Assembly: GCF_004217665.1 (NCBI RefSeq)
Contig: NZ_RXIU01000005.1
Coordinates: 1-52,596 of the forward strand
Length of the DNA stretch: 52,596 nucleotides
Source: Candidatus Magnetaquicoccus inordinatus
GTDB taxonomy: Bacteria; Pseudomonadota; Magnetococcia; Magnetococcales; Magnetaquicoccaceae
Direction: 5' to 3'
Below the pieces are notes generated by a model that searched no databases, was not told the origin of the DNA, and saw only the letters and a list, made by a program, of their open reading frames with translations. Below, one piece after another: positions 1-52,596 of the stretch. Positions within the stretch are counted from its first letter, which is position 1. Each line of letters starts with the position of its first letter. Position numbers and translations under genes: made by a program.

Positions 1-733
1 GGGCGGAGTATGTCGAGGGAGAGATCTCTGCCATCATGCCCTCGATGACTGATTGAACCTGTTGGAGCAACTGTTTGCGGGCGGCTTTATCCAACCCTTG
101 TGTGGGGATCGGCTCGCCGATACGAATTTGAATTTCGCCGGGATGTTTGAGAAAAGAGCGGCGAGGCCAAAACTCTCCAGCATTATGGGCAACCGGGACG
201 ATGGGTACCCCGGCAGCCATGGCCATGATGACGCCGCCGGAGTGATAATGGCCTACCTCTCCGGCGGCGACACGGGTTCCTTCGGGAAAAATCAAGATCG
301 AAGTTCCTTCACTGCACAAACGTCTGCTCTCCTCCTGCAAGATGCGTAACGCTTCGATTTCGCGCTGCCGATTGATCACCACCTGACCGGTGGCTTTCAA
401 AGCCCAGCCAAAAAAGGGGATGGAGAGAAGACTTTTTTTCAACACCAGAACAAAGGTGGGAAACTGCGCGTGCAGGGTGACCGTCTCCCAGGCCGATTGA
501 TGTTTGCACAAAATGACGAATGGGGGAGGGGGAAGCCGCTCCTGACCGATGATGCGGTCACGCAGACCGCAACAAAGAGCCAGGATTCGGCGATTATACT
601 CGGCCCAGGAGCAGGCCATTCTGCGTCGCTGGGCCAGGGAAGTGATTGGCCAAAGTGTTACGATAACCGTGGCATAGAGTAAAATGCCCAGGACAAATAA
701 CACAAAAAATAGGCCCGATCGGATTGCAATCAT
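1..733 (-). CDS. plsC: 1-acyl-sn-glycerol-3-phosphate acyltransferase (PlsC family), partial
   Basis: Predicted to acylate lysophosphatidic acid at the inner membrane, giving phosphatidic acid for phospholipid synthesis. I translated this frame by hand from the ATG at 733; it stays open to the left edge, so the C-terminus is missing (244 codons visible). Residues 7-28 form a hydrophobic membrane anchor. The acyltransferase motif H-x4-D/E appears as KHQSAWE (His78, Glu83; Glu replaces the more common Asp, as in many proteobacterial PlsC), and FPEGTR lies at residues 149-154, followed by the glycine-rich HSGG segment. These motifs in this order and spacing are specific to the PlsC/LPLAT fold. 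No strong ribosome-binding site is visible. It is the last visible member of a leftward run that includes fabD, so a lipid-synthesis neighbourhood is plausible. Confidence 0.88.
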   Translation of the reverse strand, partial: MIAIRSGLFFVLFVLGILLYATVIVTLWPITSLAQRRRMACSWAEYNRRILALCCGLRDRIIGQERLPPPPFVILCKHQSAWETVTLHAQFPTFVLVLKKSLLSIPFFGWALKATGQVVINRQREIEALRILQEESRRLCSEGTSILIFPEGTRVAAGEVGHYHSGGVIMAMAAGVPIVPVAHNAGEFWPRRSFLKHPGEIQIRIGEPIPTQGLDKAARKQLLQQVQSVIEGMMAEISPSTYSA

Positions 734-754
734 AACGAAAGTGTCATCTCTTCG

Positions 755-958
755 TCAGACCGTACCATGATCTATTGACGGACGGTGTGGGGCGGCTTGC
801 TTGGCATAACGGGTAATGGCATCTTTGAGACTGATCAAGCGCTCATAGATGGCCCAGGCTCCCCGAAAGCTGTTGATTCCCGTCACCACGGTTTTGCCTT
901 GGTCGCGGTCGAATATTTTATATTCTTCCCGGTTGGCAACAATTTGTAATGGTTCCAT
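755..958 (-). CDS. small hypothetical protein (67 aa)
   Basis: I do not recognise this protein. The start at 958 is chosen because AAGGAG lies about six bases upstream; the longer in-frame start at 1090 has no such signal and would run into the upstream gene. The product is soluble, slightly basic, with no signal peptide or membrane segment. It reads as a short mixed alpha/beta domain: a strand-rich first half (residues 1-28, with the charged stretch EEYKIFDRDQGK) and then a helix containing AWAIYERLISLKDAI. It lies 21 bases upstream of plsC and 94 bases downstream of another hypothetical gene, all leftward, so co-transcription is possible. The good Shine-Dalgarno and compact arrangement support it being real; function unknown. 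Confidence 0.6.
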   Translation of the reverse strand: MEPLQIVANREEYKIFDRDQGKTVVTGINSFRGAWAIYERLISLKDAITRYAKQAAPHRPSIDHGTV

Positions 959-1052
959 TGCAGACTCCTTCATTGTGCTCAAATAGTATCCTGTCTGCTG
1001 ACTAGCATGGAACATGCCATACTTGTTGCGCCAATCCGAGCCATCTATTGAA

Positions 1053-1736
1053 TTATTGTAAGGTTTTTTCACCAGGATGCTGGAGAGCAAACCCCTTGCG
1101 TTTGGCAGATTTCAGGTTGCCATCTTGCTGCAAATCATCGCGATCAAACCACCAATCATCGCCAACCATGATCTCCAAGGAGCGCAAGACAATGGGGATA
1201 TAGTGATTGGGATCATCCAGATGATGATGTTCGACCCATTTGGCGAAGGCTTCATCGCCGACGATGCCGACCGCATCCAGAACCAGAGAAAACATTTGCT
1301 GCGACTGTGCTTGGGCCAAAGCGGCATCGGGGTGTTCCGGTGTGCGATGTTTGGCCATCAGATGGGCCAGAGCGACAATCGGGCCGGCGATTTCATGGCG
1401 TGGTCCCAAGGTGTTGAGCAGATGAAACAGCGCCAATACCACATCTGTTACCGGCACATCGCTTTTGAGTGCCACCCAGACCCGTTGTGCCAGAGCTTTG
1501 TAAATCTCATGGGTTTTTTGTTTTTTGGAGAGGGCGGTCAAAATTTCCAGCACCTCCGACCATTGGCCGTTACGGCTGAGGCGGGCGATAGCCGCTTTAT
1601 TGAGTCGCCACTCCTCTTCGCTAGAGGGGCGATGCCGCGCACTACTCTCCTCTGCCTCAGGTGGGGGACACCCCTCTTTTTCCTGAGCGGCGGGTATGGT
1701 TAAAATAGAAAAAGCCTCTTTTGGGGGATGGCTCAT
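1053..1736 (-). CDS. hypothetical protein (227 aa)
   Basis: I do not recognise a family. The start at 1736 (MSHPPKEA) is preferred over the ATG at 1748 because GGAGG lies five bases before it. Residues 1-40 are low-complexity, Pro/Glu/Ser-rich and probably disordered. From about residue 42 the protein is strongly helical (WRLNKAAIARLSRNGQWSEVLEIL, then two further amphipathic helices), and the C-terminal part contains WWFDRDD. The repeated helix-turn-helix look of the middle part recalls TPR-like or HEAT-like helical hairpins, but no consensus is clear. It lacks a signal peptide and membrane segments, so it is probably cytoplasmic. It lies 25 bases downstream of fabD on the same strand and is likely co-transcribed with it. 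A long opposite-strand open frame (1077-1703) covers the same DNA; the ribosome-binding site and gene packing favour this strand. Confidence 0.6.
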   Translation of the reverse strand: MSHPPKEAFSILTIPAAQEKEGCPPPEAEESSARHRPSSEEEWRLNKAAIARLSRNGQWSEVLEILTALSKKQKTHEIYKALAQRVWVALKSDVPVTDVVLALFHLLNTLGPRHEIAGPIVALAHLMAKHRTPEHPDAALAQAQSQQMFSLVLDAVGIVGDEAFAKWVEHHHLDDPNHYIPIVLRSLEIMVGDDWWFDRDDLQQDGNLKSAKRKGFALQHPGEKTLQ

Positions 1737-1761
1737 TATTGCCTCCACAATGGATTATGAA

Positions 1762-2706
1762 TTAAGAGTTGAGCTGATCGGCTGCCTTGTCAACATCCTC
1801 CGGGGTGTTGATGGTAAAGACGCGGGCTGTTTCATCGATCCGTTTGATCATGCCCGCCAGCACCTTGCCATTGCCCAGCTCAATATAGGTTCCGACGCCC
1901 AACTCCTGCAAGCGGCGAATAAAGGCTTCCCATTGCACAGCGCCGGTCACCTGTTCGACCAATAAACGGCGGATAAGTTCGCCCTCTCTGACCTCTTTGG
2001 CGGTGACATTGGCAACCAACGGGATGGAGAGGTCGGCGATGGCTGTTTGTTGCAGTGCCTGAGCCATGATGTCAGCAGCCGGCTGCATCAGGGGACAATG
2101 GAAAGGAGCGGATACAGCCAGCATCATGCAGCGTTTGGCTCCGCGCTCTTTGGCCAGGGCGACGGCGCGAGCGACGGCAAATTGATGCCCGGAGATGACA
2201 ATTTGTTGGGCTGTATTAAAATTGGCCGGCACGCAAATGCCAGAGGTTTCCAGAGCGGCTGCTTGACACACCTCTTGCACCTGTTCGGCGGGCATGTTCA
2301 ACATGGCTGCCATCGCTCCCTGACCGGGAGGGACTGCCTGTTGCATCGCCTGTCCCCGCAAGCGGACCAAGCGAATCGCCTCTTCTGCACTGAAACCACC
2401 CGCAACCGCGATGGCGCTATATTCACCCAGGGAGTGACCGGCCACATAATCGGCACGAATGGCTGTGCGCTGCATGAACAACTGCGCTGCGGCCAGAGAG
2501 GTTACCAGCATGGCTGGTTGGGTGTTTTCGGTCAGAGTCAGTTGCTCTTCAGGGCCCTGAAACATGATTTGACTGAGAGCAACTCCGGTAACCCGATCCG
2601 CCAAGGCAAACAGATCGGCCAATTCACTGCTGCAGGCAGCAAAAGCTTGGCCCATTCCCACCGACTGGGCCCCCTGACCGGGAAACAAAAAAGCAATTTT
2701 ACGCAT
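1762..2706 (-). CDS. fabD: malonyl-CoA:acyl-carrier-protein transacylase
   Basis: Transfers malonyl from CoA to acyl carrier protein, providing the elongation substrate of type II fatty acid synthesis in the cytoplasm. At 314 residues it has the usual FabD length. The N-terminus FLFPGQGAQ (residues 6-14), the nucleophile elbow GHSLGEY (Ser92), the RGQAMQ arginine motif (around 118) and the catalytic His203 in VSAPFHCPLM are all present. The ATG at 2706 is chosen because it gives the canonical MRKIAFLFPGQG start and has AGGTGAG upstream; the frame extends to 2853, but that extension covers the MITE-like element and looks unrelated to the family. No other fab genes (fabG, acpP, fabF) follow, which is unusual since fabD is commonly in a fab cluster. 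Confidence 0.95.
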   Translation of the reverse strand: MRKIAFLFPGQGAQSVGMGQAFAACSSELADLFALADRVTGVALSQIMFQGPEEQLTLTENTQPAMLVTSLAAAQLFMQRTAIRADYVAGHSLGEYSAIAVAGGFSAEEAIRLVRLRGQAMQQAVPPGQGAMAAMLNMPAEQVQEVCQAAALETSGICVPANFNTAQQIVISGHQFAVARAVALAKERGAKRCMMLAVSAPFHCPLMQPAADIMAQALQQTAIADLSIPLVANVTAKEVREGELIRRLLVEQVTGAVQWEAFIRRLQELGVGTYIELGNGKVLAGMIKRIDETARVFTINTPEDVDKAADQLNS

Positions 2707-2757
2707 GATCTTTCTCACCTTTATGCTGCCAACCGTTGCTGACCCGAGCGGATACTC

Positions 2758-2908
2758 CTCAGAGCTTGTGAATAAATCCACTGTGCCGCCCATGGGCAGC
2801 GTTGCAGGCTCATTCGCTCCTCGCCTATCTGCTTGATATGTCTCGTCGCTCATTCGCCTGCGTCTTGCCCATGCGCTTGCTCGCTACGATATATTCGCAA
2901 GCTCTCAG
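2758..2908. repeat. MITE-like element with 17-bp imperfect terminal inverted repeats
   Basis: Positions 2758-2774 and 2892-2908 are inverted copies of each other with 15 of 17 matches (left end begins CTCAGAGCTTGTG, right end finishes CGCAAGCTCTCAG). The 117 bases between them show no convincing coding. The size (151 bp) and end structure resemble a non-autonomous miniature transposable element or an excised IS remnant. The right end contains the stop codon of the neighbouring NYN gene, so that gene's last codons may be set by the insertion. I could not identify a clear target-site duplication. Confidence 0.5.
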
Positions 2909-3438
2909 GGGGTGCTGCGAATCAGCTCTTTTTTGATGGAATCCAATTCAATAAAATCATCGGCTTGACGGCGCAGCTCATCGGCAATCATCGGCGGTTG
3001 GGTCATCAAGGAGCTGATCACCGTGACATGCTTGCCCAGATCTTGTACCGCTTCGACTACGCTGCGAAAATCACCATCGCCAGAAAAGAGTACAGCATGA
3101 TCATAATAAGGGGCCATGCGCAACATGCCAATGGCAATTTCGATATCCATATTGCCTTTGGTGCGTTTGATTCCGGTTGCAGGATCGACATACTCTTTGA
3201 TTGGTTTGGTGACGACCGTATAGCCGTTATAGGCCAACCAGTCGACCAGAGGTCGGATGGGCGAATATTCCTGCTCGTCACCCAAGGCGGTATAATAATA
3301 GGCGCGTACCAGTCGGCTGCGACTTTGAAAATAATTTAACAGTTTTTTATAGTCGAAATCAAAGCCAAGCGAGCGGATGGCGGCATACAGGTTGGAGCCA
3401 TCAATGAAGATGACAACACGTTCATCTTGGTAGAACAT
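2905..3438 (-). CDS. NYN/PIN-like nuclease domain protein (LabA/DUF88 family)
   Basis: A 177-residue single-domain protein of the NYN branch of the PIN nuclease superfamily, predicted to bind Mg2+ and act on RNA, though LabA-type members are often annotated only as regulators. The signature acidic residues are present: FIDGSNLY (Asp13), KGNMDIEIAIG (Asp98) and FSGDGDF (Asp121, Asp123). The start at 3438 is supported by AAGGA seven bases upstream; the longer frame start at 3519 has no support. The stop codon lies inside the right inverted repeat of the adjacent MITE-like element, and the last residues (after about 165) may therefore be altered relative to relatives. The gene has no obvious operon partner; fabD lies about 200 bases downstream. 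Confidence 0.85.
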   Translation of the reverse strand: MFYQDERVVIFIDGSNLYAAIRSLGFDFDYKKLLNYFQSRSRLVRAYYYTALGDEQEYSPIRPLVDWLAYNGYTVVTKPIKEYVDPATGIKRTKGNMDIEIAIGMLRMAPYYDHAVLFSGDGDFRSVVEAVQDLGKHVTVISSLMTQPPMIADELRRQADDFIELDSIKKELIRSTP

Positions 3439-3638
3439 GAGCTTTTCCTTAAAATTTTTCAAAAATGAAACAGGTTCCCGAATAATAGCCCCGATGGGGT
3501 AGGTTCCTGTGCACACCACTATTTTTAATTACAACAATATCTTAAACAATTTTCACGAAGGGGCGATAGGGAGGTATACCGCTCTTCTGGGTTACAACAA
3601 TGGGTCCACAATATCCTAAACAGCATCCCAATAACAAG

Positions 3639-3667
3639 AAAAACCGGATAGGAGAGATCCGGTTTTT
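3639..3667 (-). terminator. intrinsic terminator after the tRNA cluster
   Basis: A perfect 11-bp inverted repeat (AAAAACCGGAT and ATCCGGTTTTT) with a 7-base loop. Read leftward it ends in a T run, so it would stop transcripts from the tRNA genes 50 bases upstream. The A/T flanks are symmetric, so it may also work rightward. Confidence 0.85.
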
Positions 3668-3716
3668 CGATTAGACCATAATGTGCAAAAAAAATTCAGG
3701 GAAAAGCAAAAAAAAG

Positions 3717-3795
<79 letters not shown>

Positions 3796-3819
3796 AAGCC
3801 GCAAACGGGGTGTTGGGGC

Positions 3820-3897
3820 TGGAGGCCGGGGTGGGATTTGAACCCACGAAATAAAGGTTTTGCAGACCTCCGCGTTAGGCCACTTCGCCACCCGGCC
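3820..3897 (-). tRNA. tRNA-Cys (GCA)
   Basis: Cloverleaf on the minus strand with acceptor GGCCGGG/CCCGGCC, anticodon loop CTGCAAA (anticodon GCA, cysteine), T-arm GGGTTCAAATCCC, U at the discriminator position as expected for the cysteine synthetase, and encoded CCA. It lies between two identical tRNA-Gly genes. The order pgsA, tRNA-Gly, tRNA-Cys matches the E. coli uvrC-pgsA-glyW-cysT region, where a tRNA-Leu follows instead of a second tRNA-Gly. Confidence 0.96.
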
Positions 3898-3910
3898 AGA
3901 CAGGACAAAG

Positions 3911-3985
<75 letters not shown>

Positions 3986-4051
3986 ACACATTGCTGCTCG
4001 GCATCCTTGCACAGTTGCGCGATGGCAGGCCATCTCAAGGACACGCAGGAC

Positions 4052-4080
4052 ATGCTAAGAAAAAAGCGGCTACAAGTCAA
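4052..4080 (-). promoter_or_regulatory. sigma70-type promoter of the tRNA cluster
   Basis: On the minus strand TTGACT (4080-4075) and TAGCAT (4057-4052) are separated by exactly 17 bases. The predicted start lies about 60 bases upstream of the first tRNA. The bases just after the -10 box are GC-rich, as in stable-RNA promoters under stringent control; that regulatory link is inference. Confidence 0.65.
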
Positions 4081-4115
4081 CCGTTCTTGCAAAAATTTTT
4101 CCGTGCCCACTCTTC

Positions 4116-4664
4116 TTAATTTCCGGTTTGCAGTTTTGGCCAGGAGTCACGAAAATAGCGATAGCCGGAAACGATGGTCAAAGCAGCAGAAATATAGAGG
4201 CAGAGCAAGCCAGGCCACTGGAAGGGTATATCCCACAGCCCCTCCTGCACCAGCAACATGATGATGGCGGTCATTTGAAAACCGGTTTTCCACTTGCCGG
4301 TGGTGGAGACGGGCAGTCGCTGACCCAGGCCAGCCAAGCGTTCGCGCAGGGCCATCACGGTGACCTCGCGGGCCAGGATGATCAACACTGGCAAAAAGGG
4401 AGCGCGCTGACTGGCAACCAACAGCACCAGGGCAGAGATGACCAACAATTTATCGGCGACCGGATCAAAGAAGCGTCCAAACTGGGTCAGGAGTTTTTGC
4501 TTTCGGGCGATATAGCCATCGGCCCAATCGGTAATGGCTGCCAGGCTGAAAAAGATGGCCGAAAGCAGAAATCCCCAGCGTCCGGGCAGATAGGAAAAGC
4601 CCACAAAAAATGGGATTAAGAGAATCCGTGTTGCTGTCAGGGTATTGGGCAGATTCCAAACCAT
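4116..4664 (-). CDS. pgsA: CDP-diacylglycerol--glycerol-3-phosphate 3-phosphatidyltransferase
   Basis: Makes phosphatidylglycerol phosphate from CDP-diacylglycerol and glycerol 3-phosphate at the inner membrane, the committed step to phosphatidylglycerol and cardiolipin. The 182-residue length and several membrane segments are typical. The CDP-alcohol phosphotransferase signature is perfect: D-x2-DG-x2-AR-x8-G-x3-D-x3-D spans residues 46-71 (Asp46, Asp49, Asp67, Asp71). The N-terminus WNLPNTLTATRI is the classic PgsA start. It begins 7 bases after the uvrC stop and lies upstream of tRNA-Gly and tRNA-Cys, the same order as in E. coli. It is the last protein gene of the pheA-lgt-uvrC-pgsA run. 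Confidence 0.96.
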   Translation of the reverse strand: MVWNLPNTLTATRILLIPFFVGFSYLPGRWGFLLSAIFFSLAAITDWADGYIARKQKLLTQFGRFFDPVADKLLVISALVLLVASQRAPFLPVLIILAREVTVMALRERLAGLGQRLPVSTTGKWKTGFQMTAIIMLLVQEGLWDIPFQWPGLLCLYISAALTIVSGYRYFRDSWPKLQTGN

Positions 4665-4671
4665 GATGCAC

Positions 4672-6594
4672 TCAAGAGCCTTCCTGGAAAAAGTCTACGA
4701 TACGTTGTGCCACATGTTCCGGCACACCAGCCACCTCGCGCAAGGCATCCATTCCGGCTTCTCGAATGGCCTTGGTAGAGCCAAAATGACGCAATAACAG
4801 TTTTTTGCGCTGCGGTCCGATTCCGGGAATCTGATCCAGACCAGATTGCAGTTGCGCACGTCCCCGTTGGGATTGATGGCTGCCGAGCGCAAAGCGGTGC
4901 GCCTCATCCCGGATACGTTGCAAAAGGAATAGTACCGGAGAATGAGTCGGCAAGACAATGGGTTCTGGTGAATGAGGCAAAAACAGACGTTCTTTTCCGG
5001 CGTTACGCTCTTCTCCTTTGGCTATGGCGCAGAGAGGAATATCCTGCACAGCCAACTCTTGCATTACTTGCAACACCGCATTGAGCTGTCCGCGCCCACC
5101 ATCGAGCAGAAGCAAATCGGGACGCGGGGGTATTTCGTCACTCTCTGCATGGCTTTTTTGTTCATTGTGCAGTGGGGAGAGGCGGGTCAGGCGTCGGTGC
5201 AGCATGCGCGCCATGCGTGCTGTATCGTCAGGCAGTTGTGGATCAGCAAGGTTGAAATGGCGATAACTGCTTTTTTGCCAGCCAGAGGGGGTACAGACAA
5301 TCAGGGAGCCAACCGGGTGGGTATCTTGCAGATGGGAGACATCATAGGCTTCGATACGTTGCAGAGGTTGTGGCAAGGATAAAAGCTCTGCCAAATCCTG
5401 CAGCAGTTTGGCAAAGGTGGTACGGTTTTGTTGCCGACGCAACAGTGCCTCCTGGGCATTCAAGGTAGCCATCTGCAGCAAGCGAGCTTTTTCGCCGCTG
5501 CTGGGGCGGTGCAAACGTACTGTACCCCCGTTCAGGCTGCTCAAAGCGGCGCTTAACCATTGCCGATGCGGCAGAACCAGATTGACAACCACCTCCGCAG
5601 GAACAGTACTCTGTTCGCCGCTGCGCGGGGTATAATATTGGCCAAGAAAGGCCTCAAGAATCTCTTCTGGAGAGCTTTCGTTGCTGTTTTCGGGAAAAAA
5701 GCAGCTATTGCCCCAGTTGATCCCATGTCGGACACAAAAAATCTGAATGGCGCAACCGCTGTCATCCTGGGCAATGCTGACCACATCGAGATGGGCGCTG
5801 CCCGTCAGGTTGACCCGTCTTTGATCCTGAATCAGTTGAATGGCCTTGATCTGATCGCGCAGACGTGCTGCCTTTTCATAGGCGCGTTGTTCGGCAGCCT
5901 CCCACATGGCTTGATTCAAGCGCTCCAGGAGCACAGTGGATTTACCCTCCAAAAACAGGCAGACATCATGCACCATTCGCCCATACTCCTCAGCCGAGAT
6001 GCGACCACAGCAGGGGCCGCTGCAGCGTTTGATTTGATAGTTCAGGCAGGGGCGTTGCCGTTGATTAAACTGGCTGTCTTCACAATGGCGGATGGGAAAC
6101 ATACCCTGCAACCATTTGACGGTTTCCCGCAAGGCGGTTACGGTGGGAAAGGGGCCAAACCATTGCCCCGGATTGCCCTCGATAGCGGAAGGGGGAAGTT
6201 TTTCTGCCGATTGTGGTCGTGGTGGGGTGCGCACCACGGAAAGACGGGGAAAGGGGTGTTGGGTGGAGAGATGCAGATAGGGGTGCGATTTATCATCCTT
6301 GAGCAGCACATTATACGGAGGACGAAAGCGTTTAATCAGGTTGGCTTCCAGGATCAACGCCTCATTTTCGGTATGGGTCAAGGTTACTTCCAGATTGCGC
6401 GCCAGAGCCAGCATGGCCTGGATGCGCAAAGGTTGATTGCGTCCGGCCTGGAAATAGGAGCTGACCCGTTTTTTTAGTGCTTTGGCTTTGCCGACATAGA
6501 GCACCCGCTCCTTGTCGCCCAGAAAGCGATAGACTCCTGGACGCAAGGGGAGAGCAGCGACCGCTTCCAGCAGGGAAGCAGAATAATTGCTCAT
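4672..6594 (-). CDS. uvrC: UvrABC system protein C (excinuclease subunit)
   Basis: Makes the 3' and 5' incisions around DNA lesions in nucleotide excision repair, recruited by UvrB. At 640 residues it is full length. Domains in order: GIY-YIG nuclease (about 16-95; PLRPGVYRF, then VLYVGKA), a Cys-rich segment (CLNYQIKRCSGPC, near 185-198), UVR motif for UvrB contact (near 220-255), RNase H-like nuclease with YDVSH, LLLLDGGRGQ and DEAHRFA carrying the catalytic Asp/Asp/His set, and a C-terminal double helix-hairpin-helix (near 580-640; GIGPQRKKLLLRHFGS). It starts 3 bases after lgt and ends 7 bases before pgsA, so the genes are almost certainly co-transcribed. Confidence 0.97.
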   Translation of the reverse strand: MSNYSASLLEAVAALPLRPGVYRFLGDKERVLYVGKAKALKKRVSSYFQAGRNQPLRIQAMLALARNLEVTLTHTENEALILEANLIKRFRPPYNVLLKDDKSHPYLHLSTQHPFPRLSVVRTPPRPQSAEKLPPSAIEGNPGQWFGPFPTVTALRETVKWLQGMFPIRHCEDSQFNQRQRPCLNYQIKRCSGPCCGRISAEEYGRMVHDVCLFLEGKSTVLLERLNQAMWEAAEQRAYEKAARLRDQIKAIQLIQDQRRVNLTGSAHLDVVSIAQDDSGCAIQIFCVRHGINWGNSCFFPENSNESSPEEILEAFLGQYYTPRSGEQSTVPAEVVVNLVLPHRQWLSAALSSLNGGTVRLHRPSSGEKARLLQMATLNAQEALLRRQQNRTTFAKLLQDLAELLSLPQPLQRIEAYDVSHLQDTHPVGSLIVCTPSGWQKSSYRHFNLADPQLPDDTARMARMLHRRLTRLSPLHNEQKSHAESDEIPPRPDLLLLDGGRGQLNAVLQVMQELAVQDIPLCAIAKGEERNAGKERLFLPHSPEPIVLPTHSPVLFLLQRIRDEAHRFALGSHQSQRGRAQLQSGLDQIPGIGPQRKKLLLRHFGSTKAIREAGMDALREVAGVPEHVAQRIVDFFQEGS

Positions 6595-6597
6595 TGC

Positions 6598-7380
6598 TCA
6601 GGCACCAGATTTGCGCAGAGAATAGCGCCAGAGAGCCAGTCCGGCCACAATCATCGGCAGGCTTAGCCATTGTCCCATGGTCAGATCGAGGGCCAATAGT
6701 CCCAATTGTGGATCGGGTTCGCGGACAAACTCTACCACAAAACGCGAGAAGCCATAGCCGGCCAAAAACCAGCCAAGAAGGTATCCAGAGGGACGTTCAC
6801 GGCGTCCCAGCCATTGCAATAACAGAAAGAGTGCCAACCCCTCCAAGGCCGATTGATAGAGTTGACTGGGATGGCGAGGCAGGGGACCGGCCCCAGGAAA
6901 GAGCATGCCCCAGGGCAGATCGGTAGTGCGTCCCCATAATTCGCCGTTGATAAAGTTGCCGATGCGGCCCAAAAAAAAGCCCAGCGGGGCAATGGGTGCC
7001 ACCAGGTCGGCCAGACTCAAGCAGTTGAGTTGATGTTTGCGCGAGAAGAGGATGCAGACGGTCAAGACGCCCAACAGGCCGCCATGAAAGGCCATGCCTC
7101 CCTCCCAAATACGAAACACAGCCAGCGGATTGGCCAGATAATAGTCAAACTGGTAAAAGAGGATATAGCCCAGGCGTCCGCCGAGAAGCACCCCCAGCAA
7201 AATCCAAAACAACAGATCACTGACCGAGTCACGATGCAGTTGCGGCATAAAACGTTTGGCGCGGGCCAACAGCAGGGGCCAACCGATCAAAAAGGCCAAG
7301 GTATACATCAGGCCATACCAGCGAATAGCCAGTGGACCGATTTGCAACAGGATGGGATCCAGATTGGGGTAGGTGAGCAT
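6598..7380 (-). CDS. lgt: prolipoprotein diacylglyceryl transferase
   Basis: Transfers diacylglyceryl from phosphatidylglycerol to the lipobox cysteine of prolipoproteins in the inner membrane; lipoproteins such as the M48 protease at 33316-34230 would be substrates. The protein has 260 residues and about seven membrane helices. The Lgt signature GRIGNFINGELWGR is intact (near residue 135), as are the IRWYGLMY N-terminal motif and the conserved His in GGMAFHGGLLG. It starts 5 bases downstream of pheA and is followed after 3 bases by uvrC. Because Lgt consumes the phosphatidylglycerol pathway product of PgsA, its linkage to pgsA makes metabolic sense, although the link may be only positional. 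Confidence 0.96.
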   Translation of the reverse strand: MLTYPNLDPILLQIGPLAIRWYGLMYTLAFLIGWPLLLARAKRFMPQLHRDSVSDLLFWILLGVLLGGRLGYILFYQFDYYLANPLAVFRIWEGGMAFHGGLLGVLTVCILFSRKHQLNCLSLADLVAPIAPLGFFLGRIGNFINGELWGRTTDLPWGMLFPGAGPLPRHPSQLYQSALEGLALFLLLQWLGRRERPSGYLLGWFLAGYGFSRFVVEFVREPDPQLGLLALDLTMGQWLSLPMIVAGLALWRYSLRKSGA

Positions 7381-7385
7381 GCGGT

Positions 7386-8219
7386 TTAGTCCATATGTTG
7401 CGGAGCTTGCGGATAGCAGCCCAATATTTTCAGGGAGTCGGTAAAAAAGGAGATCTCTTCCATGGCTAATTCACAGGCTGCATCCTCTGGGTGTCCTTCA
7501 AAATCAAGATAAAACTGATAACTCCAATGGCGTCCTGGCAGTGGTCTGGATTCCAGGCGGGTCAGGTTGATGCCATTGGTGGCAAAACCGCCGAGGCATT
7601 TATAGAGAGCTGCCGGAATGTTGCGTACCTCGAACAGCAGACTGGTTTTGCAGGAGGTTTCGGGCGACGGATGGTCGCTTTCACGAGCAATCAATAAAAA
7701 GCGCGTGGTATTGAAGGGGCTATCTTGAATATCCTTGCCGAGGATGGTCAATTGATAAAGCTCGGCGCAGAGGGCCGAGGCAAGTGCCGCTTCGTGGGGA
7801 TTGTTGCGTTGCAGCAGGTCAGCGGCGGCCCCGGCGGTATCATAGACCGCATATTTTTCCCAGCCATGCTTTTTGATAAAATTATGGCATTGTGCCAAGG
7901 CTTGCGGATGGGAATAGACGGCACGAATCTCTGGCAGATGGGAGCCGGGCAGGCCGAGCAGACAGTGGCGCACCCGTTGATAGTGCTCTCCGATGATAAA
8001 CAGGCGATGGCGAGCCAGCAGGTCATAGCTGTCGCTGACCGTGCCGGCAACACTGTTTTCTACCGGCAGCATGCCCAGATCGACGGCACCGGATTCCACT
8101 TGTTGAAACAGCTCTTCAAAGGTTTTGCAGGGAACGTAGAGATGGCCGGGCATCTTTTCCCGACAGGCTTGTTCGCTGTAGGCGCCACGCATCCCTTGAA
8201 AGGCAATGGTTTTTTGCAT
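7386..8219 (-). CDS. pheA: prephenate dehydratase with ACT domain
   Basis: Converts prephenate to phenylpyruvate in phenylalanine biosynthesis; cytoplasmic. The ATG at 8219 gives a 277-residue monofunctional enzyme without a chorismate mutase domain; the open frame continues to 8618 but that part is unlike the family. The catalytic domain begins IAFQGMRGAYSE, carries LPVENSVAGTV, and has the catalytic TRF triad at residues 172-174 (NTTRFLLI). The C-terminal ACT domain has the phenylalanine-binding ESRP motif (222-225), so feedback inhibition by phenylalanine is expected. The ribosome-binding site is weak (AAGAG). It heads the leftward lgt-uvrC-pgsA run and is divergent from rsmJ across a 114-base gap that must hold both promoters, though no consensus box stands out there. 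Confidence 0.94.
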   Translation of the reverse strand: MQKTIAFQGMRGAYSEQACREKMPGHLYVPCKTFEELFQQVESGAVDLGMLPVENSVAGTVSDSYDLLARHRLFIIGEHYQRVRHCLLGLPGSHLPEIRAVYSHPQALAQCHNFIKKHGWEKYAVYDTAGAAADLLQRNNPHEAALASALCAELYQLTILGKDIQDSPFNTTRFLLIARESDHPSPETSCKTSLLFEVRNIPAALYKCLGGFATNGINLTRLESRPLPGRHWSYQFYLDFEGHPEDAACELAMEEISFFTDSLKILGCYPQAPQHMD

Positions 8220-8333
8220 GTTACGACTCTTGGTTGCTGGGACGATGATTGCTTGCTGTGCTGCATACGGTTTACCATTATGAACCTTTTCGCGCTCGGA
8301 CAAAACCCGTGGCCAACATTTTTTTGCCCTTGG

Positions 8334-9152
8334 ATGGGAACAGTGTTGAATAATGAACAGATTTTTTCTCGTGTTGCCGTGTTTGATGCCACGGGCCAGC
8401 GTCATGAGGAGGCATCTGCCCTGGCCGAACGCTTGTGTTTGCCCCTGTTGGCGGAGCAAAAAAAGGGTGGGCACACAGAGGCAGAGTTGATAGTGGTTTT
8501 GCAGGCCGAACATATAGAGCTGCAGGGCACTGTGGCCGAGGAGGGCGGAGCCATTGTGGTGGATTTTGTCGCCGGCAAGGCCGGTTATCGCCGACGTCAT
8601 GGTGGGGGATGGCGACAACCTTTAGTGCGTGCGCTGGGCTTGCGTGCGCACAAGCCGTTGCGGATAGTTGATGCCACACCAGGTTTGGGGCAGGATGCTT
8701 TTGTTTTGGCAGCATTGGGAGCGGAGGTGAAGATGGTTGAACGTTCCCCTGTCTTGGCGGTACTGCTGGAAGATGGTTTGCGTCGTTTGCGGGCGCATAG
8801 CCAGATTCATGCTCTTCCGCAAGTTTTGTTAACCTTGGAAAGGGCCGATTCGCGGTGCTGGTTGGCCTCGTTTCTGGCAGACAACAGGGGAGAGAGGCCG
8901 GATGTGATCTATCTGGATCCGATGTATCCGCATCGCCAGGGGAGTGCTTTGGTCAAAAAGGAGATGCGGCGTCTGCGTCGTTTGGTGGGGGATGATAACG
9001 ATGCCGAAGAGTTGTTGCCCTTGGCCATGCAGGTGGCGCAGAGTCGGGTGGTGGTAAAAAGACCACGTCATGCAGCCCATTTGGCTGCTTTGTTGCCGAC
9101 GATGGTGATAGAGAGTGAACAGACCCGTTATGATATCTATCGTTTGGGTTAA
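8334..9152 (+). CDS. rsmJ: 16S rRNA (guanine1516-N2)-methyltransferase
   Basis: Predicted SAM-dependent methyltransferase acting on G1516 of 16S rRNA. The 272-residue product has the SAM-binding motif DATPGLGQDAFVLA (from residue 113) and the catalytic DPMYP at 195-199, the combination typical of RsmJ (YhiQ). The conserved C-terminal VVVKRPRHA is also present. The start is uncertain: the frame is open from 7725, but upstream sequence overlaps pheA on the other strand and does not resemble the family; the ATG at 8334 is the best upstream limit, and GTG or TTG codons 9-12 bases further are possible alternatives. It is followed after 12 bases by a membrane-protein gene with a strong ribosome-binding site. 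Confidence 0.88.
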   Translation: MGTVLNNEQIFSRVAVFDATGQRHEEASALAERLCLPLLAEQKKGGHTEAELIVVLQAEHIELQGTVAEEGGAIVVDFVAGKAGYRRRHGGGWRQPLVRALGLRAHKPLRIVDATPGLGQDAFVLAALGAEVKMVERSPVLAVLLEDGLRRLRAHSQIHALPQVLLTLERADSRCWLASFLADNRGERPDVIYLDPMYPHRQGSALVKKEMRRLRRLVGDDNDAEELLPLAMQVAQSRVVVKRPRHAAHLAALLPTMVIESEQTRYDIYRLG

Positions 9153-9164
9153 GGAGGAGGCCAC

Positions 9165-10193
9165 ATGGAGTTGCAGCGCACGGATCTGCAGAAAGCGGTT
9201 ACCGAGGGGATTTTGACGGCTGAGAGTGCAGAGGCGCTGTGGCATTTTTTGCAGAGCGAGCCGCCGGATCGTCCCACTTTCCAGGGCAGCCATATTTTAT
9301 ATTATCTGGGTGGCCTGTTGGCGATTGGTGCCTTGAGCCTGTTCATGACGCAAGGCTGGGTGTTGTTGGGGGGATGGGGATTGGCGGCATTGGCGCTGCT
9401 TTTTGGTCTGTTAACCACTTGGCTCAGCCATTGGTTTCTGCAGCGTAAACAGCTCCTGATTCCAGCCGGGATCATGTTGACTTTGAGTGTGGTATTGGTG
9501 CCGTTGGCCATTTATGGGCTGCAGATGGGCTTGGGATATTGGGAGGATGTGCTGCCTTATCAAGCCTATCACACCAAAATCGATGGGCGTTGGTTGGTCA
9601 TGGAGTGGGGCACCTTGTTGGTGGCAGCACTGCTGTTGTGGCGGATGCCCATGCCTTTTGCGGTGATGCCGGTAGCCGTCACTTTGTGGTATATGAGCAT
9701 GGATCTGCTGCCGTTGCTGCTGGGCACTCCTGGTTGGCAGGGGGTGACTGCCCAGAATATATCCATTCTTTTTGGACTGGGTATGTTGTTGCTAGCTTTT
9801 GCAATCGATGTGCGCCAGAAGGGAGGGCTGGATTATGCTTTTTGGTTGTATCAGTTTGGCATGCTCACCTTTTGGGGAGGTTTGTCGTTTCGTTCCAGTG
9901 ATGCGGAGTGGGCAAAATTTTTCTATTTTTGTATTAATATTGGTCTGATTGTTTTGGGAGGTTTGTTGCGCCGCCGGGTATTTGCTCTTTTTGGTGGTTT
10001 GGGCATGGCGGGCTATCTCGGTTATCTCTCCCATAAATGGTTTTCCGACAGCCTGCTTTTTCCATTTGTGTTGATCGTTATCGGTTTTGCGCTGCTCTAT
10101 CTGGGTGTGTGGTGGCAACGACAGGGGCAGGCGCTGACCGAGCGTTATCGTGGCCATCTGCCGCAGATGATCGTGCGACTCTGGGAGCGTTGA
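9165..10193 (+). CDS. DUF2157-like integral membrane protein
   Basis: A 342-residue polytopic inner-membrane protein of unknown function. The short N-terminal cytoplasmic part (about 1-40; LQKAVTEGILTAESAEALWHFL) resembles the helical head of DUF2157 proteins and is followed by FQGSHILYYLGGLLAIGAL, which starts a series of roughly nine to ten hydrophobic helices. The C-terminus is short and basic. The start is well supported by AAGGAGGAGG about six bases upstream, and the gene sits 12 bases after rsmJ, so the two are probably co-transcribed. No catalytic motif is visible. The family assignment rests on overall architecture rather than on a diagnostic motif. Confidence 0.72.
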   Translation: MELQRTDLQKAVTEGILTAESAEALWHFLQSEPPDRPTFQGSHILYYLGGLLAIGALSLFMTQGWVLLGGWGLAALALLFGLLTTWLSHWFLQRKQLLIPAGIMLTLSVVLVPLAIYGLQMGLGYWEDVLPYQAYHTKIDGRWLVMEWGTLLVAALLLWRMPMPFAVMPVAVTLWYMSMDLLPLLLGTPGWQGVTAQNISILFGLGMLLLAFAIDVRQKGGLDYAFWLYQFGMLTFWGGLSFRSSDAEWAKFFYFCINIGLIVLGGLLRRRVFALFGGLGMAGYLGYLSHKWFSDSLLFPFVLIVIGFALLYLGVWWQRQGQALTERYRGHLPQMIVRLWER

Positions 10194-10299
10194 GAGCGAA
10201 TCGTAATGAATCAAGATGGGAGTTTTCCATTAATAAATTTTAACATATCATTTTTGTACAGGAATAACAGAGAATCATCATATTTTACTATAAACTTTC

Positions 10300-10329
10300 T
10301 TTACAGGAGTAAAGAGGATTTGCTAGAAT
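10300..10329 (+). promoter_or_regulatory. candidate sigma70 promoter of the haem-type chemoreceptor
   Basis: TTTACA and TAGAAT separated by 18 bases, in an AT-rich gap, with the -10 box 39 bases upstream of the ATG at 10369. Consistent with separate transcription of the chemoreceptor from the preceding membrane-protein gene. Confidence 0.45.
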
Positions 10330-10368
10330 CAAAAAACGTCAAATATCAAAATTATTCCGGAAAATCCC

Positions 10369-11919
10369 ATGACACACTTTCTGCGCAGAGGGTCCATCGG
10401 AGTTCGTTTGCTGCTGGTGGCGGGAGTTGCTGGTGCCATCAGTTTAGCGGGAATGGGCGGAGTGGCTGTCCACCGAATGCGCACGGCCTTGTTGGAACAA
10501 CATGAAAGAACCATTCAGCAACTGACTGCCAGCACCACACGCGGCTTGGAAGCGATTATGCTGGGAGGATCGGCTGAGACAGCCCGCCACTATGCCAAGG
10601 CTTTGAAAGAGATCTCTGGTATCCAGGGCTTTCAGGTGCTGCGTTTGGATGAGCGTGAGGCATTTCAAGAGGGGGCAGCAGTGGAGCCCGATCCCAACGG
10701 TTTTATGGGATTTACCCGCTATGATGCCAGCCGAGTCAGTAGCTCTTTTGCCCAGGCGGTGGCTGGTGAACAGGCAGTGCATCAATTTGGGGTGAGTGCC
10801 GATGGTACAGCACAGGTGCAATATTGGGTGCCGTTGCTCAATAAGCCAGAGTGTCATGCCTGCCATGGTGCCGATCATAAAGTGCGGGGGATGCTGCATT
10901 TGACCCTCTCTTTGCGCGAATTTGAACAGGGAATTGCCCGGACGCAACTGGAATTGGCAGTGACAGTGCTGTTGGCAGTGGCGTTGTTGCTTCTGTTGTT
11001 GCGCACTATTTTTCGCCGTTTGGTGACCCAACCTTTGGGGCGTTTGCAGGAGGTGATCGAGACCATTGCCGGAGGAGATTTGCGACCGCGTCTGCACTAT
11101 GCTGAGGAGCAACAGGATGAGATTGCGCAGATTGGCCGCTATTTGAATCGCATGGCCGATAATCTGGCCGGCATTATCCGTTCGGTACATCGGCAATCAC
11201 AGGCGTTGACCGGAGGGATCGGCAGCTTTTCCGCTTTGCGCCAGCAACTGGAACAGGGGAGTGGCAACACTTCGGCGGTCTCCGAAGAGGTGGCGCGCTT
11301 TATGAAAATCATCATTGGTGGCATTTGGGAGAGTGTGGATCGTTCCAAGGCCACCGAACAGATTGCCCGGGCGGCTGCAGAGAGTGCGGTCAAGGGTGGG
11401 GAGTCGGTGCAGGAGACCATCCGTTCGATGGCCAATGCGGCACAAAAAATGGAGATGATTCAGGAGATTGCCCGCCAGACCAACCTGTTGGCGCTCAATG
11501 CTGCCATTGAGGCGGCGCGGACCGGTGAGGCAGGCAAAGGGTTTGCGGTGGTGGCGGGAGAGGTGCGCAAATTGGCGGAACGCAGTCGAGAAGCAGCCCA
11601 GGAGATCGGCAGATTGATGTCTACCACCATGCAGACCGCACGCTCGACTGGCGATGTGTTGGCTCTTTTAGTGCCGGAGATTACCCGTACTGCTGAAGAG
11701 GTGCGTCGTATCGATCGTTTGTCGGGAGAACAAAATCAAAGCGCCCAGAAGATTGCCGATGCCGTCACGCGCTTGGATAATGTGGTACGCAACAGTGTGC
11801 AAACCTCTGGACAGGTAAGTGAAATTGCCCATCAACTGATGGATGCTGCCGAACAGTTGGAAGAGACCATCAGTGCTTTTCGCTTGGATGATGCACAAGA
11901 GGATGATGAGTGTGCATAA
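10369..11919 (+). CDS. methyl-accepting chemotaxis protein with periplasmic haem-c motif
   Basis: Transmembrane chemoreceptor that would signal through CheW/CheA to the flagellar motor. The 516 residues run: TM1 (about 14-34), periplasmic sensor (35-188), TM2 (about 190-212), HAMP (213-265) and the methyl-accepting signalling hairpin with the highly conserved tip around [18 protein letters not shown]. The sensor contains PECHACHG, a CxxCH haem-c attachment site (Cys162, Cys165, His166) just before the membrane, placing it with haem-binding receptors of the DUF3365/Tll0568-like type. That suggests redox, oxygen or NO sensing; the ligand is inference. The signalling tip is almost identical in DNA to that of the next receptor, indicating duplication. 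The ribosome-binding site is weak. No che genes lie nearby. Confidence 0.93.
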
Positions 11920-11964
11920 CTGATTGTGTGCAGAGTAACTCCGCAACCATTTTTTCTTCATCGC

Positions 11965-11994
11965 TTTATCCCATCCTCTATTCAAATATATAAT
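11965..11994 (+). promoter_or_regulatory. candidate promoter of the CZB chemoreceptor
   Basis: TTTATC and a perfect TATAAT separated by 18 bases in the 247-base gap between the two chemoreceptor genes. The -10 box is perfect and the -35 box is weak; the leader would be about 165 bases. Confidence 0.35.
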
Positions 11995-12166
11995 CATTTG
12001 ATTAAACGAGAAAAATTGTTGTTTGTTGCGTGGTTCGTGCTGGTGAATTTACTGGATTCAAATAGGGGAATCTGGTACATTTCGCCTGGTTTGGACATTG
12101 CGGGAAAACCTTTTTTCGCCGTTGTGAGCCGACAAACATGAACCGACAAGGGGAAGGAGAGGGGTA

Positions 12167-14044
12167 ATGCGTTGGCGAGATCTGAGTGTCAGCAAAAAAA
12201 TTATGATCGGTTTTGGCAGTGTTTTGATTCTGCTGATCGGAGTGAGCGTCTGGTCTTTGCGCGGCATTGGCATCATGGTGAACAACGGTTTGGAGGTGGT
12301 GGAGGGTAACAAGCTGCGCAGTGAAATTTTGCAGCGTGAGGTGGATCATCTGAACTGGGTCAATCGCGTCAGCACCTTTATCAATGATGAAAAGGCGGGT
12401 GGTGAGATTGGGGTGCAGCTTGATCATACGCAGTGTGCTTTTGGCAAGTGGTTTTATGGTGAGGGGCGTCGTCATGCGGAGCATTTGGTACCCTCGTTAA
12501 AAGATACCCTCTCTGCGGTGGAGGAGCCCCACAAGTTGCTGCATGCTTCGGCGCGCAACATTCAAAAGGTGTTCCGGCGCGCCGATGCCAATCTGCCGGA
12601 GTTTTTGGCGCAAAAAGAGACCGATCATCTGGCCTGGTCCGAGAAGATGCTCTCCACCATTCTTGCCGGGGAGAAAGAGCTGACGGTGCAGTTGGATCCG
12701 ACCCAATGCGGGATGGGTAAATTTATCTATGGCGAGGGCGGCAAAAAGATGGTGGATACGGACGCCCAACAAGCTGAGTTGATGAAGGAGATGGAGCCGG
12801 CCCATCGTCGCTTGCATGCCACTGGAGAGAAGGTGCGTGATGCCTTGCGTGCGGGCAATCTGGAGCTGGCCAAAGCGCTTTATCAAAAAGATGTGCAGAA
12901 TGAACTGGCCGCTGTGCGCGGTTATTTGAAGAAGATGCAGGAGACAGCGCGTAACGCTTTGCAGGGCAAAAAAGAGGCCGAACGCATTTTTGCCAGTGAG
13001 ACGCAGCCACAACTGGCTACCTTGAAAACCCATTTTCACTCTTTGGAAAAGAGTACCCGCGACCATATTCTTTCCGAAGAGCAGATGTTAAGCCAGGCTA
13101 CCCAGATCCGCACGATTCTTATTTCAGTCGTTTTGGTCGCTGTTTTTGTGGCGATATTGATGAGCGTGATCATTCCACGAGCCATTGTCCGTCCCATTTT
13201 GATTTCGTTGGGTTTTGCCGAAGATGTGGCGCAAGGCAATTTATGTTGCAAAATGAATCTTCCACAAAAGGATGAAATGGGCCGTCTGGTGCAGGCTCTT
13301 AACACCATGGTGGAGCGTTTGCAGAAGGTGGTCGGGGAGGTGAATACCACCGCCAACAGTGTGGCCAATGGCAGTCATGAGTTGTCCGACAGCGCGCAGA
13401 TGATGGCGCAAGGGGCTATTGAGCAGGCGGCCTCCATTGAGGAGACCTCTTCGGCCATGGAGCAGATGTCGGCGAGTATCAGCCGCAATACTGAAAATGC
13501 CCAGGCTACGGAACGGATTGCCGTACAGGCTTCGGCCAGCGCCCAGGAGGGTGGACAGGCGGTTGGTGAGGCGATGTCGGCGATGAAGGAGATTGCCTCC
13601 AAGATCTCCATTATCGAAGAGATTGCCCGGCAGACCAATCTGTTGGCGCTCAATGCTGCCATTGAGGCGGCACGGGCAGGCGAGCATGGCAAAGGGTTTG
13701 CTGTGGTGGCTGCGGAGGTGCGCAAATTGGCGGAACGCAGTCAACATGCGGCAGGAGAGATCTCCCAACTCTCCATCTCCAGCGTGACGGTGGCAGAAAA
13801 AGCGGGAGCGGTGATGAGTCGCCTGGTTCCTGATATTCAGCGCACTGCCGAGCTGGTGCAGGAGATTGCTGTGGCCAGTCGGGAGCAAAATCAGGGCACT
13901 TCACAGATCAATCAAGCGATTCAACAGTTGGACAAGGTGATTCAGAAAAATGCCGGAGCCAGTGAGGAGATGTCGGCCTCTGCCGATGAGTTGGCCAATC
14001 TGGCTGGCGTGTTGCGGGCTTCGATGGGCTTTTTCAAGACCTGA
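12167..14044 (+). CDS. methyl-accepting chemotaxis protein with two tandem CZB zinc-binding domains
   Basis: A 625-residue chemoreceptor. TM1 is near 13-35 and TM2 near 320-340, bracketing a helical periplasmic sensor of about 285 residues, then HAMP (about 340-395) and the signalling hairpin with [18 protein letters not shown]. The sensor holds two copies of the chemoreceptor zinc-binding (CZB) pattern: DHLNW...QCAFGKWFYG...EEPHKLLH and DHLAW...QCGMGKFIYG...EPAHRRLH, each with the His/Cys/His/His set. CZB domains usually occur once and in the cytoplasm; a tandem periplasmic pair is less common. Known CZB proteins respond to zinc and hypochlorite, so a metal or oxidant signal is plausible. 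The start has GAAGGAGAGG about six bases upstream. The gene ends 33 bases before the tetR stop on the other strand. Confidence 0.94.
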   Translation: MRWRDLSVSKKIMIGFGSVLILLIGVSVWSLRGIGIMVNNGLEVVEGNKLRSEILQREVDHLNWVNRVSTFINDEKAGGEIGVQLDHTQCAFGKWFYGEGRRHAEHLVPSLKDTLSAVEEPHKLLHASARNIQKVFRRADANLPEFLAQKETDHLAWSEKMLSTILAGEKELTVQLDPTQCGMGKFIYGEGGKKMVDTDAQQAELMKEMEPAHRRLHATGEKVRDALRAGNLELAKALYQKDVQNELAAVRGYLKKMQETARNALQGKKEAERIFASETQPQLATLKTHFHSLEKSTRDHILSEEQMLSQATQIRTILISVVLVAVFVAILMSVIIPRAIVRPILISLGFAEDVAQGNLCCKMNLPQKDEMGRLVQALNTMVERLQKVVGEVNTTANSVANGSHELSDSAQMMAQGAIEQAASIEETSSAMEQMSASISRNTENAQATERIAVQASASAQEGGQAVGEAMSAMKEIASKISIIEEIARQTNLLALNAAIEAARAGEHGKGFAVVAAEVRKLAERSQHAAGEISQLSISSVTVAEKAGAVMSRLVPDIQRTAELVQEIAVASREQNQGTSQINQAIQQLDKVIQKNAGASEEMSASADELANLAGVLRASMGFFKT

Positions 14045-14068
14045 CAGATGGTGATGGTTTGCGCGAGG

Positions 14069-14090
14069 GTTGGCTCGTTAGCGAGCCAAC
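14069..14090. terminator. hairpin between convergent chemoreceptor and tetR genes
   Basis: A perfect 9-bp stem (GTTGGCTCG and CGAGCCAAC) with a TTAG loop, overlapping the tetR stop codon. There is no T run on either side, so it is a weak bidirectional terminator candidate or an mRNA 3'-end stabiliser. Confidence 0.4.
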
Positions 14091-14647
14091 TTTCGGGCAA
14101 TTGCCCCCATGCGATGGATGATTTGTGGATCGTTGTGGGTTTTGGCCAGCAAGATGGATCCCTCGAAGAGGTTGACCAATGCTTCGGCTTTATTTTCTGC
14201 CTGGGTAACGGCAGCCTCGTGCAGTACCTGCTGCAATCTCAGTTGCAGATTGGCAAATACCTCCATAAGAGCATGACGTAACGACTCATCATGGCCGCTC
14301 ATTTCCAGAGCCAGATTGCCGAATGGACACCCCTTCACAAAGCCATTTTCTGTTTGCGACTGCTGTTGCAGGAGTGCTGTCATGTGAAACAGACGGGTCA
14401 GGCGATCCAAAGGGGGCAGATCGTTTGCCAGGGCCTGATCCAAAAACTGCTCAGAAAAGAGACGAAAACGTTCCACAACTGCCAGAGCCAGGGCACTTTT
14501 CGAGGCAAAAAAATGATAAAAACTGCCCTTGCGTACCCCAGCATGCAGACAAATCTCCTGCACACCGGCCTGGGCATAGCCTCCGGCATGAATCAAGGCC
14601 ATTCCACTTTGAATGAGCCGCTCTTTAGCATCACTGGTTCTTCCCAT
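14078..14647 (-). CDS. TetR/AcrR family transcriptional regulator
   Basis: A 189-residue repressor-type protein. The N-terminal helix-turn-helix (about residues 6-52; LIQSGMALIHAGGYAQAGVQEICLHAGVRKGSFYHFF, which I cite only as the recognisable TetR consensus ending in KGSFYHFF) is clear, and the C-terminal ligand domain contains GCPFGNLALEMS, typical of the LmrA/YxaF/AcuR-like branch. The start at 14647 gives MGRTSDAKERLIQSG, a usual TetR start; the frame is open to 14683 without support. A palindromic GACCGxxCGGTC site lies 50 bases upstream, in the gap shared with the divergent binding-protein operon, so it may repress itself and possibly that operon. Related regulators respond to quinones, acrylate-type electrophiles or drugs; the inducer here is unknown. 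Confidence 0.92.
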   Translation of the reverse strand: MGRTSDAKERLIQSGMALIHAGGYAQAGVQEICLHAGVRKGSFYHFFASKSALALAVVERFRLFSEQFLDQALANDLPPLDRLTRLFHMTALLQQQSQTENGFVKGCPFGNLALEMSGHDESLRHALMEVFANLQLRLQQVLHEAAVTQAENKAEALVNLFEGSILLAKTHNDPQIIHRMGAIARKLAR

Positions 14648-14696
14648 GGGCTGGGTGTAGCAGATGCGAGCGCCTTTTGTCAAATCTCTTTTTAGT

Positions 14697-14710
14697 TGAC
14701 CGTTCGGTCA
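14697..14710. promoter_or_regulatory. palindromic TetR-type operator
   Basis: TGACCG-TT-CGGTCA, two perfect 6-base half sites with a 2-base centre, 50 bases upstream of tetR. GACCGxxCGGTC matches operators of several TetR-family repressors, so autoregulation is the simplest reading. Confidence 0.6.
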
Positions 14711-14738
14711 GGAGAATAGAGCCTCTGTTTGGGGCAAA

Positions 14739-14767
14739 TGCAAAAAATTGATCCTGCATTTTTTGCA
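14739..14767. repeat. 10-bp perfect inverted repeat in the tetR/binding-protein gap
   Basis: TGCAAAAAAT and ATTTTTTGCA separated by 9 bases, 11 bases before a perfect TATAAT (14778-14783) that could be the -10 box of the rightward signalling operon. It may be a second operator or a weak hairpin; the sequence does not decide. Confidence 0.4.
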
Positions 14768-14833
14768 ACATTGGATATATAATTATCCATTGTGGCAGTC
14801 GGACTGAGCAGTGAGCAATAAGGGGAGAAGCGT

Positions 14834-15907
14834 ATGTATACTCGTCGGCAATTTGTGCAAGCCGGGATGGGTTTGTTGGGCTCTTTGCTGATGCCAGTAG
14901 GTAACTCCTGGGCTATGACAGAGAAAGAGCGAGAGTTAACAATATTGATCTGGCCAGACTATATCGATCCTGATTTGTTAAAGAGGTTTGCCGAGGAGCA
15001 GAAGATTGCGGTGCGACAAATAGCTTTTGAAAGCGATCAGGAGCGCGATCAATTAATGCTGCGCAAGGGAGCTGCAGCTTTTGATCTGCTGGTGGTCAAC
15101 CGCGTCAATTTGCCATTGTATGCCCAACGCGGTTGGGTCAGTACCATTGATACCAGTAAGCTGGGCCATTTTTCCGAGTTGGACAAACGCTGGTTGGCAG
15201 AACCGGACAGTGCCGGTAATGTGCTAGGGATTCCCTATTTTTGGGGCAACATCGGTTTGGCCTATCGGGCAGATCTGTTGGCCAAGGCACCGGTCAGTTG
15301 GATGGATTTTTTTCGACCTGCTGAGTCGCTGCGTGGCTTTTTGAATGCCATGGAGTCGGACCGGGAGATGTTGGGTATGGCTTTGCGGGCATTGGGTTTT
15401 TCGGTCAATTCCGAGGATCCGGGACAATTGACTGCTGCCGAGGCGTTGTTGCAGGAACAAAAACCCTTTGTCAAATATTATCGTTACCTGGATCTGAGCG
15501 CCAATTCACCGCTGGTGACCGGAGAGGTCAAAATGGCGATTGTATTTAATGGCGATGCGGTCAAGTTGCGCGAGTTTCATCCCGAAATTCGCTATATCCA
15601 TCCACAAGAAGGGAGTGCCATTTGGGTGGACTATCTGGCAGTAGGCAAAGTTTCGGCTGCGCGTCAGGAGATGGCATTGCGTTTGATCCATTTTCTCTCT
15701 GAGCCAGTAAATGCCCTGCAAAATGCCCAGAATCTCCATTTTGCCACCCCCAACCAGATTGCTTTACAAAAGGGCTCTGCAGAGTATCGACAAGATCCAG
15801 CCATTTTTCCGCCGACCGAAGTTTTGATCAACTCCGAACCGATTCGTTCGTTTTCTGCGCGCACGCAAAAACGGATCAATGATTTTATGGGGCGGTTGTT
15901 GCGGTGA
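14834..15907 (+). CDS. periplasmic polyamine-type solute-binding protein with Tat-like signal
   Basis: A 357-residue extracytoplasmic binding protein resembling PotD/PotF (spermidine/putrescine binding). The N-terminus TRRQFVQAG followed by a hydrophobic stretch and NSWA fits a twin-arginine signal peptide. The mature part begins [18 protein letters not shown], close to the first strand of PotD-like proteins, and [14 protein letters not shown] and [10 protein letters not shown] are also family-like. No permease or ATPase genes follow. Instead the next gene, overlapping by four bases (GTGA), is a sensor kinase, so the protein probably presents a ligand to that sensor rather than feeding a transporter. 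It heads a run of seven packed genes to 28841. The exact ligand cannot be read from the sequence. Confidence 0.85.
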
Positions 15908-18189
15908 GCTCCATGCGGTTTTTGTCAGCCATTTCCCACGGCAACCTGCAGTTACGTCTGACGCTGCTGGTGTTGCCGTTGCTGGTGGTCTCCCTGCTGA
16001 CCTTGGGAGGGGTGGTCTATGTGGAGTTGCGTGCTTCGCGTTTGACCATCGCCCATGCAGAAATAAGCAATGCCTTGCAGCAGGCGCAAAGCCGTATTCA
16101 ACTGTATTTAGAAACAGTGGATTCCCATCTGGAGGTGTTCAGCCGTTCGGAAATTTTGGAAAGATATTTGGAAACGGCAGATGAACAGGAGCGCTATACC
16201 CTGTTGCAACCTACGGTCATACGTCTGTTTTCCGGGTTTCAGCAGGCGGTGAGCGCCTATTATACCATCAGTCTGCTATTGCCGGATGGTACAGAAGATA
16301 CCCGTGTCACCTCCTATGATCTGCCCAATCAGAACGAAAATGAGCAGCACAATCCGGTGTTTCAATATTTGCAACACGCTCCTGAGCACCCCTATCATGT
16401 GATGGGTTTTAATCCAGATAATGGAGAGTGGGTGCTGATGGCCGGGGCTGCGATTCGCAGTCAAACCGGTTTTGGCGGAAAAAAGGGCTCTGTTTTAGGC
16501 TATTTGCTGGTAACCATGCGTCCCCATTTTCTGCAGGATTTGGTGGAACGCTATCGGGTGGGCAGCAGTGGGGGGGTGTTGATTGCCGATGGTGATGGCA
16601 AACTGCGTTTTGCCTATCGCCAGGAGTTGCTCGGCGAGCAGTTGCCCTCCCCGTTGTGGCAAAAACTCTCGCTTGCTGTGGGTATGCCGCAGTCGGTCAC
16701 TCTGCAGGAGCAACCCTTCCTGGCTGCAGGGAGTGCCATAGAGTCCGAGCTGCGTCTTCTGGTCCAGCAACCCTTCGCTGAGCTGGATCATGAGACCCAT
16801 CTGCTGTTGATGAGCACCTTAATGGTGGGAGTGGTGGCCGTTGTGGTGATGGGAGTTGCCTTGTTGTGGTTGTTGCGGCACCAGGTTGTCTATCCGCTGC
16901 GTCAACTGCATAAAGCCAGTGAACGCATCGGTTCTGGTGATTTTCATACCCCTTTGCCACGGTTGAGAGGGGATGAGATGGGGCAATTGGCCCTGACCAT
17001 GGATGGTATGCGCCAGCGTTTGGGTACTCTTTACCAGGAGTTGGCGCAGGCCAAGGAGGATGCGGAAAGTGCCAATCGGGCGAAAAGCACCTTTTTGGCC
17101 AATATGAGCCATGAAATCTGTACCCCGATGCACGCTATTTTGGGCATGACCCATTTGGTATTGCAGAGTGCACTGCCAGAGGTGCAACAGCAACGTCTGG
17201 AAAAGGTACAAACATCGGCCCGCCATCTGCTGCGTTTGGTCAACGATCTTTTGGATTTTGCGCGGCTGGAAACCAAACGCTTGCAGTTGCAGAGTGCCCC
17301 TTTGCAATTGACTGAGCTCTGGCAAAATCTCTACGGGGAGTTGCAAGGGCGTGCCGAGGAGAAACGGTTGTTATTGGTTTGGCAACCACAATGTGCCGTG
17401 CAGGAGTGGTATTGGGGAGATGCTGTGCGTTTGCGGCAGATTCTTTATCATCTTCTTGATAACGCAATTAAATTTACCGATAAAGGACAGATTGTTCTCT
17501 CAGTAACAAGTAGCGCTGCATGGGATGCCGGGCAGGTTGTGTCGAGCAGCCCAGCAGCGCTTGCCGAGCCGGGAAGGGTGTTGTTGCGTTTTATGGTCCA
17601 GGACAATGGGATCGGCTTGAGCGAGGAGCAACAAACCCGGCTCTATCATCTGTTTAGTCAGGGTGATGGCAGTGCCAGTCGCCGTTATGGTGGATTGGGC
17701 TTGGGTTTGGCTTTGTGCCGCAGTTTGGTGGAGTTGATGGGTGGACAGATTGGCGTGGAAAGCAGTCAGGGGGCAGGAAGTTGTTTTTGGTTTAGTGTGA
17801 CCTTGCCCTTGGTTGCCAAGAGTGAGCGTGTGCTGGAAACAAAATCGTTGCCGCAGGAAAATGAATTTTCTGCGCAGCTTCAGACGGAACAGATGCAGAG
17901 TGCGGCAGAAACAGAGGAGGGGCGGCAAGAGTCTCTTGTTTTAAGCAGAGAAGCCCAACAACTCTTTCTGGCAATGCGCGAGCCGTTACAAAAAAGGCAG
18001 CCCAAACAGTGTCAACAATTGCTGCAACAACTCCAGGAAAATTTCAGTGATAATAATCTACAACCTGTTGTGCAAGAACTCTCTCGTCTGGTACAACGCT
18101 ATCGTTTGAAAGAGGCCGAGCAACTGTTGGACACTCTGCTGAGCGAACAATTCCAGACATCCCCACTTGGCAAGGAGTCAAATGAATGA
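15904..18189 (+). CDS. membrane sensor histidine kinase without receiver domain
   Basis: A 761-residue inner-membrane kinase. It has TM1 (about 17-40), a large periplasmic sensor (about 41-300, Cache-like in layout), TM2 (about 300-322), HAMP, a short coiled coil, HisKA and HATPase_c (GNAIKF-like [30 protein letters not shown]). The phospho-acceptor box reads NMSHEICTP (His403), with Cys406 where almost all relatives have Arg. Unlike its neighbours it has no receiver or HPt domain, so the partner is probably a neighbouring receiver. The C-terminal tail (about 690-755; [16 protein letters not shown]) recurs in the two hybrid kinases downstream. The GTG start overlaps the binding-protein stop by four bases, implying translational coupling and a sensor-plus-binding-protein pair. 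Its stop overlaps the FIST gene start (ATGA). Confidence 0.92.
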
Positions 18190-19328
18190 AAATTGCGCAA
18201 AAGATATTTACCGACGGTTTATTACATGTTGAGGATTTGCAAGAGTTGCAAGCGCTCGATCCGCAATTGCTTTTGGTGTTTGGTCCGACCGCTCTCTTTG
18301 CTTCGGCTGGATTTTATGAGAGTGTGCGTGCTGCCTTTCCGCAGGCGCAACTGGCTGGTTGCACTACAGCCGGAGAGATTGCTGGCGAGCAATGCTATGA
18401 TGGTGCTTGCGTGTTGACGGCGGTGCATTTTGCCGATACCGGTTTGCGTTTGGCCTCGGCGGCTATCAGTGCCATGGAAGAGTCCTCGGCGGTTGGCGAG
18501 GAGGTGGGCAGGCAGTTGCTGGGCGAGGGGTTGCGCGGAGTGCTGGTTTTCAGCAAAGGGTTGGGTATCAATGGCAGTGCCTTGATTCGTGGCATGGTGG
18601 CTGTTTTGGGTAAAGAGGTGCCGATCAATGGCGGTTTGGCTGGCGATGGTGCTCGTTTTCAACAGACCATGGTGCTCGACAACCAGGGAGTCAGCAGCGA
18701 CCGAGTGGTTGCCATCGGTTTATATGGACAGCGGATCCGTATTGGGTATGGTTCGGTAGGTGGATGGGAGCCTTTTGGTCCAATTCGTCGCATTACCCGT
18801 TGTGAGGGTAATGTGTTGTTTGAGTTGGATGGGGAACCGGCCCTGAATTTGTATCAAGACTATTTGGGAGAGTATGCCCAGGATCTGCCTGCTTCCGGGT
18901 TGTTGTTTCCTTTTGAGATGTTGAGCGAAAATAAAGACCGTTTGGGTCTGATTCGGACCATTTTGGCGATTGATGAGGCCCAGGGGAGTTTGGTGCTGGC
19001 GGGCGAAATTGATCCAAATGGTTATTTGCGCTTGATGCACGCATCCACCAATGCACTGGTGGATGGCGCCGAGTTGGCTGCACAGCGCACGCGCCAGTTG
19101 GCTGGCAATCAGGGAGCCGGTTTGGCTTTGTTGGTCAGTTGTGTGGGGCGCAAACTGGTCATGGGTGATCATGTCGATGAGGAGGTTGAGGTGGTGGCCG
19201 ATACTTTGGCGACAGGGTCGGTGCTGACCGGTTTTCACTCGTATGGTGAAATCAGCCCCTTGTTTGATACAGTGGAGTGCAAGCTGCATAACCAAACGAT
19301 GACCATCACTTTTCTTGCCGAGGAATAA
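18186..19328 (+). CDS. FIST-domain sensory protein (FIST_N + FIST_C)
   Basis: A 380-residue soluble protein with the two FIST domains (N about 25-215, C about 220-365). Recognisable family features are [10 protein letters not shown] (near residue 60), NGGLAGDG (near 150), and the C-terminal [11 protein letters not shown] and [14 protein letters not shown] domains are predicted small-ligand sensors, possibly for amino acids or amines, and are almost always found with kinases, HD-GYP or GGDEF proteins. The start overlaps the upstream kinase by four bases (ATGA). The downstream hybrid kinase has the N-terminal helical region typical of FIST partners, so the two probably form a sensor pair. There is no signal peptide, so it should be cytoplasmic. 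Confidence 0.93.
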
Positions 19329-19335
19329 TCTGCGT

Positions 19336-22300
19336 ATGCACCGTCTGCTGGCACGACAGATCAAACGGATATTTGCTCTGGATGAAGAGGGGTTTGTCCA
19401 GGGAGTAGCCGAACTGCAACAGCGCTTGGGAGACAGTGATGCCTCCGATGCCGCTAAACGCATCTGTTCGGGTTTGCTTGAGTTTTCGCGGAGAGTGGGC
19501 GAGAGTTATGAGCAGCAAGAGCGGGATTTGGAGTTGCGTAACCGCAGTTTGTTGCTCAGTTCCGATGAGCTGAATCGTTTTAATGAGCGCTTGCGCGCGC
19601 AAGCAGAGCAGCAACAGCGGGTGATCGATTCGTTGCAGGAGACCGCCAACCGTTTGTTGTTAAGCTCAGGTCAGGATCTGTTGCGCAACGATGACTCCAG
19701 TTTGGAGCAGTTGACGGTTTTGATGGCACGTTTGGTGGAGGATTATCTGCTGGGACAAAGCCGGTTGCAGGAGGCGCATGCGCAACTGGAACGGCAAAAA
19801 TTTGCTCTGGATCAGCATGCCATTGTCAGTATCACCGATACGGCTGGGCATATTTTGTATGCCAATGATAAATTTTGTCGGGTCAGTGGTTATAGCAAGC
19901 AGGAGTTGCTGGGGCAGGATCATCGCATGGTTGGCTCCGGCCAGCATGATAAAGCCTTTTTTCGTCATCTCTGGCAGACGATAGCCAATGGTGAGGTGTG
20001 GGAAGGAGAGATTTGCAACCGCAGTCGCAGTGGTGATCTCTATTGGGTGGCGGCAACCATTGTGCCCTATCTCAATGAACGGGGCAAACCGATTCAATAT
20101 ATTGCCATTCGTACCGATATTACTGCGCAAAAGATCATGGAGGAGCAGCTTCGGGAGAGTCGCAACTTTTTGCAGAGCTTGACCGATTCGATGGGCGAAG
20201 GGGTCTATGCCCTGGATATTCGTGGTCGTTGCACCTTCCTCAACCGGGAGGCAGAACGGCTGTTGGGATGGAGCCGTGACGAACTGCTCTTCCAGCATTT
20301 GCATGAGACAGTCCATTATCTGCGAGCGGATGGTTCAACACTGACCAGGGATGAGTGTCCGATCTGGCTTGCCAATCGTGCGGGAGAGATTTATCGTTCG
20401 GAAGATGAACATTTTATCCATCGTTCTGGGCAGATGTTTCCGGTCTCGGTCGTGGCGGTACCGATTATTGAAGAGGGGCGGATTGTTGGTTCGGTGGCGG
20501 TGTTTCAGGATATCAGCGCCCGCAAGTTGATGGAGGAGCAGCTTAAACGGGCCATGTATACTGCCGAGGCTGCCAGTCGCGCCAAAAGTGACTTTTTGGC
20601 CAATATGAGCCATGAAATTCGTACCCCCATGAATGCCATTATCGGTATGAGCCATTTGGCGCTGCATACCGACCTGACTCCTCGGCAACGCGATTATGTC
20701 AGCAAAATACATGGTTCGGCCAAAACTTTATTGCGTATCTTGAATGATATTCTAGACTTTTCCAAAATTGAGGCCGGACGTTTGGAGCTGGAGAGCGTGC
20801 TCTTTCGTCTCGATGAGGTTTTGGAGACGGTCATCACCCTGGTTGCTGTGCGCGCCTATGAAAAGGGCTTGGAGCTGCTCTGTTCCCGTGCACGCGGGGT
20901 TCCTGTGCATTTGCGTGGGGATCCGTTGCGTTTACAACAGGTGATGCTGAATCTTCTGGGCAACGCTGTTAAATTTACTGAACGCGGCGAGGTGGAGTTG
21001 CGGGTGGAGGTCAAAGAGCGGCGCAGCAGTGAGGTAGAGCTGCTCTTCTCGGTACGTGACAGTGGTATTGGCATCAAAGCAGAGCAGATTGAGACCTTGT
21101 TTGACTCTTTTACCCAGGCCGACAGCTCTACGACCCGTCAGTATGGGGGAACCGGTTTGGGTTTGGCGATCAGTCGTCGTTTGGTGGAGTTGATGGGGGG
21201 AGCAATTTCCGCATCAAGTCGTCCAGGGGAAGGGAGTCAATTTCGTTTTACGGTGCTGATGGGACTGATTGCCGATGAGGCGGAAGAGTGGCAACCGGCT
21301 CCTGAGTTGCGTGGGTTGAAGATTGGATTATCCGTGGAAAATCAACGCAATCGGGAGATATTGCATGAGTTGTTGGGTTCATTAACCTTCCAGATTTGTG
21401 AAGAGCACCCCTCTGAGCCAACGCTGCGTCCGGGGGGGTGGAACGAAAAGCCGGATCTGTTATTGTCCGATTATTGTTCGGCAGAGCGTAACGGGTTGCA
21501 GTGGTTGTTGGGGCAACGCTCCTGGAAGGAGTTATCCCATTTGCCGGCGGTGATTTTGTGTCCGCAACCGGAGATGGTGCGGATGCAAGAGGCATGTGGC
21601 AGTTTGGCACGGGTGCGTACTTTGCCAAAGCCGGTGACCGCTTCCCAACTGTTTGATGCGGTGGCCGAGTTGTTTGGGGCGATGCCGATCAGCCACAAGG
21701 CGACGGTCTCGCGTGATACGCAATGGGTGAGTGGTTTTCGTAGTTTGGCTGGCAAACGGGTGTTGCTGACCGAGGATAATCCGGTCAATCAACAGGTGGC
21801 GGTTGATCTTTTGGAGATGGTAGGCTTGGAGGTTGAGGTTGCCGGCAATGGCCGGGAGGCGGTGGAAGCGCTGCGCAAATTGACGTTTGACGTGGTTTTG
21901 ATGGATGTGCAGATGCCGGTGATGGATGGCTATGATGCGACCCGTGCCCTGCGTCAAGAGCTGGGGGTAACCATTCCGATCATCGCCATGACTGCCAATG
22001 CCATGGTCGGAGATCGGGAAAAGAGTCTACAGGCAGGCATGAATGATCATGTCGCCAAACCGATTGATCCGCAACATCTGTTCAGTACTTTGCATAAATG
22101 GCTGCAAAAAGATGGGCAGAGCGGTGACGAGAAGATTGAGTCTCTTGGGCAGGAGATGCCGACTGGCGAGTCGATGCTGGGCGCTGTTGGCGGAGAGATT
22201 GCCGGAATCAATCGTGCGGAAGCACTCCGTCGCTGTGCCAACAATCCGGCCTTGCTGGAGCGTTTGTTGCGCCGTTTTGCTATTGATCAGCAGGATGTGG

Positions 22301-22797
22301 CCCGGCGTTTGCGGGAGAGTTGGGGGCAGGGAGAACAGCAGGAGGCGATTCGTTTGGCGCATACCCTGAAAGGGTTGGCGGGTAGTATTGGCGCCGAGGC
22401 GTTGCAGGAGGCGGCTCGACAGTTGGAGCAGGGGTTGATGGAAGCTTCGGCTGAGGTGGCGCAGTTTTTGGAGAGAGTAGAATCGATTCTCAATCCGCTA
22501 TTGCTGGCCTTGGCAGCTCTCTTCTCTGCAGAACAAGAGCAAGAAAAAGTGCCGCAACGCGCTGAATTGACGCTGACAGAGCTGCAATCCTTGTTGGAAC
22601 CACTGCGTGAGCCACTCAAGGCCAGGCAGGCAAAAGTCTGTCAAGGATTGGTGGAGCCATTGGAAAAGGCTGCGTTTCCTTTGTCGATTCAGGGGCGCGT
22701 GCACAATCTTTTGCGTTTGGTAAAAAAATATCGCCTCAAAGAGGCGGAGGTGGAGTTATTGGAGCTGTTGCAGCAGTGCACAAGCAAGACCCCATAG
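19336..22797 (+). CDS. FIST-associated hybrid histidine kinase (PAS-PAS-HisKA-HATPase-REC-HPt)
   Basis: A soluble hybrid kinase of 1153 residues from the ATG at 19336 (an in-frame TTG lies at 19315). Domains in order: N-terminal helical and coiled-coil region (1-150, beginning [17 protein letters not shown], typical of FIST-linked kinases), two PAS/PAC units (about 165-275 and 285-400), HisKA (NMSHEIRTP, His426), HATPase_c, a degenerate receiver-like stretch (about 655-770, without a clear phospho-Asp motif), a true receiver (VVLMDVQMP, Asp857), HPt (LAHTLKG, His1009) and a C-terminal tail ([16 protein letters not shown]) shared with two other kinases here. With no membrane segment it probably receives its signal from the FIST protein. 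The terminal HPt implies phosphotransfer to another receiver, most simply the HD-GYP regulator 18 bases downstream. Confidence 0.95.
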
Positions 22798-22814
22798 GCA
22801 GAAAGGGAACATTC

Positions 22815-23912
22815 ATGTCGGACGAGCCAGCAGCAAAAATTTTTGTCGTGGATGATACCGAAACCAATATCGATATTTTATTGGAGACTTTGGGCGAGAT
22901 CTATGATGTCAGTGTCGCCTTGGATGGGGTGACAGCACTGGAAGATATACCGGATCGTCATCCCGATTTGATTCTTTTGGATGTGATGATGCCGGAGATG
23001 GACGGCTATGAGGTTTGCCGTCGTCTGAAACAGGATGCCGCAACGCGAGACATACCGGTAATTTTTGTGACCGCCAAGCAGGAGACCGAGGATGAAACCT
23101 ATGGTTTGGAGCTGGGCGCGGTGGACTATATCACCAAACCATTCAGTCCAGCGGTGGTTTTGGCGCGGGTGCGGACCCATCTGCAACTGCTGCAGGCGCG
23201 TCGGGAGTTGGCAGAGGCCAATGAGGTTTTGGAAGAGAAGGTGCGCCATCGTACCGAGCAGTTGCATCAAAAAAATCTTGAATTGGAACAGACCCGCCTG
23301 GAGATTATTCGCCGTTTGGGTCGGGCTGCTGAATACAAGGACAACGAAACCGGATTGCACGTCATCCGCATGAGTCACTATTCCCGCCTGTTGGCTCTGG
23401 CGGCAGGCATGGGGGAAAAATGGGCGGACACCTTGTTGAACGCTGCTCCCATGCACGATATTGGCAAGATTGGCATCCCGGATATTATTTTGCTGAAACC
23501 GGGTCGGTTAACCGAAGAGGAGTGGCAGATCATGCGCAGCCATCCAGAGATTGGTGCCGGGATCATCGGCGATCAATCCTCTGACCTGTTGCAGATGGCC
23601 CGTTCTGTTGCCTTGACCCACCATGAAAAGTGGGATGGTTCCGGTTATCCGCATGGTTTGCAGGGAGAAGAGATTCCCATCGCGGGGCGTATTGTGGCCA
23701 TTGCCGATGTTTTTGATGCTTTGACTACCAAAAGACCCTACAAACCGGCCTGGAGCATTGAACAGGCGACCGACTTGTTGCGCAAGAATGCGGGTAGCCA
23801 TTTTGACCCGCAGTTGGTGCCTTTGTTTGTCACAATTTTGCCACAGGTGTTGGCGATACGGGAGAGTTGGAAAGAGCAGGAGTATGAGGAATCGTTTGCC
23901 GACATGCGTTAA
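22815..23912 (+). CDS. response regulator with HD-GYP domain (predicted c-di-GMP phosphodiesterase)
   Basis: A 365-residue regulator. The receiver (about 7-125) has the acidic pair VVDD, phospho-acceptor Asp56 in LILLDVMMP, Thr in VTAKQ and Lys in TKPF. A coiled coil (about 128-170) links it to an HD-GYP domain (about 165-345) with HDIGKIGIPD, HPEIG, HHEKWDGSGYP and DVFDALTTKRPYK, all catalytic and GYP residues present. It should hydrolyse c-di-GMP to GMP when phosphorylated, promoting motility over biofilm. The ATG at 22815 follows AAAGGGAA; an upstream in-frame start at 22776 would overlap the kinase and is less likely. It is flanked by hybrid kinases ending in HPt domains, the obvious phosphodonors. 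Its 3' end overlaps the cytochrome gene by 29 bases. Confidence 0.96.
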   Translation: MSDEPAAKIFVVDDTETNIDILLETLGEIYDVSVALDGVTALEDIPDRHPDLILLDVMMPEMDGYEVCRRLKQDAATRDIPVIFVTAKQETEDETYGLELGAVDYITKPFSPAVVLARVRTHLQLLQARRELAEANEVLEEKVRHRTEQLHQKNLELEQTRLEIIRRLGRAAEYKDNETGLHVIRMSHYSRLLALAAGMGEKWADTLLNAAPMHDIGKIGIPDIILLKPGRLTEEEWQIMRSHPEIGAGIIGDQSSDLLQMARSVALTHHEKWDGSGYPHGLQGEEIPIAGRIVAIADVFDALTTKRPYKPAWSIEQATDLLRKNAGSHFDPQLVPLFVTILPQVLAIRESWKEQEYEESFADMR

Positions 23913-24873
23913 CCTGCTCAGGGTGCTGATTATTTGCCTTGCGATAGGCGTGGGCAATGCGCTGCTGGCGGAAGGTTGGGATCGGGAACCGGTCCAACCT
24001 TTGCCGACCTGTACCCAGTTGTCGCTGGCGAAGGTGCAGTTGGGACGGATTTTGTTTCAGGATCCGCGTCTCTCTTTCAATGACAGCCGTTCGTGTGCGA
24101 GTTGCCATCCTCTGGAGCGTTGGGGTAGTGACAACCTGCCCTTGTCGCAGCGTGCCGATGGCTCTCTGACAGAATTGAACACGCCCACGGTCTATAATGT
24201 GCGCTATCAGATTGCCCAATTCTGGAATGGTCGGGTACGCACTCTGGAAGAGCAGGCGGAAGAGGCAATACGCATCGAGATGAACAAAAGCTGGCCGGAG
24301 CTGGAACAGAAGTTGGCTGCTGATTCTTTCTATCGCGAGGCTTTTGCCCGTATCTATCATGGCAAGGTGCAGGCTGTGCATATTCAGAATGCGCTGGCAG
24401 AATTTGTACGCTCTTTGGTGCTGGCCAACAGCCGCTTTGATCGCTATTTGCGTGGAGAAAAAGAGGCGATTTCCCAGTTGGAACGCGAAGGCTATCAGCT
24501 CTTTAAGGAGATTGGCTGTGCTTCCTGTCATCAGGGGGTCAATCTGGGTGGCAATTTATACCAAAAATCAGGAATATTTTTGGATCGTCGCCGCGAGGGA
24601 GGGTGGCAGTGGGCAGAGCATAGCCATGAAACGCAAGACCGTTTTCGCGTGACCGGCAATGATGAGGATCGTCAGGTGTTCAAAGTGCCCTCGTTGCGTC
24701 TGGTAACGCGCAGCGCACCCTATTTCCATGATGGTAGTGTTCCTACCCTGGAGGAGGCGGTGCATCGTATGGCACGTATGCAGTTGGGTCGCACTTTGAG
24801 CCGCACCGATGTTGCCAAACTGTTGGCCTTCTTGGCGACCTTGGAGGGGAGTTTGGCAGGAGCTTGTCCATGA
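23884..24873 (+). CDS. di-haem cytochrome c peroxidase family protein (MauG/CcpA-like)
   Basis: A 329-residue exported di-haem protein. Residues 9-30 form a signal peptide (LLRVLIICLAIGVGNALLAEG). Two haem-c sites are present: CASCH at 71-75 and CASCH at 212-216. Other family features are LGRILFQDPRLS, LNTPTVYNVRY with FWNGR, FKVPSLRLVTRSAPYFHDGSV and LAFLATLEG. Bacterial members reduce H2O2 in the periplasm; some act as sensors or oxidise protein partners. The start at 23884 gives a good signal peptide and lies inside the 3' end of the HD-GYP gene, while the stop overlaps the next kinase start (ATGA). A peroxidase embedded in a signalling operon is unusual, and a role in redox sensing for the following kinase is attractive but unproven. 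Confidence 0.93.
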   Translation: MRNRLPTCVNLLRVLIICLAIGVGNALLAEGWDREPVQPLPTCTQLSLAKVQLGRILFQDPRLSFNDSRSCASCHPLERWGSDNLPLSQRADGSLTELNTPTVYNVRYQIAQFWNGRVRTLEEQAEEAIRIEMNKSWPELEQKLAADSFYREAFARIYHGKVQAVHIQNALAEFVRSLVLANSRFDRYLRGEKEAISQLEREGYQLFKEIGCASCHQGVNLGGNLYQKSGIFLDRRREGGWQWAEHSHETQDRFRVTGNDEDRQVFKVPSLRLVTRSAPYFHDGSVPTLEEAVHRMARMQLGRTLSRTDVAKLLAFLATLEGSLAGACP

Positions 24874-27800
24874 AGCGCGGGGGGATCTTGCGCTGGGTGG
24901 CCGGCATTGTGATCAGTGGCTTGATGATCTGGTTGGCCAACCAGATCGGTGTGGAACAACGTCCCTATCAAGAGCTGGATGAGTTGGTGGCGCGCTCTGC
25001 CGACATGGAGACGCGCATCAATCAGCAGTTGGTACTGATCCGTTTTGGTTTGTTGCCCCATTATGATGATACGGTCAGCTATCAACAGCAGGTTCTTTTG
25101 GCATTGCAGCAGGCGCAACAACCGTTGCAATGGCTGCAGGCCGATGCACTGGATTATCGTCAGGCATGGTTGATTCTGCAACAGGATGTTCTGCAAAAAT
25201 TGGCCTGGATCGAACAGTTTAAGTCGGGTCATGCCATTCTGAAAAACTCTCTTTCCCATCTTCCGATTATGGCCATGGAACCTCTGGCCGAACAACAGCC
25301 CCCCGCAGTTGAGCAGCAACAGTCGCAGCATCAGGAGGTGATCTCACTGGTAGCCTTGCTGGCGGAGTTGGTGTTGTTGCCCGGCAATCAGGAAGAGGAT
25401 GTTGTGCTGCATAGACTGGAAGGACATGTGAGCGGATTGGCCAAACATCCCCGTTTTGCCGATCTTCTGGCGCATGTGATGCTGATTTTGCAGTGGAAGC
25501 CGCGTACCGATCAACTGCTCTATCAAATTCTGGATGTCCCGATTGCCGACCGCTGGCATCGCTTGATGCGGGTTGCTTCCGACCATTTGGAGCGTGATCG
25601 CAAGGTTTCTTCCGGTTATCAGGTGTTATTGATCTGTGCCTCCTTTTTGTTGCTGTGGCTGTTTGGGGATGCTCTGTGGCGTTTGAAGGTGGCAGCATCG
25701 AGGCAGTTGCGCTTGCAAAAGGTGGTGGAGGATGTGGAAGATGCCATTGCCGCGACCGATCCTGTCGGCAGGATTCAATATATCAATCCTGGTTTTGTGC
25801 GCTTGAGTGGCCTCTCTCTGCCTGAGTTGGAGGGGCGCTATTTTTATGACTTGACCGATACCTTGCATGAAGCAACCGATCAAGAGGCGATTCGTCAAGC
25901 CATTTTGCGTGGTGTCCCTTGGCAGGGTTTGATGGCAATACGTTGCTGTAGCGACTCACAAGAGGCAGAGAATGAGGTGCGCTGGCAGCAGTTTCGTTTG
26001 ACCCCTATTTTTGCCAAAGGGGGGCGTTTGGATGGTTTTGTCATGTTGGCGCATGATATTACCCATCTGAAAAAGACCGAAGAGGCGCTGATGCGGGCCA
26101 AGGAGCGGGCGGAAAATGCCGACCGTGCCAAGGGTGTGGTCAATGATATTTTGCAGTTGTCTTTGTTGTCGGAGCCGCTGCCGGTGATCATGCAGCATGC
26201 TTTGCAACGGATCTTGGCTATTCCCTGGTTGCCGGTAGAGAGACGGGGGGCGGTCTTTCTCAAAATGGTTGGTCAAAATCGTTTGCAGATGAGCGCCCAG
26301 GTCGATCTGCATCCAGAATTGCTACAGCGTTGTGCGCACATTCGGATCGGGCAGTGTTTGTGTGGTCGGGCGGCAGAAACAAGAGAGCTGCTTTTTGCTG
26401 CGCATGTGGATGAGCGCCATGAGATTCGTTTTGATGGGATGCAGCCGCATGGGCATCTCTGTTTGCCGATTCAAGCGGGTGAGCAGTTGCTGGGGGTATT
26501 AAATCTCTATTTGCGTTCAGGGGCACGACAAGAGGAGTTGGCAGGTGATTTTCTTGGTTTGGTGACCACCACCCTGGCCGGTTTGATTGAGCGTAAACGG
26601 GCTGAAGAGATGTTGCAAAAGCTCTATCATGCGGTGGAACAGAGTCCGGTAACGGTGGTGATCACCGATTTGCGTGGTATTATTGAATATGTCAATCCCA
26701 AGTTTTGCGAAAATACCGGTTACAGTCGCGAGGAGGCGATAGGCCAACATACCCGTATTCTGAAATCGGGCCATACCCAGCCGCAAGAGTATCATCAGCT
26801 CTGGGAATCGATTATGGCGGGTCGGGAGTGGCATGGGGAGTTTCACACCCGCAAAAAGAGTGGCGACTGTTTTTGGGAGTCGGTCTCCATCTCGCCACTG
26901 CGTGGGGTCAATGGCGAGATCACCCACTTTGTGGCGGTCAAGGAGGATATTACTCTGCGCAAAGAGATGGATCAGCAGTTGCGCAACGCCAAGCAGGCGG
27001 CGGAAGAGGCCAACCGGGCCAAGAGTGAATTTTTGGCCAACATGAGCCATGAGATTCGCACCCCGATGAATGCCATTATCGGCATGAGCGGTTTGTGTCT
27101 GCGCAGCAACCTGACGGAAAAACAGGAGGGTTATCTGCGCAAGATCGAGCGGGCTGCCCATTCGTTGTTACGGATTTTGAATGATATTCTGGATTTTTCC
27201 AAGATTGAAGCCCGCCGTTTGGAGATGGAACGGCTGGTTTTTCCTTTGTCTGATGTTTTGGAACATTTGGCAACAGTGTTGGCTCTGCCAGCCGAGGAAA
27301 AGGGGCTCTCTTTGAGCATAGAGCGGCACGAGGATGTGCCGAGCCGGTTGATAGGGGATGCGCTGCGCTTGCAACAGGTGTTGCTCAATTTGGCGGGAAA
27401 TGCGGTCAAATTTACCGAACGGGGTGCAGTGCAGATTCGGGTTGCGGTGGAGGAAGCATCGGCAGAGCAGGTGTTGTTGTGTTTTGAGGTGCAGGATAGT
27501 GGCATCGGCATGACCGAGGCCGAACAAAAAAAGCTCTTTCAATCGTTTTCCCAGGCCGACAGTTCGACCACCCGCCGCTATGGTGGCACTGGTCTGGGTT
27601 TGTCGATCAGTCGGCATCTGGTGGAGATGATGCAAGGCACTATTGCGGTACAGAGCCAGCCGGGAGAGGGCAGCACTTTTCGATTTACTGCCCGTTTTGA
27701 CCTGCCCTCGGCAGAGGAGGGGGAGGAGGAACTGGAAGGTTTAGGTCGGCACTCGTTGGAGCTCTATCGCGATCTGTTAGGGGAGCGTAGTCAGCAGGGG

Positions 27801-28841
27801 CCGATTTTGCTGGTAGAGGATAATGCCTTCAATCAGCAGGTGGCACAGGAGCTGTTGACCTTGGCAGGTTTTACAGTGCAGTTGGCGGAGAATGGATTGC
27901 AGGCAGTGCAGGCGGTGCAGAAGGGGGAGTTGTTTGTCGCCATATTGATGGATCTGCAGATGCCAGTGATGGATGGATATGAGGCGACCAGACAGATTCG
28001 GGCGCTTCCTGAGGGCAGAGAGTTGCCCATTCTGGCGATGACAGCCAACGTCATGGCGGGAGAGCGGGAACACTGCCTGGAACTGGGCATGAATGACCAT
28101 TTGGCCAAACCAATTGATGTTGATCTGCTGTTTCAAAGTTTGTTGCGTCATCTGCATCCCCAGGGCTTGCACGCCTTGCAAGAACAGCGTGCGGCACAGG
28201 CGGTACAGAGCCGTCATCCACCAGGAGAGATTCCTCCCTTGCCTGGTTTGGCCTGGCAGGGGGCTTTAGTCCGCTTGGGAGGGAACACGGCGCTTTTTGG
28301 CAAATTGATGATGCGTTTTCTGGAAGGGCAGCGTCAAGCCGATCAAGAGTTGCGCCAGTCGTTGGCTGTGGAAGATCTGCAGGCAGCGGAGCGATTGTTG
28401 CACACCTTGAAGGGGGTGGCGGGCAGTGTCGGGGCGCTACGTTTGCAAGAGTGCAGCGCGCAGTTGGAAGAGATGGTAGCGGCTGGCCGCTATCCAGAGG
28501 AGGAGTCGTTGTTGCAACTCTCTCTCCTGTTGCAGGAGGTGGTCACCATTTTGGAGAAGGGGTGTGCTACCTGGCAAGGCGGAGAGCAGGCAGGAGCAAC
28601 GGCTGGGGAGAATAACAGCCTGCAGGTGGAGCAGTTGCGTACCTTGATCGAGGAGATGTTGCCGCATCTGCAGGCCAGTCGGCCCAAACCCTGTTTTCCG
28701 CTGCTGAGCGAGATGCGCCGCTTTGCCGGGCAGGGAGAGGAGTTGGCCAGTATCGAACGGCTGGAACAGCGTCTGCGCAAATATCGTATGAAAGAGGCGC
28801 TGCAGGAGCTGGAGGTGTTGCAGAAATCTCTGCAGGGTTAG
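24870..28841 (+). CDS. hybrid histidine kinase with helical periplasmic sensor (PAS-GAF-PAS-HisKA-HATPase-REC-HPt)
   Basis: A membrane kinase of 1323 residues from the ATG at 24870, which overlaps the cytochrome stop (ATGA) and has AGGAG upstream. TM1 (about 7-25) and TM2 (about 250-270) enclose an all-helical periplasmic region resembling the DAHL sensor. Cytoplasmic domains in order: PAS (about 290-405), GAF (about 420-590, [17 protein letters not shown]), PAS (about 600-710), HisKA (NMSHEIRTP, His727), HATPase_c, receiver (ILMDLQMP, Asp1028), HPt (LLHTLKG, His1178) and a terminal tail ([15 protein letters not shown]) shared with two kinases upstream. It closes the seven-gene unit. The periplasmic sensor next to a periplasmic di-haem peroxidase suggests that the two may work together. 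Its partner regulator is probably the HD-GYP protein. Confidence 0.95.
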
Positions 28842-28865
28842 TGCATACTCCAGAGGATCATCTGC

Positions 28866-29759
28866 TTACCTGTTGCGCAGCACACGAGTAACCACGGTGT
28901 TGCCGTTGCCTTGATATTCCAGACCATCAAAGCTGCCCGCCTTGGACATGGCCACACCGCGGCCATGCAGATCAAAGGCGCGTTCGGTACTAAATTCCAG
29001 ATAGGGTTGCCAATTAAATCCCGCTCCCTGATCGATGATGGTGACCATGCACATCTCGCTGCTGTTTTCCAGGCGCACCGTCACTTTGCGCTCCCGATAG
29101 GGAGGTTGTTGCAGGCGCGTCTCCACCTCCTGGCGCCAGATACCACTGAGCACCAGTTGGCTCTTTTCCGCATAGGAGATACCGAGATTGCCATGTTCGA
29201 TAGCGTTGATCAACAACTCCGAATAGCCACCGATGGTGCGCTCTGGTTGTTGACTGACCTCGGCCAACAGCAAAGAGATCTTTTCCGCCTCCGGCAGGGT
29301 TTGTAACTGAAACTCTGCCTGTCGCAACAGATGCAAAGCCATGGTCTTCTGACCAATCTGCTGGCGCAACTCCCTCTTTTGCCGCACATCCTGCAGGGCA
29401 TTGCGTATGACACAGCGCAACACATTTTCCGGGGAAGGTTTGGTCAGATAATAATAGGCGCCGGCTGCCAGTCCGGCAGCAATCTCCTGTTGGCGATCGT
29501 GTCCGGTCAGCATCACCACCGGCAGCTCGCGAAAACGTGCATCCGCTTTCAGTCTCTGGAGCAGTTCCATGCCATCCATGCGCGGCATCTGCCAGTCGAG
29601 AAGGATTAAATCAAATGGTTCACTGTACTCTTCCAGGCGTTGCCACGCATCCAAGCCATCCTCGGAGCCGGTAACCGCATATCCGGCCTCTTGCAACAGC
29701 TCTTCAGTAACCGAACGCATGAACGCATCATCATCGACAATCAATAACCGTTCGTTCAT
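28866..29759 (-). CDS. receiver + anti-sigma-type (RsbW-like) HATPase response regulator
   Basis: A 297-residue protein with an N-terminal receiver (IVDDD, phospho-acceptor Asp55 in LILLDWQMP, Lys in TKPS) and a C-terminal GHKL ATPase domain of the serine-kinase/anti-sigma type (SELLINAIEHGN at about 178-189, IDQGAGF, HGRGVAMSK). It lacks a HisKA box, so it is not a histidine kinase. In known systems such a protein phosphorylates or sequesters an anti-sigma antagonist or sigma factor under receiver control; no STAS or sigma gene is visible nearby. Its start overlaps the stop of the upstream hybrid kinase by four bases, so that kinase is its probable phosphodonor. It ends 24 bases from the convergent kinase gene at 28841. 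Confidence 0.9.
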   Translation of the reverse strand: MNERLLIVDDDAFMRSVTEELLQEAGYAVTGSEDGLDAWQRLEEYSEPFDLILLDWQMPRMDGMELLQRLKADARFRELPVVMLTGHDRQQEIAAGLAAGAYYYLTKPSPENVLRCVIRNALQDVRQKRELRQQIGQKTMALHLLRQAEFQLQTLPEAEKISLLLAEVSQQPERTIGGYSELLINAIEHGNLGISYAEKSQLVLSGIWRQEVETRLQQPPYRERKVTVRLENSSEMCMVTIIDQGAGFNWQPYLEFSTERAFDLHGRGVAMSKAGSFDGLEYQGNGNTVVTRVLRNR

Positions 29760-32700
29760 TCACTGTCCCCCTTGTGTTGCAAAAATGCTTCAATGGCCAG
29801 TTGACTCTCCTGCATCAATCCTTGCAGCGTGGGCCATAAAAGCTGCTTGCACTGTTCTTCATCACCCGCTTTACCGGCACGTTCCGTCGTTTGCAACAGT
29901 TCGCCCAGGCGCAGCGCTCCCACCATGCGCGCTGCCGACTTAAAAGCATGGGCAATCTGCCCTACCTTGTCCATTTGCCCAGCTTCCAAAGCCTCCTGGA
30001 TGGCACCCATCTGTTGCGGGGCGCTGTGCAAAAATTTTTCCAACAGACGCCGCTGCATCTGGGGATTTTCTCCCACCATCCGGCTTATGGTGGAGGCATC
30101 CCATAGCGGCAACTCCATACTCTCCTCTTCCTGCTGGGCCGCCACAGAGGAGGGATGGCTCGGCTCGCCTTTGTCCGTGGAGGATGCTCTCCTCTCTGTG
30201 GTGCCAGTCAAGGAGATCTCCTTGGTTGTGGCAGTCGTTGGACAGTGCTCATTGGCGCTATCCGCTGCGGTATTCTGAGCCAATGGCAGCCATTTGTTGA
30301 GCATGGCACCCAGTTCAGCCATGCGCAATGGCTTGGAGAGATAATCATCCATGCCGTGCGCCAGACAGCGTTCTGCCTCTCCCTGCAAGGCGTTGGCAGT
30401 CACGGCAATGATCGGTCGATGTTGGCCAGGCTTCTCTTCCTGCAAAATGGCAGTGGTTAAAGAAAAACCATCCCGGTTGGGCATATGACAGTCGGTCAAC
30501 AGCAGGGCATAGCGACCACTGCGCCACATGTGCAAGGCCACCTCTCCATCTTCGGCCACTTCGGCAGCATAACCCAACAGACGCAGTTGTTCACTGATCA
30601 CCTCACGGTTGATTTCATTATCCTCTGCCAGCAAAATCAATGTTCCGCTGGCGATGGCTTCGTCGATGCTGGGCACTGCTTGCCGGGGGCGTTGCCGACG
30701 CTCGGTCATGGCGACCAAGGCACTGGCCTTCATGCGGCCACTGGCCACCGCCAAGTTGGCAATCAACTCCTGGTAGAGAAGCGGCATGGCCGGAATGGCC
30801 ACACAGCCAGACCAGGAGGCAGCCCGTGCCTGTCGCTGCAGACGCAGTAAGCGTATTCCTGCAGGCAAGGAATGGGCAGGGATCTCCTGTTCTTCCGCAT
30901 CCACCAACAGCAAGGAGTGCTCCTGTGCCGGAGGATCTGTTTGCCAATGCTGTTGCAGTTGTTCCAGGGAGGCAAACAGCACACTCTGCGCTCCTGCAGC
31001 CTGACTGTAGGCAAGGAGAATCTGTGCGTAGATGGTATCGCCAGCAACAATATACAGGGTCAATCCCTGGAGTATGATTTCGGAGGTGGCAGAGTGCGTG
31101 GGAGGAGGGGCAGAGGGCTCCAAAGGAAGGGTGACTGTAAACTCGGTCAAGCTTCCTGGTATGCTTTGTACAGTGATCGTGCCCCCCATTAATTCCACCA
31201 GACGATGGGTGATGCTGAGCCCCAGGCCGGTGCCACCATATTTTCGTGAGGTGCTGGCATCGGCCTGACTGAAAGGGCGGAAGAGTTTTTTTAAGTTTTC
31301 CTGAGCAATGCCAATTCCGTTGTCGCGAATGTGCAGGGAAAAGTGGTGTTGCTTATCCTTGTGCAGTTCGGCGCGGACAGCCACTCTTCCCTGTTGTTGG
31401 GGGGTGCTGCTGGTAAATTTGACGGCGTTGCCAACCAGGTTGAGAATGATCTGTCGCAAGCGGGTAGGATCGGCAAGCAGCCAACGCGGCAGTTGCGGAT
31501 CCACAAAAACCGATAGATCCAGGGATTTATTGCTGGCTGTGGCAAACATCAGTTGCACCGCGCCTTCCACCACTTCGCGCAACTGCATGGGTGTGCGTTC
31601 CACCACCATTTTACCGGCTTCAATTTTGGAAAAATCCAGAATATCATTGAGAATGTTGAGCAGGCTAAGCGATGACTCCTGGATGGTGGAGAGCATCCGT
31701 CGCTGGGAGGCGTTGAGTGCGCTTTGCTGCATCAGATCCAGCATGCCGATGATACCATTCATCGGCGTGCGAATCTCATGGCTCATATTGGCCAAAAAGT
31801 CCGATTTGACACGGGCCGCCTCCTCGGCAGCCTGTTTCGCCTCTTCCATGGCCAGTTCCACATCCTTTTGATCGGTGATGTCAATCACGGTACCGGTCAT
31901 CAAGAGCGCTTTCCCTTCATGATTGCGCTGAGCAACATAACCGCGCACATTCAACCAGCGCAGACGTTCTCCCGCCAACAGGCTGGGAAAGGTGCTATTA
32001 AAAAATTCACTTTTGCCTGAGATGGTTCCCTGCAAGGCGGTCAGGGTTTCATCCACATGATCGGCATGTTCCGCACAAAGCTCTTTGGTGTGCGTCAGCA
32101 GTTGCATCAGCTCGCTCAATCGGTAGGATTTATCGCTGGCGGTGGAGGAGGGCATGCCAAGCAGGCGAGCAGTGGTATCCAGGGCGTGAAAGGTATCCTC
32201 CTCGTTAAAATCGATCCACCATGCGCCCACAGAGGCCGATTCCAGCGAGCCATATACCAATTGGTTGAGGATGCGGATGCGCGTTTCTGCCTGTCGGCGT
32301 TGGCTGACATCGCGAAAAACCACTGCTGCCCCAATCAGTCGTCCCTCTTGCCGCATTGGTACCGAGCTGTATTCGATTGGGATACCGGTACCATCTTTGC
32401 GCCAATAGAGTTCATCCTCCACATGGCTGGGAATACCTTGTTGATAGGCTTTGCGGGTTGGGCATTGGCTGGCTGGATAGGGGGCGCCGTTGGCAAAGGT
32501 GTGGTGAATGGTGCTGTGCATGGGGATGCCGATCAACTCTTCGACACTCCAGCCGAGAATGGAGGCGGCTGCCTGATTGGCAAAGGTGGTGATGCCATTG
32601 GTATCCATAACAAAAATGCCATCGGCAACCGAGGCAAGAATCAAGGCATGACGAGCCTCTGAAGCCCGGAGCGCCTCTTCCATCTGTTTGCGTGTGGTGA

Positions 32701-33319
32701 TGTCGAGGACTGTGCCCACCATGCGGGTAGCCTTGCCATCATCCGCATAGGAGACAATGGCCCCGCGTGAAACCAGCCAACGAATATTGCCAGTTTTGGT
32801 GATGGCCCGATATTCGGCCACATAGCGCTCTTCTTGACCGTTGAGACAGGCTTGACCCAGTTGTAAAACCCGCTCCCGATCGTTGGGATGAATGGTGTTC
32901 AACCAGAAGGAGCGGTGCAAGGGGGTGATCTCTTCCAGGGTATAACCGAGCATTTCGGCCCATGTGCCATTGACGATCATGGTTTCCGAGAGCAGATCCA
33001 CATCCCAGAGACCGAGGTTGCCACCTTCCAGGGCCAGACTGAGTCGTTGTTCAATCTGGCGGCGCTCTTCGACCTCCCGCCCCAAGCGATGATTCCACTT
33101 CAGGACCGCAGCCAAAACCAGTATACCCAAACCCATACCCAGCAGTGATTGCCAGAGAGAAAAGGGGGAGCTGCTCAAAACAGCGCCCATTTCTGGGTCG
33201 TCGATAGCGTAGAGGGTGCGCACCCTGCCGAACTCGGACAGGAGCAGAGCGAGGAGGGAGAGCCATGGCAAACGGGGAGAGGGCATCAACCCATTTTGAG
33301 GCAACAGGGTTCGCTTCAA
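29756..33319 (-). CDS. hybrid histidine kinase (3 PAS, HisKA, HATPase, pseudo-receiver, REC, HPt)
   Basis: About 1187 residues. A hydrophobic N-terminal segment (about 18-32) and TM (about 55-75, [19 protein letters not shown]) enclose only a short periplasmic loop. Then come three PAS/PAC units (about 90-215, 220-340, 350-480), HisKA (NMSHEIRTP, His near 514), HATPase_c ([24 protein letters not shown]), a divergent receiver-like region (about 750-870), a receiver (LLTDCHMP) and HPt ([13 protein letters not shown]). The TTG at 33319 overlaps the stop of the M48 gene by four bases and has GAGGAG upstream; an ATG at 33286 is the alternative. It lacks the YRxKEA tail of the rightward kinases. 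The receiver/anti-sigma-type protein directly downstream is its likely target. Confidence 0.93.
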
Positions 33320-34230
33320 CGTCGTTTTTTCTCCTCGGCGAGACGCTGGGCGAGGCTGTTTTGGTAGAGGGGCATCACTTCTGCGAGGGTCGCCTGATTT
33401 TGTTCGATACGGGTATCATCGCTGGGATGGGTGGAGAAAAATTCGGGGGTATTTTGTTTATTTTTGTGAGCCTCTTCTTTGAAACGGCCCCACAGTTCGA
33501 CCGCTTTTTGTGGGTTATAGCCTGCCATGGCCATAAAATACATTCCCATGCGATCGGCTTCTGATTCATGCAGGCGGCTGTAGGGCAACAGTACCCCATA
33601 GGTGGCAGCGGCGCCAAAGCCTGCTGCCAGCAATCTGGCTTTATTTTGATCAGAGGCGGAGCTGTTTTTGGTCATAGCCCCGGCGGCGACGGCGGAGACG
33701 GCAGCACCGGCCACTGAGGCGAGTGCTTGTTGACTGGCGCGTTCGCTGCCATGTTGGGCGATGGCATGGGCCACCTCATGGCCAAGGACGGCGGCCAACC
33801 CCTCTTCGTCGCGTGTGAGAGGCAAGATGCCGGTGTAGACGACAATTTTGCCTCCTGGCATGCAGAAGGCATTGGGGGTTTTATCCTCATCGACCAGGGT
33901 AAACTGCCAATGATAGCCTGCCAGAAGCTGTTCTTGATGGCGTTCTTGCAGATAGCGTTCCACGGCATGTTGGATACGGCTGCCGACCTGTTGCACCATT
34001 TGTGCTTCACGGCTGCCCCGAATGACTCGAGCGGTTTTCAAAAAATCATCATAGGCACGCGCTGAATCGGCGATCATTTGGCTGGGGGGGATGAGAGCCA
34101 ATTGACTGCGACCGGTAAGTGGGACGTTTTGGCAGGCGCCGAGCAGCAGCACCAGGGTACTGGCGGCAAGGAGAGTATGGCGCAGCCGATGCTTGGTGCG
34201 GTTGCGGGAAAAGAGCGCGGTGGTTGTCAT
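33316..34230 (-). CDS. M48-family metalloprotease lipoprotein (LoiP/YggG-like)
   Basis: A 304-residue zinc metallopeptidase predicted to sit as a lipoprotein on the periplasmic side of a membrane. The signal peptide ends in LLLGAC, a lipobox with Cys33. The zinc site is HEVAH (residues 151-155) with the third ligand in ESEADRMG, and FSTHPSDDTRI is the conserved C-terminal motif of YggG/LoiP/BepA-type proteins. No TPR repeats follow, so it is closer to LoiP than BepA. The ATG at 34230 is chosen because the longer frame start at 34299 would put the signal peptide internally. It lies 28 bases after the RcnB-like gene and its stop overlaps the hybrid kinase start, so the three are probably co-transcribed and the protease may be linked to envelope-stress signalling. 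Confidence 0.94.
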   Translation of the reverse strand: MTTTALFSRNRTKHRLRHTLLAASTLVLLLGACQNVPLTGRSQLALIPPSQMIADSARAYDDFLKTARVIRGSREAQMVQQVGSRIQHAVERYLQERHQEQLLAGYHWQFTLVDEDKTPNAFCMPGGKIVVYTGILPLTRDEEGLAAVLGHEVAHAIAQHGSERASQQALASVAGAAVSAVAAGAMTKNSSASDQNKARLLAAGFGAAATYGVLLPYSRLHESEADRMGMYFMAMAGYNPQKAVELWGRFKEEAHKNKQNTPEFFSTHPSDDTRIEQNQATLAEVMPLYQNSLAQRLAEEKKRR

Positions 34231-34258
34231 TGAGTCACTCCCAGAAAGTTGGATAGAA

Positions 34259-34738
34259 TCAACGCAGTCCCAGGTCAGGGATGGCATCCACCACCACACG
34301 GGTACCAGAGACTATTTTCAAGATATCGCCGACGACCCGCAGCAATCGATAACCGTTTGCCACTGGACCCAGTTGTTGCAGCAGCTCGGCTGGCAGTGAT
34401 TCGGAGGGTAGATCGGCTGGTAACGGATAGCCTTTGTGCCATTTTTTAGCCTGACCGGGAGGCAGGCAGCCATTATTTTTTTTAGCCAGACCGGGTGGGC
34501 AAGGGCGAGCACCTGGGAAGGCGCTACTATAATATTGCCGAACGATCTCCACCTGTTGTTCGTTAAAGTGGCGAATGGAGGGTTCAGGCTGTTGCGGGGT
34601 TGGCCGACTGGGACGATTTTCTGAATCTTCTTGATTATGTTTGCCTTTGCCAGCCCAGGGAGGTGGATCGGCATGCAGAGGGTAAACAGAGCTCAGGAGG
34701 AGCAAAACAGACAACAGCAGGCAAAACAGACGAGGCAT
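34259..34738 (-). CDS. secreted RcnB-like domain protein
   Basis: A 159-residue exported protein. Residues 3-22 are a signal peptide (LFCLLLSVLLLLSSVYPLHA). A charged Pro-rich linker follows, then the recognisable block CPPGLAKKNNGCLPPGQAKKW with GYPLP, and a C-terminal GYRLLRVVGDILKIVSGTRVVVDAI strand-rich part. This arrangement is seen in many proteobacterial proteins annotated as RcnB-domain or hypothetical; RcnB itself is a periplasmic nickel/cobalt-homeostasis factor in E. coli, but metal binding here is not shown. The ATG at 34738 is preferred to an in-frame TTG at 34765. It is the first gene of a leftward set with the M48 protease and two signalling genes. Confidence 0.78.
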   Translation of the reverse strand: MPRLFCLLLSVLLLLSSVYPLHADPPPWAGKGKHNQEDSENRPSRPTPQQPEPSIRHFNEQQVEIVRQYYSSAFPGARPCPPGLAKKNNGCLPPGQAKKWHKGYPLPADLPSESLPAELLQQLGPVANGYRLLRVVGDILKIVSGTRVVVDAIPDLGLR

Positions 34739-34878
34739 AAAGCATATACTCCGAAGATTGTTCAATGCTGTTCGGTTAGGGCACTCTATTGCAGATAACC
34801 GCTTTAATTTATCCTATGGAACGGATAAAAGCAATTTTTCGTAAGCTGAGGAGGCAGAACAGATTGACCTGCAGGCAC
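34739..34878. other. non-coding gap with weak AT-rich hairpin
   Basis: No convincing gene. TTTATCC (34808-34814) and GGATAAA (34823-34829) form a 7-bp stem followed by ATTTTT, a weak rightward terminator-like structure. A strong AGGAGG (around 34850) is followed by a rightward open frame beginning with ATT (IDLQALIEQGNYNFELP), but without a normal start codon I do not call it. Confidence 0.4.
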
Positions 34879-34989
34879 TCATCGAACAGGGAAACTACAA
34901 TTTTGAGCTGCCTGCAGATAAGCCAGCAAGGTGGCCTGCCGACTGGTTGCCTGTGAATAGGAGGAGTGAAGATGCAGGTCGGCAATCCA
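34879..34989 (-). pseudogene. 5' remnant of a PHP-domain gene
   Basis: The leftward frame encodes WIADLHLHSSYSQATSR, which matches the N-terminus of PHP-domain phosphoesterases of the type found in UvrD-associated proteins (usual pattern IADLHIHSKYSRATSK). After about 20 further residues the frame stops at 34879 without the rest of the domain (no GTGDFTH-like motif). There is no start codon immediately before the Trp; the frame runs back through an inverted repeat instead. I read it as a decayed fragment left by deletion. It could also be chance similarity, but the DLHLHSxYSxATS string is specific. Confidence 0.55.
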
Positions 34990-35011
34990 GGTGTTTTGTG
35001 CAGGCAGAAGG

Positions 35012-35048
35012 CTCCGCTCTGGAGCGGAAAACGGGCTCCAGAGCGGAG
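35012..35048. terminator. strong 13-bp hairpin downstream of the Gly/Tyr-rich gene
   Basis: CTCCGCTCTGGAG and CTCCAGAGCGGAG form a perfect 13-bp stem with an 11-base loop, starting 12 bases after the stop codon of the leftward small gene. There is no T run, so it may protect the mRNA end or act as a non-canonical terminator. Confidence 0.5.
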
Positions 35049-35060
35049 GAAAAGAGGGGT

Positions 35061-35345
35061 TTACCACCAGTTCCAGGGCATCCAGCCGCTATTCCAGGGG
35101 GAGCCACCCCAACCACCGGGATAACCGCCCCAACCCGGATAGCCATAGTAGGGATAACCGCCCCAACCCGGATAGCCATAGCCCGAATAAGGATAATAGC
35201 CACCCCAACCCGGATAGCCATACCCATAATAGGGATAGCCGCCATAGGGAGAACCCCACCAGGCTTCTGAGCTGCTGGGAACGGCCATATTGGCGATACT
35301 CAACAGGCCGGCGATGAACAAGGCGATAACCGTTTTGCGGATCAT
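35061..35345 (-). CDS. Gly/Tyr/Trp-rich secreted small protein, sulfur-globule-protein-like
   Basis: A 94-residue protein with a clear signal peptide (about 1-28, ending SSSEAWW) and a mature part made almost entirely of Gly, Tyr, Pro and Trp in imperfect repeats of the type YGYPGWGGYPYY. The composition and size resemble the small structural envelope proteins of intracellular or periplasmic sulfur globules in purple sulfur bacteria (SgpA/B type). Other Gly-Tyr-rich secreted peptides exist, so the assignment is based on composition. The ribosome-binding site GGGAGG, eight bases before the ATG, is among the strongest in the window, suggesting high expression. The gene stands alone, with a strong hairpin after it and a 200-base gap before it. 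The DNA repeats (35118-35240) are the coding counterpart of the peptide repeats. Confidence 0.7.
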   Translation of the reverse strand: MIRKTVIALFIAGLLSIANMAVPSSSEAWWGSPYGGYPYYGYGYPGWGGYYPYSGYGYPGWGGYPYYGYPGWGGYPGGWGGSPWNSGWMPWNWW

Positions 35346-35546
35346 GTAATAACCTCCCTATTGAAAGTGATGTTGGTACAAGTCGATGAATAAGTATTCA
35401 GGAGCCCTGCGGGAAGATGTGCAACAGTACGAAGGGGTGCCGAAACTGCCAGGAGATCCAGGTCGCAGCATCCGAGAGGGCCTCTGAGCTTCACTATAGC
35501 GGAAATGATGGCTTTTGCCAAGCATGACTTTGCAAGATTAGCGGAA

Positions 35547-36095
35547 TTATGCCAGATTGAGACGGTTCCACAGGCTTTGCAACCGTTGTTCGCGACCGCT
35601 GGCCCGACGATAACTGTGATAGCGCAGAGAATTTTTTTGATAATATTTCTGGTGATACTCTTCGGCGGGCCAAAAGGTGCCGATGGGGATGATTTCGGTG
35701 ACTATCGGCTCTGGGAAGGGTTTATGGTGTTCCATCCAGGTCAGCGAAGCCAGTGCCTCCTGCTCTTGTGCGGGGGAGTGATAAAAAATGGCGGTGCGAT
35801 ATTGGCTGCCACTGTCGCAAAACTGCCGGTTTTTGGTGGTAGGATCGATATTGAGCCAGAAGCGTTGCAGCAGCGCTGTATAGGAGATCAATTGCGGATT
35901 GAAAGCCACCTGAACCACTTCGGCATGACCGGTTTGTCCACTGCAAACCGCTTCGTAGCTGGGATTGTCCAGACTCCCCCCCGCATAGCCGACAGTGGTG
36001 GAGAGCACCCCTTCGAGCACATCAAAGGGGTGTTCCATACACCAGAAACAGCCACCGGCAAAGGTGGCCAGTTGTGTGGTCGATTCTGATGACAT
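35547..36095 (-). CDS. msrA: peptide-methionine (S)-S-oxide reductase
   Basis: Repairs oxidised methionine by reducing the S-sulfoxide form, using thioredoxin. The 182-residue protein has the catalytic motif GCFWCME (Cys16 catalytic, Cys19), then VGYAGG, PSYEAVCSGQTGHAEVV, DPTTKNRQFCDSGSQYR and AEEYHQKYY, all diagnostic for MsrA. It lacks a signal peptide and is cytoplasmic. The start at 36095 has TTGGAGG about seven bases upstream; the open frame to 36182 is not supported. A thioredoxin gene lies less than 1 kb away (37002-37436), although on the other strand. It is a standalone gene preceded by a region containing a tandem duplication. Confidence 0.96.
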   Translation of the reverse strand: MSSESTTQLATFAGGCFWCMEHPFDVLEGVLSTTVGYAGGSLDNPSYEAVCSGQTGHAEVVQVAFNPQLISYTALLQRFWLNIDPTTKNRQFCDSGSQYRTAIFYHSPAQEQEALASLTWMEHHKPFPEPIVTEIIPIGTFWPAEEYHQKYYQKNSLRYHSYRRASGREQRLQSLWNRLNLA

Positions 36096-36221
36096 GTAAA
36101 CCTCCAAATGGCTAACCCTATTCTGTGCGGATTCATCCAGACTCCATGCGCCATCCTTACAAATAGAGGAAGGCATCTGCAAGAACTATTTCGTGGGTTG
36201 GCAAAGAATAGTCCCTGTATT

Positions 36222-36323
36222 GGCACAAAACCTCTCATCGCTTGCTGCCTAATGCGACAAATTGTTGCAATGGCTTTTGGCACAAAACATCTCATTGTTT
36301 GCCGCTTAATGCGACAAATTGTT
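36222..36323. repeat. tandem direct repeat, two ~45-bp copies with 57-bp period
   Basis: GGCACAAAACxTCTCAT...GCxTAATGCGACAAATTGTT occurs at 36222-36266 and again at 36279-36323 with a few substitutions. It occupies the 419-base gap between msrA and the receiver gene, which otherwise holds no gene that I can support. The GCGACAAATTGTT core is itself partly palindromic (ACAAATTGT), so each copy could be a protein-binding site. Confidence 0.6.
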
Positions 36324-36514
36324 TCACAAACTCCTGTCAAAATGTATCAGCACAAAAGCAGACGTTGCTTGCACAGCCCTCTGTTGAGGCCGCATTAACA
36401 ATGTTTTGCTTGCAGCAGACAACTATGGAACAGGATATGCGTGTGCGAATAGGAGAAGGGATTCTTGTCTGTACTGCACTGTGCAGTAGATGAGCAAAAT
36501 GAGGGAATAAGGTC

Positions 36515-36913
36515 ATGCGCGCTTTGATCGTTGATGATGAGTCCATGAACCGGTTGTTGCTGGCACAAATCCTCAAGCCGTTTGCAATGTGTGATCAGGC
36601 CATGGATGGTCAGGAAGCAATCGAACTGTTTAGCGCTGCCTGGCAGGAGCAGCAGCCCTATTCGGTTGTCTTGCTGGATATGATGATGCCTGTTCTCAAC
36701 GGACGGGAGACTTGGCGGGCGATTCGTCGCTTTGAAGAGCAACAGGCACTCCCTGCCGAACAGTGTTGCAAGGTGGTGTTAATTACCGCTTTGGATCTGC
36801 ATCATGATGAAGTAAACGACTTGGTCAAGGATCCTTTTGCCCGCTATCTTGCCAAACCAGTACGCAAGGCTACTCTTGTTTCCATATTCCAGGAGTGGGC
36901 ACTCCTCTCTTGA
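36515..36913 (+). CDS. single-domain response regulator (CheY-like receiver)
   Basis: A 132-residue stand-alone receiver: acidic pair in LIVDDES, phospho-acceptor Asp55 in VVLLDMMMP, Thr in LITALD and Lys in AKPVRK. There is no output domain, so it would act by protein binding, as CheY or as a phosphorelay intermediate for one of the hybrid kinases with an HPt. DNA upstream contains a tandem repeat and no kinase gene is adjacent. A ribosome-binding site (GAGGG/AAGG) precedes the ATG. The gene ends about 90 bases before the thioredoxin gene. Similar orphan receivers are often partners of the multi-PAS hybrid kinases abundant in this window, but the partner cannot be read from the sequence. Confidence 0.9.
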   Translation: MRALIVDDESMNRLLLAQILKPFAMCDQAMDGQEAIELFSAAWQEQQPYSVVLLDMMMPVLNGRETWRAIRRFEEQQALPAEQCCKVVLITALDLHHDEVNDLVKDPFARYLAKPVRKATLVSIFQEWALLS

Positions 36914-37001
36914 AAACGGAGGCAGGGTTTTCGCTGCGGCTGAGAGGTTGTGTCGATTCCAGTGCTGTGTATCCGATAGTGCCACAAGAAGGAAAAGAAA
37001 A

Positions 37002-37436
37002 ATGGTTCAGCCACGACAAATTGTATGTCCCACATGCAGCGCCGTCAATCGTCTGCAGGCAGAAAAACCGCTGTTGCAGGGACGTTGTGGCCGCTGCAAG
37101 GGAGGGCTGTTTTTGCGGGAGCCGCTCAACCTGACTATGGAGAGTTTTGAACGGCATTTGGAAAACAGTGAGATTCCTTTGCTGGTCGATTTTTGGGCCT
37201 CCTGGTGTGGACCATGCAAAATGATGGCGCCGATTCTGCACCAGGCAGCAGGCAAACTGGAGCCGTTATTGCGTATCGCCAAAGTGGATACCGATGCCGA
37301 ACAGCTTTTGGCCGCCCAATACTCTATTCAAAGCATTCCCACATTGATTCTTTTTAAGCAGGGTCAAGAATATGGGCGGCGCTCTGGAGCGATGACTCTT
37401 TCAGCCCTGCTGGAATGGCTGCAAAAGAGTATGTAG
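37002..37436 (+). CDS. trxC: thioredoxin 2 (zinc-ribbon thioredoxin)
   Basis: A 144-residue thioredoxin with an N-terminal zinc-binding extension: CPTC (9-12) and CGRC (29-32) supply four cysteines, as in E. coli TrxC. The active site WCGPC follows (Cys69 and Cys72), then the thioredoxin-fold VDTDAE, and the cis-proline in SIPTLILF. It reduces protein disulfides, and MsrA at 35547-36095 is a typical client. The start at 37002 (MVQPRQIVCPTC) has AAGGAAAAG upstream, and the longer open frame overlaps the receiver gene without similarity. TrxC is part of the oxidative stress response in enterobacteria (OxyR regulon); no OxyR site is evident here, but yaaA, another peroxide-response gene, follows in the same direction. 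Confidence 0.95.
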   Translation: MVQPRQIVCPTCSAVNRLQAEKPLLQGRCGRCKGGLFLREPLNLTMESFERHLENSEIPLLVDFWASWCGPCKMMAPILHQAAGKLEPLLRIAKVDTDAEQLLAAQYSIQSIPTLILFKQGQEYGRRSGAMTLSALLEWLQKSM

Positions 37437-37456
37437 AATATAAGCTGCATTCTACA
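37432..37456 (+). terminator. weak hairpin at the trxC stop codon
   Basis: TGTAGAAT and ATTCTACA form an 8-bp perfect stem with a 9-base loop, overlapping the trxC stop and followed by a pyrimidine-rich, T-containing stretch. It is AT-rich, so only a weak terminator candidate. Confidence 0.35.
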
Positions 37457-37499
37457 CAGTTCTCTCTTTTCTTCGTTTTGATCAGGGATAGCCCTCCTC

Positions 37500-38249
37500 A
37501 TGTTGGTGATCCTCTCTCCGGCCAAAACTCTGGATGAAACGCCAGTTCAGTTGCCAGTAGCCTCCAGTACAGCCCATTTTGCTGCCGAAGCCTGGCAATT
37601 GGTCTCTCTGTTGCGCCAACTGGATCAAGACTCATTGGCCGCATTGTTAAAAATTAGTCCCGCTCTGGCCGAGCGCAATCGGCAACGCATGCAAAACTTT
37701 TCCCCGACACCCAGCGCGAGTGTGGGCAAATATGCCGCTTTGCTCTATCACGGGGATACCTACGAAGGGCTGCAAGCGGCGCGATGGCAAACAGAGGATT
37801 GGCTCTATGCACAACACTCTTTGGTCATAGTTTCAGGATTGTATGGTCTGCTGCGTCCCCTGGATCGGATTCAACCCTATCGTTTGGAGATGTCTACCCG
37901 TCTGCTCAACGCACGCGGCAAGGATCTCTATGCCTTTTGGGGAGAGTCTCTGCGTCAGGTTTTGACGCAATGGGCGGCAGGGCGTCTGCTGGTCAATCTC
38001 GCCTCCGAAGAGTATAGCAAGGCGCTCTCTGGTTTGCCGATGTTGACCCCGGTGTTTCAAGAGCAGCGTGCGCAAAAGCGGCAGGTGGTGGGTCTGCTGG
38101 CCAAACGGGCGCGGGGGCGAATGGCCAGTTGGATCATGCGCCAGCGTTTGCAAGAGCCGTTGACGCTGCAGGAGTATCAGGAAGAGGGCTATTGCTACCG
38201 GGCAGATCTTTCCAATAGTGAGCGCTGGTATTTTGTGCGTGATGGCTAG
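37500..38249 (+). CDS. yaaA: peroxide stress resistance protein YaaA
   Basis: A 249-residue cytoplasmic protein of the YaaA/DUF328 family. In E. coli YaaA lowers free intracellular iron during H2O2 stress and has a DNA-binding fold. Diagnostic features are the N-terminus MLVILSPAKTLD, SGLYGLLRPLDRIQPYRLEM near the middle, NLASEEYSKAL, and the C-terminal arginine-rich KRARGRMASWIM segment. The full family length is present. It lies 63 bases downstream of trxC in the same direction; together with msrA nearby this forms a loose oxidative-stress neighbourhood. The gene is convergent with the yfa operon. Confidence 0.95.
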   Translation: MLVILSPAKTLDETPVQLPVASSTAHFAAEAWQLVSLLRQLDQDSLAALLKISPALAERNRQRMQNFSPTPSASVGKYAALLYHGDTYEGLQAARWQTEDWLYAQHSLVIVSGLYGLLRPLDRIQPYRLEMSTRLLNARGKDLYAFWGESLRQVLTQWAAGRLLVNLASEEYSKALSGLPMLTPVFQEQRAQKRQVVGLLAKRARGRMASWIMRQRLQEPLTLQEYQEEGYCYRADLSNSERWYFVRDG

Positions 38250-38294
38250 GCTTGTTGCAGCGAGGCAGTCACGCAATCTCTATTCACGGCTCAG

Positions 38295-39362
38295 TCAGGG
38301 ATAGATAAACTGAGCCACCTCAAGCAGTTCACCGGGACGACGCATCGGGATGGTAAAGCTGCGTTGGCTTTCATCGGCAGTACCCTCTTCACGAACAATG
38401 GTGACAGTGGCCACGGTAATCGCTGTTTGCGGGGTCGGTTGTTGATCATCCCCGCCACCCCCATAATAGTTCAGATAGACCAGATAGAGGCCAGGGGGTG
38501 GGGCCGGATGGGAGAAGATCTCCGGCCCATAGCCAGTGGTGACATCCACATCCAGGGCGCCGCCACTCTGCACGCTGCGTTGAAAATAGGCACAATGCTC
38601 ACCAAGGGGGGTGATGACATGCAGATCCAGATCGGTACCAGGAGTATCCCAGGAGAGCAGAATGCGCAAGCGTGGCCGCATTTGTTCGGCATAGGCTTCA
38701 TAAAACTGGCGCCGCACCTGTTGTTTGCCATCCGGGCTGCGAATCTCCACACTGTTGGAGCCGTTACCAAAGAGATAGGGTCGCTCAAAGCTGCCATCAG
38801 GATGAATCTGTAGCGGCATTGGTACACCATTGACTACCAAACGCCAGGGCTCCTCTTTTTGCAGCAAGGAGCTGGCAATACGGCCACGAATCAGCGCAGC
38901 TTGTCCCTTTGGGCTGGCAAAAAGATCGTTCTCCTCCTCGCTGTTGACCCCGCTGGCCGGATAGCTCACCTTCATGGCGCTGACTGGCTCCTCACCGGCG
39001 CCATTGCGCCAACCGCCACTGGGTCCATCCAAGACAAGCGGTTGCGGCAACTGCTCCTGCAACGAGAGATTGCGCTGTTGATAGGCCAGTTGCAGACACT
39101 GCACATCCAGACAGCGGTTACGGCTTTCACGCAGCCATTGCAATTGCTGTTTGCGAAGTATCGCCTGCTCTTCGGGATGTTGCATCTGACTGGCAAGCAG
39201 CCGTTTGTAGCGCTCCTCCAACAGCGTATCGGCTGCAGAGAGCTCTGCATCCTGACAGATCCAGCGCTCCACTGCAGTGGCTGCCTGGGCACAGGAAAAA
39301 CCGGCTGTCTCTCCCTGAGAGGGCAGCAACAGCAGGCCGACGATAACCATCCAGCGCTTCAT
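38295..39362 (-). CDS. yfaP: YfaP-like DUF2135 protein with N-terminal LprI-type domain
   Basis: A 355-residue exported protein, last gene of the yfa-type operon. Residues 1-20 are a signal peptide. Residues about 23-105 contain a cysteine-patterned LprI/DUF1311 domain (FSCAQAATAVERWICQDAELSAADTLLEERY), and the C-terminal part (about 125-355) is DUF2135 (LLSWDTPGTDLDLHVITP and GPEIFSHPAPPPGLYLVYLNYYGG). E. coli YfaP carries DUF2135, and the added LprI-type domain looks like a lineage-specific fusion; in E. coli, LprI-type proteins inhibit lysozymes. The start overlaps the yfaQ-like stop by four bases (ATGA). Known neighbours suggest a role with the periplasmic macroglobulin, function undefined. 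Confidence 0.85.
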   Translation of the reverse strand: MKRWMVIVGLLLLPSQGETAGFSCAQAATAVERWICQDAELSAADTLLEERYKRLLASQMQHPEEQAILRKQQLQWLRESRNRCLDVQCLQLAYQQRNLSLQEQLPQPLVLDGPSGGWRNGAGEEPVSAMKVSYPASGVNSEEENDLFASPKGQAALIRGRIASSLLQKEEPWRLVVNGVPMPLQIHPDGSFERPYLFGNGSNSVEIRSPDGKQQVRRQFYEAYAEQMRPRLRILLSWDTPGTDLDLHVITPLGEHCAYFQRSVQSGGALDVDVTTGYGPEIFSHPAPPPGLYLVYLNYYGGGGDDQQPTPQTAITVATVTIVREEGTADESQRSFTIPMRRPGELLEVAQFIYP

Positions 39363-39748
39363 GGTGGGGGTTCTCCTAAAATCAAGGCGCGGGCCAATTG
39401 TTCGATAAACGCTTCGTTACGGCTGTTGGGATGGTGGCGAAAGAGCAGATGCAGATATTCGTGCGCCAGCGACAGATAGAGCTCCTCTTGGTCAAGGGGT
39501 GGCAGCCAAATCTGCCCATGACGGCTGTGGGGCACCCCTTGCGCCAGGCGGCAGATGGTGACTGCTGGTGGCTCTTCGATTCCGGGATAGCTGTGCAGTT
39601 GCCGTCGCCAGTGGACTGCCTGTTCTTGCAACCAGAGCTGTAGAGTGGCATCAGGCCGACAGGGGGTTGCCTCAGCCAGAGCCGCTCCAGTCCATGACAG
39701 GGACAGCAGCAGAAGAGTCAGCATAGGCCACGCTTGGCTCTGTTTCAT
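39359..39748 (-). CDS. yfaQ: short YfaQ-like (DUF2300) protein with HExxH motif
   Basis: A 129-residue exported protein in the yfaQ position of the operon. The signal peptide is at about 1-25 (LLLLSLSWTGAALA). The C-terminal LAHEYLHLLFRHHPNSRNEAFIEQLARAL resembles the end of DUF2300 proteins and contains HEYLH, an HExxH metalloprotease-type motif, with Glu residues in NEAFIEQ available as a further ligand. E. coli YfaQ is over 500 residues, so only the last domain is kept here; the reading frame appears intact, making this a reduced form rather than obvious decay. The start at 39748 lies four bases after the yfaS stop; a GTG at 39763 is possible. Proteolytic activity is not established for the family. 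Confidence 0.78.
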   Translation of the reverse strand: MKQSQAWPMLTLLLLSLSWTGAALAEATPCRPDATLQLWLQEQAVHWRRQLHSYPGIEEPPAVTICRLAQGVPHSRHGQIWLPPLDQEELYLSLAHEYLHLLFRHHPNSRNEAFIEQLARALILGEPPP

Positions 39749-39752
39749 CTTT

Positions 39753-42700
39753 TTATCGCACACTCAGGCGCATCCCCTGTTTACTGCTTGCCCATGCCTC
39801 TGGATTATACATGGAAAAATAGCGCACCGCTGGCACCTGCAAGCTGCCCTGGAGCGGCATCCGAATAAGATGATGCAGAATCCGTTTTTCGGCAGCAGCA
39901 GTACTGCTTCCCAAGACTGGTATGGGTACGATATAGCTCTCTGCCCGGTTTTCGGCTCTGCTCTCGCTCAGCATCAGCGGTTGCTCATCCTTGGTGAGCC
40001 CAGTCACCGCCATCCCCCAGGTGAAGGGCTCTCGTTCGCCACCGGGGGGTAAGGGCACCTCCAACAAACCATAGCGGTATGTTCCCCCTTTGCTCTCCAA
40101 AATGATTTGATCCAAATAGAGATCCTGGGCGGATAAAGGTTGATCCGCCGCAACAGGTTGGGCGCTAAAGAGGGTTTCGATTGGGTTGTCAGAATAATAG
40201 TCGGGTGTGGGACGATCGGTGAGCGGAGTCAGACGATACAAGCGCCGGGTGATGGTAATGGGCAGGGTTGGTTTGCCACCGCTGGGTCGTTGATAACGCA
40301 CTTGCGCCTGCCAAGAGGGGGGAGGAGTTTGATGCAGTTGCAGGGTATGGGGTAGAGCGCCTGCTTTCTGCGGCCAAATCCAGGAGTAGTGACCAGGCAG
40401 CTTTTCAGTGCGCAGCCAAGGAGCCTGCAGAGCGATTTGCGGGGTGCTGGATGGTTCTGGAGCAAGCCAGCGTTCCAACAACAACAGAGTGATTGCCCGA
40501 TCGATGGTGGGGGAGTCTGCGGCTACCTGTGCGAGCAGATCTGCCAAGAGATCACTGGGGGGAGTCTGCTGGCTGGCAAAGCGATTTTTATGATACAAGC
40601 GGAGTGCTTGTGCCAACACAGATCCCTCTTTTTCCATACGTGGCAGGGCAAGCTCTGCGGCCTTGTGCAATTCTGGCAGGCTGGCTGAGGGTTGATTGAG
40701 CAGCAGATCCAGCAACAACACGCTCACATCCAGAGCCTCACCGCTTTCGGGATTGCCGAGCACCATTCCAGCTTTGCCGCTGCCATAGAGTGTTGGCTTG
40801 GTCTGTTTGAGGAGCTTTTTGGCCACCCCTTGAGCCATGTTTTGTATCGGTAAGCCCAGATCCTGGGCAAACCAGAGGGTTAAAGCCTGGAGCAGGAGGG
40901 GTTCCTCTGCCATGCCTTTGCGGATCGTATCCAGCAACTTGTACCAATGATTGGCCGGTACCGTGATGGCGAGTGCCTGCAGGGCCCGCGCTTCGGCAGC
41001 ATAGGCATAGGCAGTAAAAAAGGGGCTGCCTTTGCCCTGATCACCCCACCAGGCAAAACCAGCCTCAGGACCGGCCATCTGTGCCAGACGCAGGCGTTGA
41101 TTGGCGATTCGATTGCGCAAGGGTTGCAACTGCTCGGCAGGGGCGCCATTGTGGCGCAAAGCCTGATAGGCCATGGTGAGAGGAAGCAGACGGCTGGCAG
41201 TCTGTTCGGCGCAGCCATAGGGATAGTCTATCAGATCACTGGCTAGTCGCCACCACTGTTGGCTGCCTGTGTTGCCCAAAAAAACCTGCACCTCTTGGGC
41301 ATTGGCAGGCAGGGTGAGAGGAGTGGTTTCTCCCTTGAGTGGCAAGATCAGTTGTTCACTGCTGCTTGCGGTGTGCGGCAGCAGGGTGATCGGAATTTCC
41401 AGTTGATCGATCATCGCCCCATCTGCCAGCAGTGCCGCATGCACTGTGCTCTCTTTGTCGATGGTGAGCGGCAGTGGCAAGGGATTGCTGCCCGGCTGCA
41501 GGGTCAGGGAGCGCTGCAGCTTGTCGCCAGCAGTTTGTAGCCGCAACTGCACCTGCAAGGGAGTGGAGCGATTGTTGTAGGCGGTCAAGATCCCTTGCAC
41601 CCGGTCGCCCTGACGGAAGCGGGTGGGGGCGCTCCATTTTAAGTAGGCAGCTTTGTCGGCCACAAGGGGGGCGGTTTGTTGCCCGACCAGACCATTGGAG
41701 GTGGTGGCGCGGGCGGTGATGCGCCAACGGGTGACGGCATCAGGCAGAGTAAAGCGAAAATGGGCTTTGCCGCTGCTGTCAGTGGCCAGGTGTGGCAACC
41801 ACAAGGCGGTATCGATATTTTCCCGGCGCGGGCGTTGCAACAGCTTGCTGGGACGGCGAAAGCGGCTTTCTCCCTCTGTTTTGCTGGCTGTGACCGCCTG
41901 GTCATAGGTATAAAATTGCAGACTGGAGCTGGTGCGCACCTGATTGCGTCGCCAGTGGCCAAAAAAGTCGCGAATATCAGGAGCCAACTCTGTCTGCAAC
42001 AGATATACCGCCTCATCGACGACACTGACGGTAAGATGGGCAGCAACAGGTTGTTCTCCCTGGTGGGTCGTCACCTCCACTTGCACCGTTTCACCGGGTT
42101 GGTAGCGTTCGCGGTCGCTGTGCAGAGCAATGGCAATCGGCTCATTATCGATACGAATGCCTTTGTTTTGGAACAGAAAGCTGCCCTTTTCGATCATCAA
42201 CACCGAAAAAACCCGTTGCGGCTGCATCTGAGCATCGATGGGGATCTCCACCAGCCATTGTTGATCGTTGATGCGCTGCCGACGCAACCATGCCGCTCCT
42301 TTGCTGAGCAGGGCGACCTGATGCACCTGTTCCTGTTCCAAGGTCAACAAGGCTTCGCGCACTGGGGCAGGAAAGGTGATCAGCATTTGCACACTTTGAC
42401 CTACCTGATAGCGTTGCCGGTCGCTATGGATGACAATAGAGCCTGTGGGGGCTTGCAGGCCGTTGCCGGAGACCCAGTGATTGCCGGAACCGATCACGCT
42501 TTCCTGGGCATCAAGAAGCTGGATGGCGTAGGAGCCGGGTTCGCTAAAGCGAATGCTGAACTGTTCACCTTGGATAGTGCCCTGCTGTTTGCTTTGATCT
42601 TCGAGACGGGTCGCCGACCAACGCACCGCTTCCCCGGCGGGAGAGGGGAGGCGTTGAACAGTAAAGGCAATGCTTTCTCCTGGTTGTGAAAGCTGTCGTG

Positions 42701-44384
42701 CCGAGTGCACAAGATAGTGCGGGGTGGCCGCTTCAATACGGATGGTTTTTTGGGTGCTGACCCGGGAGGAGGAGCCATCGCTGCCGACTACACGCAGATA
42801 ATAGAGGCTGGGCGTGTTGGCGGCAGGCAGGCTGAAGCGGGCTTTACCGTTATCATCGCTTTGCAACACTCTGTTTTGCAGCAGGATGGGAAAACGTCCT
42901 GGGCTGTTGGCTTCGTTTTGGGCATAGCTTTGCGCCTGGCTGCGCAGATTAAGCTCCAGGTTGAGAGCTTTGATGGGTTGACCACCCGGCTGCAAGGCAC
43001 GAATGGTGCCGTGCACGCTTTGACCGCTTTGATAGCTCTCCTGATCAAAGAGAATTTCCAATTCATAGTGTGGCTTGCTGAAACTTGCCACCCGGAAGGA
43101 GGCGGTATAGGGCTCATTCTGGTAGGTAAAACGCAGGGTATAACCGCCGGCGGGGGCCTGATCGGGCAGTTGAAACTGGCCATCGCCACCGGTTTGTGGA
43201 TCCAAATGAAAAGTAGTGCTTTGTACCGGGTGTCCTTGTGCATCGAGCACCAAGAGTGGAATGGGACCGGCCTGCAGGGGTTGCGATTGGTTTGCCTGTT
43301 GAAAATGGCGTCCCAGCAGTTTGAAACGGACGGTATCACCGGGACGATAGAGGGGGCGATCGGTGAAGGCATAGAGATGTGCAGAGTGGATTTCACTATC
43401 AAAATAGATATTTTCTGCCACCACTACTCCGCCATTTTGATCCACTCCCAACAGATAGGCCCGTTCTGGGCTGGGGCGGCTAAAGGTGGCGATGCCATCG
43501 CTGTCGCTCTTGCTCTCTTCCAGGATGCCAGTTCCATCACCCAGCAGCAAGCGGACGCCAGGGATGGCCTGCCCTGTGCGTTTGTCGGCGGTCCAGACCA
43601 CTGTTTGCTGGCCGGATGTTTTGCTGATGGCCAGCGTGTCAGCCACAAAAAGCAGGGTAGTGGCACGAAATTTTCCCAACAAGCCTTCCACCAGATAGAG
43701 TCCCGGAGCAAGCTTGCCCAGGGGCAGGCGCACGTTGCCTGGGCGCTTTTCGCTGATGTTGTGGCTGGAGCCCTGGAGTTCGATGCCAGCCCCAGCCGCA
43801 GGGATGGGTTCTGCTTCCCAGAGGGGATAGCGAAAACGGTGCAGGAGCGGTAAACCACTGATGGGTTGATATTGCGGATGATCGGCAAATTCAGTGACAT
43901 AGCTGTGCGGAGGGGCTTGGCTGAGCAGAGGAACCTGAGTGACCACTTGCGCACGGGCTTCGGCGGAAAAGAGGCGTTGCCAGGCCAGACGGGATTTTTT
44001 ATACCAGTGATCCCAGACATAGTGAAGAGCGTTGGAGAGCCCTTCGCCATCATAGCGACCGGGTTGTTGCACCCGGTGCAGATTGCTTTGCCGGCGCAAA
44101 AAATCGAGAGGATCGTTGATGCGGTATAACAAAATATCGATGCCCTCATAGCGTTGCAGAGCCTGAGCGGCTCCTTCCAGGCGTAAGGTAGCCTCTTCAT
44201 CGGGGGTGAAGCTGCTGTCGGCGAGCAGAAAAAAGGTAGCCCCTTTGGCCAATTGATAGTTGCTGGCGGCAATTCCTGGCAGGCTGTTGGCATGGCCAGG
44301 GAGGGTGCCGAGCAGGCTTAGGGCGAGAGAAATGAGAATGAATAGATGCCGAGAAAATTGGCATTTTCTTCGGTAGGTTGCCAT
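39753..44384 (-). CDS. yfaS: bacterial alpha-2-macroglobulin with thioester motif (YfaS-like)
   Basis: A 1543-residue periplasmic or surface protein of the bacterial alpha-2-macroglobulin family, which traps attacking proteases. The signal peptide is near residues 12-33. Macroglobulin beta-sandwich domains fill the first half (FTDRPLYRPGDTVRFKLLGR is the MG signature; HSDRERYQPGETVQVEV repeats the theme). DAVTRWRITARATT marks the alpha-2-M core. The thioester is intact: YGCAEQTAS with Cys1058 and Gln1061, so covalent capture should be possible. No lipobox is seen, so it fits the second (YfaS) rather than the YfhM lineage. The start at 44384 has AAGGAC six bases upstream and overlaps yfaT by 67 bases. 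No pbpC is adjacent, as is typical for the YfaS type. Confidence 0.94.
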   Translation of the reverse strand: MATYRRKCQFSRHLFILISLALSLLGTLPGHANSLPGIAASNYQLAKGATFFLLADSSFTPDEEATLRLEGAAQALQRYEGIDILLYRINDPLDFLRRQSNLHRVQQPGRYDGEGLSNALHYVWDHWYKKSRLAWQRLFSAEARAQVVTQVPLLSQAPPHSYVTEFADHPQYQPISGLPLLHRFRYPLWEAEPIPAAGAGIELQGSSHNISEKRPGNVRLPLGKLAPGLYLVEGLLGKFRATTLLFVADTLAISKTSGQQTVVWTADKRTGQAIPGVRLLLGDGTGILEESKSDSDGIATFSRPSPERAYLLGVDQNGGVVVAENIYFDSEIHSAHLYAFTDRPLYRPGDTVRFKLLGRHFQQANQSQPLQAGPIPLLVLDAQGHPVQSTTFHLDPQTGGDGQFQLPDQAPAGGYTLRFTYQNEPYTASFRVASFSKPHYELEILFDQESYQSGQSVHGTIRALQPGGQPIKALNLELNLRSQAQSYAQNEANSPGRFPILLQNRVLQSDDNGKARFSLPAANTPSLYYLRVVGSDGSSSRVSTQKTIRIEAATPHYLVHSARQLSQPGESIAFTVQRLPSPAGEAVRWSATRLEDQSKQQGTIQGEQFSIRFSEPGSYAIQLLDAQESVIGSGNHWVSGNGLQAPTGSIVIHSDRQRYQVGQSVQMLITFPAPVREALLTLEQEQVHQVALLSKGAAWLRRQRINDQQWLVEIPIDAQMQPQRVFSVLMIEKGSFLFQNKGIRIDNEPIAIALHSDRERYQPGETVQVEVTTHQGEQPVAAHLTVSVVDEAVYLLQTELAPDIRDFFGHWRRNQVRTSSSLQFYTYDQAVTASKTEGESRFRRPSKLLQRPRRENIDTALWLPHLATDSSGKAHFRFTLPDAVTRWRITARATTSNGLVGQQTAPLVADKAAYLKWSAPTRFRQGDRVQGILTAYNNRSTPLQVQLRLQTAGDKLQRSLTLQPGSNPLPLPLTIDKESTVHAALLADGAMIDQLEIPITLLPHTASSSEQLILPLKGETTPLTLPANAQEVQVFLGNTGSQQWWRLASDLIDYPYGCAEQTASRLLPLTMAYQALRHNGAPAEQLQPLRNRIANQRLRLAQMAGPEAGFAWWGDQGKGSPFFTAYAYAAEARALQALAITVPANHWYKLLDTIRKGMAEEPLLLQALTLWFAQDLGLPIQNMAQGVAKKLLKQTKPTLYGSGKAGMVLGNPESGEALDVSVLLLDLLLNQPSASLPELHKAAELALPRMEKEGSVLAQALRLYHKNRFASQQTPPSDLLADLLAQVAADSPTIDRAITLLLLERWLAPEPSSTPQIALQAPWLRTEKLPGHYSWIWPQKAGALPHTLQLHQTPPPSWQAQVRYQRPSGGKPTLPITITRRLYRLTPLTDRPTPDYYSDNPIETLFSAQPVAADQPLSAQDLYLDQIILESKGGTYRYGLLEVPLPPGGEREPFTWGMAVTGLTKDEQPLMLSESRAENRAESYIVPIPVLGSSTAAAEKRILHHLIRMPLQGSLQVPAVRYFSMYNPEAWASSKQGMRLSVR

Positions 44385-44956
44385 CGGCTGTCCTTCCAAG
44401 TAAGCAGATCCGGCCATAAAATGCGGCGCATACCATTATCATTGCGGGAGTGGCTGCCCCGGTGGTAGGCAACACCATCACCCAGCCAGATCATCAGATG
44501 TTGGTCATCGCCCTGATCATAAAAGAGTAGGTCACCGGGACGCGCCTGCACAGGGTTGCGGCTGACAAAGCGGCTGTTTTCCTGAATCAGAGCCAGAGCG
44601 GAGACATAGCTCTCCTGTTGCCCTTCGGCGCTTCGCCAGCGTTTTCCCAGTTGTTCCTGCTCGGCAGTAAGAGCCAGTTCTGCCGGAAGTTTGGCCTGCA
44701 GTAGTCCTGTGCTGTGCCGCCACTGGTAGTCGTGGGGACGGAGAGATTCGTGAACGGCATAGCGCACCAACCCGGCACAATCGCGTTGTACCCAGCGCGG
44801 GGAGGGGCCCTGGCGCAGTTGTTCGCTGACGATACGCACAAACCAGGCACGAAAAAGCTCCGATTGCGCCGGGGAGAGGGTGGCGAGGGGGCTGCGTTCG
44901 TTGGCGAAGCAGGCAGGGGAGAGCAGGAGCAGCAGCAGAATCAGTAGGTGAACCAT
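44318..44956 (-). CDS. yfaT: YfaT-like DUF1175 protein
   Basis: A 212-residue exported protein. The signal peptide is at about 1-18 (LLILLLLLLSPACFA). The DUF1175 core has WVQRDCAGLVRYAVHESL (Cys near 62), followed by RPGDLLFYDQGDDQHLMIWLGDGVAYHRG. This Cys...His arrangement resembles NlpC/P60-like papain-fold hydrolases, so a peptidoglycan amidase or peptidase activity is conceivable, though none is demonstrated. The start at 44956 is inside the end of the yfaA gene (16-base overlap), and the stop lies 67 bases inside yfaS. The order yfaA-yfaT-yfaS-yfaQ-yfaP is the same as in E. coli, which supports the identification strongly. Confidence 0.9.
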   Translation of the reverse strand: MVHLLILLLLLLSPACFANERSPLATLSPAQSELFRAWFVRIVSEQLRQGPSPRWVQRDCAGLVRYAVHESLRPHDYQWRHSTGLLQAKLPAELALTAEQEQLGKRWRSAEGQQESYVSALALIQENSRFVSRNPVQARPGDLLFYDQGDDQHLMIWLGDGVAYHRGSHSRNDNGMRRILWPDLLTWKDSRWQPTEENANFLGIYSFSFLSP

Positions 44957-46542
44957 GAAACATTTTCCCAAGTTTTAGCCTGTTGCGGGGTATGCAAGGC
45001 CAATGGTGCTGCATTTTCGAGCAGGGAGAGGCGGGGCAGCAGCCGTTGTTGGACGCTGTGACGAAACACCTTTTCACTTTCCGGGGGGAGGCTTTCCAAA
45101 AGCGTGCGTTGCAGCAGGGTAGCCAGTTGCGGCGGTTGCAGCAGCAGAGAAGCGGCTGATTGTGCGGGCAGTTGGGCGGCGACGTTGGGATAGCGTTGCT
45201 CCAGCAGGGCCAGAGCCCGTTCGGCGAGCAGGGGGTCAGGAGTAAAGATCAAGGTTTGTCGGCAGAGGGCCAAGGTGGCGAGCAGATGGCCCTGGGGATG
45301 ATTGGGGGTAGAGATTCCGTGTGCTGAACGAAGCATGCGGCGCCAGATCCGACCTTGTGGGCAGCTCTCCTCTACGACTGGTTGCAGGGGAGGGGGTGCT
45401 TTTTGGCTATCGCGTTGTGGTACAGGCGAGCCGATGGCGCGAGAGAAGAGGTTACCCAGGAGTGGCAACCAGGCAGCGGACTCCTGTTCCAGGGGCATGA
45501 CCAGCAAGGGGGTATGCAGGGCGGAGTCGCCATACCAGCAGAGGGCGGCTGGAGGTTTGAGGGCGGTCAGCAGAGAGGGTAATTGGGGATCATCGCTCCA
45601 GGGGCGCAGCAGCTCCAGCAGGCGGGCTGGCTCGACGGGCAGGGCCAAACAGAGGGCTGGGAGGGCAGGGACGCGCTGCCAGAGCTCAGTTGCTGCCGGG
45701 ATGGGGGAGCGAGCAAGCATCTGGGTCTGCCACTGCTGGCCATCATAATGGAAGCGCAGGGCCTGCAGGGAGGGAAAAAAGTGTTGATAGCCGAAGGAGA
45801 GATACTCGGTACGGATGGTGAGGGCATGTTTGCCGCTGAGAGGGGGCAACTGCAGGCTACTGCCCAGGGAGTGCTGTGGGAGATGGTGCAGAAACAACTG
45901 CAGCGCGGGGGCGCGACTGTTTTCTGCGGAACTTTCCAGCAGTGTGGGGGAGTTGCTGATGAGCAGTTGCTCACGCCAGGTTGTGAAGTAGAGGCTGCTT
46001 TTGCGTTGCAGTTGTAGCCGGTGGAGGGTGAGGGTTTGGCCATCGGGCAGGGTGAGGGTGCCCTGTTCTTGCAGTTGCCGGTCGGAGGCGGCGACTTTGG
46101 CCAGTGGTTGCAGCAGGCGCGCGGCGACTCCTTGCGGCAGGAGCAATAGATAATCCTTGAGTTTGCCATCCTTGTTTTTCCAGAGGGCCAGTTGTGCCGG
46201 GCTGTCGAGAAGATGGGCAAGGAGGCTTTCATCCCAGGAGAGATGGTGTTCATAGGCGATACGGCGCAAGGTTCCTTCGAGGCTGAGACGGGTTTCGTTT
46301 TCCTGGTAGTAGAAGAGAAAATCTTCGGAGAGCAGTTGGCTGAGAAAGGGTATGCGCAACAAATCGCGAGGCAACTGGCTTAAGGAGCGGCTTTGGATCA
46401 AGAGATCCGGGTGGAAGAGAGGATCCCCTGGGATGGGTTCGCTGAAGGGCGGATCGAGTGAAGCAACAGGGGTAAAGCGCCACCAAGCCAGGGCAAGGAG
46501 CAGGCCAAACAGGCCAAGAAAGAGGAGAGCTTTATGACGCAT
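44941..46542 (-). CDS. yfaA: YfaA-like DUF2138 protein
   Basis: A 533-residue protein anchored by an N-terminal membrane segment (about 5-22) with a large periplasmic part. It matches DUF2138 in layout and in segments such as DLLIQSRSLSQLPRDLLRIPFLSQLL, LSEDFLFYYQENETRLSLEGTLRRIAYEH and ALCWYGDSALHTPL. Its function is unknown in all organisms; it always accompanies the macroglobulin cluster. It is the first gene of the operon in this window, transcribed leftward from the 250-base gap shared with the rightward ATPase/HNH module. No clear leftward promoter was found in that gap. Confidence 0.88.
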   Translation of the reverse strand: MRHKALLFLGLFGLLLALAWWRFTPVASLDPPFSEPIPGDPLFHPDLLIQSRSLSQLPRDLLRIPFLSQLLSEDFLFYYQENETRLSLEGTLRRIAYEHHLSWDESLLAHLLDSPAQLALWKNKDGKLKDYLLLLPQGVAARLLQPLAKVAASDRQLQEQGTLTLPDGQTLTLHRLQLQRKSSLYFTTWREQLLISNSPTLLESSAENSRAPALQLFLHHLPQHSLGSSLQLPPLSGKHALTIRTEYLSFGYQHFFPSLQALRFHYDGQQWQTQMLARSPIPAATELWQRVPALPALCLALPVEPARLLELLRPWSDDPQLPSLLTALKPPAALCWYGDSALHTPLLVMPLEQESAAWLPLLGNLFSRAIGSPVPQRDSQKAPPPLQPVVEESCPQGRIWRRMLRSAHGISTPNHPQGHLLATLALCRQTLIFTPDPLLAERALALLEQRYPNVAAQLPAQSAASLLLQPPQLATLLQRTLLESLPPESEKVFRHSVQQRLLPRLSLLENAAPLALHTPQQAKTWENVSWFTY

Positions 46543-46735
46543 GCGCGTTTCTTGTTTGGGTAGGAATCAGTATCTGATCCATGTGACCGAATTTTGTCTC
46601 TTCAGGATACACACGCTGACCAGGATGTTCAAATATTTTGCAATGGGTACAGATCTTTCTGTGTGGGTGCGAGTGGATTGTGTTGCTGCTTGGGTCGCTC
46701 AGTTTATCAGCAGATTTTGCCGTACTATCCGTTTC

Positions 46736-46764
46736 TTGAATGCCAGAGCAAAACTCTCTATCAT
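46736..46764 (+). promoter_or_regulatory. sigma70 promoter of the ATPase/HNH module
   Basis: TTGAAT and TATCAT separated by exactly 17 bases. The predicted start is about 25 bases before the ATG at 46796, which gives the module its own short-leader promoter, independent of the divergent yfa operon. Confidence 0.65.
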
Positions 46765-46795
46765 GAGCTTCTGCTAACGTAAGGCAACCCCATTT

Positions 46796-48127
46796 ATGTG
46801 GATAGTTATGCTTAAACAATTGACTCTGAAAAATGTGGGACCAGCTCCTTTCATGGAGCTCCATTTTAGTGATCGCTTGAATCTGTTGACTGGAGACAAT
46901 GGGCTTGGGAAAACATTTCTTTTGGATGCGGCTTGGTGGGCATTGACCAGAAGTTGGCCTGCTGAAGTCAATACCAAGTTGAGTTCAGGAATGATGGCCA
47001 AACCACATGGTGAAAAGTGGGAAAGAGCCGTTATAGAGTTCTCTTTTGCAACTAATAGTGGACCAGTCCAGGGTGAATTCCATTTTGACCACAAACATCA
47101 AGACTGGAATGGTAAGTACTGTGTTCCTTTTTCAGGATTGGTATTTTACGCACTGGCCAATGGCAGTATGGCTCTGTGGGATCCAAATCGGACATCATTA
47201 CATAGACCAAATATGGTTTGGAATGGCTGGGATCCGCATCATCGTCCCCCAGCTTATGTATTTAATTCTGAAGAGATTTGGAATGGTTTGCATGACAGTT
47301 CTGGCAAGCGACTGTGCAATGGTCTGCTTGCAGATTGGGCAGGATGGCAGAAGGAACATGGCGCGACAATCAAGGCGTTGGCAAATATTCTTTCGACATT
47401 GGCCCCGTCTGCAGATGAAGGGATGACCATTGGCGATTTGAGCCGCATCAGTTTGACTGATGTGCGGGATATACCTACGTTGAAGATGCCATACGGGCAG
47501 GAGGTGCCTGTTTTGTATGCCTCTTCGGCGATTCGTCGCATACTCTCTCTTTGTTATCTTCTGGTATGGGCATGGCAGGAGCACAGCCACGCATGCAAAC
47601 TGCTTGGCGAACCCATGGCCAAGCGGTTTGTCTTTTTGATTGATGAAATAGAAGCACATCTGCATCCAAAGTGGCAGCGCAGCATTATCCGTTCGCTTTT
47701 GCATATGGCAAATGAGGTTGCTGTCCTGTTTCCTGGTGTACAGGTACAATTTATCATTACCACACACACCCCTCTTGTGCTTGCCTCCATGGAACCATTT
47801 TTTGATGCAGTACAGGATAAATGGTTTGATATTGATCTTCTTGCCGACAAAGATGGCACTTTCCTGGTGCAATTGAGTGAACAGCCATTTATTCGCAGGG
47901 GAGATGCCAGCAACTGGCTGACCAGCAAAGCTTTTGATTTGCAGAGTGGCTGTTCTCTGGAAGCCGAAGAGGCTTTGGCAGAGGCTTCTGCATTGCTGAG
48001 CAGAGAGTCGGTTACGATTGCTGAAGCAAGAGGGATGGAAGAGAAGTTGCGGATGGTATTGGGTGATACCGATCCATTCTGGGTTCGCTGGCGTTTTATA
48101 CTGGAGAAAAAGGGATTACTGTCATGA
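46796..48127 (+). CDS. PtuA-like AAA/ABC-type ATPase of a Septu-like defence module
   Basis: A 443-residue ATPase of the ABC-ATPase-like AAA group (RecF/SMC/OLD fold). The Walker A is GDNGLGKT (residues 33-40). An ABC-signature-like region follows the linker (SSAIRRILSLCYLLVWAW). Walker B is FVFLIDEIEAHLHPKWQ with Asp283-Glu284, and the H-loop is FIITTHTPLVLASM. The compact size, C-terminal Glu-rich helices and direct coupling to an HNH-type protein match PtuA of the Septu anti-phage system. Two starts are possible (46796 and 46808); both lie just after a good promoter. The DNA is visibly AT-richer than its neighbours and codon choice differs, suggesting acquisition. It lies between the yfa operon and an unrelated oxidoreductase. 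The role in defence is inferred from gene pairing. Confidence 0.85.
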   Translation: MWIVMLKQLTLKNVGPAPFMELHFSDRLNLLTGDNGLGKTFLLDAAWWALTRSWPAEVNTKLSSGMMAKPHGEKWERAVIEFSFATNSGPVQGEFHFDHKHQDWNGKYCVPFSGLVFYALANGSMALWDPNRTSLHRPNMVWNGWDPHHRPPAYVFNSEEIWNGLHDSSGKRLCNGLLADWAGWQKEHGATIKALANILSTLAPSADEGMTIGDLSRISLTDVRDIPTLKMPYGQEVPVLYASSAIRRILSLCYLLVWAWQEHSHACKLLGEPMAKRFVFLIDEIEAHLHPKWQRSIIRSLLHMANEVAVLFPGVQVQFIITTHTPLVLASMEPFFDAVQDKWFDIDLLADKDGTFLVQLSEQPFIRRGDASNWLTSKAFDLQSGCSLEAEEALAEASALLSRESVTIAEARGMEEKLRMVLGDTDPFWVRWRFILEKKGLLS

Positions 48128-48723
48128 TTCCCGTCTCTCCTCAATCCGAACCGGCACAGTTTAATAGTACAGTACGGCAAAAAGGCTTGGCCTATTTACA
48201 CAAGAGAGGTTTGGCGTTGGATAAACCGCTACCACCAGGGACAACAATCGAATCCTATTGGCGGAGCTCTTTGGATGATTTGTACCGATCATATCAGGGT
48301 ACTTGCGCTTATTTGGCTGTTTATTTTGATAGAGGTATAGGAGCTGCTTCGGTGGATCATTTTGTCGCCAAATCCAGTTTGCCTGGATTGGCTTATGAAT
48401 GGAGCAACTATCGGTTGGCCTGCTTGGCGATGAATAGCAGGAAAAACAGCTTTGATGATCTATTGGATCCCTTTACGTTAGAGATTGGTTGGTTTCACTT
48501 GGAACTGTTGCAGGGGCGTATTTTTCCTAACCCGCACCTTACTTCCACACAGCAAGAGCAAGTGCAAAAGAGTATCAAGCGTTTGGGACTGGATGACCCG
48601 TTGTACAATGCGTTGCGCAGAGGACATTATCAGGATTATATCAATGGTGACTACACTGAACGATATTTGCAAAAAATATCTCCCTTTGTCTGGATGGAAG
48701 CACAGCGTCAGGGTTTGTTATAA
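48124..48723 (+). CDS. PtuB-like HNH-family endonuclease
   Basis: A 199-residue protein whose start overlaps the ATPase stop (ATGA), so the two are made together. The HNH-like core is SVDHFVAKS (Asp78-His79) followed by YEWSNYRLACLAMNSRKN, which gives the D-H...N...N-x-K pattern of PtuB and retron-associated HNH proteins. The usual zinc-binding cysteine pair before the core is replaced by CAYLAVYFDR, so a structural zinc is doubtful and this is a divergent subgroup. The C-terminal half (FHLELLQGRIFPNP, then RLGLDDPLYNALR and FVWMEAQRQGLL) is conserved in style but has no known activity. In Septu, the nuclease subunit is activated by the ATPase upon infection. Function here is inferred from the motif and operon structure. 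Confidence 0.82.
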   Translation: MIPVSPQSEPAQFNSTVRQKGLAYLHKRGLALDKPLPPGTTIESYWRSSLDDLYRSYQGTCAYLAVYFDRGIGAASVDHFVAKSSLPGLAYEWSNYRLACLAMNSRKNSFDDLLDPFTLEIGWFHLELLQGRIFPNPHLTSTQQEQVQKSIKRLGLDDPLYNALRRGHYQDYINGDYTERYLQKISPFVWMEAQRQGLL

Positions 48724-48791
48724 CATGCAGGATTAAACAATCTGCTGTAAAAGATGGAACTATTGGCTGTTGTCATGTCAACTGATCCAAC

Positions 48792-49880
48792 CTATGCCTG
48801 TAAAACAATTGCCGATTTGGGAATGGCAATACAGGGCAGGCAATGTCCCGGTTGTGCCTGGTTGAAGGCGAGGGGGTGGTGTGTCACCTCTCCTTGCAGG
48901 AGGGGGAGTTCGCACACCCCGCAATTGCCTGCCCGGCAGCCAAAGTCAAGAATAATGCCTTGTTCTTCAGCGGCCTCCAGGAGGGAGGTATGATGGGGGT
49001 GCCACACAAACTTTCGTTGTGACAGTGCCAGGGTGATCTCTTGGGCGGCGTGAGTTGCCAGCTCTGGTGGCGAAAAGCGCTGCAAAGGGAGGGCAGAGAA
49101 GGCTTCATAATGGATCTGTTGTTCCGGGAAGCCGATACTTTGCAGTTCATTGAGCAGCTTTTGCATCATGGCTGTGGGACCGCAGAGATAGATCTGGCTG
49201 TTGCCCAGGTGGGCATAGTGTTGCAGATGGGCGAGAGAAAGATGGCCGGAGCTGTGAAAGTCATAACCCGGTCGATCCTCACGCAGAGGTTGACTGAAAC
49301 AGAGATGCAGGCGAAAAGGCGGATGATTTTGGCGCAGAGTCTCCAAAAAGCTGCTGGCCACTCTATGCTTGCTGTTGCGCACGGCATGAAAAAGCTGAAC
49401 AGGGCGCGGATCGTTGCTGGCATAAAGCTGATCGAGCATGGAGAGCATAGGGGTAATACCAATACCACCGGCAATCAGTAGCAGCGGTTTTTGCGTCTCT
49501 TGCAAGGTAAAGGTGCCACAGGGCATTTTGGCGGTGAGGATCTCACCGACACGGATACGGTGCAAAAAGCTAGAGGCCAACCCCGAAGGCAGAGCGGGAC
49601 TATTGGCCGGGGGAGACAACCGTTTAATGGCAATTTGCCAATAATCCAGACCGGGACGGTTACACAGAGAATAACAGCGCAGCACGCTTTGGGCGCGGTT
49701 GTGCCGTGGATCGTTGATGGTCAGGCGCAACGGCAGATATTGACCGGGCACAAAGGGCGGCAGCGGGCTGGCATCAGCAGAGGTGAGGGTCAGCAGACAG
49801 ATCTGTCGTTGCGGATCGGCAAACTCTTTACGGACAACAGAGAGTTGCAGTAACTCCTTTTGCAGGGAACAAGCAGACAT
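48792..49880 (-). CDS. flavin oxidoreductase with C-terminal 2Fe-2S ferredoxin domain
   Basis: A 362-residue electron-transfer protein with the ferredoxin-NADP+ reductase fold followed by a plant-type ferredoxin domain. The FAD site is RCYSLCNRP (about 69-77, the RxYS motif), the NAD(P) site is GGIGITPMLSMLDQ (about 138-151) with YLCGP later, and the ferredoxin cluster is FGCRAGNCGVC plus the distal Cys in HCLPCIA. The architecture matches Hcr-type NADH oxidoreductases and the reductase components of oxygenases or demethylases. No oxygenase or hybrid cluster protein gene adjoins, so the electron acceptor is unknown. The start at 49880 is preceded by AGGAG at a slightly long distance. It is convergent with the ATPase/HNH module. 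Confidence 0.9.
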   Translation of the reverse strand: MSACSLQKELLQLSVVRKEFADPQRQICLLTLTSADASPLPPFVPGQYLPLRLTINDPRHNRAQSVLRCYSLCNRPGLDYWQIAIKRLSPPANSPALPSGLASSFLHRIRVGEILTAKMPCGTFTLQETQKPLLLIAGGIGITPMLSMLDQLYASNDPRPVQLFHAVRNSKHRVASSFLETLRQNHPPFRLHLCFSQPLREDRPGYDFHSSGHLSLAHLQHYAHLGNSQIYLCGPTAMMQKLLNELQSIGFPEQQIHYEAFSALPLQRFSPPELATHAAQEITLALSQRKFVWHPHHTSLLEAAEEQGIILDFGCRAGNCGVCELPLLQGEVTHHPLAFNQAQPGHCLPCIAIPKSAIVLQA

Positions 49881-49972
49881 GATAAAGGCTCCTGTGACCC
49901 ATAACCAAGAGGCGAATCAGGAAGCTATGGGCAGATCAATTGCAATGTTATAGAGTAGTTTGGAACAATGAG

Positions 49973-49998
49973 AGCGGCTTTGCAACGGCTCAGCCGCT
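49973..49998 (+). terminator. hairpin with T run between kinase and oxidoreductase genes
   Basis: AGCGGCT and AGCCGCT (7 bp, 12-base loop), followed by ATTTTT on the plus strand. No plus-strand gene needs it, so it may be incidental; leftward it lacks a T run. Confidence 0.25.
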
Positions 49999-50046
49999 AT
50001 TTTTGCCTTCGGCACGGTCACAGGGTAGTGCGAAGCAAAGGAACAA

Positions 50047-51324
50047 TCAATTGACCAATGTGAGTATCTGTTGGGAAAAACGCTCCCCTTCACGCATAAT
50101 TTCATCGAGCAGTTCATTGATTTGAGTGGGAGAGGGGGTAGGCAGAATGGCGGTAAACTCCAGTTGCGCACACAGTTGCGAGAGTCGATCGGCGCAGAAG
50201 GTGGCGGCGGTGCCTTTGAGTTTGTGGGCGAGTTGTTTGGTGAGGATGCGATTGTTATGACGACAGGCAGCGTTGAGGGCATCAAGACGCTCTGGAATGC
50301 TGACCAGAAAGTTGTTGAGGACACGTTTGAATCCCGTGCCAAGATCTTCTCGCATCTGTTGCAGAGCGATAAGATTAACCGTTTCACTGAGAGCAGACAG
50401 CTCCTGGTTTGGCTGCGAGGGTGGAGTGGTGGAGTCGGAATCGGAAAGATATTTGTGTTGAATATTTTCAATAAGATCAATCAATTGCTGTCTGCGTAGC
50501 GGTTTGCAATAGTGGTGATCACAGCCGGCCAGCAGGGAGGCTTCGGTCTCCTCTTTCATGGCGTTGGCGGTAAGGGCCACAATAATGGCGCGAGGCCATT
50601 GGCGTAGTGATTCCAGTTGCCGCATGCGTCGGGTGGTTTCCAGGCCATCCAGGACCGGCATCATGACATCCATCAACACCAGATCAAAGGGTTGGGTGGC
50701 AAAGAGTTGCAGAGCCTGCTGTCCATTACAGGCTTCGACGATATGATGCGACAAGGTTTCCAGATAGATCTGGATGAGCATGCGATTGTCCTCAACATCA
50801 TCAACCAGCAAAATGCGCAAAGGGGGGGTGAGAGTCGCGGCAAAGGGTGCCAGTGGCGGAGAATCATTGGCAGCCTGAATGGGCGGGGTAAACTCATTGA
50901 GCAGAGTGACCGCAGGCAGGTGCAGCGTAAAGGTAAAGGTACTGCCCTGATCGGGGATGCTCTCCACCCAGATTTCTCCCCCCATCTTTTCCACCAATTG
51001 ACAACAGATGTTCAGCCCCAAGCCACTGCCGCCATAGCGACGGGAGATGGAGTTTTCTGCCTGTGTGAAGGGCTGGAAGATGGTGTGCAGTCGATCTTCC
51101 GGGATGCCGATTCCGGTATCAGAAACAGTAAATAGCAATTGATTGCGTACCGATTTTTTTACCTGCAGGCTGATGGAGCCTGAGGCGGTAAATTTGACGG
51201 CATTGCCAATCAGGTTGAGGAGGATTTGTCGTAAGCGATTGTTGTCGCCGCGCACCAGTGCAGGCAGATCTTCGGCCAGTTGCAGGTGCAGTTCGAGCTG
51301 TTTTCCAGCGGCCAACTCTTTCAT
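50047..51324 (-). CDS. C-terminal half of a split hybrid kinase (HATPase-REC-HPt)
   Basis: A 425-residue frame that carries the ATP-binding, receiver and phosphotransfer parts of a hybrid kinase but no HisKA domain. HATPase_c has LLNLIGNAVKFT, DTGIGIP and GGSGLGLNI; the receiver has LVDDVEDN and LVLMDVMMP; HPt has LAHKLKGTAATF. It begins at an ATG that overlaps the TGA of the upstream frame (a TTG codon lies just before). In-frame sequence further upstream reads [21 protein letters not shown], which looks like the normal continuation of the kinase, so a one-base frameshift near 51330-51350 may have split a single gene. Alternatively the two frames are genuinely coupled by the overlapping stop and start. 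Confidence 0.88.
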   Translation of the reverse strand: MKELAAGKQLELHLQLAEDLPALVRGDNNRLRQILLNLIGNAVKFTASGSISLQVKKSVRNQLLFTVSDTGIGIPEDRLHTIFQPFTQAENSISRRYGGSGLGLNICCQLVEKMGGEIWVESIPDQGSTFTFTLHLPAVTLLNEFTPPIQAANDSPPLAPFAATLTPPLRILLVDDVEDNRMLIQIYLETLSHHIVEACNGQQALQLFATQPFDLVLMDVMMPVLDGLETTRRMRQLESLRQWPRAIIVALTANAMKEETEASLLAGCDHHYCKPLRRQQLIDLIENIQHKYLSDSDSTTPPSQPNQELSALSETVNLIALQQMREDLGTGFKRVLNNFLVSIPERLDALNAACRHNNRILTKQLAHKLKGTAATFCADRLSQLCAQLEFTAILPTPSPTQINELLDEIMREGERFSQQILTLVN

Positions 51325-52049
51325 CAAGGCATGCTCTGCGTTGCCTGTTCGGCTGGGGAGAAGATCAAGGGCTCCAGGTGCAATTGACCGGCTTCAATTT
51401 TGGAGAGATCAAGGATATTGTTGATCAGGGCAAGCAATGTTTCTCCAGCCCGTTGTACGATTTCCAGACGTTGTCGATCCTGGGTGGCAAGGGTGGGAGA
51501 GTGGTTGAGCAGTTCACTCAAACCGAGAATGGTATTCAAGGGGGTACGAATTTCATGGCTCATGGTGGCCAGAAAGCGGCTTTTGGCTTTATTGGCCTCT
51601 TCTGCCTGAATTTTGGCAGAGAGCAGTTGTTGTTCGAGTGTTTTGCGCTCGGTTATATCGCTGACGATGCCAAACACACGTTGAATATGTCCTTGCTGCC
51701 ATTCGGCACGACCTTGAATTTTTAGCCATTTGTGAGTCCCCCTGGCCGAGGTAAAGGGCAATTCCAGGTCATAGGGTTCACCGAGGGAGATGGCTTTTTG
51801 AAAGGCGAGCAGGATGATCTCTGCCTCGCTTTGGCCATAGAGTTGAATGGTTTGCAGATAGTCATTGGGATTAAATTGCAGATCAACCTCATAGATACGA
51901 TAGATCTCTTCGCTCCAAAAGAGCTGCCCGGTAGCCAGTTCATATTCCCAGCCTCCGGTGAGGCTTAACTGCTGACTGCGATTCAGAAGTCGCCAATCGC
52001 GATTGGAGGAGGGGGGAGCTGGATCGTTTCGTATTTGGGAATCATACAT
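51324..52049 (-). CDS. N-terminal half of a split hybrid kinase (PAS-HisKA)
   Basis: A 241-residue frame with a PAS/PAC unit (about 22-138, [13 protein letters not shown] at its end) and a complete HisKA dimerisation domain with the phospho-acceptor His165 in TMSHEIRTP and [11 protein letters not shown]. It stops at 51324, just before the ATP-binding domain, which continues in another frame downstream. No membrane segments, so a cytoplasmic sensor. The ATG at 52049 is supported by GGAG nine bases upstream; a TTG at 52085 is the alternative. Without an ATP-binding domain of its own it could only be phosphorylated in complex with the downstream product or another kinase. Confidence 0.88.
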
Positions 52050-52536
52050 GGTGCGAGACTCCGTGCAGAAGATCTGTATGGACAAAAAGAGTGATCAGAT
52101 CCATATCCATCACGGTCGGAAGGCGGTGTACGAGCAGTCAGTTAATATCTAGATTGTTTTCTATTATTGCGAGAAATGCAAGGATAAAAATATATTTTTC
52201 ATCAGAGATATTTTTTGGTCATAAAATGGCTATTTAGTGCTGTTCTGCCGGTTTTGTTTGTCGGCAAACAGGGTTTGCTCCCACAGCAACCGGGAGTGGT
52301 GACCGCCGCAGGGAGCTCCATAGTGACATGCAAGGGCAATTGGCTTGGAAAATGGTCCAGGGCAATCGCATTTGCCAATTTTCCCACTGTTGCCAGAAGC
52401 GAAATTGTGCATGTCGGGCGTCCGCCCTCCCAAAGTGTACCCTTTCAGGGCACAACTCTGTGCGGCGTGCGCGAATGCTTAAAGCTTCGCTTCTGTGAAA
52501 CGCCGTAACTATTCACCACACAAAACAACTGCGGGT
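52050..52536. other. intergenic region without supported genes
   Basis: About 490 bases with no gene I can support. The first 150 bases are strongly AT-rich and probably contain the leftward promoter of the split kinase. Short open frames on both strands (for example 52215-52508) lack ribosome-binding sites and family features. An imperfect palindrome lies at 52471-52490 (GCGAATGCTTAAAGCTTCGC). Confidence 0.5.
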
Positions 52537-52594
52537 CCAGGGAGGGCACCTCCCTGGCCGGGTCCAGGGATGGAATCCCTGGGATTTTGTTTTT
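52537..52594 (+). terminator. two tandem CCAGGGA-type hairpins with T-rich tail
   Basis: Two closely spaced stem-loops share the ends CCAGGGA and CCCTGG: 52537-52557 (9-bp stem, 3-base loop) and 52564-52582 (8-bp stem, 3-base loop), each preceded by GGGT. The second is followed by TTTTGTTTTT. They look like two diverged copies of one palindromic unit, the second usable as a rightward terminator; such paired units are often dispersed repeats between genes. Confidence 0.6.
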
Positions 52595-52596
52595 AA

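Follow-up and report, generated by a model that had tools for sequence, protein, structure and literature searches.

A Solo ATPase–HNH Gene Pair of Candidatus Magnetaquicoccus inordinatus Is Very Probably a Type I Septu Module with Relatives in BREX Loci

Introduction

In the PADLOC classification of Septu antiphage systems, type II is the form that bears a reverse transcriptase (RT), and type I is the form without it (PMC8565338). For PtuB of the E. coli Septu system Ec-B88, the residues H75 and N91 were found to be essential for defence (PMC13096335). An earlier publication has already noted, in a general way, that HNH proteins pair with ABC/OLD ATPases in BREX loci (PMC12839542).

The window analysed here is a stretch of 52,596 nucleotides from Candidatus Magnetaquicoccus inordinatus. 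Its first-pass annotation described a Septu-like pair of an ATPase and a small HNH-type protein and proposed that the pair might be a separate Septu subtype or a distinct two-gene defence system. The analysis presented below indicates that the two genes, designated ptuA and ptuB, very probably form a complete, solo type I Septu antiphage module, which is already recognised by standard defence-gene catalogues. The only feature that goes beyond the routine is the BREX-slot context of the relatives.

Results

The ptuA gene (46796..48127, + strand) encodes an ABC/OLD-like ATPase of 443 aa and is followed on the same strand by ptuB (48124..48723), which encodes a predicted HNH nuclease of 199 aa. 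Both open reading frames, as well as the ATGA overlap noted earlier between them, were confirmed. Most relatives of PtuA start at Met5 of the window ORF; thus, position 46808 may be the true start of ptuA and is probably the start conserved in the family.

Searches against PtuA and PtuB profile models, which had been proposed as a check of the Septu-like assignment, gave end-to-end matches for both proteins. PtuA matched the PADLOC model PtuA1 (PDLC00307) with an E-value of 4.4e-158 over residues 5-440 (profile positions 1-421 of 424), and PtuB matched PtuB1 (PDLC00348) with an E-value of 3.9e-67 over residues 1-198. Profile matches to the E. coli Septu proteins were also obtained, both for PtuB (8ee7, E 9e-7) and for PtuA. 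The folds were predicted by AlphaFold2 (AF2) on single chains, using alignments of the window and relative proteins, and reached a pLDDT of 92.4 for PtuA and 96.5 for PtuB. Each of the 50 best PDB matches of the PtuA model was a chain from a Septu or type I-A retron complex, and the PDB matches of the PtuB model at E ≤0.001 (11 of 11) were all PtuB of retrons or of the E. coli Septu. The Septu-like character of the pair was thereby borne out. Meanwhile, the proposal of a separate subtype or a distinct system was not upheld, since this lineage is already represented by PDLC00307 and PDLC00348, with matches along almost the full length of these models.

The scores obtained with the NCBIfam models stayed below the curated cut-offs, namely 37.6 versus 52.15 bits for TIGR02646 and 25.1 versus 150 bits for the PtuB equivalog, and the same was true for PtuA. 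As the NCBIfam PtuA and PtuB models were trained on retron proteins, such scores fit better with a type I Septu than with a retron. No RT was found among the ORFs neighbouring ptuAB, and the gene upstream of ptuA encodes a DUF2138 protein on the opposite strand. The absence of an RT had been regarded as unusual; by the PADLOC definition, however, the RT is a feature of type II, and its absence is the normal state of type I (PMC8565338). The locus thus combines what is expected of type I Septu: a full-length PtuA model match, a PtuB with an intact catalytic core, and adjacent genes without an RT. The combination of RT (PtuC) and msr-msd with ptuAB that is expected of type I-A retrons (Septu type II) is not seen here, and the partner of ptuA encodes the HNH protein PtuB instead of the TOPRIM protein AriB of PARIS.

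The HNH core of PtuB extends from C61 to K107 (48304..48444, + strand) and includes D78-H79, N95, N104, and K107. C61, H79, N95, N104, and K107 are invariant in 68 PtuB relatives, and the spacing between H79 and N95 equals that between H75 and N91 in Ec-B88 PtuB. In the AF2 model, a strand at 76-79 containing D78-H79 is followed by a strand at 96-99, after N95, and by a helix at 101-107 containing N104 and K107; this predicted strand–strand–helix order is that of the beta-beta-alpha-metal arrangement. The first-pass annotation had named the lack of this fold in the small protein as evidence against its reading, and the topology is present in the predicted model.

In contrast to the catalytic core, the cysteines expected of a zinc knuckle are incomplete. 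Among the 68 PtuB sequences, none has Cys at position 64, where the second Cys of CxxC would be expected, only 1 has it at position 103, and 15 show a CxxxC form; the window PtuB has Cys at neither position. At the place of CxxC, the sequence reads CAYLAVYF in the window PtuB, CCYSE in the solved PtuB of E. coli Septu, and CAYC in the retron PtuB. The contrast noted earlier is therefore one between lineages and not between the window protein and Septu; CAYLAVYF, previously seen as an anomaly, represents the family norm, and the E. coli Septu PtuB does without CxxC as well. These alignments suggest that the structural zinc was lost in the lineage of the window PtuB. Within this Septu lineage, loss of the second zinc-knuckle Cys is a common trait that does not define a new system, which removes the supposed novelty of the protein.

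These data also bear on the possibility that the pair is a distinct two-gene system outside Septu, having a non-zinc HNH partner and a different biology. The missing second cysteines, the NCBIfam scores below the cut-offs, and structural alignments showing only 14-21% identity to PtuB and PtuA of solved structures would agree with it. However, both proteins are matched from end to end by the PADLOC models PtuA1 and PtuB1, the significant structural matches of PtuB are all PtuB, and the E. coli Septu PtuB shares the absence of CxxC, which makes such a system very improbable.

The motifs of PtuA were examined in 52 relatives. Residues G33, G36, G38, and K39 of the Walker A motif GDNGLGKT (residues 33-40; 46892..46915, + strand) were invariant, as were D283 and E284 of Walker B and H324 of the H-loop. 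In the ABC-signature-like motif ASSAIRR, the window PtuA has Ala245, where 46 of the 52 sequences have Gly. As Ala is also found at this position in five other lineages, Ala245 is probably tolerated. In the comparison with same-genus relatives, dN was about 0.19-0.25 and dS about 1.0-1.6, the latter being near saturation. The low dN relative to dS and the open reading frames indicate that ptuA and ptuB are intact and under purifying selection, as far as can be judged from the substitution pattern.

The genome-wide scan revealed PtuB directly downstream of the PtuA homologue in 75 of 80 loci belonging to many phyla; at least one of the five loci without a downstream PtuB is cut by a contig end. 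A same-order genome, G030, carries a locus identical to that of a Magnetococcales record, which places the window in this order. PtuB is distributed patchily, being present at 1e-5 in 17 of the 61 related genomes. A second PtuA–PtuB pair is present in the same genome on contig C210 (L002:36-2023, − strand); its best models are PDLC00271 and PDLC00344, and its PtuB has CAYC, unlike the window PtuB. A PtuB homologue with an in-frame TAA near the C-terminus was seen in genome G008 (L008:850-1510, − strand).

The N-terminal P-loop region of PtuA gave RecF-, RecN-, and SMC-like matches, as might be expected if the pair were a housekeeping DNA-repair ATPase and nuclease. The patchy distribution, the defence neighbourhoods described below, and the lack of a conserved housekeeping partner speak against this, and we regard a repair function as ruled out by the genomic context, with almost no probability left to it. 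Homologues lying outside defence islands beside a conserved housekeeping partner had been named earlier as evidence against a defence module, and this is not the pattern observed.

The DNA around ptuAB (46543..48791) has a GC content of 45.9%, compared with a mean of 53.9% (sd 2.0) for the other window segments of the same size (n = 183), 0 of which reach so low a value. Similarly, GC3 is 0.45-0.46 in ptuA and ptuB versus 0.58-0.66 in the flanking genes. These comparisons agree with the AT-richness relative to the flanks noted before and support acquisition from elsewhere; the window copy was probably acquired horizontally. Direct or inverted repeats that would mark a mobile element amounted only to short, chance-like pairs in the window, and none of its three tRNAs (at 3.7-4.0 kb) marks a mobile element at ptuAB. 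The proposed promoter TTGAAT-17-TATCAT (46736..46764, + strand) is present as a motif, but it is a chance-level match without significance, with 3 such sites found versus 3.1 expected in shuffles.

Upstream of ptuA, the opposite strand carries consecutive DUF2138, DUF1175, and alpha-2-macroglobulin genes (39756-46542). An insertion between conserved loci, as assumed originally, could not be demonstrated, given that one of the two flanking genes is present in only 2 and the other in only 3 of the seven same-genus genomes, a set that includes the own genome of the window. They were not found side by side in the other same-genus genomes, so there is no empty site for comparison.

The survey of the neighbours of homologues, suggested at the outset, placed them in defence loci, including BREX. 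Around 26 homologues, 126 PADLOC models were matched at 1e-25, while the control, 30 other genes of the window, matched 0 models at this threshold, and no other defence gene was found in the window; as the control is a single window, the contrast is only indicative. In the same-genus genome G001 (L102), the gene order is brxC-pglX-ptuA-ptuB-pglZ-brxL, each BREX gene being confirmed by PADLOC. The pglX-pglZ slot of another same-genus genome, G006 (L104), holds an AbiU-like protein gene, ptuAB, and Ppl-like and AlbA-type genes. This slot is therefore a variable cargo slot in the two BREX loci. The G003 copy of ptuAB is preceded by Ppl-like and AlbA-type genes and lies at a contig end. In the same-genus genome G004 (L103:9609-10090), only pieces of AlbA-type, PglZ, and BrxL genes lie beside an intact ptuAB and an intact AbiU-like gene; this is a BREX locus whose cargo was retained after the core had been lost. 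In unrelated bacteria, ptuAB is likewise enclosed by pglX and pglZ, namely in Oceanisphaera, Zoogloea, Vreelandella, a Chlorobiaceae MAG, and Aeromonas caviae; in Halomonas, pglZ-brxL lies downstream of the pair.

When G003 and G004 were treated as BREX-linked, a PtuA tree of 63 sequences required nine changes of the BREX label, at least six of them forced by well-supported branches, and the label was no more clustered than in shuffles. This means that BREX nesting arose or was lost repeatedly. BREX was detected at at least 4 of the 58 genome-contig loci with more than 12 kb of sequence, a lower bound obtained by comparison with one BREX type only; at this bound, most ptuAB copies are not shown inside BREX.

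Given that its relatives in the genus are located within BREX or next to BREX genes, the window copy may be a cargo module that has become detached from BREX. A rival reading is that the pair has been left stranded, as the decaying remainder of a BREX-associated module that has lost its function. The sister sequences are BREX-nested, BREX has decayed beside the intact ptuAB of G004, and the window branch is longer than those of its sisters (0.37 versus 0.23-0.24) and carries the signature residue A245. Nevertheless, both window ORFs are intact with all catalytic residues kept, dN/dS is well below 1, and no flanking BREX remnants were found around the window ptuAB (best E 0.1), so we consider decay improbable and retain the complete type I Septu module as the preferred reading.

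Discussion

By analogy with the studied Septu and retron systems, from which we infer complex formation, trigger, and target, ptuAB is best read as an abortive-infection nuclease. An oligomer of PtuA, an ATP-binding ABC-type ATPase, would carry and restrain PtuB until a phage-triggered signal frees its HNH nuclease. The freed PtuB would then cut nucleic acid, either phage DNA or host tRNA, and phage production would stop.

A broader and tentative idea, which we hold to be possible but rather doubtful, is that PtuAB of this lineage repeatedly occupies the pglX-pglZ slot as cargo and acts as a reserve effector once phages have disabled BREX. In that view, the window copy would have departed from BREX and would function by itself, with an HNH nuclease that lacks the zinc knuckle. 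The BREX-nested, BREX-decayed, and solo copies of ptuAB in one genus provide a natural comparison set, with which one can ask if a nested Septu needs BREX or instead acts as its backup.

Among the described systems, PARIS AriA–AriB and other ABC/OLD ATPase–effector modules resemble ptuAB in having a related ATPase as the sensor and in being recruited to BREX loci. Their difference from the window pair lies in the effector, which is HNH here and not TOPRIM, and the AriA model matches the window PtuA only partially. The PtuAB proteins of type I-A retrons (Ec78/Eco7, Ec83) share the ATPase–HNH pairing, the folds, and the HNH residues, but the window has no RT, the retron PtuA is longer (about 550 aa), and the retron PtuB has CAYC. 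The E. coli Septu PtuAB (PDB 8ee4, 8ee7, 8eea) has the same folds and a PtuB without the CxxC zinc knuckle at the same place, although the identity in structural alignment is about 14-17% and the window PtuB is shorter (199 versus 243 aa). Finally, nothing was found that sets the window pair apart from the PADLOC lineage of type I Septu (PDLC00307/PDLC00348), with which it shares an ATPase gene followed by an HNH gene, full-length model matches, and the absence of an RT.
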